A stretch of DNA of 64,000 nt from Ochotona curzoniae (Eukaryota > Chordata > Mammalia > Lagomorpha > Ochotonidae), in contig NW_024465885.1 in assembly GCF_017591425.1 (NCBI RefSeq), positions 37,146,501-37,210,500 on the forward strand. Reading direction: 5' to 3'. Below the pieces are notes generated by a model. That model saw only the letters and a list, made by a program, of their open reading frames with translations. It ran no database searches and was not told the DNA's origin. This document shows, one piece after another, positions 1-64,000 of this stretch; positions within the stretch are counted from its first letter, which is position 1, and every line of letters begins with the position of its first letter. The position numbers and the translations under genes are program-made.

Positions 1-283
1 TCTATGTTGGGTACTTTTTATTTGATTATTTAAAAATTTTATTCTGGTAATGACTGGCGCTATATTTTTCGCAATTAACCATAGTGGGGCAATGAAAATT
101 AGGAAATTCATTGAAACAATTGTTATTACAAAATGAATTGCATTTGGTGTTAAAAATGATCTGTTAGTATCTATAGATACATGGCTAGAAATATTTGAAA
201 TCTGTGTCTTTAGAAAGCAGTTACTTGTTTTTATCCTGTATGTTTTAATTTAGATTTAACATTTAAAAAAATTTATTGTTAAG

Positions 284-529
284 GAATTGAGCCAAAGCTG
301 AACATCCTTGAAATTGTTAAAACTGCGGAAACTGTTGAAGTGGTCATTGATCCCGACGCCCACCATGCTGAAGCAGAGGCACATCTTGTTGAGGAAGCTC
401 AGGTGATAACCCTGGACGGCACCAAGCATATCACCACCATTTCAGATGAAACCTCAGAGCAGGTGACGAGATGGGCTGCTGCGCTGGAAGGTTACAGGAA
501 GGAACAAGAACGCCTCGGAATACCCTATG
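284..529 (+). CDS. GABPA: GABPA coding exon: linker and start of the Pointed domain
   Basis: GABPA is the DNA-binding alpha subunit of the nuclear respiratory factor 2 / GABP complex. It binds GGAA sites and pairs with GABPB to activate mitochondrial, ribosomal and other housekeeping genes in the nucleus. The exon follows an AG at 282-283, completes a split glycine codon, and reads IEPKLNILEIVKTAETVE and VIDPDAHHAEAEAHLVEE. It continues through TSEQVTRWAAALEGYRKEQ, the start of the Pointed (PNT/SAM-like) domain, and ends one base into an aspartate codon before GTAATA at 530. Counting back from the stop codon and assuming the usual 454 residues, this exon covers about residues 103-185. Upstream exons are outside the window. 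I see no frame disruption. The open frame runs on past the donor only as intron read-through to 552. Confidence 0.95.
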
Positions 530-1734
530 GTAATAAAATACACAGCTTCTGAAAGAATGCGACAGGAAGGCAGACCCACAAGTTTGCAAGTTGCAGCCTC
601 TTTTAAATACAGAATTTTTATGAATAATGCCTTTTTTCTGTAACTTATTTTTCTAAAATAATTGAACAGCATTGAATCCATTCTCTTTATATTTGTAAAA
701 AGAAAGTTTAAAAAGTTGAAATACTCATTAAATATACCTATGGACAAATACTATGGGTGCTATGAATGTATAAAAAAATTACTATCGTTTGGCTATTTAC
801 AATATAGAATAGCAAAATCAATAAAAAGAATTGGTTTATGCCATCGGTAACCCATGTAAAAGAAACATGCAGTTAGGAGTATTATTATGGTGGTGTAGGA
901 AAAAATTTGAGGAAAATTTATTATAAACAAGGAACTACTAGGCAGTGAAAGATACTTGTGACAGGCAGTATGTTTTAGTAGTGTGAAGATTTGGTTATTT
1001 TGTAGCATTATAGAAACGGATTTTTGATGCAAATAACAGAGATGTGGCAATGGCATGTGGCATGCATTTAGTGAACAGAGACTGGGGAAAGAAAACATGC
1101 TCTAAGTTATATGACAGTGTGCATGTCAGGGTCCAACTGGGAGTGGGAAGGAAGAGGTGAAGAAAACTGCAAATTTACAGATTGTCTGAAGGTAGAGAGG
1201 GATTGAAATACCGATCTAACTTCTAGCGTGGGTGACTGAGACAGTAAAATAATCTCAATAAAAATCAGTTGCATTTTCCTTACCGATGTAGTGAACTCTA
1301 CCATATGCTAGCACTGAGTTAAATACCAGGCTTATGGTGATGCAGAAGAAAAAGCAGCATGCCTTCAAAAGCCTAATTAAGGAAGTAGAGAAGTCTGATA
1401 TGCAAATGTTTTTAAAGCCCAGTTGTTATTAATACTTGATTTTGAAGTCAAAGTAGATATTCAAATCTGTTTTTGAATTGCCAGAAAATAGTTTCAGGTT
1501 CATGAGATTGGTCCTGGAGACAAAGCTATTATAATGAGATTGATATATATATTGAATTTGTATTTGAAGCCTTGAAGTTAGGGGTAGTCTCCAGTGGAAA
1601 GAAATGTAAATGACATTACTAAACACTGTACGTTGATATTCTGGAAAAAAAAAAGGCAAGAAGTAGCTGTGCTGATAGAAGGAAAACGAACTGTATATAG
1701 TGACACAGAAACTGAGGGAGAAACTTTTGTTTTT

Positions 1735-1925
1735 GTTTTTAACTGAAACAGAAGCAAAGATCTCTCAGAAAGCTCCCATCTGATGTTGCTGGGCGAGGGA
1801 CGAAGTCAAGAGCCAGAAACAACCCATAGTAGCAGGAAGCCAGATTAGAAGTGGAGCAGCCAGGATTCAGACCAGTTCTCATATTGTGTGCTGGCATTGC
1901 AGTGGGTGAATACCACCAGAGTATG
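1735..1925 (-). repeat. Old C-type SINE fragment
   Basis: Diverged antisense copy. Recognisable blocks are AAGTGGAGCAGCCAGGATTC near 1850 and a GGAAGCCAGATTAGAAG stretch before it, corresponding to the middle of the family element. No clear target-site duplication. Confidence 0.6.
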
Positions 1926-3244
1926 CCATGTTTATTTCTTTTTCCAGTTTTTTTAATGATTATTTTAGGAAGACACCAGCTCGTGTTTTGTCTTAGAATT
2001 GTATATGCTAACACTTAGAAATACATATTCTCACAGAAATAAAGTGTAGCAGATATAGTTGATTTATATCTTCCACGCTAACTGGTTCATAGCTTTCTCC
2101 TGAGGTTCATGGGTAGGCTAAATAATGTGTATTACATGTCTTGTAAAAGGTCACCAAAAATGCATATTATAAAAAATACTGTAGGTTTTGTTTTTTGCAC
2201 CCAAACTAACTTTTTGAAGTATCAACTTGTTTCTTGGTTTACAAAAAGAAAAGCCCCATGAAAGCATTTTTTTGCAGTGGCTTTTCTGTCTTCAAACCAC
2301 TTTCTGTTTTATTGCTTTTAATTATTATTGACTTTGTGCTGTATGTTGGTGAGGATTAACTCTTCTGTCCCCCACAGAATCAAATAAGACCTTGTTTTCA
2401 TTATTTCATAATATTATGTGACTTTAAACCATTATTTATGATGTGTCTGTGATTAGGTATGTGCTCATTAAATGCATCCCCACTGTTACATTTATACATT
2501 TATGTACCTTCTGATTTTCCTACAGTTCAAAGCTGACTTTTTAAAAAAACCCATATAGGTTTCTGTAACTATGAAGACTCACTGTCCCATTTCCATGCCT
2601 GTGTTTGTCATTGGTTTTTCACAAATGTTCAGGTATATCTAGATTTGCATCTTCTGGATCTGTTGACATCTATCCTCTGCAGTATTGGGTCCTCATTTTT
2701 GTGAATTTCATAGTTTTTTTCTACTGTTATTCTCTTATTTGTCCATAGGTTCTCTAGAAAGGAAACCTAAAAAAAATTGTTTATTTTTTTGAGCCTTATA
2801 CTTCTGAAAGTTTCTTCTGCTCTCTTTGATAGTTTGGATTTAGAATATTAAATGGAAAATCATTTTTCCTCAAAATTTTGATAGCATTATGGGATGTTGC
2901 CACCAGTGGTAGAGGATTAATTTACCCCATGGTACCAGCTCTTACTTTTTTTAATATTGATTGCTTTTTTTTAAATTACATTGCATTATGTGACACAGTT
3001 TTTTAGGCACTGAGATTCCTCCTCCCCTTCTCCCACCCCTCCCCCCCCATGGTGGATTCCTCCACCTTGCTGCATTGCCATAGTTCAAGTTCAGTTGAGG
3101 TTCTTTCATTGCAAGCATATATCAAGCATAGAGTCCAGCATCTTATTGTCCAGATAAGTTCAACTGCTTCTTGTGGAGACCACCTCTGGTCTGAAGGCAG
3201 AGCCAGCAGAGTATCATCCCGACCAATCAAAAGTACCATCACAC

Positions 3245-3581
3245 GGGCCCGGTGCGGTGGCGCAGTGGTTAAGGTCCTCACCTTGCACGCCTGGGATCCC
3301 ATATGGGCGCCGGTTCTAATCCTGGCAGCCCCGCTTCCCTTCCAGCTCCCTGCCTGTGGCCCGGGAAAGCAGTCGAGGACGGCCCAAAAGCTTTGGGACC
3401 CTGCACCTGTGTGGGAGACCCGGAAGAGGCTCCTGGCTTCGGATCGGCATAGCATCGGCCGTTGTGCTCACTTGGGGAGTGAATCATTGGACGGAAGATA
3501 TTCCTCTCTGTCTCTCCTCCTCTCTGTTATCCGCCTTTCCAATAAAAAAATAATAAAAATAAATCTTTAAAAAAAAAAAAA
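3245..3581 (+). repeat. Young full-length C-type SINE nested in L1
   Basis: Starts with GGGCCCGGTGCGGTGGCGC, carries the pol III B-box-like GGTTCTAATCC near 3312, and ends in an AATAAAAAAATAATAAAAAT-type tail at 3541-3581. It interrupts the 3' UTR of the minus-strand L1, so it inserted after that L1. I found no exact flanking duplication. Confidence 0.9.
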
Positions 3582-3714
3582 GCCCCAACATAACATCCGC
3601 AACAATCCACAACGTCATGGAATTAGTGGACATAGTATTGAGTAACCAGTATGTTAAAAAAAAATTTACATTTTACAGGTAGTATTTTTCATACTGACAT
3701 CATCTCATCTTAAA

Positions 3715-5335
3715 TTAAGCAAACATGTGGTATCTAACCTTTTGGGATTGGTTCATTTCCCTTAGCATTATGGTTTCCAGTTGGGCCCATTTGGCCACAA
3801 AGAACTGCATTTTGTTTTTTTTAATAGCTGAGTAGTATTCCGTGGAATAGATGAACCATAGCTTTCTTATCCAATCTTCTGCTGATGGGCTTTTCGGTTG
3901 CTTCCATGTTCTGGCAATTACTGATTGTGCTGCTATGAACGTAGGGGTGCATGTTGGCTTCTCGTGAAGCATGTGTTTTGGATATATACCTAGGAGTGCT
4001 ATTGCTGAATCATATGGTATGCAGATTTTGAGTTGTTTGAGTGTTCTCCATACTGATTTCCACAGAGGCTGTACCAACCTGCTTCCCCAACCTGCAGTGG
4101 AGTAGGGTTCCCTTTTCCCCACATCCTCGCCAACAAGTGTTGTTGGTGTTTTTTTTTTTTTAATGTGGGCCAGTCTTACTGGCATTAGGTGGTACTTCAT
4201 CGATGTCTTAATTTGGATTTCCTTTATTGCCAGGGAACTGGAGCATTTTTTCATATGTTTGCTTGCCATTTGGGTTTGTTCTTTTGTGAAATGTGTGCCC
4301 ATTTCTTGAGTGGCTTGTTTGTTTTGGTGTTTTGGTTGTTTTGGAGTTCTTTGTATATTCTGGAGATTAGCTCTCTATCACCTATGTAGTGCGCAAAGAT
4401 CTTTTCCTATTCTGTGGGTTGCTTCTTTTACTTTGTTGATTGTTTCCCTTGCTGTACACAAGCTTCTTAGTTTGATGAGGTCCCATTTGTTTATTCTGGT
4501 CTTGATTGTTGTTGCTTTTGGTGTCCTTTTTAGGAAGTCAGGACCAACCCCTAGATCTTGCAGGGTATTTCCAACATTTTCTTCCAAAAGTTTGAAGTTT
4601 TCAGGGTGTAGGTTTAGGTGTTTTATCCATTTAGATTTGATCTTAGTGTATGGTGAAAGATGTGGGTCTATCTTTTTGTTTCTGCAGGCTATCATCCAGT
4701 GTCCCAACAGCATTTATTGAAGAGACCTTCCCATTTGCGTGGATTGTCGTTTGTCTTTTTGTCAAAGATTATTTGGGTGTATTTGTGTGGGTTCCCTTCT
4801 GGTGTTTCTATTCTGCTCCATTGATCTTCCTCTCTATCTTTGTGCCAGTACCAGGCTGTTTTGATAACCACTGCTCTATAGTATGTCAAGAGATCTGGAA
4901 CTGTGATTCCCCCTGCTAATTTCCTGTTCTTCAGGGTTGTTCTAGCTATTCGTGGTTTTTTATGTTTCCAGATGAACTTTTGTATCCTTGTGTCCAGTTC
5001 CATGAAGAATGTTTTGGGCAATTTGATTGGGATTGCGTTGAATATATATATATTGCTTTTGGTAGTATAGACATTTTAATGATATTGATTTTACCTATCC
5101 AGGAGCATGGGATGTTACTCCATCTTTTGAGGTCTTGTTCAATTTCTTTTTTAAGTAGTTTGTAGTTTTCTTCAAATAGGTCTTCTACATTTTTGGTTAG
5201 ATTTATTCCCAGATACTTCATACTTTTCTCTGTTATTTTGAATGGTATCTTGCTGCTTAGATGTTTTTCCATCTTGGGGCTATTCGCATACACTATGGCT
5301 GTTGATTTTCGTTCATTAATTTTGTACCCTGCCAC
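3715..5335 (-). pseudogene. L1 ORF2 C-terminal remnant, broken into frames
   Basis: Four minus-strand open segments (5335-4946, 5021-4692, 4713-4378, 4302-3715) follow the order of the L1 ORF2 protein downstream of the polymerase core. Recognisable stretches are KSMKYLGINLTKNVEDLFEE, the MELDTRIQKFIWKHKKPRIA region and the terminal YSAIKKNKMQFFVAKWAQLE region. Frame changes between the segments show that the gene is dead. The endonuclease and the catalytic FADD box are not present. Confidence 0.85.
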
Positions 5336-5504
5336 TCTACCAAACTCTCATGTAAGTTCTAGCAGTTTCTGTATTGGGTCTCTTGGTTTTAATATTGATT
5401 GCAAAATGAAATAACATTTTGATATATGAAGTTAAATTTATTGTTAAAATGAATTTCATCTACTTTATAGAAAAATTAAAATTACATAGTAGTCTCTATT
5501 CTAA

Positions 5505-5775
5505 CATTTATTTAATTATTTATTATTTGAAAGAGTGAAAGAAAAACTTTCTATCTGCTCTTTCATAACCAAATGGCCACAATGGCTGGTGTTGGGTCAG
5601 GCTGAAACCAGGAGCCTGCAACTGCAATTGGTTCTCTCATATCGTCAGCAAAGTCACAAGCACTTGGGCCATCTTCTGCTGCCTCAGGCACATTGGCAGG
5701 CAGCTGGGTTGGAAGTAGAGAAGCCAGGATTTAAGCTGGGGCTCACAGAGGATATGATAAGTATCTTCTGAAGTT
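5505..5775 (-). repeat. Old C-type SINE
   Basis: Antisense, diverged. Landmarks include CATCTTCTGCTGCCTCAGGC and GAAGTAGAGAAGCCAGGATT near 5714. Confidence 0.7.
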
Positions 5776-5974
5776 CCATGTTGTTTTTTTTTCTGAGACT
5801 TGTGTTGAAACTCTTGGTTTGATCCTTTTCATCTTTCATCTTCTTTCTTCTTTTCGTCGTTTGCTGTCTGTACTACCCTGCCAGATTTTTCCTATTTGTA
5901 TGTTACAATTTACAGGTTTTCCTTTTTTGCTTGTTTGTTTCTTTCCTTCCAGAGAGCATTGTTTTGTTTGGAAA

Positions 5975-6258
5975 GGCATATTTGTAGCAAGGAGAGACAA
6001 ATCTTCCATCCACTGGTTCACTTACCCAGTGGCCACAACAGCCAGAGCTATGCTGATCTAAAGTCAGGAGGCCAGGAGCTTCATCCAAGTCTCCCACGTG
6101 GGTGCAGGTTCCCAAGGCTTTGGGCCGTCCTCGACTGCTTTCCCAGGCCACAAGCAGGGAGCTGGATGGGAAGTAGAGCAGTTGGACAGGACCGGCACCC
6201 ATATGGAATCAGACGCTTGAAGAGGGAGGATTAGCCAGTCAAGCCATTGCACTGGGCC
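5975..6258 (-). repeat. C-type SINE
   Basis: Antisense copy of intermediate age. GGGCCGTCCTCGACTGCTTT and ACAAGCAGGGAGCTGGATGG are well preserved and the end reads CATTGCACTGGGCCC near 6245-6260. Confidence 0.85.
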
Positions 6259-6469
6259 CATCTAGGGCATCCCAATCCTCTATTTTAGATATGCTGTTTT
6301 CTCTTACCTCTCTGAGTATATTGATTATGCTACTTTTTTTAACTTAAAAAAGTCTGTTGTTACATATTTGTTTCTTCGAACTCTGTTTTTCTGTTTTTCA
6401 TTTAGTGCTTTGCCTTTAGTCTCTCTCAAATATCTAATTATCATGTAACTGTTCACATTTGAGAATGAA

Positions 6470-6730
6470 TATTAGGGTGGGTACTATGGCCATGGTTGAG
6501 CCATGACTTAGGGTCCTGATTTCTTATTGAAGTGCCTGGATTTGAGTCCCCTCTCACTTAAGTCAAGCTTCCTGCTAATGTACACCATAGGGAGCCTTGT
6601 GTAGAGTTCTTGGGTTTGGCCTGTTCCCAGGCTTGGCTGTTGTAGGCATTTGGGGAGCAGACCAGCATATACATCCTCGTCTCTGGGTGTCTTTGCCTTT
6701 CAAATACGTAGATAAATCTGAGTAAAGCAT
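6470..6730 (+). repeat. Old C-type SINE
   Basis: Sense, diverged. It contains TGGATTTGAGTCCC (decayed B box, about 6537) and ends in a GTCTTTGCCTTTCAAATACG tail. Confidence 0.6.
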
Positions 6731-7404
6731 TTACCTAAACACTTTAAAGCTAATGAGTTCCAAAGGGTTTGTTGACTATACACTTGTAAGGTGGGGCTTG
6801 ACCTTTTCATTATAAGATTTTCATATGTCACAAACTGTCTTCAACTTCTGTGGAAAATTGGCCAAGCACCTGTCAGTAAAAGGCTGGGGTGACCATTTGA
6901 TTGATAGGTGTAGAAAAAGAAGTGAGGCAGGGAAGAGATGTAGACATTATCACTGACAATTGCCAGTGTCTACTTCAGTCTCCCATATGAAATGTTCTGG
7001 CATCCACGTGGGATGCTCTCAATTGCCTGCCCCCTAAGAATGTTAGCAGAGCCCATGGCAGTTCTGATAGCACCTTCTACATTAGTGCATGACCTGTTTT
7101 TTAACTTTATGTCTCTCATCAGATTTTAAAACATCAATTTATGATACATAGGAAGCAAATCAGGCTATATTTTTCCATGTCTCTCTTGATCTTAAAGACT
7201 TGTTTATTTGGTGTAAAGTGAGCCTTCCTGGAATTTTCACGGGATGCCCGTTCAGGATTACCATTACTGACTTAACTCCATATTCTGTTTTTTGAGTTTG
7301 CTGACCCTGCTTTGATCTCAACCTTCCCTTTGGTTTCCTCAGCATTCATGTGCCACTTCTGTTTCTGTTGCTGTTCTGGGAGACCTACAGTCTTTATATT
7401 GGCT

Positions 7405-7500
7405 CAACACTGGTGTTTGTCGCCATTTAGGGAGTGAATCAGCAAATGAAAGATCTCGATCTCTCTGTCTCTGTCTCTCGTGTCTCTCGCGTGTGTGTTT
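7405..7500 (+). repeat. 3' fragment of a C-type SINE
   Basis: Only the tail half is present: TTAGGGAGTGAATCAGCAAA, then a TCTCTGTCTCTGTCTCTCG expansion. It abuts the next, antisense copy. Confidence 0.6.
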
Positions 7501-7765
7501 ACAAAGAGACAAGGTAAAGATCTTCCATCCTCTGTTTTACTCTTCAAGTGGCTTCAATAGCCAGAGTTGAGTCAGTCTGAAGCCAGGAGCCTCCTCTGGC
7601 ACTCCCATATGGTTGCAGAGTCCCAAAGCTTTTGAGCCATTCCCTGTTGCTTTTCCTAGACCATTAAGAGGGAGCTGGATGAAAGTGGAGCAGCCAGGGC
7701 AGGAACTGGTGCTCCTCTGGGACTGGAGGATTACCCAGTTGTGCCATTGTACTGACCCTGGGAAA
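7500..7765 (-). repeat. C-type SINE
   Basis: Antisense and moderately diverged. The AAGATCTTCCATCC start, TCAGTCTGAAGCCAGGAGCC and GAGCAGCCAGGGCAGGAACT blocks are in family order. Confidence 0.75.
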
Positions 7766-8759
7766 AGCTGCTGTTTCGATGTTGCTTTTCCAGTGACTAC
7801 TTCTTGGCTGTGTGGAAGTGTTCCTGTGCTCTGAAGGGCTGAGTGGTCCCTTTGCTTTTTCTTGTACGGATGCTGAGATTGTCATGTTCTTGTGACTGTT
7901 ACTGCTTTTTCTTCTCTCATTTTTATTTTTGCATCCACAGCATGTCTTGTCACTTGATTTTATTGCTAATGTCAGTGGGGTTTTGGTTTTCTTTAGTTGC
8001 TTTTTCTATTTTTATGTTGGCATTTAGAGAAATTAGCAAAGCTAAAAACAGTCTTGGCCATAGTCTTCCTAGACACCTACTCCCTTAACTTTTTTTGAGG
8101 AAAAATTTCGTAAACAATGTCTATGGCTGTCCTTCTGTATTTTTTGATTTATTCTTACTATACTTTCGTGTTTGTTTTCTTTTTTCCTTCAATTAGTTAA
8201 TATCATTCATTGAGCATGTCACCAGTGCTATTTGAATATATCATCTTCTGAAAGCAGAATACCAGTACCAACATTAACTCATCAGTTCCTTGTATCTTTC
8301 CACAGATAGAATGCTCTAATATGTTTCAGACAAAACAGAAAGGGAGAAAAGACTGTTTGTTTAAGGCAGCTTCCTAAAACACCCTTACAATTTTTTCAGT
8401 GGGGTGAATCAGATACTACTACAGAATAATATTTCGAACTTGAATAATTTATTCCAGTCTCTCCAGAACAATCACAGTGGTTTATGTTTTGCATTTGCTG
8501 TCTTAGGAAAATGAATCTGCATATTGTTTTGTTGGTAAAATTTCAGACTCCTTGACAACAACAGACATTTAGATCAATAAATTAAAAAGAGCTGAAGAGA
8601 AAATAGAGAATAAAAATTGTTTTAACTTAATGCATTGTTTTTACTTCAGTTGTAGAGAAAAGCATCTGCTTGGATTGTGTGTATGTATTGACAAAGTTGT
8701 ACATTCATGTAATATCTAAGATGAAACTAGGCTAAAGATACTATTTTTTTTTTTTCTAG

Positions 8760-8954
8760 ATCCTATACAGTGGTCCACAGACCAAGTCCTACATTGGGTG
8801 GTTTGGGTCATGAAGGAATTCAGCATGACTGACATAGATCTCACTACACTCAACATTTCTGGAAGAGAATTATGTAGTCTCAGCCAAGAAGATTTTTTTC
8901 AACGAGTCCCTCGGGGAGAGATTCTTTGGAGTCATCTGGAGCTTCTTCGAAAAT
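8760..8954 (+). CDS. GABPA: GABPA coding exon: most of the Pointed domain
   Basis: The acceptor AG is at 8758-8759. The first two bases complete the aspartate codon begun at 529. The exon reads PIQWSTDQVLHWVVWVMKEF, then MTDIDLTTLNISGRELCSLS and QEDFFQRVPRGEILWSHLEL, the helical bundle of the PNT domain, which in other ETS proteins mediates protein docking. It ends LLRK plus one base of a tyrosine codon before GTATAAG at 8955. One serine in CSLSQED differs from the asparagine I remember in human, a conservative change. This covers about residues 185-250. Confidence 0.96.
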
Positions 8955-9194
8955 GTATAAGAGTGGAATACTATCCATCTGTATCGTAACTTAAGCTTTA
9001 ACTGGTTAATGCTTTGTTGGTAGCAATAACAAGCAGATAATTCAGTGGTTTTTAACTGTAAGGAAATACTGACAACTGTATTTTTGTTTTTTGGGGACTT
9101 TTTTGTTATTTATTTATTTGTTTGTTTATTGATTTATTTGAAAGTGGGTAGTACCATTGTTTCCACACTAATATTATCATTTTTCCCTGTATCT

Positions 9195-9520
9195 TGTTTT
9201 GTTCTGTTTTGTTTTTTGAGAGAGAAATTTATTGGTTCATGTAAAAATAGGTGGACGGAAAAGTAGACAGGGAAGGATAGCTCACATCTTACGGCGCAGT
9301 CCCCAAATGCCTGCAGCAGGCAAGGCTGGACCAGGAGCGAGAAACTCCGTGTTGGTCTGTCATGAGAGTATCAGGGAACCAATTACTGGGGCCATCGTTC
9401 TACTGCTTTTCCAGGAGCATTAGCAGGAGGCTACAAAAGTAGAACTCTCAGAACCCAAATTAGCACTCCCATGTGGGATGCTGTCCTTGTGAGCAGCAGT
9501 TAACTTACTGCAAAATGATG
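9195..9520 (-). repeat. Old C-type SINE
   Basis: Antisense, strongly diverged. Family landmarks are CAGTCCCCAAATGCCTGCAG, TTCTACTGCTTTTCCAGGAG and AGCACTCCCATGTGGGATGC. Confidence 0.6.
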
Positions 9521-9574
9521 TCTTCCCCACAATGTGTCATGTCATCTCTGTAATAAAACCATGAATTATTTTCT

Positions 9575-9730
9575 GTATGTTGTAGATAGGAAAGTGATGT
9601 GTTCAGAGCCCTGCAGGGTCACAGAGCCCCAGTGTACAGAGCCAGGATTTAATCAGGTTAGCATTAGAATTCCCAGTTGTAAAATCAGATGCCTTGCACT
9701 TAGGCCTCTATAATCCAGCCAGTTCTCGGT
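9575..9730 (+). repeat. MIR-like ancient SINE
   Basis: The core GGGTCACAGAGCCC followed by ACAGAGCCAGGATTTAATCA resembles the conserved centre of the mammal-wide MIR element, which normally reads as a cancelled-flag CACACAGC...GCAGAGCCGGGATTC pattern. Boundaries are approximate. Confidence 0.55.
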
Positions 9731-11689
9731 TACTAGAAATTTGAAATCAGCTATTCACTGGTGTTCTCCTTCCCATTTACAGAATTAAGTTTTTCAAAGT
9801 GTCTTTTTTATTAAGTGAACAGGGTCTTTAAGAAAGTGTACAACTCATTGTCATGAATTGTATACAGTGTTTCAACTTAGAACACAGAATGTAGCCACAG
9901 ACATTATTATGAAGTAACTGTATAGAAATTAGAAATTGCTTGGCTGCCCAACAAAAAGCTCAAATAAGTATAAAGAATGTTAATTGAATTTTAATCTGGG
10001 TTATGTTTCAGTGACCATGCAGGCAACTGTTAAGACAACTTAGCAGTAACTCTTCCCTGACATTGCTTTGTATATCAGAAATGCTAGGCAAGTCCACATT
10101 TTTCACATTGCATAAATAGAGAGGACATTAACAGTGCTTTTTTTAGCCATTAGGGATGAAAATGTAATCAGCTACATTTTTTTTAATGTGCCCAGTGAAA
10201 GAAGTATTCTGGGAAGGGCTTTTCCACAGTAACTGGCATTTCATCTTAGGTGGTTTCTCTGCTCTTGAATAAGAAACAGGCTTTGGCTGTGCTCCTGTAT
10301 GGATTTTTGTTTAAAGTATCAATGACACTAAAAGCCTTACTTACATTCTTTACATTTACTGGGCTTATTTCTAGTTTCATTTCTTATTAGATAAGTTCAC
10401 TGTTTCAGTTGAAGGTATGTTCAACTTCCAGTGACTTAAGTCCTGGGTTGTTTCAGGTTTTTACCATGTGAGTCATTGTTACTCAGGAACACAAGGACAG
10501 TGTTTAGACAGTGGTTTTCCAGTATCTCCTAAGTCAGTGTCTATTGTGGGGTCTCTATTGAGTTCTCCTAGGCTTCTCAGACTTAGAGTTTTCCTAAAGT
10601 CTTTGACTGTCATGTCTGCAGTGGAATGGAGCTTCCTCTGAGAAGCTCTACTGGAATTGTTGGCTCCAGTGGCCTAGATTAGCTTTGTGAAAATCTTTGC
10701 TTGTCCAACCATGGTTCTTTGTATCCTTTCAGGGAAATCGTGTTTGGTTGGAATCTAATGGTCAGTTTAGAAATTGAGAACTAGGCAGGATGATGTCTGA
10801 GTGTTTGTGCTAGAGTCTGAGAAGTGAACAGTATCATTTCTTGAATCTTCTGAGTGCAGTCAGGTGCTGTGGTAGAAAAAAGTCTGTAGCTTTTCTCTGA
10901 AAGTTACTGTTTTCTGGGACCAGTTTGCTATCCGTTAACCCATCGTGTCATCTCTATCCACTGATTCCTCAGGGAGCAGTGCTGGAGAGACTTAGCTCCT
11001 TCAGCTGTTGTCAGGTCACTCGCCTGAGCCACCACTTGCTTGCATTGCCCTATGTTGGAACTCAAAGTTCTGTACGTGGGGAGGATAATGGGAAGGTATC
11101 TCATGATGCGTGATGTGCTGCTTCTGTGTGTCTTCTGTCATGGACAGAGGTTGTGATTTGCTGAGGCTTTTCTGTAGGGAATGAATTGTTTTTGTGGAGT
11201 ATTGCTTCGTTTATAGAATGACTGCATAACCTCAGCATTTTGTCTCTTAGGACACACTTTGTGTGTGGCTTGGCAGAATATGGAAATCAAAGTTCCCACA
11301 GTCTCATGCTAGGCTTCCAAAAACCCCTTTTACTGAATTCTGTCCTTGTTCTTTAGGGTTCCCAGGAATAAGACCAAAATACAGGCTGAGGATCAGGACT
11401 TGGAAGCCGAGTGTACAGATTACTAGACCTATTCATTGTGATGGTTACTTTTTTGTTTTATTCCTTTTGGGACTAAGATACCCCATTCTTTTTGTCACAT
11501 TAAAATATGTTAATTTTATAACACTTTGTCCCTTTCAGTTTTTAATAAAATTCTAAGGAAGGGCTATCACAAATAAGGTATGGATAATTTTTGTTTTTTT
11601 CAAGACAAATACAACAGTTCTAGGAAATAATGCTCAAAACTGAAGATCTGCATTCCACAGTAATGACTTAAAACTGTTTTGTTTTAATT

Positions 11690-11830
11690 TTCACAACAGT
11701 CTCTTGAGGTCATAACAGGGTTTTTTAAATTTAAACATGGGGAAATTAAATGTTTAAAGAGGTTGAAAATTTTACCAGAATCAACATCACCAAGAGCTAA
11801 GATGTGAACTGAAATCTATCTAGTCACGTA
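11690..11830 (+). repeat. Possible MIR-like ancient SINE
   Basis: ACATGGGGAAATTAAATGTT followed by AAGAGGTTGAAAATTTTACC and then an AGCTAAGATGTGAACTGAAA block follows the MIR order (GAAACTGAGGC, GAGGTTAAG, AGCTAG..GAACC). It is decayed and low in similarity. Confidence 0.45.
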
Positions 11831-12754
11831 ATTGTGGAAGTTTTTGAACTAAGGACCCCAAACAAAAGCTCTGGTCGGACTGAATTGAGACCTGTTTTTC
11901 ATTCTTTGGCCTTTTCTGTTTGTTTAGAACTATATTCTGGTGTGAAGGGTCTTCTAAGGGCCCCTGCCCTAGAACTCTTGATTCATTATCCAGAATGATT
12001 GCTGATGTATATAATTTCAGAGTGAAACATGTAGTTTATAACAAACACTGGATAGGTTGAAGAGAAACTGGGAGGAAAATTATTGTTTGAGAGGTGAAGG
12101 ACAACATTTAAACTAGAAACAGTAACAGGAGAATAGCTTGTTCTATAGAGGGTTACATTAGGAACTTTCATCATATGTAATGCTTAGTTTTTGAGTTGCA
12201 TTGGATTAATTGTGATATTTAGGATCATTATAATTTTGTTAAGAAGTTAGCATTGTAAAGTTAACTTTTATACAACATGGATGTTACAGCACAGCTCTAA
12301 GGGAGCCTTTTTGCTGGCATATGTATGTAATGAGTTCAGTTTGGTTATGTTCTGAATCTGGAGATTTGCTTTAGTTTCCTGCGCCAGTTACTTTTCAGAT
12401 GTAATATTTCACTTTCTCACTGGCTTCCTTTGCTGGCTTTGGTTTTAGTTGTGAAGTTCCCTTTAAAATAGGGTTGGAAAACATCTAACTGTGAGCCATG
12501 TAAGGTCCATGAAATCATTTGGTGTGACCTTGCCACGGCAGCTGCAGGTGGGACTTAACATTCAGTAAATCTCTAGTAGGCTGATTTTTCTGTTGATAGT
12601 TTTTTATGGCCTATAGATGCTGTTAAGTGTCCAAATGGCCATTGGGAGAAAAAGCTTCCCACCTAAAAGCATCATGTGTTTTAAGTTGTTTTACTGGATT
12701 GGGATTTTAATTTATAGTTGTAAATGATTAAAAAATGTTTTCTATGTCATTTAG

Positions 12755-12808
12755 ATGTGTTGGCAAGCCAAGAGCAACAGATGAATGAGATAGTCACCAT
12801 CGATCAAC
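12755..12808 (+). CDS. GABPA: GABPA small coding exon (54 nt)
   Basis: The exon completes a tyrosine codon and reads VLASQEQQMNEIVTIDQ, ending one base into a proline codon before GTGAGT at 12809. It links the Pointed domain to the spacer, about residues 250-268. It is too short to stand out by ORF length and is supported by phase and by exact fit to the GABPA protein. Confidence 0.95.
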
Positions 12809-13760
12809 GTGAGTATTGCTGCGTGCCTGTACTGCCTCCCCACAGAGAAATAAGGTGTTTACTGTATGTAATACAAGGTAGTAACAGGGAAATGTAAAAA
12901 TGTTTGTAAAGGGTTTTAGGTATAAATAGAAACAAAGTAACACATGTAAAAAATAAGATGTAGAACTTATCAGGTATGGGTCCTGTTTTTCTGTCTCTGA
13001 GGAGAGTAGAGTATCCTGAATTGAATGTTTCTGTTTTTACCAATTATGTAGCAGCCATAGGTACTATGTAGTATTGCTTTATACTATTCTCTGTACTTAA
13101 ACATTTTGGCTAAACTGGGTATATACTCTACATTTCTTTTTATAAACTTCTCTTTTTCAAAACACTTAAAAGGTATAAATTGTTTGGTATTTGTAGGTAA
13201 ATTTCACTGTTAAATAGTTTTTCTAAAATGCTATGAGAATCAGTGAGCAAGTGTTTGTAAGAACATGTGTTTTGATTTTAGTATCCCAAGATTTCTGCTT
13301 TGTCAGCAAGGGTAGCTAAGTTAATACCGCAGTTTTTCTCAAAGTGGTGTCAGATTAGGCTGTTAACCGTACTAAAATATGAGTTCTCAATTGTCTGTAT
13401 TTCTCCAGCATTTTAAGTCAGTAATTAGTAAGTCTTTTCTATGAACAAGTTTTTCAAAAATGTGTTTTCATATTTAACTTTTTGTCTAAGGTGTAGGTAC
13501 TAGTTTTAGTTTCATACAATGAAACCAACCTTTAATGTTTCAGATTCACAAACTGTGAAGATAAGTGTTATACTGTACTCTAAGCTTTTTGTGATTTCAT
13601 AAAAATTGTAGAATGAGGCTTTTATACTCAAGTTTTTGTTTTTTTTTTTTTTTTAGCAAATAAAAGGGCTTTTGTTACACCAGTTCCATATAAAGTCTTT
13701 TAGTGATTGTTTCAGTGCTTCCATTACAAGAAAAAAGTTTTCTCCCTGTATTTTTTACAG
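12809..13760 (+). other. GABPA intron (0.95 kb)
   Basis: GTGAGT donor and a TTTTTTACAG acceptor. AT-rich. I see no repeat or RNA gene. Confidence 0.85.
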
Positions 13761-13901
13761 CTGTGCAAATTATTCCTGCGTCAGTGCAGTCAGCTACTCC
13801 CACTGCCATTAAAGTCCTGAACAGCAGCGCCAAGGCGGCCAAAGTCCAGAGGGCTCCACGGATTTCAGGAGAAGACAGGAGCTCACCTGGAAACAGAACA
13901 G
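13761..13901 (+). CDS. GABPA: GABPA coding exon: spacer between PNT and ETS domains
   Basis: Begins by completing the proline codon and reads VQIIPASVQSATPTAIKVLN, then SSAKAAKVQRAPRISGEDRS, a basic, serine-rich and probably flexible spacer. It ends one base into a glycine codon before GTATTT at 13902. Two conservative differences from the human protein as I recall it (ATPTA and KVLN) lie in this unstructured part. This covers about residues 268-315. Confidence 0.95.
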
Positions 13902-14280
13902 GTATTTATGTTAATTAGTTCTTATAGAATCTGTCACATTAGGTGCATTTGGTTTGATTTCACTCTTTATTTTTATTTATTTGTTTATTTATTTTTAACA
14001 TTTTATTATTATTATTCTCATTTTACGATACAGTTCCATAGGCCCCTGGCATTTCCCTTATCCCCTCCCCAATTCCCTGCCCCACCGCACCCACCAATTC
14101 CTTTATATCATTACCAAAATCTAGTTCTTCATACACAGTCATATGTCCATCATTGTGGGCATGGAAAATGGCAGAGTCTAGCATCCTGTTGTCAAGATAT
14201 AGCACACAGTTTCATTGGAAGTCCATCTTTGTCTGGAAGCAAAAATACATACCACACTGCATCCTCACATCTGGATGTTA

Positions 14281-14641
14281 GTCTCCATTACACAGCTACT
14301 ATACATCCCCTTAAATAAAAAGTTATGATACAAAATCAACAATAGAAAGAAACATAGAAATTTACAGTGCCATGAAGTTAAATGACATGTTACTAGAAAT
14401 GAGTCTCCATTACACAACTACTATACATTCCCTTAAATAAAAAGTCATGATGCAAAATCAACAATAAAAATAGAAATTTACAATGCCATGAAGTTAAATG
14501 ATATGTTACTAGATATGACAGTCTCCATTACACAGCTACTATACATCCCCTTAAATGAAGAGCCACAAAACAAAATCAACATCAGGGAAAAAAAAAAGAA
14601 ATTAACAATACCAAGAAGTTAAATAACATGCTACAAAATGC
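14281..14641 (-). repeat. Three ~120-bp tandem repeats in the L1 3' UTR
   Basis: GTCTCCATTACACAGCTACT (one copy has CACAACTACT) starts at 14281, 14403 and 14521, giving unit lengths of 122 and 118 bp with a third copy ending near 14641. Each unit ends with an AAGTTAAATGACATGTTACT-like block. The copies are diverged from one another, so the duplication predates or matches the age of this L1. Confidence 0.85.
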
Positions 14642-14954
14642 CTAACGTGTAGCTGAAGAGATAAAATCAAGAACCTTCTTGAAGAAAATGATGCCACTGT
14701 ATGACCTACAAGTCATTGAATGATTTAATCAGAAGAAAGTGTTTTGAAGAGGTGAAACTAACAGAAAACAACAAAACCCATGTGATATAATTTCCACTGA
14801 TTTTTGTTGAAGTGTATCTCTTCTAGAAAATAAACAGATGGGTTTTGTTTTTGAATCCAGTCTACTAATCTATGATGTTTGATTGAGCTTAAGCCATTTA
14901 CATTCAGAGTTTAACATGTAGGATTGGTACTCTGGTCCTGTAATTTTAGGAATG

Positions 14955-15967
14955 GGTTGAAAGAATTGGTTTAGTCTTCTGTTGTCATTTCACTGGGATG
15001 TTCTTCCCACTTGCCTTTGGTTTTGGTAGGTGCTATTCCTCTTCTCTGTCAAGAGAACATCTTGAAGTATCATTTGTAGGGCAGGTTTGGAAGAGGCAAA
15101 TTCTTTGAACTTTTCTTTACTCTGGAAGAGTTTTATTTTATTTTCAAAGATAAAAGAAAGTTTTGCTGGATATGTTATCCTAGGCTGACAATTTTTTCTT
15201 TTTCAATCTGGAATATGTCACTCCATTCCCTTCTTGCCTGTAGAGTTTCCTGTGAGAGATCTGTGAGCTTAATTGGCATTCCTTTATATGTCAATTGATG
15301 TTTTTCACGTGCACATTTAAGGATCTTTTCCTTATGTTTGATTCAAGAGAGCTTGATTATCATGTGTTGTGGTCAAGATCACTTTTGATCAAGCCTGTTG
15401 GGAGTTCTGTGCCCTTCCTGGCTCTTGTTTCCCAGTTCTTTCTCCAGATTAGGGAACTTTTCCTTGATTATTTCATTAAATACATTTGCAAACTCAGCTT
15501 CTCTTTCTGCACCTTCTGGGACTCCCATAACTCTTCTATTTGCCCTCTTCATAGTGTCTTTCAATTCTTGAATACTTTTTTTTGGCCTGATCCAGCTCTG
15601 CTTCCAGCTTTTTGTTTATTTCCCCCTGATGACAGGAAATATCTTCCAATTCTGAGAGTCTTTCTTCTGCTTGCTTCATTCTCTTTTGGAGACTCTCCAC
15701 TGTAGTTTTCATTTGCTCTACTGTGTTCTTAATTTCTGATATATCAGCCTTGATTTGCTTTATTGCCTCCTTAAATTCTTTGAACTGTTGTATGTGTTTC
15801 TCATTTTTGATCAGAATCTTTAAAATGAGTCTTATGGATTCTGTGTCCCCCATTTTCTCGATGTCTTCCTCAGTGAACTCTGAGGCTGGCGTAGGGTTTT
15901 GCTCCTTTTCCAGGGAGTTTTTGGTAATATTCATTGTGCCTTTGTCTGTTCTTTTGCTCTTGGTCAT
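14955..15967 (-). pseudogene. L1 ORF1 (RNA-binding chaperone), frameshifted
   Basis: Starts with a Met at 15967. The first 143 codons include a long charged coiled coil (KEAIKQIKADISEIKNTVEQ and neighbours) typical of the trimerisation region. The frame shifts near 15540-15564 at a T-run on the + strand, then continues with ANRRVMGVPEGAEREAEFAN, the RRM-like domain (the GVPEG motif is diagnostic for ORF1p). The C-terminal domain follows in shifted frames at about 15300-14960 (LQARREW and PAKLSF motifs). It is not functional as written. Confidence 0.85.
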
Positions 15968-17257
15968 TGCACTTCTGGTTAGCAGAGTTTTCTCCTTGGG
16001 GCAGGTTTCTAAGCTGTGTCACCCATAGGTCTCCAATGCGATTTTACTGATTGAAGTTGGTACACAACTTTTTGCTTGCAGCCACTTGTGTCACAACCTC
16101 CAGTGAGTTCCAGGTCTGGGTTCTTATGTTAGATTTTTACTGTGGTCTCCACAGCCCTGGCTCTTGGCTCACCACTCTCCACCTCCTGTGATAACCGTGC
16201 TGAGGCTGCACTGTTGTCTCTGCCACCTTTCTCCCACTTTCGGTTGGAGCAGGTCCAAGGATTAGGGGAGACACCAGATGTCCTACTTAGTTAGGTTGTT
16301 GGTGGCGCTGATCTTGTCAAACTTTTGGACATTAGGTCTGGATGCCACATAGACTTATTTTGACCGGTACAATGCCACATTTGGTATTATTTTTCTGCAG
16401 GATCAGTGCAGTCCATGGACCTCAGCAAGTTCTCATGAGCTCAGCACATGCGCAGTTCACTGTTGTCCCCTGCAGTCCTAAAGCTATTGCCACAGTGTGC
16501 AAAATGGCGCCTGACGTACCACCACTACAGTTCTTGATCTGCTGGCCTGCCAGCAGATTTAAGGGCTATCCAGACCTGCCCCTGGTGGAACTTGTAGAAT
16601 TTTATGTCGTTGCAGTTCACTGAGTCAGAAATGAGCTTACTCCCAGCTCAGAGCATGCTCAGTCCTTTCCCTTGCCCTTTTCTCCCTACGCAAAATGGTG
16701 TCCAATTTGTTCTTGGGGGCTGACTGGGCTATGAAATCCACCCTGTTCTCGCACTGCCTGTCTGGGATCTGCTGCTCGGTCTCTGTTCTTGGTCAAATCA
16801 AACGGACCAGCAGGACAGACATTTCTTTGTCTGTGTTCAGCTCCCAAGCTCCCAGTGAAAGTCCCTCCCCACCTGGTTGCTGGTGGAGTTTTGGCTCTGC
16901 TGGAGTTCAGATCGCTGTTAAGTGAATGCTGCTGGAGTATGAGTCACTGCAACACCACAGCATTGTGTCCACTGCTTTCCTGTGTCTGTCAGTCTCCAGG
17001 TACCCCTCTGCTGTTGTTCTGTCCTTTCTTATTTCCTGCAAAGTGCCTTCTCTGCTTTATCTTGATTAAATATTTTTCTGTCCGTTTGATCCTGTCCTTA
17101 TCCTGTTCCGCCATCTTGATTCTCTGATTTCACTCTTTAGAAATGTGTATTCTGTCTATTGTGACAGAATGTGGAAAGCAGTTGTTTAAAATAAGAAAAC
17201 TGTTTTTACTTTTGGTCCTTGTAATTTGGTAATATTCTTGTCATGTTGTCAAATCAG

Positions 17258-17450
17258 GAAACAATGGACAGATCCAGCTATGGCAGTTTTTACTAGAACT
17301 CCTTACTGACAAAGATGCTCGAGACTGTATTTCCTGGGTTGGTGATGAAGGTGAATTTAAACTAAATCAACCTGAGCTAGTTGCTCAAAAATGGGGACAG
17401 CGTAAAAATAAGCCTACAATGAACTATGAGAAACTCAGTCGTGCATTAAG
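17258..17450 (+). CDS. GABPA: GABPA coding exon: first two-thirds of the ETS DNA-binding domain
   Basis: The exon completes a glycine codon and reads [20 protein letters not shown], then [20 protein letters not shown] and [20 protein letters not shown], ending RAL plus two bases of an arginine codon before GTAAGT at 17451. It contains the three spaced tryptophans of the ETS winged helix-turn-helix (LWQF, CISWVG, KWGQRK) and the recognition helix [11 protein letters not shown]. The second of the two core GGA-reading arginines is split by the following intron. This covers about residues 315-379, fully conserved as far as I can judge. Confidence 0.97.
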
Positions 17451-18205
17451 GTAAGTATTTATTGTATTTCTTCCCCTAACTAGAGATAGCATTTTATTCT
17501 AGGTGTAAGCTTTCTATATAATTGTAAAGTACAAGTTCATATCATTTTCTTTATAAATTAAAAACAATAAAATTTGCATGCATGTTATATTAAAAATAAG
17601 CTTATAAAAATGCCTTAGCTACTTTGGTGTACACAGCTTTTCAAAAAGATTATTCTAAGATCATTTGTTAAAAAAAAAAGATCATTTATTTTATCTGATT
17701 TAAAAACATGTAATACTCTTCAGAACAAAAATGTCATAATCTTTGGTATTTTTGTTGTTTGCATAGCAGAAGATGCTATCATTTGCATGCATGAATTGAA
17801 TGTCAATTTTAGCAAAATGTGAATACTGTATTTATAAGTGCCTTTTTCATCCTCCTATCTGCCTAAGTCTGAATATCATAAAATTGTAATTGAATAAAAT
17901 TCTTAAGACTGTAGGAATAGTATAAAAAGTTTTTGACAGTTTTGTCTGTAACATTGTACTTAGTATAATGATGAAAATTCATGATGTAAGCTTAACGTAT
18001 TTAAGAAGGATGATGTGTAGGATAACATTGGATTATGCATGTGAATTTTTGGGATGTAGTTACAGTCAAATAGTTGTGCATTTTGTCTGTTCAGGTAATG
18101 TGCCTTTTATTGTTTCATGTTTCACTTTACTGTGGTGTGTGAACTTCACACTGGGATGTGATTTGGCTTTCATCAGGCTCCTTCCCCACCCCACCCTGTA
18201 ATTAA

Positions 18206-18260
18206 CTAATTCTCTTTCTCTTTCACACACACACAGGCACACACACACTCTCTCTTTTCA
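18206..18260. repeat. Pyrimidine and CA microsatellite
   Basis: TCTCTTTCTCTTTC followed by CACACACACACAGGCACACA and CTCTCTCT. Short, imperfect. Confidence 0.8.
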
Positions 18261-18574
18261 TCTTCTCATGCTAGTTTCATTGTGTGAAGATTTTGGTTAG
18301 GCTGTATGTCCATTATTACAGTATCATGGTCATGTAAATACCACCATGTAGCTTTCTTATTTCTTCTCAAATGATCCTTTGTGTCTTTTAGAGTTAATGA
18401 TGAAATTGCTTAGTTTTCAGTATGCTTGACACTCTTTCTCAGAATCATTTTGGCAAGTGGAAATACCCTTTCTGTGTAATTAAAATTAAAACTACTATTT
18501 TGTCAGTGGACGAAAATTGCACGTATACAATCAAATTTACAGGCCTAAAACTTAGAGTCACATAGTTAGAATTA

Positions 18575-18815
18575 ATAATTAAGATGTGGGGGCAGATCTC
18601 TGCTTAAAACCCTGCTGGAATACCCACGAACTGTCCGAGTGTTTGGGTGTGAGTCTTGGTTATGCTTCTAAGTCCGGCTAATGCACACCATGGAGGAGCA
18701 AGTGAGGACTCAGACTTGGGCCTCCCGCATTGGAAGCCCAGATTGCCCTATCTTTGGGGCTTAAGGAGGATGGAAATCTGTGTCTCATTCTGCTTTTTCA
18801 GATAAAATTTTAAAA
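18575..18815 (+). repeat. Old C-type SINE
   Basis: Sense and diverged. GGGGGCAGATCTCTGCTTAA, GGCTAATGCACACCATGG and the GATTGCCCTATCTTTGGGG region follow family order. Confidence 0.5.
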
Positions 18816-18869
18816 TAATAAATAACCTGTGTAATCTCACCAGATTTGATTAATTCAACAATTACCAAA

Positions 18870-19160
18870 ATCTATTTATTTATTTATTTATTTATTTATT
18901 GGAAAGGCAGATATACAGAGAGAAGGGACAGAGAGGAAGATCTTCTGTCTGATAATTCATTCCTCAAACGGCCACAATGGCCAGAGCTGAGCTGATCCAA
19001 AGCCAGGAGCCTCTTCCGGTCCCCCATGCGGGTGCAGGATCCCAAGGCTTTGGGCCATCCTCAACTGCTTTCCCAGGCCACAAGCAGGGAGCTGGATGGG
19101 AACCTGCGCCTGGCACATTCACGGCGAGGAATTTGGCCAATGAGCTACTACCCAGGGCCC
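18870..19160 (-). repeat. C-type SINE with expanded (TTTA)n tail
   Basis: TATTTATTTATTTATTTATT precedes GGAAAGGCAGATATACAGAG. The poly(A) tail has become a tetranucleotide array. The 5' end of the element reads CTACTACCCAGGGCCC at about 19145-19160. Confidence 0.85.
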
Positions 19161-19162
19161 TA

Positions 19163-19502
19163 ATTCATTTTTTTTTGTTTTAAGGTTTATTTATTTTTAT
19201 TGGAAAAGCAGATATACAGAGAGGGGGAGAGACAGAGAACGATCTTCCGTCCGATGGTTCACTCACCAAGTGACCGCAGCAGCTGGAGCTGAGCCAATCT
19301 GAAGCTAGGAGCCAGGAGCTCTTCCAAGTCTCCCACACAGGTGCAGGGTCTCAAGGTTTTGGGCCGTCTTCCACTGCTTTTCCAGGGCACAGGTAGGGAG
19401 CTGGATGGGAAGTGGGACCACCGGGATTAGAACCGGCGTACATATGGGACCCCGGCATGTGCAAGGCGAGGACTTTAACCATTACAACATCGTGCTCGGC
19501 CC
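19163..19502 (-). repeat. C-type SINE in tandem with the previous one
   Basis: Near full-length antisense copy placed directly beside 18870-19160. GATTAGAACCGGCG near 19425 is the complement of the B box, and the end reads ACATCGTGCTCGGCCC. Confidence 0.85.
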
Positions 19503-19959
19503 TGTATTATTTGTTTGTTTTGTTTTGTTTTGTTTTAATTAAAACCTTACAAGGCAGTTGTTGATTATTAGGCCACCTAGTAAAATTTACAAAATGGAAA
19601 ATCTAATCTCGGGATATTGTCTGGTTACATATCATAGAGACGTGATGCTGTCTGCTTAACAGTAAGAAGGCAGTAGACTGAAAAGGGAGCCCAGGAAGAA
19701 TTTGGAATGTACGCATATTTGATTTAAACAAATAGTACTGGGAAAAAGAATATAGGAAAAGTTTGATTCAGTAGTGCTGCTACATTCAGCTCTCCTTCTG
19801 GAGGAAGCGTGACTCCTTCCTTGCCCTACCAAAAATCAGTTTTTTGTTCAAAATGATAAACTTGAAAAGTAATGTAGGAAGGCATCAAGAGATACACACC
19901 TTTTTGACTACTAGCACAGCAAGAAAAGACATTTATACTTTGACAAGTTGGGTTCGACA

Positions 19960-20220
19960 GAGTGGTTTTCAGTCACTAGATTGCTTGGTGCCTGGCTTAC
20001 GTCCAGTCTCCTCCAGATCCAAACTGGCTTCCTTCTCTGTGTGTTCTGGAAAGTAGCAGGTGATGGCTCATGTCTGTGGTCCAGTGTTCGTGCTGTTATC
20101 TTTGTGGAAGACCTGGATGGACCTCCTAGTATGAGACTGATCCAACTCCAGCTGCTACAGGTGTTTTGTGGAGAGCGCCAGTGGGTGCAAAATTCTCCTC
20201 TGTCTCTGAAATAATAGAAT
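19960..20220 (+). repeat. Old C-type SINE
   Basis: Sense and diverged: CTTCTCTGTGTGTTCTGGAA, GGCTCATGTCTGTGGTCC and GGAAGACCTGGATGGACCTC. Open frames across it are incidental. Confidence 0.55.
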
Positions 20221-20480
20221 TTCAAAAATTCAAAATGCAAAGTTTAAGACTCTATCAAGGGAAAGATCACAATTGGACTATATTTAAAATTCAGGCTTCT
20301 GACCATCAAAAGCTATCATCAAAGAGTGAAAGGTGTGTTGTTCATAACTGACAGAACACTCATGTCCAGAATATCTGAAGAAATCACAGAAATCAATAAA
20401 AAATATTTTAGCTAGACAAGAGACTTGAATAGACGATTTAGGTTAGGGATTATTCAAATAGATAAAGAATATAAACTCTA

Positions 20481-20808
20481 GGCCTGGCATGGTAGCCTAG
20501 CAGCTGAAATCCTCACCTTGCACGCACCATTATCCTGTTTGGATGCCGGTTCTAATCTTGGCAGCCCTGCTTCCCATGCAGCTCCCTGCTTGTGTCCTGG
20601 GAAAGCAGTTGAGGAGCTTTGGGACCCTGTACCCACATGAGAGACCTGGAAGAGGAGGATCTGGACCCCTGGCTTTGGATTCGCTCAGCTTCGTCTGTTG
20701 TGGCCACTTGGGGAATGAATTATCAGATGGAAGATATTCCTCTTTGTCTCTCCTCCTCTCTGAATAAACGTCTTTCCAATAAAAATAAAATAAATCTTAA
20801 AAAAATAT
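20481..20808 (+). repeat. C-type SINE with 12-bp TSD
   Basis: ATATAAACTCTA flanks it at 20469-20480 and 20809-20820. Sense copy with GGTTCTAATCTTGGCAGCCC (B box) and an AATAAAAATAAAATAAATC tail. Confidence 0.9.
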
Positions 20809-21009
20809 ATATAAACTCTAAGGTATGCATTCTCATGGAAATTCGAATTAAAACCACAGTAAAATGATACTGTCCACCTCCTAGAATGGGGAAAATTACA
20901 AATTAGATTACAAATAGCAGATGTTGGTGAGGGTATGGCAGTGTTTGGGCACTTTGAGAGTGCCCTTATTAGCAATTGTCAGGTACTACAGTTGCTTTAG
21001 AAGAACATG

Positions 21010-21258
21010 TCATGGCTAGTATTGTGTGGCACTGCAGGTTAAGCTGCTTCCTGAACACCGTTTCAAGTCCTGGTGCTCCATTTCTGATTCCTCTCCCTGC
21101 TGCAGATGGAACAGGTGTATAGGCCTGACCCAAAAGGAGCTTCAGCCTCCTGGCTTTGGCCTGGCCTAGACTTCGCCATTGACCGCTTTGGGGAAATGAA
21201 CCAGCAGATTGAATACGTTTGTCTCTCTTTCTCTGTAACACTACCTTTCAAACAAGTA
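21010..21258 (+). repeat. Old C-type SINE
   Basis: Sense: TCAAGTCCTGGTGCTCC (decayed B box), TGGCTTTGGCCTGGCCTAGA and CTCTCTTTCTCTGTAACACT. This is an older subfamily type (CCTGGCC rather than GGATCGGC). Confidence 0.65.
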
Positions 21259-21560
21259 AGTTAGAGAAGGATGGCATGCATATGTGCACACCAACTTTCT
21301 GATACCATGCCCCAAATAGAAGCCACACAAATATCTCTAAATAGGAAAATGAACAAATCAGTTGTGATGAATCCAGATAATCAAAGCAAATGAATTACTG
21401 CTAAGACAGAGACTGTGGTCAACCTTGCAACATAATGTTCAAGGAAAGCCTCCACACCCGAGTGATTGCATACTGTATCTGTACATGCTGTGTCAGTGTA
21501 TTCATTTGGAGTTTAAGAAACAGGAAAATTTAAGTTACAGCTTTTAAAAATGCATATTTT

Positions 21561-21902
21561 GGGCCCGGCGCGGTGGCGCAAGTGGTTAAAGGTCCTCGCC
21601 TTGCACGCCCGGGATCCCATATGGGCGCCGGTTCTAATCCCGGCAGCCCCGCTTCCCTTCCAGCTCCCTGCCTGTGGCCTGGGAAAGCAGTCGAGGACGG
21701 CCCAAAGCTTTGGGAACCTGCACCCGTGTGGGAGACCCGGAAGAGGCTCCTGGCTTCGGATCGGCATAGTATCGGCCCGTTGCGCTCACTTGGGGAGTGA
21801 ATCATCGGACGGAAGATCTTCCTCTCTGTCTCTCCTCTCTGTATATCCGCCTTTCCAATAAATCAAATAATAAAAATAAATCTTTAAAAAAAATAAATAA
21901 AT
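21561..21902 (+). repeat. Best-preserved C-type SINE, 15-bp TSD
   Basis: AAAAATGCATATTTT flanks it at 21546-21560 and 21903-21917, an exact duplication. The head GGGCCCGGCGCGGTGGCGCA and the A-box-like GTGGCGCAAGTGG precede the B-box GGTTCTAATCC at about 21630. These are the internal RNA polymerase III promoter parts of a tRNA-derived SINE. The body (TCGAGGACGGCCCAAAGCTT, AGGCTCCTGGCTTCGGATCG) ends in CGCCTTTCCAATAAATCAAA. It resembles the rabbit C repeat in layout but not in detail. Mobilisation would be by L1 machinery. I use this copy as the reference for the family in this window. Confidence 0.93.
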
Positions 21903-22044
21903 AAAAATGCATATTTTAATGATAAAAGTAAGAAAGTAGTATATGAGAGCAGGTTGTTTGGCCCTTAAGTGGGTTAAGAAGTTAATTAGGAGATATTTGG
22001 ACATGATTTCAGTTGCTGACGTAATTGTTTTGTTTTCTTTTTGT

Positions 22045-22355
22045 GTTTATGAATTTTGTATCCATGAAAGGCAGGGTTAGAGAGGAAGACACAGAGTTCC
22101 CTGGTGTTCACTCTCCAAGCTGTGATAGCTGGAACTGGGTCAGCCTGCAGCCGGAAGCCAGATGCTTCTTCTGGGTTTCCCATAAGGGTGCAGGGGCCCC
22201 AAGCACTTGGGCCATTATCTACTACTTGTTTTGGCACATGAGTAGGGAGCTGGATCACAAGTCGAGCAGCCAGTACTCAGAAAAGCACCCTTATGTTAGT
22301 GTCAGCCCCACAGGCAGTGACTTTACCCGCTATTGCAGCACCGACCTGAATGACA
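22045..22355 (-). repeat. Old C-type SINE
   Basis: Antisense: GAAAGGCAGGGTTAGAGAGG, GGGTCAGCCTGCAGCCGGAA and a CAGCACCGACCTG end. Diverged. Confidence 0.7.
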
Positions 22356-22659
22356 CTTTTAACAGGTAAGTGCTTACTGTTGGGCTAAATTACCAAGCTG
22401 TTCTCTTTTGTATCCTCTTTGTGTTGTTCATTTCATAACTTTTAAAAAGTTTTAAATTTGTATCAAATAATGGATGAACAGAAATCATATCCATGAAAGT
22501 GTGGATATCATACACTTTTTTACTTTACATTAGGGGAGCAAAATGCAATAATTACAGTTCAATACGGTTCTGATACTCCTGCTATATATCAGGTAGAAGT
22601 AAATGGCTAAAATTCGCATTTTCTATTTTATTACTAAGAAACTAAGAAACATACAAGAT

Positions 22660-22968
22660 TATTTATTTATTGGAAAGGCAGATATACAGAGGAGGAGAGA
22701 CAGAGAGGAAGATCTTCTGTCCAATGATTCACTCCCCAAGTGAGCCGCAACGGCCGATACTATGCCGATCCGAAGCCAGGAGCCTCTTCCGGGTCTCCCA
22801 TATGGGTGCAGGGTCCCAAAGCTTTGGGCCGTCCTCAACTGCTTTCCCAGACCACAGGCAGGAAGCTGGATGGGAAGCAGTTCTGCCAGGATTCAAACCC
22901 GTGCCCATATGGGATCCCGGCACATGCAAGGTGAGGACTTTAACCACTGGGCTATCACGCAGGACTCA
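22660..22968 (-). repeat. C-type SINE, fairly young
   Basis: Antisense: TTATTGGAAAGGCAGATATA, GCCGATCCGAAGCCAGGAGC and GGGATCCCGGCACATGCAAG. No clean duplication seen. Confidence 0.85.
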
Positions 22969-22974
22969 TATTTA

Positions 22975-23515
22975 TTATATATACATTTCTCCTTAATCCA
23001 TTCATGTGATGGACATTTTGCGGATTACATATTTTCACTGTTACCAACAGTGACAGTGCTACTGTAAACGTCATATTGCATGCATGTCTTTGGTGCAGTG
23101 TGTTCATGTCATCTAGTGGGATTGCTGGAACATATGGCAAGTCTCTTTCTGGCTGTTAGATTTCTGTTCGGTTTCTATAGTGCCTGCACTAGTTGACATT
23201 TCTGTCAACATCCTCACCAACATTTGTTTAGCTCTCTTGGATAATAGGCATTTTCAGAGGGATGAAGTGATAACCTCATTCTGGTTTTGTTTTGCATAAC
23301 TAGTAGTGTTGAATATTTTTTCATATATTTGTTGGCCATTAGTATTCCTTCTCCAGAAAACTGCATTGAAGCCTTTTAATAGCTTCTTAACAGGATTTTT
23401 TTAATTGTACTTTTTGAGTTGTTGATGTGATCTGGATATTAGTCCTTTGTTGGGTAAGTGACTTGCAAGTATTTTTCCCATCTGTCAAGTGTTAGAGAGC
23501 CTGGTTATTACATGG
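22975..23515 (-). mobile_element. Old L1 3' fragment
   Basis: Antisense L1 ORF2 end: TGGGATTGCTGGAACATATG, CATCCTCACCAACATTTG and TATTAGTCCTTTGTTGGGTA are classic minus-strand L1 blocks. It is decayed and non-coding. Confidence 0.7.
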
Positions 23516-23906
23516 ATAGAGCCAGCTGATTTTTGGCAGTCATTCCTGTATGTTAGGGTGGAGAAAAAAGAAACTCTTCACTAAATTGTGCTGATAAAAC
23601 TGTATGTATATGTAGAAAAGTGCTATTAGATTCCTCCTGCTTACCATATGTAAAAATCTAAAGATTAGTCAAAAACTTGCAGTTCCAACCTCATTCTGAA
23701 ATTATGAAAAGAAATGTTGGGAATATACTTCAAAACATTGGTGTTGGTGAAGACTTCTTAGTAAGGCAACAAAAGTAAAATAGATTGAATCACTTTCAGA
23801 ATCCTCTGCATGTCAGAGCAAACAGTAAAATGAAGAGACATCCAATGGAATGTCTCTTCATTTATAAGCTACTTACCTGAAATTTTCTTAAGAAATTAAA
23901 AATCCT

Positions 23907-24215
23907 GGGCCCAGTGCAATGGCTCAGTGGGCTGAGTCCTCCCTCTTACGCGTCAGGGATCCCATAGTACCCTGGTTGGTGTCCCAGTTGCTCCAGTTCC
24001 CATCAGCTTGTGAACTGGAAAGCAGCAAATGGCCCAAAGCCTTGTGACCTGAAGCCACATGGAAGACCCAGATGAAGCTGCTGGGTTCAGATCGGCTCAG
24101 CTGCTGCCATTGCGGCCACCTGCAGAGTGAACCAGCTGATGGAGGGTCTTTCTTTGTCTCTCCTTCTCTGTTAATTTGTCTTTCCGATAAATATAAATAA
24201 ATGTTAAATAAGCAA
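23907..24215 (+). repeat. C-type SINE
   Basis: Sense: TGGGCCCAGTGCAATGGCTC, AGATCGGCTCAGCTGCTGCC and TGTCTTTCCGATAAATATAA. Confidence 0.8.
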
Positions 24216-24589
24216 AGAAGAAAAGAAATTGAAAAGTCTACATTTTAGATTACATACAATTGGCCGTTTGTGGATGAGATCCAAATTTTATATTGATGTA
24301 ATTTAAAGTGAAACACCTGTTTGTGTATGTGTGTTATATGTAACTGCTGCTGAAAAACTGAATGTAACTGTTACATATTTGCTACACTGGAGCTAGGAAA
24401 AAAGTCACTAAATTTCATCTAATTTACACTTTTCATTAGTGGACTCCTGATTAAGCTGTGCCATGTAGAGTAAGGTCTTGCTAAATGTGCTAGCTTATCT
24501 CAGATAAATAGTTCTTCCTTCTGCAATAGTTCTTTGATGGGCAGCACAATTTTTTTTATAGTTAAACAGCTACTTAATATTTTATTTTT

Positions 24590-24838
24590 GTAAAAGATTT
24601 GTTAAGAAGGATAGAAAGGTTGTTCATGCACTAGCTCATGCCCCATTTAAATGACTGCAGTGTCCGGAGCTGAGCTGATGATAAGCTAGGAGCGTCAGCC
24701 TCCACTGTTTTCCCAGATCCTAAGCAAGAAGCTGTATCAGAAGTGGTACAGCTGGGATATGAACAGGCGTCCATGTGGGATGTCAGCACTTGCAGGTGGA
24801 GGATAGGCCTTTTGAGGCGTGGCCCCAACCCCAGACAG
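24590..24838 (-). repeat. Old C-type SINE
   Basis: Antisense: GCTGAGCTGATGATAAGCTA, GTACAGCTGGGATATGAACA and GGCGTGGCCCC end. Confidence 0.65.
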
Positions 24839-24854
24839 CACAGTTTTTTTTTAC

Positions 24855-25345
24855 CCCCTTTCTTTTTCTGAATTTATTTTATAATACAGTTCAATATGCT
24901 CTGAGGTTTCTCCTCTCTCCCTGTCTAAATCCTCTCCCCTACACTGATCTTCCCTTATAATATTATAATAGTATAGTCCTTCAAAAACAGTGCTAAGTCC
25001 ACCATTCTGCTATTTAAGTGTGCCATGATATTGTAGGTATAGAGAATAAAGTCCAGCATGCTATTGTCAGGATGTATTTAACAGTTTCATGCGCAGTCCA
25101 TCTTTGACTTGGAAGTAGGGGTGCATACTGCTATGTGTCTTCTCATCCTCATATGGCAGTCTCTTACACTGTGCCTCTGGATGACTCTGTGTACATGCCT
25201 GTTTACCTGTATATCTGTTCATCTTGTGGTCTTCATGAAGGTTCCCTTATATCAAGAGCATATAATATTTGTCCTGTGGGGATTGACTTATTTCACTGAG
25301 CCTACTGGTCTGTAGTTGGGACCATTTTGTTGCAGGCAGAGCAGT
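24855..25345 (-). mobile_element. L1 3'-end fragment
   Basis: Antisense 3' UTR: TTATTTTATAATACAGTTCA, AGTCCAGCATGCTATTGTCA and TATTTCACTGAGCCTACTGG. The same arrangement recurs at 26260-26690 and in the intron 4 element, so this is a lineage-specific L1 3' UTR. Confidence 0.7.
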
Positions 25346-25764
25346 TTTAAAATACAAGCTTTATTGTCCGCCATCACAGAAAAAAATACCTAACTTTTTT
25401 TTTGACAGTACATAGTTTTAAAAATAAAGTTTTCCAATGTAAATAAATATAAATCTAGCACTTGCCTATTTCCCTCTTTGTTGAAAACATCTGAGAAATG
25501 GGTATCTTTAGTAGTTTTCTCCTAATTGCTCTATGTAAGTTTAGAAACATTAGACTATGCTCTGTAATATCCTTTCACTGTTTTTCTCTATCTTCTGTTT
25601 CTGCTAGCCCTTTTACATTCTAAGAGGTTGAAGATTATGCTTTAATTCTCAGGAAGTCTCTGGGGTTGCATTTTCAATCTCATTTTGTAATTATAAAAAA
25701 TGGAGAAAGTAAAATTACTTTTCTATAGTTACAGAGGCAGTAAGTAGACTCTTTTTAAAAAAGT

Positions 25765-26000
25765 GTAAATATTTTCAGTTTATTTGAAAGGCACGAGCTA
25801 ACAGAAGTCCAGATCTCCACCCAGGTTCCTCATGTGGGCGCGGCAGCTCAAGCAGTTGGGCCGTTCTCTGCTGCTTCCCACAGGCCATCAGCAGGAAGCT
25901 GGAGCAGAAGTGAAGCAGCCATCACTGGAACCAGTGGCGTGTAGGAAAGCACTGCCAACAGTGGCTTTACCTGCTCCTCCACAAGGCTGGCCCCAAAGTG
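25765..26000 (-). repeat. Old C-type SINE
   Basis: Antisense: TTTGAAAGGCACGAGCTAAC, CAGGAAGCTGGAGCAGAAGT and a CACAAGGCTGGCCCC end. Confidence 0.65.
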
Positions 26001-26082
26001 GAAGATGTTGAATCTGGATTTTTTAACTCCAAAACTCTTGTTCATAGCTTCTGCTGCCACTCCCAGAGTTTCAGTTTTAGGG

Positions 26083-26115
<33 letters not shown>

Positions 26116-26259
26116 ATGTGTTTAATAAAAACAGTGATTTATCATGATGGTTGAAAAATGTGCTTTGAAAATTAGTATATAAGATTACATACTAGATTAT
26201 ATAAGATTTTATAAAGATTATACAAGATTTTAGATTGCTAGACATTCAAGTTTAATTTT

Positions 26260-26690
26260 ATTTCTAAAATTTATTTATTTATGATACAACTCGTAGGCTT
26301 AGGGACTTCCTCTCCCGTCCTACTCGGCTCCTCTCACTGCACTGATTTACCCTATATTATTACCGTAGTTTAGTCCTTCAGAAAAGTCATGGGTTCATCA
26401 TTTCTGCTCTTTAAGTGTATCTTGACATTGTAGGTATAGAGAATAGCAGAAAATCCAGCATCCTGTTGTCAAGATATGTTTAACAGTTTCATTGCAAGTC
26501 CATCTTCGATTCAGGAGTAGAGATGCATGCTACAGTGTGTCTTCACTTTTTAATGTGATAGTTTCTTGTATACTGTTCCTCTAGATTGTGTGTACATGTA
26601 TGTTTTAATCTTGTGTTTTGCATGAAGGTTGCCTTAAAGAGAACATGTGATATTTGCTTGAGATTGGCTTGTTTCACTGAGCATTGAATA
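26260..26690 (-). mobile_element. L1 3'-end fragment
   Basis: Antisense 3' UTR: ATTTATGATACAACTCGTAG, CATCCTGTTGTCAAGATATG and GGCTTGTTTCACTGAGCATT. Parallel to 24855-25345 but diverged, so a separate insertion rather than a local duplication. Confidence 0.7.
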
Positions 26691-26875
26691 TCTAAGTTTT
26701 AGTAAATCATATTTTGAAATCGACTTGAATGGTGTGTTTTACAGTCTGTAATGTTAGTGTGTGTTACCACTGCGGTGAGGGCAGTTGTCTCCCAAGTTTC
26801 TGCTGGTGAAACAGTTTGAAGTATTGCAACAATCCAATGTATTTATTTTGTCCTAATTAGTTTTCTCTTTTAAAG

Positions 26876-27104
26876 GTATTATTATGATGGGGACATGATT
26901 TGTAAAGTTCAAGGCAAGAGATTTGTGTACAAGTTTGTCTGTGACTTGAAGACTCTTATTGGATACAGTGCAGCAGAATTGAACCGTTTGGTCACAGAAT
27001 GTGAACAGAAAAAACTCGCCAAGATGCAGCTTCATGGGATTGCGCAGCCAGTCACAGCAGTAGCCCTGGCCACTGCTTCGCTGCAAACAGAAAAGGACAA
27101 CTGA
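26876..27104 (+). CDS. GABPA: GABPA last coding exon: end of ETS domain, C-terminal tail and stop
   Basis: Acceptor AG at 26874-26875. The first base completes the arginine codon of the recognition helix and is followed by [20 protein letters not shown], the beta-wing of the ETS domain. The tail ([20 protein letters not shown], then [20 protein letters not shown] and [14 protein letters not shown]) contains the C-terminal helices that form the binding face for the ankyrin repeats of GABPB. TGA is at 27102-27104. With 1,055 coding bases in the window the reading frame is intact from 284 to the stop. This covers about residues 379-454. Confidence 0.97.
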
Positions 27105-27592
27105 GGCCGACACCTGCGGGCGTCTTTCTTACATATTCTGAGCAGGGATTGCTCTTACCTTTATTACTGAATTTGAATCTTTTATTTCTAGAATGTACAA
27201 TCCAATGCATGATTTTTATATAAATATTTCATACTCTTGTGAATTGGATCTTTTTACTTTGAGCATATATTTTAGAATATGTGTTTGTTAAAAGATCACC
27301 ACATTATCTGCAGCGTGACAGCAGATTCCTTGTGGGGTAGTTTGTTCACAGTCAGGAAAGCTAAAAGTGGTCAGTATTAATGTCTAGCCCTACCAAAAAT
27401 AGCCACTGGCATCTGAAGATGAAAAATAAATGAAGTATCTCCAGGAAACAGTCTGGCTTAACTATTTTTGAAACTAACTTTGCTCTCTGCTGCTTTAGAT
27501 GTTGCTTTACATAGAACCAGAAAACAGAGTTGCTTGGCTAGAGCATGTGTGCCTGTCTCATCTAATCAAGCAGAGCTAAAATGTTCCTATCA

Positions 27593-27598
27593 AATAAA
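27593..27598 (+). terminator. Candidate proximal polyadenylation signal
   Basis: AATAAA about 490 nt after the stop codon, in an AT-rich context. It could give a short-UTR GABPA isoform. It is one of several hexamers, so weight is limited. Confidence 0.3.
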
Positions 27599-30023
27599 AT
27601 TATAATATTAGTAAATTGCTAAGCTGAGTATCAGATTATTAAAGTAATTTATATATTTGCAAGTAAAGGTTGGTAAGTTGACTGGCAGGCAGCAGTGCTG
27701 AAGGCAATGGTTGAAATGGCTAAACTCAGGCCATTACAGATTTTCTATATAGATTATAATGTCAGGCCAAGAACTTAAATTATTTTGAAAGAGGCATTTA
27801 ATTCTAATAAACCAGCTCTTAGAGAAGTTCTAAAATCATCTCTTTTTCCTTTCAGAGACTTAAAAATTGAAAAGGTATACCTCAGAAAATATATTTGGTT
27901 GGTTTAGCTTGGCTTCCCTTTGTGTGTGTGTGTGTATGTGGTTTTTGTTTGTTTATTTTTGGTCTAATTACCCACTACTACCAGTTTAATCTGCAAAGCA
28001 TATATATATTCCTGCAATTCTGATGTGATAAAGACTTTAAATTAGTCAGCAGTACTTTACTTTTAAAGATATTTGTAATGACTGCTAAGTGTAATCAGAA
28101 AACTTGACTTCCACCATAGGTATTCTCTTTGAAACAAAACTTCCCACTTTTTTTTCCTTTTGCGTGTTAGATGTGTGTACAAATGTTCTGTACATGTGCA
28201 GTTTACCACTTTATGTGGGCATTTAAACACATTTATATGAAGGCAGAATTACCCAAAAGGAAAATCATTAAATCATTTTGAAAACTCTTAAAATCAGTCT
28301 CACATATGAACTTCCTCACAACAAGCTAACACTAAAAACAAAAGAATAGAAATGGTTTTTCTTCGTAGTGTTGTTTGTTTTCAGACAATACAAATGAGAA
28401 CATGAAATTCTGTGTAAAAGGAGATTGATTTTCTAATATTCTTTGGTGCATCTCCCCCTCATCCTCTCCTTGAAGTCCATTGCCGGAAGCAGCTTGGAGG
28501 ATTGAGCCCGTGCTTTTCACTGACTTAGGAGGGAGGGACCAGGGCTGGCAGGAGCTGGCTGCTGCCCACACTGCGCAGGGCCCACCCATGTCGCCTGCTG
28601 GTCCTTCAACCCTGATTGTGAGTGCTATGCTATTGCACTACCTGGTATACTGTTTGGACACTTATTATATTGCTGTCTTAAATTCAGGATTTTGCAGTAG
28701 TTCTATGAGTAGTAAAATCTGTAAGTTTATAATTACATAGAAAAAAAAAGGACAAATTGTTAGTGTGATTGGGCACTTTCATTGCAAGAATATCTCAATA
28801 GAATAATATAAAATAATAGCTTGAAGCTCAAGCTTCAGAGAACAAACTGCTGTGGAGGGGCCTGCTATTGGTCCCAGGTTGACAAGTCACTTAGAGTTTA
28901 AAAATATCATAAAGTGTACTCTGGGTATATTATCAGAAGTAAAGATATATTGACTTTTAGATTTAAAATGCTTCTGGGAAAATATGTCAACATTTTAGCC
29001 AAGATAGCAGACTTCCCTGTGTATTTAGATTTCTAAGGCATGGGATAGCAGATTTATTTTAGATTTGTAACATCAAACTATTGTTTCTTTTTTCCTTTAA
29101 CCATTCCTTGGTCTTTTTGGGGTTTTTTAAAGCCATTTTCTTCCCCTATCAGTTTTTTGTTCCTCACAATTTGAACAGAGCCTTTTCACCCGTGGCCATA
29201 GGCTGTTTCTCCACTTTGTCATGCAGCCTTCTTATGTACTGTGACTTCAGTAATGTGACTGATCGATTAAAGGAGCTTGTATTTGCCTCCAGATATTTGT
29301 ATTGTCCTTATTGAGGTTACAGTTACCAGAAAGCTAGGTAGTCTTCTATTAAAAGATAACTAAGATTGTGAAAGAAAATAAAATTAATGCTCTTCTCTTT
29401 ATAAAATTTTTAATACAATTTAGAATATATCCAAGGAAAGATACAACTATTGATCATCTTTTTTATCCTACTAAACTAATGAAATTTTTGCTTTAATATT
29501 AGAACTGTTTTTTCCAGGTGAAATTTTGAGTCCTTTTTCAAACATATTGCTAGCCTGATGTCTGAATATGTGTGTTATGCAAAAATCACGCTAAGCAGGA
29601 GGAGTGTATGTGTAGGGTTCATCTTCACATGGATCAACTCATAATGTTTGCTTATTTTTTTTTTTATTCTGTCCAGATTACTTAATTAGAAAAAATTGTT
29701 GTTTTCTGCCAATACTAAAAGTAATACCCAGTACATTTCTTTGGAAGGTTGTGTTTTGATAGGTCTGTTTTTGCCTGCTCATCAATTTATGTTACTGCCT
29801 CTAAAAAAAAAAAAAACTAATGTGTATATATCTTCGAAATAGCACAAAAGTATTTTAAAGTTCACAGCTGTAAAAGGAATATGTGAGAAACATAATGTCC
29901 TTAGACCGAAAGAGTGTAAAAAATACTGAAACTTGAGTATTTCACTTGCTGTCAGGAAAAAAAAAATAATTTTCAGTCTTTTGTAAAAGGGAGGAAAATT
30001 TTTGCATACGTTTTTACTCTTTA

Positions 30024-30029
30024 AATAAA
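30024..30029 (+). terminator. Candidate distal polyadenylation signal of GABPA
   Basis: AATAAA in TTTAAATAAAGACACTTATA, with T/G-rich TTTCTTTGTGGTTTTTATTT starting about 30 nt downstream as expected for the downstream element. It is the last good hexamer-plus-GU pair before the first intergenic SINE at 30900. Confidence 0.5.
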
Positions 30030-30049
30030 GACACTTATACTGTCATAAT

Positions 30050-30895
30050 AATGATTATGTATTTCTTTGTGGTTTTTATTTTTATTGTAATTTTACATAA
30101 AAGTTACTTTCTATTTTTACTTAGATAAAAAATATTTGTGCATAAAATGTAAAAAATAGTAAAATGAGAAAAAAATAAAATATTATGCATTATGCTTCCA
30201 TGTTGTTCAAAGGATTATTTTTTTCCCTAGAAACAAATTCCTAAACTTTTGGGTTGGTTTGAAACCTAACAGTCCATTTGTGATAAATTACTTGTGTGTA
30301 CTTCTTTATTTAACAAACTCTCAATTTGGTAAGAATAGTGCCATGGAAGTAAAATTGTTGGTAGACAGTCTGGTTTTGAGATAAGTAAGAATACCCCATC
30401 TACAAAGTCAGTTTCAGAATCACAAATGACCTGGGAAGACTAAGTACTTGTCAAAGGGCAAACTAATGATTGTTAACTTTAAGGTGTTAGTTTGACCTTC
30501 TGGAAATATTTTATTTAAAAGTCGGCTGTTTGAATTGGCTGGAGAAGCCTTAACAAAAATTAGGGAATAGATGATAGAAGGAGTCAGAAAAAAAATATAG
30601 TGTCCTTGTGTGGATGAAGGGATGACTAAACCTTGACATACTTAATTAAGAAATTATAGTGTGAAATGCTTTAAAAATACAGATTCTAATTTCTATATTT
30701 TAAAGTAATTACAGCCATCAGAACATGAGTGAGGTATATGAGAATACTTAAAAATTTTCATGGAAAATGGAAAGGTAAATTTATTCCGTTGCCCAAAATT
30801 TTGAAAGCGAGGCATAGTTTTTACATAATACAGGCTTCCATGAATGTTTTGAAGTATTCTTAAATTTTTTACCCAGGATTTCATGTTTTTGTTTT
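30050..30895. other. AT-rich flank without recognised features
   Basis: No splice-consistent exon, RNA gene or repeat that I recognise. Confidence 0.6.
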
Positions 30896-31225
30896 TGTTT
30901 TGTTTTGTTTTTTTAGATTTATTTTATGTTTATTGGAAAATCAGATATACAGAGAGGAGAGACAGAGAGGAAGATCTGTCTGTTGGTTCACTCCCCAAGT
31001 GACCACAAGAGCCGGTGCTGCGCCGATCCGAAGCCAGGAGCTCTTTCAGGTCTCCGACACAGGTGCAGGGTCCCAAGGCTTTGGGCCGTCCTGGACTGCT
31101 TTCCCAGGCCACAAGCAGGGAGCTGGATGTAAAGTGGGACTGCTGGGATTAGAACCAGCACCCATATGGCATCTTGGCGCGTTCAAGGAGAGGATTTTAT
31201 CCACTAGCCCACCACGCCAGGCCCA
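30896..31225 (-). repeat. C-type SINE
   Basis: Antisense near full-length: GTTTATTGGAAAATCAGATA, GCGCCGATCCGAAGCCAGGA and CACCACGCCAGGCCC end. Flanking ATTTCATGTTTT and ACTTCATCTTTT are only a loose match. Confidence 0.88.
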
Positions 31226-31509
31226 GACTTCATCTTTTAAAAACCTGGCTTTAAATTAATTTGCAAGTAAAGGCTTGTTTAACGTGCTTGAGTACTGGTA
31301 AAACCTGTAGTGAAAAGACCATGTTTTTGGTTCCAATTTACATGAAGAAAAACTTGCAAAGCAAAACAAATAGGTAGTAGAGAGGAAGAAACGAAATTAT
31401 TTTTTAATGGGTATTAAGTTTCAAATGTATAAAAGGTAAAAAGAATCGTTGTGCAATGGAAATACACAGCAATATCAAACTACTTTAAAATGTTTCCGAT
31501 GGTAAATTT

Positions 31510-31870
31510 TTTTTTTCTTATTAATAAATTTTATTTTGACATTCTTTACATAGTTAATTAGGGTAAGAAGGTTCAAGGGCTACAGGAAAGTGGATAATAC
31601 TAGTATGTTTTCCATATTGTTAGCTTCATATTCAAAGGGGGGTATTTAAGGGAAAAGCCCACCCAATTTCCCACCCTCCCCAGGTCCCGGATATAGGGCA
31701 TGCTCTGAGGTTCTTGCTCAAGTGGTCTTGATATTGCCACAGTTATGAATCACTGTCAATCTTGCCACTCCAAGCACTATGAGATCTTTGAAAAATCCAC
31801 TGATTGACATAGTCCATCATAGCTGAGATGGTTGGTTGACCTGTTCTGTCTTCTCTCTTTTCTTGGTTAG
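31510..31870 (-). repeat. 3' tail of the composite retroposon
   Basis: Minus-strand 3' end. Plus-strand landmarks are TTTACATAGTTAATTAGGGT, AGAAGGTTCAAGGGCTACAG, GGCATGCTCTGAGG and GGTTAGGGTTCTGAGTCCAG. The same blocks in the same order recur at 55988-56400. The AATAAA hexamer lies about 20 nt before the A-tail. Confidence 0.85.
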
Positions 31871-33736
31871 GGTTCTGAGTCCAGCATTTAGATTAGGAAG
31901 ATCTCCAAAGAAACTTCTTGTATGTGCTAACAAGTACAGGGCCTGGCACCGTCCATCGCTCCAATCAGCTGGTGGTTGCAATTCCTGGGTTGGTTCTGTT
32001 TTCACTCCCGACTTCCACTGGAACCAATGGGTGTTGCAGTCCAGCCTGGTTCTGCCCATCACATACTTGGCCCTCACCTAAACCAGCAGGAGCTGTAGTC
32101 TAGGTTGGAGCGACCCACAATAACCCCAACCAGGCCCAACCCCTACCCTGGTTTGCCAGTAAGTGTAGCAGTAATCCAGTCTGTCCCACATCCCATTCCA
32201 CCCCAGCCGCTGTCTTAGTTTTATGTCCTCCCATGGAAGTGGTAACCCAAGAGGGATGAGCCCACTATTTCCCTCCCAGGCCTCTCCCACTCCCAGATTC
32301 CAGTTGATGCTGCCCAAACAAACCTCGCCCACTTTAATTTTGTTTGCACCAGTAGGAATAATCTGCCCAGCCTGGCCTTTCCCTGATCTAGTCCAAATGA
32401 GGTGCACAGGTGTGGTAGCTCTGCCTAGTCTGGTCTGCCCCCATCCCAGCCCATGCTCTCCTGTGGAAGTAGCTGTCCAGCAAAGGAACCCTCCCTTATT
32501 CCCCTGCCAGCTCTGCCCACTTCCTTTCTTGTTCTCAGGCTGGTTGGGCGCTGCGGTCCCTTCCGGTACAGGCAACCTCACCTCGGCATTCCATAATGTG
32601 CACTAGTCTTTGTTGCGACCGAACCTGGGTCGACCCACACTGGTGCCTGGATTTGCCAGTGGATGACGTGGACAGATTCAGCCTGGTCTTGCCCCCACGT
32701 CTGCCAATTGTATGCCAGTGGGTAGTTTTCCATGGCTTTTTCTGGGCTGTTTCCTATCATGTTTCTTGCGTTTACCTGCTGGGTCTGTGCCCTGCCAGAG
32801 GAGTTGCCCAGGCTCCTCCATCAGAACCTCTCCCAATGCCAGGTTTCACGCTTACCAGTGGGTCCATGAGCCAACCCTACTCAGTCCACCTCCTGTCATA
32901 GCAGGAACTGTGGCTTTTCCTGACTGGCCTTCAACCCAATCTGGTTCTTGCTGTTGGATGTTCCAGCCCAGACATGGTTTGTCCATACCCACGTATGGCT
33001 CACACATGGCTCAGTAGGGGTTTGAGACCCTGCCTAGTCCATCCCACATCTGCCCTGGTCCTCCAGAACACCAGGGGGAGTCGGGGTCCGGCCCAGTTCG
33101 GTGCATTCAATCCCAGTCCACACTCGTGCCAAGGGAGACTACAACTGTTTCCAGATCAGAACGCAGCCCCCTTCCAGGCCACGCGCCTCTTGGTGGGAAC
33201 CTCAGCCCAGCTAGGGTTGTCCCCTTTGCTCCCCAACCGGGTCTGTTCCCAGCCATAGATCACATGCCTGCCAATGGATGCTCTGACTCAGCTTGGCACA
33301 GCCCCTCCCCTGTCCCGAACTCTGCCTTAGACACTGTGGCTTAGCGTCCCAGGCTCCCACAGACCAGCAGGTACAAGAGCCTAGCTCGGCATGACCTCTG
33401 CTCCCTCCTGGTTTCTAGTTTTACTTGTGGGCTAAGGTTTGCTCAGTCGTGCCTAATCTACTCTGTTCCATTACCAGTTGACACTTTGGCCAGCTGTTGG
33501 AGCTACTTGTGCAGGACAAGCCCCAAGCCATAGCTTCTGCATGACTGGTATTTGGTGCTCAGCATTATTAGTGATTACAAGTTTTGCTAAGGAAGAGTTA
33601 CTGCCTGTTTCAGGTCCAAGAAGCACAATGGGTTCAACCTGGAGCTAATTAAGCAGCAACTCAAAGAACCAAATCCCCAGAGCTCCCGGGCCGGGCGGCC
33701 AACAGGCGGAGCCTGGCACCAATGGCGCACTGGCCG
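31870..33736 (-). repeat. Degenerate repeat (VNTR-like) middle of the retroposon
   Basis: A (G/A)CCA(G/A)TGGGTG-like motif recurs at about 32023, 32155, 32299, 32348, 32655, 32714, 32854, 33270 and 33471, often followed by CAGCCTGGTCTGCCC-like text. It looks like an old, diverged tandem array rich in C and T on this strand. The longest minus-strand open frame is 167 codons (32581-32078) and is low-complexity, with no family I recognise. I judge it non-coding. Confidence 0.65.
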
Positions 33737-33990
33737 CCCGGGGAGAACGGCTCACCATGTGCCCATGGCGGCCGTCCGGGATCCAGGCATGAGACGCCCC
33801 GTCCTGAGACCCACCAGCTGCCAGCCGGGTGCTGGAGGTTTAAATAACCCAGGCCCAAGGTCGCGCCCCTCCCAAATCCCATTCACCGCCCCATGAAGGC
33901 GGCGGGTGGGCCCCGGACCTGCCCAGTCCCGGAGGCCTCCCCCCCTCGGTCTACTCACCCCGAAGGAAGCGGCCCCCGAAACCCAGCAGG
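33737..33990 (-). promoter_or_regulatory. Candidate promoter unit (one monomer, representative)
   Basis: On the minus strand a monomer contains, in order: a GGGGCGG GC box (complement near 33888), GGGAGGGGCGCG, a TATA-like TTATTTAAA (33847-33839), GCCGCCATGGGC (33774-33763; YY1-like and also a strong start context, but the ORF from that ATG stops after 4 codons), and splice-donor-like ATG|GTGAGC and GGG|GTGAGT. Repetition of such units at the 5' end is how monomer-type L1s carry their promoters. Function is inferred from motifs only. Confidence 0.45.
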
Positions 33991-36355
33991 CCCGGGGAGA
34001 ACGGCTCACCATGTGCCCATGGCGGCCGTCCGGGATCCAGGCATGAGACGCCCCGTCCTGAGACCCACCAGCTGCCAGCCGGGTGCTGGAGGTTTAAATA
34101 ACCCAGGCCCAAGGTCGCGCCCCTCCCAAATCCCATTCACCGCCCCATGAAGGCGGCGGGTGGGCCCCGGACCTGCCCAGTCCCGGAGGCCTCCCCCCCT
34201 CGGTCTACTCACCCCGAAGGAAGCGGCCCCCGAAACCCAGCAGGCCCGGGGAGAACGGCTCACCATGTGCCCATGGCGGCCGTCCGGGATCCAGGCATGA
34301 GACGCCCCGTCCTGAGACCCACCAGCTGCCAGCCGGGTGCTGGAGGTTTAAATAACCCAGGCCCAAGGTCGCGCCCCTCCCAAATCCCATTCACCGCCCC
34401 ATGAAGGCGGCGGGTGGGCCCCGGACCTGCCCAGTCCCGGAGGCCTCCCCCCCTCGGTCTACTCACCCCGAAGGAAGCGGCCCCCGAAACCCAGCAGGCC
34501 CGGGGAGAACGGCTCACCATGTGCCCATGGCGGCCGTCCGGGATCCAGGCATGAGACGCCCCGTCCTGAGACCCACCAGCTGCCAGCCGGGTGCTGGAGG
34601 TTTAAATAACCCAGGCCCAAGGTCGCGCCCCTCCCAAATCCCATTCACCGCCCCATGAAGGCGGCGGGTGGGCCCCGGACCTGCCCAGTCCCGGAGGCCT
34701 CCCCCCCTCGGTCTACTCACCCCGAAGGAAGCGGCCCCCGAAACCCAGCAGGCCCGGGGAGAACGGCTCACCATGTGCCCATGGCGGCCGTCCGGGATCC
34801 AGGCATGAGACGCCCCGTCCTGAGACCCACCAGCTGCCAGCCGGGTGCTGGAGGTTTAAATAACCCAGGCCCAAGGTCGCGCCCCTCCCAAATCCCATTC
34901 ACCGCCCCATGAAGGCGGCGGGTGGGCCCCGGACCTGCCCAGTCCCGGAGGCCTCCCCCCCTCGGTCTACTCACCCCGAAGGAAGCGGCCCCCGAAACCC
35001 AGCAGGCCCGGGGAGAACGGCTCACCATGTGCCCATGGCGGCCGTCCGGGATCCAGGCATGAGACGCCCCGTCCTGAGACCCACCAGCTGCCAGCCGGGT
35101 GCTGGAGGTTTAAATAACCCAGGCCCAAGGTCGCGCCCCTCCCAAATCCCATTCACCGCCCCATGAAGGCGGCGGGTGGGCCCCGGACCTGCCCAGTCCC
35201 GGAGGCCTCCCCCCCTCGGTCTACTCACCCCGAAGGAAGCGGCCCCCGAAACCCAGCAGGCCCGGGGAGAACGGCTCACCATGTGCCCATGGCGGCCGTC
35301 CGGGATCCAGGCATGAGACGCCCCGTCCTGAGACCCACCAGCTGCCAGCCGGGTGCTGGAGGTTTAAATAACCCAGGCCCAAGGTCGCGCCCCTCCCAAA
35401 TCCCATTCACCGCCCCATGAAGGCGGCGGGTGGGCCCCGGACCTGCCCAGTCCCGGAGGCCTCCCCCCCTCGGTCTACTCACCCCGAAGGAAGCGGCCCC
35501 CGAAACCCAGCAGGCCCGGGGAGAACGGCTCACCATGTGCCCATGGCGGCCGTCCGGGATCCAGGCATGAGACGCCCCGTCCTGAGACCCACCAGCTGCC
35601 AGCCGGGTGCTGGAGGTTTAAATAACCCAGGCCCAAGGTCGCGCCCCTCCCAAATCCCATTCACCGCCCCATGAAGGCGGCGGGTGGGCCCCGGACCTGC
35701 CCAGTCCCGGAGGCCTCCCCCCCTCGGTCTACTCACCCCGAAGGAAGCGGCCCCCGAAACCCAGCAGGCCCGGGGAGAACGGCTCACCATGTGCCCATGG
35801 CGGCCGTCCGGGATCCAGGCATGAGACGCCCCGTCCTGAGACCCACCAGCTGCCAGCCGGGTGCTGGAGGTTTAAATAACCCAGGCCCAAGGTCGCGCCC
35901 CTCCCAAATCCCATTCACCGCCCCATGAAGGCGGCGGGTGGGCCCCGGACCTGCCCAGTCCCGGAGGCCTCCCCCCCTCGGTCTACTCACCCCGAAGGAA
36001 GCGGCCCCCGAAACCCAGCAGGCCCGGGGAGAACGGCTCACCATGTGCCCATGGCGGCCGTCCGGGATCCAGGCATGAGACGCCCCGTCCTGAGACCCAC
36101 CAGCTACCAGCCGGGTGCTGGAGGTTTAAATAACCCAGGCCCAAGGTCGCGCCCCTCCCAAATCCCATTCACCGCCCCATGAAGGCGGCGGGTGGGCCCC
36201 GGACCTGCCCAGTCCCGGAGGCCTCCCCCCCTCGGTCTACTCACCCCGAAGGAAGCGGCCCCCGAAACCCAGCAGGCCCGGGGAGAACGGCTCACCATGT
36301 GCCCATGGCGGCCGTCCGGGATCCAGGCATGAGACGCCCCGTCCTGAGATCCACC
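33737..36355 (-). repeat. Tandem array of 254-bp GC-rich monomers, 10.3 copies
   Basis: CCCGGGGAGAACGGCTCACC starts at 33737 and then every 254 bp (33991, 34245, 34499, 34753, 35007, 35261, 35515, 35769, 36023, 36277). The last unit is cut after about 75 bp. Copies are essentially identical. I noticed one substitution, G to A at 36106 (CAGCTACCAG for CAGCTGCCAG), and a C to T near the cut end. CpG-rich in an otherwise AT-rich region. 254 is not divisible by 3, so the repeated 85-86 codon open frames cannot fuse into one long repeat protein. Confidence 0.97.
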
Positions 36356-36369
36356 CCGATGGTAAATTT

Positions 36370-36929
36370 CATACGTAAGGAGTATTATGCTACAGTTGAC
36401 TTTTTGTTCAAAATGAATTTCTAGAACTTTAAACATATCATTCACCAAATTAGCAGGGAAATAGGGACATGGCTATCCCATCTTTGTAGAAAATGTGTGC
36501 AGTAAAATTCAGAATCTCTTCATGACAAAAAGACTAGACTTGGAAAGGACCTTCTTTAACCTCATGGAAGATACTGTGTGAACTGGTGTGTCCTTGTCCA
36601 CACCCCGTCCTGCTAACATCCAGGAAGAGGCAGAGATCTCCTATATTAACTGAAGATCCTTGTCTGAATGTGGCAAGAGGGAGTAAAACTGTAGAAGGCA
36701 TAATAATGTCAAAAATGCTAAAGAATCAGTATTACTAGAATGAAATGAAATAGGCCATATAATTACTTGTAGTTAAATGATAGGTAATACTATACAAGGT
36801 CCCCATACAAAATTCAGCTTTATTTCTAAAACTGGTGGCGGGACACTAGAAAAGCAGCTCAATTACAAGTATGGAGGCAAATAAGGGTAAACATTGGCCG
36901 CCTACCACACAGAAAATTAAAATGGGTCT
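36370..36929. other. Flank without recognised features
   Basis: AT-rich. No gene or repeat assigned. Confidence 0.5.
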
Positions 36930-37160
36930 GAAGTGGAATAGCAGGTTGGCCCACTGCCTGCCAAGTGACAAACCATAGAGGCCATGGGTTCCAAGACCCC
37001 ACTGTTACACTTGCTGTTCAGCACCCTGCCAATGTGCGTGAGAACGCGGCGGCGTCTGGCCCAAATGTTTGGGTCTCTGAAGATGCTTCTGGCTCCTGTC
37101 TTTCATCTAACCCAGCCTCGATCAATGCAGTCATTTGGGGAATGAACCAGTAAATGGTAC
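36930..37160 (+). repeat. Old C-type SINE
   Basis: Sense: GTGGAATAGCAGGTTGGCCC, GGCCCAAATGTTTGGGTCTC and ATTTGGGGAATGAACCAGTA. Confidence 0.65.
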
Positions 37161-37274
37161 CTAAAAGTTAAGACTTCAGATGTTTATGGATACAATCCAA
37201 GAGGAACCTGCTGTGAACTTGGTGAATAGAAAGATTTCTCAAGTAAAATAAGACCTTGGAGTGGGTCTTCAGTT

Positions 37275-37485
37275 ATTAAGATGCCAGCATGGCAGTATCA
37301 GTTTCAACTCGTAGCTCCAGTGCCTGACTCCAGCGCTCTGCTAATGAAGCCATTGACAAGCAGTAGTGATAGCTCCAGTGGGAAGATGTAAATTGCTTCC
37401 CCTGTACTTGGTTTTGGCCAAGGCCACCTCCTCCAGTTGGCATTTAAGGAATAAACCAGTAGAGGAGGACTTCCCCTCAACAAGC
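37275..37485 (+). repeat. Old C-type SINE
   Basis: Sense, strongly diverged: GCTCTGCTAATGAAGCCATT, TTGGTTTTGGCCAAGGCCAC and AAGGAATAAACCAGTAGAGG. Confidence 0.5.
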
Positions 37486-37794
37486 AAAACAAAAACTAGT
37501 ACATTTTTTGTCAAATTGGTCTTTGAAAGATACCATTAAAAGGAGAAAACAAGACATAGATTGGAAGAAAGTATTTGTGATAGAATTAATATAAAAATGC
37601 CAATATGAAAACTATATTAAGGCATATGAGGAAATAATTTAATAATCCAGTAATAAATGGTTAGTAATCTTATTAAAAGTTACTTGGCTTTATTAGTCAT
37701 CAGGAAATAAGGTGTAGTCCAATACAACCTAAAAAGCTTAAAATAGTTCTGTAATTCAAATCCTAAACATTTACTTAAATACATTTTGCTTTAT

Positions 37795-38080
37795 TTTATA
37801 TTTAGTTGAAACAGTTACAGTGAGGAGAGATTGAAAGATGTTCCATCCACTGGGTCACTCCCCAAATGGCCACAGTGGTCAGAGCTGGAGCAAGCTCAAT
37901 TCAGGAGATACGCTTCTTCAGAGTCTGCCACGGGAGTGCAAGGGGCCATCTTTTCACTGTTTTCCCAAGCACATTAGCAGGAAGCTGGATCTTAAGTAGA
38001 GCAGCCAGGATTTGAGCCAACACCCTTTGTGGGATGGCAACACCACAGATGAAGCCCCAAGATTCAACTCTTCAAAGGCA
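37795..38080 (-). repeat. Old C-type SINE
   Basis: Antisense: AGATGTTCCATCCACTGGGT, TAGAGCAGCCAGGATTTGAG and AACACCCTTTGTGGGATGGC. Confidence 0.7.
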
Positions 38081-38084
38081 CTCT

Positions 38085-38195
38085 TTTTCAAAGATATATT
38101 TGTATTTATTGGAAAGGCAGATTTACAGAGAGCAGGAGAGACAGAAAGATCTTCCATGTACTAAATCACTCCCCAGCTGGCCACAAGTGGGGATC
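38085..38195 (-). repeat. Partial C-type SINE (3' part)
   Basis: Antisense tail half only: TTATTGGAAAGGCAGATTTA through TCCCCAGCTGGCCACAAGTG. Confidence 0.7.
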
Positions 38196-38249
38196 TTACA
38201 GTAAATGTTAAGGCCAAGCTATTTCTTTCGTTGTTTTTTTGTTTGTTTG

Positions 38250-38480
38250 TTTTAAGATCTATATATTATTTTTTATTGAAAATTCAGATATATAGAGGGA
38301 AAGACTGAAAGGAAGATCTTTTCTCTGCTGCAACGGCCAGAGCTGAGCTGATCCAAAGCCAGGAGCCTCTTCTGGGTCTCCCTCACGAGTGCAAGGTCCC
38401 TAGGCTTTGGGTTATTCTCCACTGCTTTCCCAGGCCACAAGCAGGGAGCTGGATGGGAAGCAGGGCCCTGGGACATGTAT
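38250..38480 (-). repeat. C-type SINE, 5'-truncated
   Basis: Antisense: AAAATTCAGATATATAGAGG, GCTGATCCAAAGCCAGGAGC and GGGAGCTGGATGGGAAGCAG. The element head is missing. Confidence 0.75.
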
Positions 38481-38959
38481 TGGTACCCAGCCATCCATTT
38501 GTAGTAAGTCAATGAAGGCTTATAAAATACAACAGGCCTTTAGAAAAGTAATGATTTTAGGCTATCATGAATTCAACAATTGATAAAAATTATTAGGTAA
38601 AAAAAAATTGATGAGACATTTTATGTTTATGATGGCTCAATCTGATGATACCAGAATGCACACATCAATTGTAATATAAAAACATAGAAACCATGTTCCA
38701 TGTTGTAGAATAGCTAGTAATTTCAAAAAAAAATAAGCCTGAATGAAGAGGTTCCCTAGGTATATAATACTATTTCACAGGAAGTATAGGGAACTGGAAA
38801 ACTGTGGGTGTTATCAGCAAAAAACAAATGCAAATAACAAATTCAAGGAGGAATAATTAGAAGAAAAAAATCAATTGCAAGGGGAAAAAAAGGCAGACAG
38901 ACATAGCAATTAAGATATATAGCTTTTTTCTGTCTCCCTCTAACACTGCTTTTCAAGTG

Positions 38960-39285
38960 AGGCTTTAAGAAGGGGGGAGAGGCAGCAGGGTATGGTATGG
39001 CCAGTTAAATGAGTGGGTATCATTTCATATCCATTCGAGTCCCAGCTGCTCTGCTTCCCATCCTGCTCCCTGCTAATGTGCCCGGGAGAGCAGCAGCTGA
39101 TGGCTTGAGTGTTTGCACCCCTGACATTCACAAGGAGATCTTGGAATTTCAGGCTCTTGGCTTTAGCCTTGCCTAGCCCCAGTTGCTGGGTAGGGAGTGA
39201 GCCAGTAGACAGATTCTTTCTCTTTTTTTTTTTCCCTCTTTCTGTAACTCTTCTTTTCAGATATGTAAATCTTTAAAAGAAAGAT
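38960..39285 (+). repeat. Old C-type SINE
   Basis: Sense: TTCGAGTCCCAGCTGCTCTG, GGAGTGAGCCAGTAGACAGA and a T-rich stretch before TTTCTGTAACTCTTCTTTTC. Confidence 0.65.
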
Positions 39286-39960
39286 TGAAGAGTCTTGTTA
39301 ATCAACCAAATACAATGCATGATCTTAACTTGAATCCTGATTGCAAAAACGGAGATATTTCAGAACCATCGAAACCACTTGAGCAGAACTCTCGGAGCAT
39401 GCTGCACTTGTGGGACCCTGGGCTGACACCAGGTGGCTGCCCTCCATCCCCGGGTACTGAGCAGTGAGAAGACTGAAGGCAGTTTCTCCCTTTCTCTCCC
39501 CCTTGACCTCAGATCCAGGAAGAAAAAAAAATCGGAAACAATGGTCTCATTCACTTTCCCTTTTGCCTCGAACTTTTCCACTCTAATTAGGGTCCACATG
39601 CACATGAATCCTTCTCAAGTATGTAAACATTAAAAAATAAAAAGAACAACTGGGACAGTGGAGGAAATCTAAACACGGGATAGTTGAAACCATGAAGGGA
39701 TTTCTTTGCACTCTTTCATGTTTGATGATAGGATGGTTGTAGGAAAGGAAGGCAGGAAGGGATGGAATTTGTCTTTTGCCACAGTATATTGAAATAAAGA
39801 TTAAATAATGTAATGTTTAGTACTTGCTCTGGAATATTTTTTTGGTAGGTGGGCTGGAAAAAGACTGTGTACCAAAAGCTGTTGAAACTTGGTGATGGTT
39901 GCATGGATGTGCATTGTACCCTTCAGTAATCAGTATGAGTGAAATGTTTCTATGAAATAA
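39286..39960. other. Stretch without recognised features
   Basis: Contains short GGAAGG-type purine runs near 39745. No gene or repeat assigned. Confidence 0.5.
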
Positions 39961-39961
39961 G

Positions 39962-40277
39962 TTTTTAAAAAGATTTATTTTTATCAGAAAGGCAGATATA
40001 CAGAGAGAAGGAGAGAAAGATCTTATGTCCAATGACTTACCTGCAATGGCCAATGGCCGGTTCTGCGCTGATCCAAAGTCAGGAGCCAAGAGCTCTTCCG
40101 GGTCTCCCATGCGGGTGCAGGGTCCCAAGGCTTTGGGCCAGCCTCAGCTGCTTTTCCAGGCCACAAGCAGGGAGTTGGATGGGAAGTGGGGCCGCTGGAA
40201 TAGGAACAGGCACCCACATGGGATCCCGGTACGTTCAAGGGGAGGACTTCAGCCACTAGGCCACTGCGCCGAGCCCT
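39962..40277 (-). repeat. C-type SINE
   Basis: Antisense near full-length: ATCAGAAAGGCAGATATACA, CTTCCGGGTCTCCCATGCGG and GGCCACTGCGCCGAGCCC end. Confidence 0.88.
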
Positions 40278-40424
40278 CTATGAAGTAAGTTTTTAAAGTA
40301 TTTGGATGTAGCAATATAATCTAAAAAAGCATGTAAAACCACATCTAGTTCTTTGATGGATCTGTTTGTGAAAAATATAAATAAAATATAAATATTAGCT
40401 ATATTTTATGTATTCCTCAGTATT

Positions 40425-40705
40425 ATGTCTTAATTTTTACTTGAAAAGCAGATTTGCAGAAAAATGTTCCATCTATTCCCATTCCTCACAATGGCTGGAA
40501 CTGGACTGGTCCAAAGCTAGGAGCCAGGAGCTTCCTCCTGGGTTCCACCGTGGGTGCAGGAAGAAAGAACTTGGGCAAACCTGCTATGCCTTCCTAGGCC
40601 ATAAGCAGGGAGAAGGATGGAAGTAGAGCAGCCGGGACTTGAACTGGGGACTATATGGGATTTGCGCGCTTGCATGGTCAAGATTGAGCCATTGCACCAG
40701 ACCCT
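40425..40705 (-). repeat. Old C-type SINE
   Basis: Antisense: ACTTGAAAAGCAGATTTGCA, TAGAGCAGCCGGGACTTGAA and CCATTGCACCAGACCC end. Confidence 0.75.
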
Positions 40706-40892
40706 TGTTTTTTAATGTAGTTTTGTTTTGCTTTGTTTGAGGTAATATTTTGAACTTATATTATAGTCAAAGTCTTAATGACTTCTCTAATCAAAAATTC
40801 AATAAATAAACTCTACACTCAATTTTAACCAAAACATTGAGAACTGATCAGCAAATAAGAAGTGAAAAATTTTGGATTATAAGATTATATCC

Positions 40893-41226
40893 CAGGTCCT
40901 GGTGCAGTGGCCTAGTGGTTAAAGTCCTCGCCTTGGATGCGCTGAGATCCCATATGGGCACTGGTTCTAATCCCAGCAGCTCCACTTCCCATTCAGCTCC
41001 CTGCTTGTGGCCTGGAAAAGCAGTCGAGGATGGCCCAAAGCCTTGGACCCTGCACCCACATGGGAGACCTGCAGGAAGTTCCTGGCTCCTGGTTTCAGAT
41101 TGGCACAGCACTGGCCGTAGCGGTCACTTGGGGAGTGAATCATTGGATGGAAGATCTTCCTCTGTCTCTCCACCTCTCTGTATATCTGACTTTCCAATAA
41201 AAATAAATAAATCTTTTTTTTAAAAA
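40893..41226 (+). repeat. C-type SINE with near-perfect 12-bp TSD
   Basis: AAGATTATATCC (40881-40892) and AAGATTCTATCC (41227-41238) match at 11 of 12 positions. Sense copy with CTGGTTCTAATCCCAGCAGC and a CCAATAAAAATAAATAAATC tail. Confidence 0.9.
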
Positions 41227-41239
41227 AAGATTCTATCCA

Positions 41240-42000
41240 ACAGGAAAGGAGGCAAGGGCTGTAAAGTAAAATCAAGTGGAAAGATGCTCAATCTCACATA
41301 TCAAGTAAAATTTTAAAATTTTGTGATAATATGATTACCGTAGTAGTATATAAAAAAGAAAGAATAAAAGATGCATTTTTCTTTCAAGGTAGAGAAGTTT
41401 ATACTTGAACTTCAGACTACAGGGGAGAAGCTCTTCTGAAAACCATTTTCTAAGAAGAAATGACAATAATAAGGAATATATATATGAACTCAGGACTTGG
41501 AACTAGTTCTCAAGAAATAATAGTCCCAAATTGCCACAAGGCAACACATCTCACTATTGTGGAAGTTGGATCCCATCAAACTAGTTTCTAAAATGCACTC
41601 AGGATTTCTTACTGCCTTCAAAACAAATGCCCAGTCTCCGTAGCACAGAGTAAAAGCATAAAACTGACTTCTAGCTGGACCAGATTTCAGTTTCTCTACC
41701 CTTTCTTGTGAGAAGCATTCTTACCATCATTACTGCAGGCGGTATCATTTATTGCTTCATCATACCAGCTCAGTCTCCAGCCTTACCTATGGAACAATGA
41801 TGGATGGCAAAGGATGGTTCCAGCTCCCAAAAGGACCTGGTCCATTAGTGGTCTGTCTGCAGACTAGGTTGCTTGAAAAGTAGATGGATTTTAGTATGTC
41901 TACCCATGTTTCTTTAACCCAAGGGTGACCCTCAAGTGCATCTTCCTATCAATCCCAGGAAGAACATGACTCAAAATTGATACTACAGAGCCATGGGTTC
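41240..42000. other. Stretch without firm assignment
   Basis: No open frame of note. Some resemblance to old interspersed repeats, but not enough to name. Confidence 0.45.
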
Positions 42001-45000
42001 CGTTTGGGGCTGAACACAGTATTCCTGGCCTGTGTTCCCAGCCAGTCAAAAGCTAGTCGTGACCTGAAGAACCACAACATCTCAACAGCGATGCATAGAG
42101 GTCCACCCTCTTCCTGGGTGTTATTTGGCCAGCTGTTGTAAGAATGGTTTCTGTGTTTTTAATACAGCAGGGAGGCAGGAGGCACCTCCTGACTTAGGGG
42201 TCCTCTAGTCGAGGTCAGCTCTATATCCTCATCTCATTAGGGACACATTAGAGACATACAGCTTTGATTCTTCCAGCTGGGGTTTGCCTATTGATTGACC
42301 TCTAACCTAAGACTGGACTGAAAAGTTCTTATTATGTCCTGGACCCGAAGCTGTCATTGGTAGGGTGACTTTATCTTGGCACATGTCTCCCATTTGAAGA
42401 TCTTATACTAATGCCTATGTTCACCCCATTTCTTTCCTTGCAGGGGGCACACGCCGTAGGATAAACCTGAGGGTGTTCCATGCTGATCGTAATCCACAAA
42501 TTCAACAGGAGTGCTTTTGTGAACTGCCTGCCTATAGCTGGGCCCAATCTAGGGGAAGATTGATTTCTCTCCCCACCCCTACACGAGGCCTGAGCATCTC
42601 CACAGATGAGTGCATGACTGCTATAATCCTTTTGCGTCAAGGGCTTGGGTTCCTTTCGGTGTCACATACTGCTTTTTTTCTTTAGCTTCCACTTCAGTCT
42701 GGGACCTGGTTCTCAACAATATTTTTCTCTGCAAAGTTCTTTTTCTCCTCAGCAGGTGGGTCTAATTGTGAGTTTACACTTGGGGCCGGTACCCGCTACA
42801 CGCAGGTGTGAGAGCTCAAACTGATGACCTGATCCTGTGCTAATTTAAGAGACGCGTTACAAGTAACATGGGGTGAGTAACAATCTGCTGACTGGGGTTG
42901 CAACTGGTCCCCCGACCGGGTCTCTGCCCAGACTTGATGGGGCACCCCTTATCCTGGTGGTGGAGGAGAACATTTGTAGGGTAAGGCACGGGATCAGAAG
43001 TGAAATAATGAGTAGAACTGAGGGTTGCTCCTTGATGGTTTGCTTTTCTACAAATGCCCAGGTCTTTCCATTTGAAATGAGCTTTGTTGACCTGCGTGCC
43101 CCGAGCAAACCAAGGTGGGGCTTGTGCAACGACTCACGTGTGCTCAAGCGGGGCCTGCTCTCGGGCGACGGAGCCTCTCGGCAGGGCAACCAGCGAAGCC
43201 TTCTCCCACGACAGGCTGGTTTCCTGGCACATTTTGGCTACTGTTCTTCCCAGCAGGTCGTTGAAGTGTTCCCCCTTCACTGGGGTCTCCAGGTAGTTTT
43301 TAGTAGTGCTTCTCTAGCACTTTGAGAAGGGCAACCCAAACTAGTCACAGCTTCCTTGAACAGGATTTTGGCTGCTCCTGTTGCCTTCTCTGAGCCACAC
43401 AGGAAAGTTCCTCTTCATCCGAAGTGACCACCGTCATGAACAGGTACTGGAAATTTCCTTTTGCTTTTGGCTTGATAGTAAAGTCTGTTTACCAGTCTTG
43501 CCCTGAGCTTGCGCTTGGCTGGCATAGGATTGATTTTAGTATACAATACGTGCTTTTATATGAGCCACTGTGTGTTTCTCTGAATGTTTGGGCCAATTAT
43601 GTACTTTTGAATACACTGGAGTGTTGCAGTCTGGCACAGTGGGTGTTCTGATGTATAAGCTTAATGAGGGACTGTTAAGTTTTCAGGCACTGAAAGTCTT
43701 CCGTGTGTGCTGTTTACCAAGGCTCAGGTGTTAGGACCGCGGATTTAGAACCCGTTCCTGAGACTATGCTGGGTGACTTTGGGGAGCAGTCTTGTTCGAA
43801 CGGGGCCTGGACGGTATTTGAAATGACTGTCATCACTAAAGGTTCTTGGTTTGCTGCCTCCTGTGATTTTATCCCACACGGTCTGATTTGTGATGTCCAG
43901 GACTATTATACTTGGCTCCTGAAGTATCTCTAGCAACCTTAACATGTCTTGAGCATGCTCGGTTGGTTTCCTAATGTCAATTTTCCTCATACCTTACAAT
44001 TAGCCCTAAGGGCATGCAGTATAGTGCAAAAAAAAATGTTCTTAGAATTGGTGTGAATGCTACTCTTACCTCACTGAAGGTGTAGGGTGTTGGTGTAGGC
44101 TGTGAATTCAGCCTTTTGGGATCAGGTACCTGTTGGCAAAACTTGCACTTCCAGAGCTGTCTTTGGAGTTACCACTGCTATGGCAATCTATTTCCCTAGT
44201 GCAGGGAGACTTTCAGATGTAGAGTTTCTAAGGGAACATTGGTTAGAGCTGGCCTGCTGGAACACCCTTGATCACTAACCTGCGAACAGTCATGATGTAA
44301 GTTCTCCACCGTGGGGTGAGAGCATTCAGCTGGGTTTAAGATGATACCAGTTTTAGAGAATCGTATGGCTTGGAGTTGCTCTAAACCAGGAAACTCCTGT
44401 TGCAGACAGCAGCACACAGTCCGTGTAGGCACCATGGCCGACTGCCCTGGGGTGAACCTCTCTCTCTGCTGTGCCATCACATGTGTCACCTCTTCAGACA
44501 CTTTGGCCAGCCTTGGATGACAAGGTCAAGATTGCCCGCAAAGTTTACTACTGGGCGTTTCATTTATACCCCACTTTGAATTACTGCTCCTAGTCCTAAT
44601 CATGGGCTCTGGAGTGTGAAGAGGTCAGCCAACAAAGCCCAGTGCAGGTGCTGCCAACAGTCCTTACTTAACATTATTAAAGGCTCTCTAACATGCCCCC
44701 TTTCCATGCTAAGGTCTCGCTGTCAGCTCCTCTTCCAGCTCCTTGCAAAGCCTTTCAGACCGCTGCATATTCACAGGTGACAAAAATAAGCCATCTTCAG
44801 AAACACAGCAGGTTCTTGGTGTTGGAGCAGGCTCCCCCGGCAACTTCCTTCTCCTGTCTGAGAGCAAGCAGGTTTTCAACGTTGAGCAAATTCAAAACTG
44901 AAGTGTTTTACTGAAATCTAGAGAATGTTAGCTTTTTTTTTTTCTTCCTGAGACATTTTGACTTTGTGCTAAGGAATTCCTAGCAGTCGTGGTGTTTTGC

Positions 45001-45948
45001 CTGTCGTCTCTGGGGATGTTGGATGTTAAGATGTCCTCAGCATATTGAAGCACCATCCCCTCCTGGTGTGTGCGTTTTCTGGAACAAGAGTCTCCTGGAA
45101 TGGGTAGGGGGAATTTTTGACGGAAATGCTGTTGGTTTGATTTCTCTTTTGGACTCCTCTCCTTAGAAGCCCAGTGTCTCTTGTGGCTTAGTCATGGTCG
45201 TCACTGGGGTGCGTGGGTTTTGTGGGTTTTGTACCACCAGTGAAAATCCTTTCTTACGTCTTGAACAGGTTAATACTGTTCTGTCCCAGGCAAGGGAGGA
45301 ATAAAACATGGCCAGGAACAGGTGTGTCTGTGAATTCTAGAAAACTACACTGAGGGGCTACATTTCCTTTCTCGTCCAAGGACACTGTGTCAGGCTGGGG
45401 GTTTTCACACCAGGACACCAGCACACACTTTTCCCAGATTTACCTGTGTGTGAAAACATCTTCAGGAACGTCCAGGATGGCAGCCTTGGTGTGTTGATTT
45501 AGAAGGCCCGCTTGAAGAGCACGGACTTAGCAGGCATTTCAAAATCCAATAGCCCTGGACTAAAAGAGAAAAAATACCTTAGCATTGAATTTGGCTATCA
45601 ACTTGTGTCCCATGGGGGCATGGGACATTTGGGCTTGTGGAGAAGTTGTGCTTTCAGTTCCCAGTGCACAGTCTAAACCTTGTAAACAAACAACAGCGCT
45701 TATACAATGTTTTACAATGGCTTTTCTAAAACTCTGCTAGTTGACCTACTTGCTTTGGTCATTCTGAGTCTCATATGCAAAACAGAGGAGGTAGTCCTGT
45801 GTCAATGAAGGAATCAGTTTGTTTCAGAGTTACTTAAAGCTCCTGGCGGGAGAGCAGAATGAAGTCATTTCATTTCAAATCAATCGCCATCACTCCTAAG
45901 CGTGAACAGTCTTCCCTTCCTCCCCTTCCTTGCCAAAGTTGGATGTTG
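42000..45948 (-). mobile_element. Decayed gammaretrovirus-like ERV internal region
   Basis: Minus-strand text contains polymerase-like remnants, the clearest at 45057-45030, where the translation gives the VLQYAED box at the place of the retroviral reverse-transcriptase active site. The motif is altered (Glu in place of the first catalytic Asp). The flanking sequence also aligns in order with the RT of ERV class I elements but jumps between frames. Only about 0.85 kb separates this box from the LTR at 45949-46500, so gag and the start of pol are missing. No full reading frame survives. The left limit is approximate and I see no second LTR. Confidence 0.5.
44935..45320 (-). pseudogene. ERV pol (reverse transcriptase) remnant
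   Basis: Several short minus-strand pieces in RT order: a PVQD-type block at about 45280-45255, then the altered YxDD box (YAED) at about 45045-45034. Stop codons and frame changes separate them. A dead copy, described only to document the ERV. Confidence 0.5.
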
Positions 45949-46500
45949 TGTTGTCCAGGGACCCTCTGGCTATTGTTACCTCTGCTCCTTGCTTTCTTGT
46001 GAGAAAAGAATTTCAGACATAAGACAGAGTTCAACAGGAAGCAGCCTAACTAGGCTTAATGGTTAGAATACACCTGACAGGTCAAATGGGCAACTCGGCA
46101 CAGACCTTAGAGCCCGGGCTGCATTCAGATGGATTTTGTGGGTACTGGTACACTTTTCCCCACCATTTCCTCCCTATCCTTCTTCCTCCTCCTCCTCTTG
46201 GGATATTCCTGCATAGGAGGCTTTGCAGGTGGGAAAGTCCCTCCTGAGACGCAGTATTATTGGACCAAAAAGCCCCCGTGGTACAGGACTCTGAAGAGTC
46301 CCCTGGGTATTCCCAGTTTGGGGTGGAAACCCCCCATCAGGTTCAGATGGATAGCAGTAAGGACTTTTGGTATGTAAATGATGGGCAGCTTTGAAAGCCA
46401 TGCTTCTTTTCCTCATGTGATCACATAAACTTGCTGCCTTTTTTGTTTTCCCTCTCACCCTAAGTCACACACCCATGCTCACACCAACCTTCCTGTAACA
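45949..46500 (-). repeat. Putative ERV class I LTR
   Basis: On the minus strand it begins TGTTACAGGAAGG (46500) and ends GGACAACA (45949), so TGTT...AACA terminal inverted ends. TTTCAGACATAAGACAGAGT and CAACAGGAAGCAG near 46010-46045 resemble the R/U5 region of gammaretroviral LTRs as I know them. Length about 552 bp fits an LTR. Confidence 0.5.
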
Positions 46501-46744
46501 CTTCTGCCTACAGCAGGTGCATTGCTTGAAGCTTTGCCATTGCAGGATTTTTTGGGCTCACTTTCTGGGATCCCTCATTTCATTCGTTGATACCCTTAGG
46601 TTCTGCCCACCTACTTTTAAGTTAGGGCTGCCTGCTTTCTTATTTTTCTGTTCTTTTATTTCAAAGCCTCTTCTCTGATATTCACAACCTTAAAAGTGAC
46701 TTCGGCTAAATGTGATATGAGGAGATAAAAGACAATCTATTTGT

Positions 46745-47062
46745 TTAAATTTATCTATTTTATTTGAAAATTGTATATACAGAAAGGAGGAGATACAGAG
46801 AGAAAGATCTTCTGTCTGTCGGTTCACTCCCCAAGTGGCTGCAATAGCTGGAGCTGAGCTGATGTGAAGCCAGGAGCTTGTTCCAGGTCTCTCACATGAG
46901 GGCAGGGTCCCAAGGCTTTGGGCCATCCTACACTGCCTTCCCAGGTCACAAGCAAGGGGCTGGATAGAAAGTGGAGCAGCCGAAATACAGACAGACATCC
47001 ATATGGGATCCCGGAAGCGTGCAAGGTGAGGACTTCATCCACTAGGCTACTGCATCTGACCC
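46745..47062 (-). repeat. C-type SINE
   Basis: Antisense: AGATCTTCTGTCTGTCGGTT, GGAGCTGAGCTGATGTGAAG and GGGATCCCGGAAGCGTGCAA. Confidence 0.85.
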
Positions 47063-47064
47063 TG

Positions 47065-48680
47065 CATCTATTTTCTGTAGCTTTCTTTGACTACTGGAGG
47101 CATTCCATGTGACAAAATTCTGGCTAACTAGTTACAATTTTTGAGGGTCCTGTGGACCCAAATCTATGTATTGTCAATAAGCCTCATAGATTTTTTTTTT
47201 CCAAATCTCGGAGATGTTTGCTGTAACTGCTAGACTTTCCTCAAATTACATTGTTTCGGTACTCCTTCTATCAAGCATGCTGCGCCCATAGGAATGAAGA
47301 ATTCTGCCCAGTCATTCAGGGTTGGGCTGAGCAACAGGTGCCGCTGTATGGCCTCCAGACACTGCCTGGGTTTTGCTCATAGAGACAGTCCCCTTCTGCT
47401 CAAGCTTTTCAGTGGCCATCTGCCTCTTCCTGACAGTCTGTAGCATTATTAACAAGTTTCGGACTCTTTTTTTTAATGCACTGCACTTTTATTATCAACA
47501 TTGAAATCTGAAAGCAGAACTCATTCACATTTCCCCCTCACAACAAAAAATTATGAACACATCACGTCTGAATTATTTTAGCCACACATAGCCCGTGTTC
47601 TGAAATACAGTAACCCCTCATGCTTATCGTTTAACACTTGCTGAGACTTTCAAAGTGTTTTTCTACATGCGTTTCTATAGTGGTGTCTGTTTGCACTCTT
47701 GCTAATGCTCATTTCATTCACTGTCTAAGCTCCAACAGAACCATGACAGCAGGTTCATGGTAGCTAGTTTTTCTATTTCCATGCTTTTGTATTGCTGAGC
47801 TTCATGGTTCTGTTGAAGATTGACATCAGAAAAGTGATTTTGCATGAGTTTTGGAATCTTCCCAACTGGGCTTAGGAGCAGTAAAAATGGAGGAGAATCG
47901 CTGTTCCATCCATTTCGGGTCATCCTGATGTCAGGTTATGTTTTCAGTTGGATAAATTGGGTGTTAAAGGTGCAGAATGGATCCAGACAAATCCTTGGTG
48001 GTTTATTCTTTGAGTTGGGACCTGGTATAATGAGAAGTGTTTTGTTTAACCAGAGTGATTCCCTAACCAAAATGAGTGTACTGCCAAGTATGTGATGGGG
48101 GCACCATTCCTTCTTTGGCACCTGATCTTAGGGAGAGCTTGTTGTTGATGCCAGTCCCACTGATATGATATAATTAGTTATTTGAAGTTCAGGCAAGCTG
48201 GAACTCTGTATTCCTGCCTGATGATACTGTTTCTTTAATGGTCTGTTTGATACACCCACCTTCCCAGGATCTGTTGCATCCAGGACCAGGGCCCATACTA
48301 AGCTCCACCCTGTTTGTATGTCCAGTTGAGATAATACCCTTTTGCTTTTAAAAAGAGGTGGGCAGTGGAAGAGAGGTCTCTTTCTGTGGGATGTGCTAAG
48401 AAATACCACATTGTATGCAATCTTCTGTACAGAGCTTGGAGGGAACTTTCCCACTCTCAGATAGCTCTTCCTCGTTATATGCACTGGCTTTGCTTTTACT
48501 TTTTCTTGTTTATGGGTAGTTCTTTGGCCTCTTTGTGTTGGGTGTTTCTCAGGGTAGGGCCACCTACACTTGTATATCAATGTACATTGATTCCCTCACT
48601 GCCAGATAAACTTTTAATTTGCTATATATACTGTTTAGAGCAAATATATGCATACTGAATATACTAGTCTTTACCTACTA
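47065..48680. other. Unassigned stretch, possibly another ERV remnant
   Basis: Minus-strand open frames of 150 codons (48580-48128) and 61 codons (48121-47936) and a plus frame of 83 codons exist, but none gives a family I can name. The minus 150-codon frame has a faint resemblance to a retroviral envelope N-terminus, not enough to call. Confidence 0.3.
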
Positions 48681-48684
48681 TTTT

Positions 48685-48965
48685 CTTTTCAAAAAAATAT
48701 TTATTTGGAAGTCAGAATTACACAGAGAGGGAGAGCTTCCGTTTTCAATGTTCTAGAGTGGGGCTGGTCTGAAATCAGAAGCTCCAACCAGGCCTCCCTT
48801 ATGGGTTGCAAGGACCCAACCCTTGGGCCATCTTCTGCTGCTTTTCCCAGGCCACTAACGGGGCGCTTGATTCAAAGTAGAGCAGCTGAGACATGAACCA
48901 GCACTGGTATTAGAGGCTGGCATTGAAGGCAACAACTTTACCTGCAATGCCACTAAGCATTCCCC
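48685..48965 (-). repeat. Old C-type SINE
   Basis: Antisense: TATTTATTTGGAAGTCAGAA, CATCTTCTGCTGCTTTTCCC and TAGAGCAGCTGAGACATGAA. Confidence 0.7.
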
Positions 48966-49159
48966 TTTCTTAGTATTTCTATCTCTACAGAGGACAAAAA
49001 CTTGGGTCAAATGTTAGCATATTTATTGTGCATGTTACCATTGCCTCAGCCTCTTCTTTCTCCACCCCCCACGAGGTGGTAGGGGAGCCACGGGGGCCTT
49101 TATCTGTGGGAGAAACAGCTTATCCTCTGTTCCTGAAAGTCAAGTAATCCACACTGCTG

Positions 49160-49495
49160 CTGTTTATTTGTTTGTTTATTTATAAATGTGTGTTTATTTA
49201 TCAAAGGCAGATTTAGAGAGAGAGAAGGAAAGATGGAAAGATCTTTCATCTGCTGGTTCACTCCCCAAATAGATACAGCAGCTGGAGCTGAGCTGATCCA
49301 AAGTTAAGAGCCAAGAGCTTGTTCCAGGTCCTCCAGGTGGATGTAGGGTCCCAAGTCTTTGGGTCATCCTGCACTGCTTTCCCAGGCCATAAGCAGGGAG
49401 CTGGATGGGAAATGGAGCAGCTGGGACATGAACTGGAGTCCATGTGGGTTGCTGCGCTTGGCGGTGGAGGCTCAAGTGGCTAGTTTAGTGAACAA
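49160..49495 (-). repeat. C-type SINE
   Basis: Antisense: AAAGGCAGATTTAGAGAGAG, GGAGCTGAGCTGATCCAAAG and GGAGCAGCTGGGACATGAAC. Confidence 0.8.
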
Positions 49496-49499
49496 GCTG

Positions 49500-50415
49500 G
49501 CCTCTTCTTTTTCTTTGAATATACTTTCTGCACCATTATTCTAGGCATATAAAATTTTCTCTATGTTGGTCCTTTCTTACATAATAGCACAATATCCTGT
49601 AGGTGAATGCTTCCCTCTGACCCCTTTTCTCCTCTATCTCCCAGAACAACTACAGCTGAAAAATAGTAATGTAAATTCTAGACACATTAACTGCTCACTG
49701 CCCTTCAGATCTCAAGGATTAGTGGTGCCAGGCTATACTACAATAACATATTGTCCTTTTCTTTTTTATACAGTCATAACTAGAGAACTTTCAGTTCTGC
49801 ATAATGCAACCCTAAAGGGTGCAAAATGGAATAGACTACTCATAATACGCTTCTCTCAGGGAGATCTGAGAAATCAAGTTACAAAACATGCTTAGAAGTT
49901 ACAAAGCAGCATCTCAGGGCAGTATGTGTTTCAACTCCAAAAGATGAAATGCCTTTGAAACTCAGTGTTCATCCACGATGAAACCAAATGAGCACAAAAT
50001 CAGTCACCCTGGCAATGTCATGTGTGAGTTCACTGCCCGCCTAAGATTTCACCGAAAATTTGTCCAGGTTTGAGCCATTTTTTTTCCACCCACGAAGTGC
50101 CTTAAGCCAGTGATAGCTTGTTAGCCACTAAGGATGTATCCCTGAGGCTTAAGAGAACTTAGACAACTGCAGGGCAGCGCCTTAGAAAGGTTGTTGGTCT
50201 GCGGCCAATGTTTCATGGCAAGGCATCCACTCGGGAGTCGAGTTCTTTCATTGTAGAACCTGAGGTGACACCTGGGTTCACTTGCCTGGCCGGGAAACAA
50301 CTGACACAGGGATGGTAGAAGAGAGTGGATGTCAGGATTTTGTTTTACAATGCACAGAACAAGAAATCGGGTGACTGCTATTCAGTCCCTAGACTCTGCA
50401 AGGGCTGAGAGCGAT
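49500..50415. other. Stretch without recognised features
   Basis: A plus-strand frame of 110 codons (49563-49895) shows no recognisable family and starts inside AT-rich DNA. I see no gene here. Confidence 0.5.
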
Positions 50416-50421
50416 GAATCT

Positions 50422-50752
50422 TTTTTTTAAAGATTTATTTTTATTATTTATTTATTGGAAAGGCGGATATACAGAGGAGGAGAGACAGAGAGGAAGATCT
50501 TCCATCCAATGATTCACTCTCCAAGTGAGTACAATGGCCGATACCATGCTGGTCCGAAGCCAGGAGCCTCTTCCGGGTCTCCCACGCGGGTGCAGGGTCC
50601 CAAAGCTTTGGGCCGTCCTCGACTGCTTTCCCGGGCCACAGGCAGGGAGCTGGAAGGGAAGCGGGGCCTCTGGGATAGAACCGGCGCCCATATGGGATCC
50701 TGGGCGTGCAAGGCGAGGACCTTAACCACTGCGCCACCGCAAGGGCCCAAAT
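50422..50752 (-). repeat. Young C-type SINE
   Basis: Antisense full-length copy close to the reference: CCGAAGCCAGGAGCCTCTTC, GGCCGTCCTCGACTGCTTTC and CACCGCAAGGGCCC end. ATGAATCT at 50414-50421 and 50757-50764 may be a short duplication. Confidence 0.92.
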
Positions 50753-50764
50753 CTTATGAATCTA

Positions 50765-50995
50765 AGTTGGGGTTGGGATGGGTGTATGGCTAGCAGTTAC
50801 GCTGCCAGTAGCAATGGGGTCCACAGATCCTAGCTCTGCTTCCCCGGCAGGCAAGAGATGATGACTCAATTGACTGAACACCTGCCACCCAGGAGGAAGC
50901 CCTGAACTGAGCTACTGGTTTTGGCCTTAGTTCAACCCCAGCCTCTTGAGCAATGGGGATTGAGCCAGTGGATAAGAGCCCTGTCTCAGGTGAGC
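50765..50995 (+). repeat. Old C-type SINE
   Basis: Sense and diverged: GGCTAGCAGTTACGCTGCCA, TGGTTTTGGCCTTAGTTCAA and GGGGATTGAGCCAGTGGATA. Confidence 0.55.
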
Positions 50996-50999
50996 AATA

Positions 51000-51560
51000 C
51001 TTGATCAGCTGGTGTGCAGGTTTTTGGTTGGTTCATAGTGCTCCTGGCCCTCTTTTGATCAGTGTGTTTTTGCAAAGATGCTGTTATGACCGTGTGTTCT
51101 GGGCTCCCTAGAATCTGCAGTTAAGTGACTATTATTTTATTTGGGGCCTGAGGTTCCTGTGAAACTTCTCAAAATGTGATTTAGTGTTAGATGTAAATGA
51201 TATAGGTAATAGCTGAAGTTCGGTTATATGAGATCTCAGGGGGCCAGCCTAATCCATGCACTAACTTAATTTAATGAGCTAATCTTTATGAAGAAATTGT
51301 ACTTATCAAGATGGAGAGAGAGAGAATCTGAAAAGTGAAGGAGAGATACTAGGTATTCATTAAATCTGCATCAGAGGCAATAGAGATAGGGACACAATTG
51401 GAAAGAGTAAATGGAATTAGATTACTTATAGCATTTTGTGAAGTCAAGATTTTGGTGCTGAGTTCTAGAAACAGTAAGATTGCCTTCCAGCTAAGATATT
51501 GCTTAGTGATTCAAAATGCATACTACCCTTTCTTGTTTTATAAACTGAATAAAAAGCAGC
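51000..51560. other. Stretch without recognised features
   Basis: AT-rich with no gene or repeat assigned. Confidence 0.5.
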
Positions 51561-51578
51561 TGCCAAAACAGAATTCTT

Positions 51579-51900
51579 TTTTTTAAAAAATTTTTATTAT
51601 TTTTTTATTGGAAAGGCGGATATACAGAGAGGAGAGACAGAGAGGAAGATCTTCCATCCGATGATTCACTCCCCAAGTGAGCGCAAAGGTGGATGCTATG
51701 CCGATCCGAAGCCAGGAGCCTCTTCCGGGTCTCCCACGAGGGTGCAGGGTCCCAAAGCTCTGGGCCGTCCTCAACTGCTTTCCCGGGCCACAGGCAGGGA
51801 GCTGGAAGGGAAGTGGGGCTGCTGGGATAGAACCGGCACCCAGATGGGATCCTGGGCGTGCAAGGCGAGGACCTTAACCACTGCGCTACCACGCCGGGCC
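51579..51900 (-). repeat. Young C-type SINE with 16-bp TSD
   Basis: CCAAAACAGAATTCTT at 51563-51578 is repeated exactly at 51901-51916. Antisense copy near the reference sequence, with GGATAGAACCGGCACCCAGA and CTACCACGCCGGGCCC end. Exact duplication and low divergence point to recent insertion. Confidence 0.94.
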
Positions 51901-51919
51901 CCAAAACAGAATTCTTATG

Positions 51920-52164
51920 ACAAGTTCTTATCAGAGTCTGAGGATTGAAGCAAGTCAACGAAATGTTTGAGAGCAGTGAGCCTCATGAGAGTTTTGCAAA
52001 CAGGAAGTTAGAAAACTTTGAGAGGTTAAAAGCATTCAGCTGCATGGAGTTAGGGCTGGGCAATTTCATAATATGTACATGATAGATATCATGGCCTGGG
52101 GGAAGAGTCTTCAAGATATTTAGAGTTTTAAAGTTGTTCCTCATGTATGGCTTGTGTACCACAA

Positions 52165-52206
<42 letters not shown>

Positions 52207-52720
52207 GAGCTCATCTCATCCCTGCTGAGGAGTCAGTAATACTACATTATCTTTGAAAACATAAATCAAAATAAGATTGTTTTCTACCTTTGTACTTCAT
52301 CTGGGAGGATGCCAGGATTTCGTGCGGCTGTTTCGTTTTGGAGTCATCAGTAATATCTTAGAGACAGGGTGGTCCCAAGTGCGCGCTCTCAGAAGGGAAG
52401 TGGCTGGGCTTACATCCCAGTGAGGGATGCTGGGACTGTGGTGTGGAACACAGCACAGACACTTCCTGAGGGCCATGCACATTGCACTGGCAGCCCCCTT
52501 GGAGACCTCCGAGTTACTGCTGAGAATGAATGCTGAAGCAGGCGCTCCTGCGCTGACCCCACACTCTCCAAGGTGGAACAGACTTAGTGCCCCTTTTAGG
52601 GAGCAGCATGAAGAGCCAGAAGTTTTTCAATCTGTCCCTTCTGACTGAACTGCCTTTCCTCTTCATCCTTCATCTTTCTGTCTGCGATCAGAAAATTTAT
52701 TACCCTTTGTTGTCCTAAAT
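51920..52720. other. Stretch without recognised gene
   Basis: Apart from the (AAT)n run, nothing assigned. A plus frame of 73 codons at 52427-52648 has no recognisable family. Confidence 0.45.
52163..52206. repeat. (AAT)n microsatellite
   Basis: About 14 uninterrupted AAT units. Confidence 0.95.
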
Positions 52721-52733
52721 TGACCAGACCTTC

Positions 52734-53071
52734 GGTTTTTTAAAATTATTATTTTTAAAAGATTTACTTATTTTTATTGCAAAGTCAGATATACAGAGAA
52801 GGAGAGACAGAGAGAAAGATCTTCTGTCCTATGATTCACTCCCCAAGTGACCGCCACGGCAGGGACTGCGCCAATCCAAAGCCAGGAACTCTTCCGGGTC
52901 TCCCACGCAGGTGCAGGGTCCCAAGTCTTTGGGTCATCATTGACTGCTTTCCCAGGCCACAAGCAGGGAGCTGGATGAGAAGTAGAGCCACTGAGACTAG
53001 AACTGGCGTCCATATGGGATCCCAGCACGTTCAAGATGAGGCCTTTAGCTGCTAGGCCACGGCACTGGGCC
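52734..53071 (-). repeat. C-type SINE with 10-bp TSD
   Basis: CCAGACCTTC at 52724-52733 and 53072-53081. Antisense copy: GCAAAGTCAGATATACAGAG, GGAACTCTTCCGGGTCTCCC and CACGGCACTGGGCC end. Confidence 0.9.
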
Positions 53072-53084
53072 CCAGACCTTCTTT

Positions 53085-53945
53085 CTTGAACACACTTTTG
53101 AAAGGGAGCTCCCATGATTTTCCTACTTCAGAGGCCTCACCACTTCTTTTGGGTTCCGTACTTGGCTCCCCCCCCCTTTGCTTTCTGCAATGTTTCATTA
53201 GGAGACTTAACTTTACAAAGCATATATGTGGCCCCAAAATCTTTATACCAAACTTTGACCTCTTATAGAATCCAAGAATATCGCAAACTGATTAATAGCA
53301 CAAATCACTTGAAACATACAAAAGCTAAAATGGTGCTTTTTTATTTCCCAACCAGTTTCTGTTCTGCCCAGTGTTCGTTGCTCAGTCAGCAGGACCTCTA
53401 GAAACCTAGTTGTTCAAAAGGAAGAACTTCTCTATTCTCCTTAGGGTCCTTATTTTCCTTATTCTTACATTCAGTCCATCAGTTAAGATGGTGGCAGGAA
53501 TGCAGTGACTTGAGTATTTCTGCTGCTCTCCAAGGCAACACTGCCAGGCTGAAATCAGAGGGCAGAGCCGGGTTCAAAGGTGCTCTGAGGATGTGGGGTA
53601 CGCTTATCTTAACCCTGGGCACAAATGCTAGGTCCATAAAAGGCTGTATTTTTTAACATGCGGTTCAAAATGTTATACTTCCTTATAATCTCTCTTATTT
53701 TGTACTCTTACATTATTTCCAAATATGTGGCTTAACTTTAAATATTCATCAGAGTGCTTTTTATAATTTTGAGATAAATGTAACAAATTTATAGTTAGAA
53801 ATAACCCAAATTTCTCACAAGAGGGTACTATTGGAGTTTATTAAAGCATCCATAAAATTCAGCTGAATAAAAATGCTGCACATTAAAAGGCAGAACCCAT
53901 GGAACTCATTTGGTTAGCGAATAATATGTTATGATGTGGTATTAA
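53085..53945. other. Stretch without recognised features
   Basis: AT-rich with a short C-run near 53170. No gene or repeat assigned. Confidence 0.5.
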
Positions 53946-53949
53946 AGTG

Positions 53950-54182
53950 TTTAGGGGTGACCCTTTGGTGTAGCAGTGGGGACTCCAGTTGGCATCCTTA
54001 TAAGCCATGTCTCAGTGTCTGGGTTCCAGTTCTGGCCCTGTTCCTTGTTCTAGCTTCCTGATGGTGCACACCCTGCCAGATGGCAGGGATGGCTCTCAGC
54101 CCAAGCACATGGTGGTCCTGGGCTGAGTTATCGATGCCTGACTGCTGCGTTGGGCATCTGGGGAGGGAACTGTGCTTGTCCT
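53950..54182 (+). repeat. Old C-type SINE
   Basis: Sense: CCTTTGGTGTAGCAGTGGGG, GTCTGGGTTCCAGTTCTGGC and GCATCTGGGGAGGGAACTGT. Confidence 0.65.
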
Positions 54183-54195
54183 TGGTCCTCAAAGT

Positions 54196-54494
54196 TTTTA
54201 TTTATTTATTTTTATTGGAATGTCAGATATACAGAGAGAAGGAGAGATAGACTGTCTGCTGATTTCACTCCTCAAGTGGCCACAATGGCTGATCCGAAGC
54301 AGCAGCCAGGAGCTCTTCTGGATCTCCCACAGGAGTGCAGGGTCCCAAGGCTTTGAGCCATGCTTGACTGCTTTCCCAGGGCACAAGCAGGGAGCTGGAT
54401 GGGAAACGGGGCTGCCGAGATTAGAACAAGTGCCCAAATGGGATTCCGGTGAGTGTAATGCAAGGAATTTAGCCACTAGGCTACTGCGCCAGGC
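54196..54494 (-). repeat. C-type SINE with 13-bp TSD
   Basis: TGGTCCTCAAAGT at 54183-54195 and 54495-54507, exact. Antisense copy: GGAATGTCAGATATACAGAG, GGGCTGCCGAGATTAGAACA and CTACTGCGCCAGGC end. Confidence 0.92.
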
Positions 54495-54829
54495 TGGTCC
54501 TCAAAGTGTTTTAAAAATAAAATGTCCTAGTTTAAGCTGTATACACATCTCTGTGTGTACATACATATATATTAAAAATGTTTATGTGTATGCAATATTA
54601 CATCACAGATAATTTTAATATATGTGAATCTTATTTATTAATAGTCCTTTTTACTGTCATTAATAATTTCATGACTTTGGGCATGTGTAGAAAAGCCCGA
54701 AACCAAATCTCAAGCTAGAGTTTCAGGATATTTGGGCTGTTGTCCATAACAGTGCTAGATTTTAAGGAAGACTCTCACAGAATGTGAAACATGAGATGTT
54801 GGCATTACCATCTTGTTTGTTTTAATCCA

Positions 54830-55010
54830 ATCAGGTTGTTATAAGAAAGCGTCACAAGCTGGTGGCCTACAAGTAACTTCAAGTCATTTGTAATAGTTTC
54901 AGAAGGTTCAACTACCAGTCAGGGTGACGGCAGATTTGGTGTGTGCAGGGGCCTGCTTTCCATTCCAATGATGACGCGTTGTGTTTGTTCACATGGTAGA
55001 GAGGACAACA
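54830..55010 (+). repeat. Possible ancient interspersed repeat
   Basis: The order TTGTTATAAGAAAGCGTCAC, AAGCTGGTGGCC, TAATAGTTTCAGAAGG, GCAGATTTGGTG resembles a common mammalian fossil repeat that I cannot name with certainty. Confidence 0.35.
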
Positions 55011-55059
55011 GTTCTCTGGGGTGTCTTTCAGGAGGACCCCATCCCACTCTGCTCTGGAG

Positions 55060-55320
55060 CTCTAATCATCTCGGAAAGGCTCCATTTTGTGTCCTGGCTA
55101 CTCTACTTTTGTTCCGTCTGCCTGCCTATTTCCTGGGAAAGCAACAGAAGATGGTTCATGTCCTTGGGCCCCTTCTCCTAGACAGGAGACCCAAAATAAG
55201 CTCGTGGCTTTGGATTTGGCTCAGCTCTGGATGCTGCAGCCTTCTGGGGAGTGACCTAGTGGATGGACAATATCTCAGTGTATCTCTCCTTCTCTGTGTA
55301 ACTGCCTTTCAAAAAAAAAA
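55060..55320 (+). repeat. Old C-type SINE
   Basis: Sense: TTCCTGGGAAAGCAACAGAA, CTGGGGAGTGACCTAGTGGA and GTAACTGCCTTTCAAAAAAA. Confidence 0.65.
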
Positions 55321-55449
55321 TATTTTGAAAGCTCCCTTAAGGTTACTGTGGGGTTAAAAATAATCAAGTATTGCTTATTTGCATTGTTTTTGAAAGCTTA
55401 CCTATTCATTAGATGACAACCAAAAGGCTAGCTGGAGGTGGCTGTTGTT

Positions 55450-55745
55450 ACACAGCTAGTTAGATGCCATGTGGAATACCCATATTCTATATTACGGTGC
55501 CTAGCTTGAGTGCCAGCTGCTGCAGGCTTCCAATCTAGGTTCCTTCTAATTTGGAAAGCAGCAGGGATTGACTCTCATCCTTGGCACCCATGTGGGAGAG
55601 CTGGATGGATTCCTGGGCTCCTGGATTCTACCTGGTCTGGCCCTTGCTCTTGAGATCATTTGAGGGAAGAACCAAAAGATGAAGTCTCTCTATCTTTCCC
55701 CCTTCTCTGTCACTCTTCCTTCCAAATAAATTATCTTAGATGAGA
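55450..55745 (+). repeat. Old C-type SINE
   Basis: Sense: GCTTGAGTGCCAGCTGCTGC, CATGTGGGAGAGCTGGATGG and TCTTCCTTCCAAATAAATTA. Confidence 0.7.
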
Positions 55746-55794
55746 AAGCACAGCTATCTCCTCTCTGAATTCTTATAACATTCTTTTTATATTT

Positions 55795-55985
55795 TAAAAT
55801 TGTATTTTATTTGAAAGGTAAAGATTGAACGAGAGAGCCAAAGATAGAGAGGTGCCCTCCATTGGCTGGTTCACTCCCAAGATGCCTGTGATGGCAGTGG
55901 TTATCCAGGCTCAAGCCAGGATCCAGGAACACCGTCAGGGTCATCCAGGGAGGCCATCACTTATGGCCTCCTAGGGTGAATCTTA
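55795..55985 (-). repeat. Old C-type SINE fragment
   Basis: Antisense: TATTTGAAAGGTAAAGATTG and TCAAGCCAGGATCCAGGAAC. It stops where the retroposon relative begins. Confidence 0.6.
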
Positions 55986-55987
55986 GC

Positions 55988-56470
55988 AGTTTTTTTTTTT
56001 TATTTTGACAATCTTTACATAGTTAATTTGGGTAAGAAGGTTCAAGGGCTACAGGAAAGCGGGTAAGATTATTATTTCCATATTGTTTCCTTCATGTATC
56101 TGAGGTAAATGGGGATATTAAGGGAGAAGCCCCACCCAGTTTCCCATCCACCCCAAGTCCCGTACGTGGGGCATGCTCTGAGATACTCGCTCAAGTGGTT
56201 TTGATAGTTCACCAGTTATGATTTGCTGCCAATCTCACCTCTCCAAACACGATGAGGTAGTTGAAGAATCCACTGATGGACATTGTCCACCATAGCGCCT
56301 CCATTTGCCCGGCATTTTGCTGCCAACATATAGCTGAGGTGGTTGATGGACTTGTTCTGTCTTCTATCTTTTCATGGTTAGGGCTCTGAGTCCAGCAGTT
56401 TGACCCGAGGGGAGCAGCGCCGGAGCCCAGGCAGGCTTGGGTCCAGCTCACCACGTGCACGTGGTCAGCA
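55988..56470 (-). mobile_element. Short relative of the composite retroposon
   Basis: T-run at 55992, then TTTACATAGTTAATTTGGGT, AGAAGGTTCAAGGGCTACAG, GGGGCATGCTCTGAGATACT and GGTTAGGGCTCTGAGTCCAG in the same order as 31510-31870. After that it passes directly to CCCGAGGGGAGCAGCGCCGG and AGCTCACCACGTGCACGTGG, which resembles the monomer text CCCGAAGGAAGCGG...GGCTCACCATGTGCCCATGG. It lacks the 1.8-kb middle and the array. It also has about 40 bp (56296-56336) absent from the big copy. No clear TSD. Confidence 0.7.
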
Positions 56471-56479
56471 ATTTTTTTT

Positions 56480-56790
56480 AATCTAAGGTTTATCTATTTT
56501 TTTTATTTTACTTGAAAGAGTTAGAAAGAGGAAGAAGAAGAGAGAGAGTGCTTCCATCTGCTGGTTCATTCCACAAATAGCTACAGTGGAGCTGAGCTGT
56601 TCCAAAGCTGGGACCTGAAAGGATTTCTGCGCTTCCATAGCAGTGCAGGGCTCGAGAAGTTGAGTCATGCTTCACTGCTTTCAGAGTGCTGGATTGAAAG
56701 TAGAGCAGGTGAAACTACAGCTGGCACCTATATGGGAAGCCAGTGCTGCAAGTGGAGTGTTAGACTGCTATGCAATCACAACCACACCAT
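56480..56790 (-). repeat. Old C-type SINE
   Basis: Antisense: TTTACTTGAAAGAGTTAGAA, CAGTGGAGCTGAGCTGTTCC and ACACCTATATGGG-like GGCACCTATATGGGAAGCCA. Confidence 0.7.
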
Positions 56791-56799
56791 CCCCAGTGT

Positions 56800-56965
56800 T
56801 AGCAATTTATTTTGCAAGGCAGAGAGAAACAGATCAACCTGTGTATCTATCCATCCATGCACTGGGTCACTCTCCAAACACCTACATCAGCCAGGCTTTG
56901 GCCAACGTGAAACCAGAGTTAGTAACTCCAAGTGGAAATCCCACGTGGATGGGTGACACACAAGG
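56800..56965 (-). repeat. Partial old C-type SINE
   Basis: Antisense: TTTGCAAGGCAGAGAGAAAC, TGGGTCACTCTCCAAACACC and AATCCCACGTGGATGG. Confidence 0.55.
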
Positions 56966-56999
56966 AGGTGAGCCATCATGTTCTGCCTCACAGGTGCTG

Positions 57000-57560
57000 T
57001 AACAGGAAGCCACAGGGAAAACAGCAGAATCTGCTGGCAAGGATGTGGGGAAAAACACACCCTACTCCACTCTGGTGGGATTGTAGATTTGTGCAGCCAG
57101 CATGGAAGTCAGTATAAAGAGTGTTCAGGCAACTGAAAATTCTTCTAGCATAAGTCTCAGGAATCCCACTTCTGGGACATATCCAAAGAAGGGAACCTAC
57201 AATGTGAGAAAGCAGCCTGCATCCCCGTATTCATTACAGCACAGTCAGCAATAGCAAAGACATGGAAACAACCTACATGCCAAATGAAAGAGGATTTTAT
57301 AAAGAAAATCTACTCTATGGACATTAAAAAGAATGAAACTACCATTTACAATAAAGTGGTCCCAACTAGAGACCATTATACTCTGTGAAATAAGTTAATC
57401 TCCAAAGCACAAATATATATTCTGATATATGATAGCTTTCAACCAAAATACAAAATGAAAACACAGGTAAGCAAACCCTGTACCTACAAAGCTAAAATAA
57501 AAAGTGACAAGTGGCCATGATTTGAACAGGCATGTTGAAAAGGGATGTGTGCATCTCTGT
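57000..57560 (+). mobile_element. L1 ORF2 3' fragment (sense)
   Basis: GGCAAGGATGTGGGGAAAAA, CCAGCATGGAAGTCAGTATA and CACAGTCAGCAATAGCAAAG are the familiar 3' ORF2 blocks of mammalian L1. Decayed, no open frame. Confidence 0.8.
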
Positions 57561-57564
57561 GTAG

Positions 57565-59170
57565 TAATGTAACATACCACACCCCATGCCTGCACTTCAA
57601 CAGCATCGTAGCTGTTACCCCAAATGCTAGCTCATCTTACAGCATTCCTTCAGGCCAATTAATACAGTTTTAATTTAATTCAATTGCCATGCGAATGGAT
57701 TTTATCTGTGTTGTAATTCCCCAGGATAAAATGAACACCAATGGCTAATTCATTCTTAACCATCTTGCACTACTAGCGCCTGCCGTATTTTCTTATTTCA
57801 AAATATGCATTTTCTTAGTGAATAACAATAAACTTTAATGCAAAACGGTAAATATTAATTGCCTATTAACCTGTATGATGAACTTTTAAGTCTGCTTTTT
57901 AAAAGTGACAGCCAACTAGAGAATTATTCACATATTATTCTCATAGCAGTTAACATACACTTCACAAATTATTTTATTTATATGGAGATTTGAAGAGTCT
58001 TTTTAAAAATCTAGCTAGGCTTATTTTTATGCACGGACGCAGTGAGTATTAGAATGTCACTTTTAAGTAAGTTAGAAAAAAATATGAACCTGGGGCTTCT
58101 GTGATGCTTGGAGAATCTAGTTCCAGCTTTTCCCAGTTGATGTCACTGTGACAAAGGTATCTCCAACTTGTAACAGAAACAGCAGGGGAAGAAGACTCGG
58201 ATTTAATGATGAGGCTGATTCAAGGGAATCCATGTTTTGGGGGAGTGTGGCTGAAATGAGGATGGGGAACAGGGCAAAATATCCAAATTCAGCTTGTGGA
58301 TCTGGAATGGCTGGCTCTGAGTATGCTTATCGCTGGTGAGACAAGCACAGAAGCACAACCATCAGGGGCTTGGGGCTAGTAGGTGAATCTTCTCATGCTG
58401 GGACATACAGTGGTGCATCAAGGGTGGCATTGACGTCAGGCCTTTGCCAGGAATGCAGTCCTGAGGGGTGGAAGCAGACAGCTGGTCTGCTGTCGGTCAG
58501 GACTCAGAGCAAGTGTAAAGCACGGACACACTGTTTACTAAAACAAGTGCCTGAAAATCACTGGAAGTGGGGATAGAAATGTCTGCCCAGAGACTTGATA
58601 GCTCAAAAATAAGTAATGTGTCCTTGGGTTGGGCAGCTGTTTAGCGACTCCTATATCTTTGAGTATCAGTTTAATTGGCAGGGTAGAGAAACTTACGTAA
58701 ACAGACACTATCCATCGGCCAAAACTGGATGTTTTTCTGAAATGGGGATGGGAGTAGATCTGCTTTTAGATCTTCCTCAGCTAGGCAAGAAAGCGAACAG
58801 ATGAATTCCTCCACAGCCGGCACAGGGTGCACTGTGACCCTCACGCATAGAAAGTTCTGGAGCTGTGGCTAACACATTTCTGCTATGACATCTGCCTCCC
58901 AGTGGCCGTGGTCTTCAGGGAGGCTCTCATTTGAGATCATTTCATGTCATCACACTTTATGTAAAAGGCAATTAGCCTTGTTTTAAAGAACATGTGTCCT
59001 GCTCAGTTTTCTTTTGGAAGTCTGAAGTAGGTATCTTTACCTGTTAAAAATTTGATTTTCCTATCAAGATATTGGATGTTCCTCAGGGAGAAGTCTTTGC
59101 AAAGTTGCTGGAAATCTCAGGTATGACTGAGAAGGAGCATTCAGCCCAACAGCTATGACCTATTTCTGTT
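57565..59170. other. Stretch without recognised features
   Basis: AT-rich to about 58080, then a GC-richer segment (58100-58900) with short open frames but no recognisable protein, splice pattern or repeat. Confidence 0.5.
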
Positions 59171-59172
59171 TG

Positions 59173-59498
59173 TTTTTTTAAATTAAAGATTTATTTATTT
59201 TTATTACAAAGGCAGATATACAGAGAGGAGGAGAGAGGAAGATCTTCCGTCTGATTCACTCCCCAAGTGACCACAACAGCCAGAGCTGCACCGATCTGAA
59301 GCAGGAGCTAGGAGGTCTTCCAGGTCTCTCATGCTGGTGCAGGGTCCCAAGGCCTTGGGCCGTCCTCGACTGCTTTCCCAGGCCCCAAGCAGGGAGCTGA
59401 ATGGTAAGTGGAGCTGCTGGGATTTGAACCAGTGCCCATATGGGATCCCGGTGCGTTCAAGGCGAGGACTTTAGCCGTTAGGCCACTACGCCAGGCCC
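59173..59498 (-). repeat. C-type SINE
   Basis: Antisense: TTTATTACAAAGGCAGATAT, GGCCGTCCTCGACTGCTTTC and CACTACGCCAGGCCC end. Confidence 0.9.
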
Positions 59499-59499
59499 T

Positions 59500-60080
59500 G
59501 TTATTTCCATTTTTAAACCTGTGAGCCAATAATGATGGGCAGCATTGGGATAATGTTTGGGATTTTTTTGGGAGAAAATCAAGTGTTTTTACCCTGAATC
59601 AGTGTCCGTGATGTTGGGTGCTGAAAGACCATGCTGGTGAAGCTTGCAGCAGCCGGAGAAATGGAGAGGGCAGAATTTCATGGGAAACACATGTAGTTAG
59701 CAGGGACCAGGAAAGGGGGAGTGAGGCGCTCACTGGTGCAGTTCTCCCTCAGTATCTCCAGGGACTGTCTCCAGGATGAGCTGTGGGTACTAGAACCCGT
59801 GTCTTGTATGCAGTCCCTCAAACAAAATGCCATTGTGTTTGCCTGTGAGCTAGATGCATGTTTCTTCCTACTTTAAATCTCCACTTCACTTTTAGTGCTA
59901 ACTAGAATGGAAATGCTGTGTGAATAATGGTTATATTATCAGGAGAATAATGATAGCTAAAAAAAAGTAAGCTCCATGCAGGTGAATTTTTTTTCAAGCA
60001 TTTTTGATGGTAGAATCAGCTGATACAGAAGCTGTGGCTGTGGAGAACCAATGGTACTTCAAGAATAGTTAGACAATAGA
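59500..60080. other. Stretch without recognised features
   Basis: Nothing assigned. Confidence 0.5.
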
Positions 60081-60084
60081 ATGA

Positions 60085-60365
60085 TTTTTTTTTTTAATTT
60101 GAAAAAGAGAGATGGTTCATCACCTGGTTTACTTCCCAATGCCACAAGAACCAGGGATAGGACAGGACAAAGGCCAGACTTGGAACTCCATCAGGGTCTC
60201 CAATATGGATGGCAGGGACCCAGCTACTCGGTTCATTACCTGCTGTCTCTCTGGGTACCAATAGCAGGGTAGAGACTTGCAACAGGCACTCTGACATGGG
60301 ATTGGATTGTTCCATGCAACAATCCAAATGTTGCACGAAGCACTCACCCCTGGAATGCATTTTAA
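60085..60365 (-). repeat. Old C-type SINE
   Basis: Antisense: TTAATTTGAAAAAGAGAGAT, CCATCAGGGTCTCCAATATG and a GCACTCTGACATGGGATTGG block. Confidence 0.65.
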
Positions 60366-60479
60366 AGGCACAGGGAAGACCTGAGTTTTAATTGCCTTGA
60401 CTGGGACGTGATCACAAGTGGGCCTTGAATAGGAATCCTTGAATTTGCATGACTAGGAAGATAGAGTTGGCTTCTGGAG

Positions 60480-60715
60480 AGTCTCAGAGAGAACTTGCTG
60501 GGCCAGGCCACTGGAACTCCAGCTGGGTCTCCCACACAAGTGTCGGGGTCCAAGAATATGAGCCATCTTTCACTGCTTTCCAAGGCAGTTAGTGGGGAAG
60601 TCAGATCAGAAGTAGAGCAGCTGGGACATGAAATGGTGCTCATGGGTGATACCAGATAATGGGGTGGTAGTTTAATCTGTACTACAACACCAATTCCCTG
60701 GAGGGAATATTGATT
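60480..60715 (-). repeat. Old C-type SINE
   Basis: Antisense: GGAACTCCAGCTGGGTCTCC, AGTAGAGCAGCTGGGACATG and a CTACAACACCAATTCCC end. Confidence 0.65.
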
Positions 60716-61095
60716 CCTGGTCATAGACTAAATGCTAAGAGGCTACTTCATAACGTTTATGGAAGAATGAATTAAAATGCATGTTTGATAAAAAATTTTT
60801 GAAACCTATGCCTAGGTTATGCAAAATGCACAATTTTTATGAAGTTTTTGAAGATCACTTCTATTATTCATGGATCTCAAATTTTTTGTGGGTGTATGTC
60901 AAAATACTCCTGCTTTAATCCAATTTCCACCATAAGCTTTTGCCAGTGATTTGGTAGAAAAACAAACTGGTTTTTGCAAAGAAACTTTCAAATTGAATTT
61001 TATTTTTCAAATTTATTTTAGTTTTGAGAGTACGGAAGTTACCAGTTTATCTGCTGGGATTTTTTTTTTCTTTCTTGAACTTCCCCAATGAATTT

Positions 61096-61277
61096 TTTTC
61101 TTTTCTTTCCTTCCTTTCTTCCTTCTTTTCTCTTCTTTTTCTTTCTCTTTCCTTTCCTTTTTTCTCTCTTTCTTTCTACCTTGCTTTTCTTTTTCTTTTA
61201 TTTTTTCTTTTCCTTTTCCCCCCTCATTCCCTTCTTTCACTCCCTCTTTCCTTTCTCCTTTTCCTTTCTTTCCCCTT
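61096..61277. repeat. Polypyrimidine (TTTC/TTCC) tract
   Basis: Almost pure C/T on + for about 180 bp, with only occasional A and G. The open frames on both strands here are compositional artefacts. Confidence 0.9.
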
Positions 61278-61727
61278 GTGTACTAAGTTTTCAGCAAATA
61301 CTGAGAAAATGTCCACCGTGTTAGGAGCTACCAAAGAAGCATGTGTGAGCCCTTTTTAACTACAAAAATTTTATTAGTGACTACAGTTAATCTACTAACA
61401 TCTACAAAAAGAATTATAACATGAAGCTCTAATTAAAATTGGGTTTCAATATTTTCTAAACTTTATCCGCCCTGATGAAAATTCTGTGGGGGTATGAAGA
61501 CTTAAATATATCCCAATGTCCTTGATCTGAGAATAGAGGGGGGGTTATCTGGTTATAAAATATCAAGCAGTTATGTTAAACTGGAAGAGGAATTCCTAAA
61601 AAGAGAAAATCCTGTGGCATGAGGGAAGAGAGGACACATAAGAAATAGGATGACATGGGAGAGTTGTCCTTTTTCTCTGTCTCGTTTTAGTCTATACAGA
61701 TGATCTTTTTCTTCATTTAAGAAACAA

Positions 61728-61850
61728 TGATTATTGGAAAGGTAGAGATTGAGAGAGATTTTCCATTCTCTGGTTTACTCCATAAATGGCTGCAATGGCC
61801 AAGGCTGACTCAGGCTGAGGTCGGAGCTCACAAAGGATGTATATAATTGG
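61728..61850 (-). repeat. Partial old C-type SINE
   Basis: Antisense 3' half: TTATTGGAAAGGTAGAGATT, TTTACTCCATAAATGGCTGC and AGGCTGACTCAGGCTGAGGT. Confidence 0.65.
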
Positions 61851-61854
61851 CGAA

Positions 61855-63035
61855 AAGGAAGACAAGAAAGATGTGGACCACTATGATGTGCTCATAATGG
61901 ACAACTCAAAAAGCTGCCTTCTTTATTTATACTGAAACCATTATAAGCTTTTGCACAAACATCCAGTTGTTTCATTTTTACTTCATGGTTAAAAGAATGA
62001 TTACAAAGATAATTCTAAATAACATTATAATCATTTTACTTCAAAGAAAGCTTTCTCAACAAGCATTACTCATTCAAACCTGCAGTCACTCTGCTGAAGC
62101 CAGGAACTCCAAGGTTGGCAACACCTACTTAGTCACAGATGGTTTACTTATATCCAAAATCAATCTTCAATAAACTTAAAGTAAAAACTAATATTACTTA
62201 AAATATCAAAAATACAAAATTAAAAAGCTTATAAATGAAAGGAATTTATAAAAGCCTGTGTCATAAATTCTTATTAATCCTTATAATCAATCATACATCC
62301 CTCCTCCCTACATCCCCTTCACCTAGTACTGACAATTGTTTTTGTTTTATTAAGGGACAGCGAGAAGGATGAGGGTGAATCAGCCTTTCTATAAATGGAA
62401 GGCCTTCTTTCTGTCTTTTCAAACTATTCTTTCCCTAAATATAAGTGCCAATCTAAAGTATAGAATTTTCAAATCATTTTCCTCTAGGGGATATATCTCT
62501 CTTTTAGAAGATGCCCCATATACTTTCTACTTTCCATGATGGGAAGCTAAGATGACTGTGTCACTTCATATGTTGTACTTCATATGTTCGAGGCTGTACA
62601 GTAAATAAACTCTACCTCCATAACTGCCTTCTGTTCCTAAGATATTATCAAGCCATTTTTTAAGGAGAATATTATGCATCTCAGGGTAAGCTCCAGGATG
62701 AAGGTGAACACATAATATAGTCTCAACAGCACTGTTGCATGCTTTTAGCAATGTCTCATTGTTTTAAGTTGCTAAAGATCCTTTTATCATGACCTGTTTG
62801 ATAAAATTAGTCTCAGGTATTATGCCAGTTATAGAAACCATTCCACATATGCAGAGAAACAACACTCTCAAGAGAATTTCAAGAAATATTAAAGAGGCTA
62901 TCAAGTGTCCATGGAGTGCTGTGAGGCAGCAATGAGGTGATTAGAGAGGCATTCTGCCAGGCCTTGCCACACAGCCAGAAACTCCTCATAGCCTTGCCAA
63001 CAGGGGTGCTGTCCTCTTTACACTCTTGTGCCATC
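61855..63035. other. Stretch without recognised features
   Basis: AT-rich. No gene, RNA or repeat assigned. Confidence 0.5.
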
Positions 63036-63039
63036 TGCC

Positions 63040-63150
63040 CCAACTGCATGGCTCCCCGCACAAGCTGAAATCAGGAGCCAGGAGTTTCATCTCCCACATA
63101 GGTGAGGGGGCCAAACCTGTGGGCTTGGCTTTTGCTGAACCAATGGGATT
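63040..63150 (-). repeat. Possible partial C-type SINE
   Basis: Antisense: GCTGAAATCAGGAGCCAGGA, TTTCATCTCCCACATAGGTG and GGGGCCAAACCTGTGGGC match the middle of the family. Confidence 0.5.
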
Positions 63151-63154
63151 TACT

Positions 63155-64000
63155 CACTGTCACTTATCCCAGGAAGGACAGCCTGCTAAACAGGAGAGAA
63201 CTGATAATTGGGTCCTTTGGTTGGCTCTGTAGGGTGAGGTGATTGGAGCTCAGTTCTGATGTTTAGATCCTCCTTTGGGCTCACAGGGCATCCAATCAGG
63301 AAACAAGCTCAAGGAAAGTCTGGATAAAGGGTAAGGTACCCTCTGTCCTCATCCATACTGGGCCAAGGAACTTTATTGAAGAGAGCTCCTGTCTGAAGGA
63401 CTTGGGGAACTGTGGCATTCATTGACAGTAAAATTGCTTGGGTATTTTATTGAAATGACTTTCTGTAACCGCTGACCCTTTAGTAAAGTCTGATTAAGGG
63501 CTGCAAACTGTCTCAGCTATGACATGAGCAATAACAAAGTAGATTCCATATTTGGCCCTTGTGTGAAGGTTTTACAGTCTTTACACAAGGCAATATACTG
63601 ATCCTGAAGTTATTGAAAGTTTTGTATTGGGTTCATTTTGAGCTTTTCATTAATTAAAAAATGATGCTTTGAAATATTCTTTACCTCACTGAATATTTTA
63701 ATGCCTCTAAAACATTTGTGCTTTATTATCTGTTGATTTCTTCAAATTCCAGGGTCCATTTTATAGGGAGATGTGGAGTTTTAACTTCCAGGTTCACAGA
63801 AAATGAAACAAGAGCAGTAGCAATATTTTCTACTGCAGTAGGAATAAGTTTAACAAAATACATAAAGGTATTTCATGACTTGGAGCTGTCAGCATATACA
63901 TAAAAATGTTCTCAACATTATCATGGTAGATTGAGGGGAGGGAATAAAGATAACGATAGCCTTTGGGGTGGGAACAGCATCTAAATGTGACAATCTCATC
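63155..64000. other. Stretch without recognised features
   Basis: Nothing assigned up to the window edge. Confidence 0.5.

Follow-up and report, generated by a model that had tools for sequence, protein, structure and literature searches.

Sequence features of a recently copied, probably LINE-1-mobilized pika retroposon with a 5′ array of putative promoter monomers

The SVA element is described as a composite in which a CCCTCT hexamer, a segment derived from Alu, a VNTR of 35-50 bp and a segment derived from HERVK10 are combined (PMC5753468), and elements of the SVA type are said to be confined to hominoid primates (PMC4432496, PMC7353768). L1 loci are reported to have 5′ termini that favour certain nucleotide positions (PMC9022269), and SpIREs are L1 insertions that arose from spliced L1 transcript (PMC5860796). 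Among the literature matches listed, represented by titles and abstract openings, there was no description of a composite retroposon from pika or rabbit.

The window, namely the whole stretch of 64,000 nucleotides of Ochotona curzoniae DNA analysed here, contains on its minus strand a single insertion of 4,846 bp (31510-36355), in which ten complete monomers of 254 bp and a partial one of 80 bp are followed by a fixed body of 2,226 bp terminating in AATAAA and then poly(A). It is bounded by a perfect 14-bp target site duplication (TSD), CCGATGGTAAATTT, at 31496-31509 and 36356-36369, with no third occurrence in the window. Both the duplication and the poly(A) end with its signal had been claimed in an earlier note made from the sequence alone, and both were confirmed. 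The parts of the insertion, in element order, are the following.

36356..36369, minus strand: TSD on the 5′ side of the element, sense AAATTTACCATCGG, an exact 14-bp repeat that occurs twice in the window
33816..36355, minus strand: ten complete 254-bp monomers, each read as a putative TATA promoter plus first exon
36125..36132, minus strand: TATTTAAA of monomer 1, one per monomer and ten in total, with 31 bp from its first base to position 1 of the following monomer
33736..33815, minus strand: 80-bp partial monomer, the fixed array/body boundary (position 79-80 in all 15 arrays read)
31893..33735, minus strand: body, a linker plus about 1.6 kb with degenerate repeats, intron-like, common to 14 other array loci
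31510..31892, minus strand: 3′ end segment, common to older copies, with the poly(A) end
31658..31688, minus strand: G-rich tract, a quadruplex candidate by pattern only; an older copy has a similar tract
31530..31535, minus strand: AATAAA polyadenylation signal, its first base 26 bp before the 3′ end
31496..31509, minus strand: TSD on the 3′ side, the same exact 14-bp repeat

The array was found by TRF as the only one (33736-36355, period 254, 10.3 copies), and phasing from the insertion's 5′ end gives the ten complete units counted in the earlier note; the partial monomer, which that note had placed at the 5′ end of the array, actually lies at its 3′ end. The approximately 1.8 kb of old degenerate repeats proved real but weak, as an iterated profile collected seven members in the body against 1, 3 and 1 in three shuffles, and TRF detected no tandem array in this region. 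The window gave no Rfam match at gathering scores, the comparison of the element parts with the window's own repeats gave nothing clear besides the element's own relatives, and the RNA fold of the 3′ segment had no extra stability (z 1.32, with 93 of 100 shuffles folding at least as well). A contamination check, which covered viral contigs and species genomes for exact patterns and phages and plasmids for the body, returned no match; a bacterial promoter scan is inapplicable to the genome of this window.

Copies were searched in the window's own genome (2.08 Gb), where the monomer query gave at least 392 matches on at least 20 contigs, which excludes a single-copy case, and where the 383-bp 3′ end was 99-100% identical in all 40 scored matches, the window copy included. 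All 15 arrays that were read across the junction, in the window and at 14 other loci (15 of the 20 contigs listed), change from monomer to one common body at position 79-80 of the unit; at the 14 other loci the body was read whole or nearly so in five and partly in nine. The loci were drawn from the best matches, and the sample therefore favours young and intact copies. The genome holds a family that has recently been copied to many places. The near-identical 254-bp units could also suggest a satellite array that landed in or next to an old repeat of unrelated origin; this explanation, the least probable of those considered, is rejected, since array and body are enclosed by one duplication and this very junction is seen again at unrelated sites, with arrays of whole monomer number.

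The monomer is 70% GC, and in the window nine complete monomers are identical, the first differing at 2 bases. The window insertion begins at monomer position 1 (GGTGG), and this same base, 31 bp after TATTTAAA, is the 5′ start in 11 of the 12 young copies with a readable 5′ end inside monomer sequence (the window, C1366, L031, L077, L079, L084, L089, L090, L092, L093 and L095); the sole exception, L094, begins at position 33. From these constant 5′ ends, the monomers are read as putative TATA promoters with a fixed start. In an older monomer a TATA-like GTTTAAAC is spaced by 30 bp, against 31 bp in the young monomers. Young copies carry 2 to 21 or more monomers, and arrays are whole numbers to within 2 bp (2, 2, 4, 4, 5, 5, 10, 10, 16 and 21), with 1.87 monomers in one truncated copy (C1359). 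The window copy and C1366 each carry exactly 10 monomers, all of one shared variant, which suggests that the array was copied whole; arrays may also have grown after insertion.

Duplications for L1-type insertion were taken as TSDs of about 7-20 bp with a sequence differing per locus. In a raw, uncontrolled count, duplications of 10-22 bp with at most one mismatch flank 12 of 18 copies, in two of which (L017 and L020) the 3′ duplicate lies 44 and 31 bases past the tail end, and the same test gave none in the remaining six. In 3 of the 12 the nick site is exactly TTTT/AA; most of the others are T-rich, and C53 (TTCC/AA) and L031 (TCTC/TA) fit poorly. The copies have A-rich 3′ ends, and 13 of the 30 loci fetched with the tail (11 distinct) are truncated within the body. 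Own duplications together with many 5′-truncated copies are as LINE-1 transposition would give, and the window itself contains L1 relics, of which the frame 4949-5335 matches LINE-1 ORF2 proteins (E 5.5e-33); the copying machinery was most likely that of LINE-1. LTRs can also hold promoter-like repeats and a polyadenylation signal, as found here, and an LTR element or the solo LTR of an endogenous retrovirus with internal repeats was considered. This reading is very improbable and is rejected, because terminal repeats were absent from the window insertion except for the target duplication, the copies have a poly(A) end and 5′ truncations, and the duplications are 10-22 bp, whereas LTR elements make duplications of 4-6 bp.

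Alternatively, the array could be the monomeric 5′ UTR of an autonomous L1 subfamily, the present copies being internally deleted L1s. The 3′ segment resembles L1 3′ UTRs in its G-rich tract and AATAAA. Monomeric L1 5′ UTRs are known from mouse and some other mammals (PMC9022269). Against this, the 15 arrays all enter the same body without L1 frames (ORF1, ORF2), and a region read by eye as an L1 5′ part (15539-17130, its frame without L1 match) has no monomers. The earlier note's statement that the insertion has no sequence in common with the L1s of the window also agrees with two L1 3′ UTR pieces, which match the tail at chance level only (a score as high in 44 and 186 of 500 shuffles), and the translated L1 regions of the window gave short, weak matches to the body in 130 frames (best E 0.002, 10 residues). 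We reject an L1 subfamily as improbable, if less so than the LTR reading. The claim that the insertion lacks coding capacity is supported: no conserved frame was found in the family, and a 167-codon frame matched nothing in Pfam, even with E values up to 1. A caveat is a 193-codon frame, which is open in four of six young copies and broken in the window copy. Among the 19 older copies aligned to the latter frame, 18 have 26-33 inserted bases (L060 has 2), 13 have stops, and all 19 have more non-synonymous than synonymous codon changes.

Within each monomer two candidate donor sites occur, and the body contains a site homologous to a used acceptor.

36294..36295, minus strand: second-best donor GT of monomer 1 (ATG^GTGAGC), monomer position 61, in every monomer; the homologous site is used by L031
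36243..36244, minus strand: best-scoring donor GT of monomer 1 (GGG^GTGAGT), monomer position 112, in every complete monomer
32072..32074, minus strand: AG plus first exon-2 base, homologous to the L031 acceptor (GTGAG^GGCC)

Donors were scored with a weight matrix. The young copy L031 is a GT-AG spliced product, in which monomer positions 1-60 are joined, with a one-base ambiguity, to body position 1744; it lacks the GTGAGC...GTGAG stretch, has 2 mismatches in 90 and is flanked by an exact 22-bp duplication. Three older spliced-looking copies have their junction at monomer position 111 and fit on the donor side only. At the older acceptor position, 22 of 24 unspliced older copies have AA instead of AG, and L069, one of the two AG cases, has its flank in common with AA copies; the removal of an exact GT-AG segment relative to an unspliced relative, as in SpIREs, is therefore clean in one copy, L031. 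The donor sites within the monomer and the spliced copies would also suit a retrocopied host long non-coding RNA that turned mobile, with the monomer as promoter plus first exon, the body as intron and the tail as last exon. Such an origin, which would differ from the preferred explanation in source and equal it in mechanism, is unlikely, yet the most probable of the rival explanations.

The window also contains two older relatives of the insertion.

55993..56464, minus strand: second copy, older, spliced-looking, with monomer-like 56404-56464 joined to 3′ segment 55998-56403
39362..39642, plus strand: third copy, very old, a 5′-truncated 3′ segment (profile match E 5.7e-20; best of 20 shuffles 0.057)

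The tail of the former is 83.3% identical to the young tail (366 ungapped sites, K2P 0.19), and its exon-1 homology exceeds controls. The match at 18733-18782 (E 0.012), which might have been a fourth old copy, was rejected as near chance level, the best of the 20 shuffles reaching 0.057. An ARAGORN 'tRNA-Pro' at 40900-40985 lies inside one of the abundant SINE-like repeats of the window.

Based on the fixed order of parts, the duplications, the poly(A) ends, the 5′ truncations, the constant start and the one spliced product, we propose that the insertion is very probably a recent member of a non-autonomous, L1-mobilized retroposon family with promoter monomers. Each monomer would serve as an RNA polymerase II promoter, whose TATA box would fix the start 31 bp further downstream, on the first position of the following monomer; the transcript would span all monomers from there on, then the fixed body and the 3′ segment, would be polyadenylated downstream of AATAAA, and could be inserted by L1 proteins via target-primed reverse transcription, while splicing would be a side route leading to short copies without most of the body. 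A new copy, starting at +1, would have no TATA box of its own ahead, and so its transcripts should start at monomer 2, which implies that every round would cost one monomer, except where the array expands or a promoter in the flank assists. As the 5′ end of nearly every copy coincides exactly with the TATA-set start of the first monomer, we tentatively consider a built-in counter, possible but somewhat short of an even chance, in which each retrotransposition round removes exactly one whole promoter unit and lineages last only where the array regrows. If so, the monomer number would be a record of generations and long arrays would mark the source elements. The older long insertion has about one monomer (one such insertion read), against 2 to 21 or more in young copies, and array growth may thus have launched the young burst.

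In conclusion, the SVA-like or monomer-promoter reading advanced in the earlier note is supported, and most of what it had expected, namely dispersed copies with a common tail, variable monomer number, own duplications and a shared 5′ architecture, was found in the genome of the window. A lineage outside hominoids that had arrived at an SVA-like design, including a precise promoter array and spliced offspring, would allow one to ask which properties suit a non-coding RNA to transport by L1, how promoter arrays persist and whether monomer number limits activity; given their youth, some of the copies may be polymorphic and could serve as markers.

The element works like an SVA with a putative monomer promoter, and differs in how its copies start. 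SVA elements share with it, as do LAVA, PVA and FVA of apes, the non-autonomous nature, the lack of a conserved protein, a modular repeat array, poly(A), L1-type duplications, 5′ truncation and spliced variants; compared by description rather than by sequence, the array here differs in being a 254-bp, 70% GC unit with a TATA box, situated at the 5′ end. The mouse L1 monomer promoters (A, Tf, Gf) likewise are tandem promoter units at the 5′ end in variable number, whereas here nearly all readable starts fall on one base after the TATA box and no L1 frames follow downstream. Like SpIREs, which are spliced integrated L1 copies, L031 would be an insertion from the element's own spliced transcript, but the spliced RNA here is non-coding and the part removed is most of the body.

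The element lies on the minus strand of the window as a single insert, placed relative to the host's GABPA gene as follows.

36355 down to 31510, minus strand: element insert, 4,846 bp between two exact copies of AAATTTACCATCGG
466, 17254-17451 and 26877 to about 27100, plus strand: GABPA coding exons, the ETS-domain exon by PDB match and the rest by motif

The two flanking copies of AAATTTACCATCGG are its sole occurrences within the 64-kb window. In the sense direction, the insert consists of ten complete 254-bp monomers followed by a partial one of 80 bp, then a linker, a stretch of about 1.6 kb carrying weak degenerate repeats, and a 383-bp 3′ segment (the tail) that is AT-richer and bears AATAAA and poly(A). 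The complete monomers have 70% GC and 19 CpG apiece, and nine of the ten are identical, the first having two differing bases. We judge the retroposon described in the earlier note to be real; the partial monomer that it placed at the 5′ end of the array is a complete unit once the phase is taken from the insertion's own first base. The GABPA exons, of which the ETS-domain exon best matches PDB 1awc (E 2.2e-37), define the host-gene setting of the window, and the insertion is antisense to GABPA, roughly 4 kb downstream of its last coding exon.

The source genome (2.08 Gb, 1,389 contigs) was searched with separate parts of the element. The monomer gave at least 392 matches (best 36 of 477 candidates scored), with 20 contigs among the matches listed; the best 40 of 2,546 first-look candidates scored for the 3′ segment were all 99-100% identical, and the best 40 of 2,961 for the linker 98-100%, the window included in both, first-look figures here and for the older copy below being candidates as distinct from confirmed copies. 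The array passes into the same body, the fixed part 3′ of it, at monomer position 79-80 in 15 of 15 arrays read through, from 15 of the 20 array contigs (the window and loci L039, L041, L042, L043, L044, L076, L078, L081, L082, L083, L085, L086, L087 and L088), with the first part of the body matched more poorly in L082 (92.5%) and L086 (84.5%) than in the others. The fetched sequence stopped within the array in L040 (contig C647) and L080 (C292), and in C1359, C298 and C1239, where the junction fell outside the reads, the 3′ segment adjoins the array on the expected strand.

Of the 29 tail loci whose 3′ flanks could be read (L026 was dropped, its anchor not being found), two pairs, L017/L024 and L018/L025, have identical flanks, and the script grouped three further loci at 77-85% flank identity over shifted stretches, which we attribute to repeats common to those flanks; the distinct insertion sites number 27 by our reading and 25 by the script. 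Six body copies are 0.44-2.79% apart (K2P) and form two groups. In C906, C411 and C1379 the first monomer is changed at positions 241, 244 and 245. Because the window and C1366 copies each have an array of 10 monomers of a single variant (100% matches), and their bodies are 0.44% apart, they probably derive from one source with the array copied whole. The absence of coding capacity noted earlier was largely borne out, nothing being conserved: a Pfam search of a 167-codon frame gave no match, and the following frame, open in four of six young copies, is not maintained in the older copies and shows no signs of constraint.

About body positions 1417-1999: 193-codon open frame, in the bodies of C906, C411, C519 and C53 (L039, L041-L043)

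The 5′ ends suggest a promoter within the monomer. TATTTAAA occurs in every complete monomer, its first base preceding position 1 of the following monomer by 31 bp, and the window insertion begins exactly at position 1. So do C1366, L031, L077, L079, L084, L089, L090, L092, L093 and L095, making 11 of the 12 young copies with a readable 5′ end in monomer sequence (body-truncated copies left out, the end of L091 not reached); the exception, L094, begins at position 33. Monomer counts by end coordinates, with interiors read for part, are integral to within 2 bp (2, 2, 4, 4, 5, 5, 10, 10, 16, 21); the truncated copy C1359 has 1.87 by end coordinates, and match spacing in C1239 implies at least 32. 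The same start after a TATA box across independent insertions is the trace expected of a fixed transcription start. The duplications of C411 and L031 end one base before position 1, and the intervening base is G, which would fit copying of an RNA cap. At position 44 stands GCCGCCAT, which we take to resemble a YY1 site. YY1 has been studied in connection with mouse L1 Tf.

Target-site duplications 10-22 bp long, mismatched at no more than one base, were found, without a shuffled control, in 12 of 18 copies, and the same test gave none in the other six; nick sites are mostly T-rich, with TTTT/AA in 3 of 12. Of 30 tail-fetched loci, the window among them, 13 (11 distinct) are cut short inside the body, one is spliced (L031), and 16 reach or nearly reach the edge of the fetched stretch. 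The window also holds L1 relics, including a frame matching LINE-1 ORF2 proteins. Read from sequence, these features bear the marks that L1 machinery would leave when working on an RNA not its own. Separately, L012 and L020 have non-A bases between the first A-run and the remaining 3′ flank, and in L020 the duplication lies about 31 bases further on, past a second A-run, a pattern as 3′ transduction would leave.

L031, flanked by an exact 22-bp duplication, runs from monomer positions 1-60 directly to body position 1744; the missing piece starts GTGAGC and ends GTGAG, and the copy differs from the predicted spliced product at 2 of 90 bases, with a one-base ambiguity at the junction. A second junction, between position 111 of a diverged monomer, adjoining the best-scoring donor, and the start of the 3′ segment, is shared by the older copies 55993-56464 (in the window), L049 and L050. 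The exon-1 similarity of 55993-56464 has a score of 31, where shuffles average 17.5 and 3 of 5,000 reach it; under a second scoring scheme it exceeds all 5,000, and none of 294 GC-rich control pieces reached it under either scheme. When the window was searched with a plain profile, it gave only E 0.24. Counting against a simple splicing story, the dinucleotide before this junction is AA, not AG, in 22 of 24 unspliced older copies; the two with AG are L069, whose flank is the same as that of AA copies, and L075. Three other older loci (L067, L072, L074) start within about 6 bases of the 3′ segment start, without monomer and with unrelated sequence upstream, a layout that truncation by chance or splicing to another sequence might leave.

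With the older window copy as query, the best 40 of 6,685 first-look candidates scored comprised itself at 100% and 39 others at 89-94%; in 30 older loci fetched, the longer stretches of body and tail mostly share 72-86% identity with the young form, and a third window copy, 39362-39642, has diverged further than 55993-56464. A single older insertion was met three times, as its flanks show (L096, L097 and L099, extensions of L055, L051 and L047); it carries a monomer that is almost complete plus a partial one, and the TATA-like GTTTAAAC precedes the next monomer by 30 bp. The 5′ end of L098 falls at about the beginning of the last partial monomer. Since the older copies are so diverged and the insertion seen three times has about one monomer, the lineage is, on sequence divergence, long-lived, and the long array, on a small sample, belongs to the young form. 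The older element recurs on several contigs (L062, L064, L069; C527, C549, C550, C353) with the same match coordinates and near-equal identity, and in L062, L064 and L069 with near-identical flanks, as though one large block, duplicated or in tandem, carried it, which inflates the older-copy counts there. The 3′ segment of 55993-56464 also holds 38 bases absent from the young form (31510-31892), with a short repeat on either side.

Among other repeats, a SINE-like unit some 330 bp long is present in about 20 copies across the 64 kb (e.g. 3245-3598, 40893-41234, 52744-53074), and ARAGORN predicted a tRNA-Pro inside one of them. The window also contains the following stretch.

15539-17130, minus strand: putative L1 5′ part, read by eye, its 5′ UTR non-monomeric and its frame coiled-coil and ORF1-like

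Pfam and PDB searches of its frame gave no L1 match, none of the element's monomers occurs in it, and the element's tail shows no resemblance beyond chance to two L1 3′ UTR pieces. Like SVA, the element is array-bearing, non-coding and probably L1-mobilised, and its putative promoter is similar in design to that of monomeric L1s. The interpretation in the earlier note is largely right, membership of neither family being shown: the element appears to work like SVA, driven by a promoter like that of a monomeric L1.
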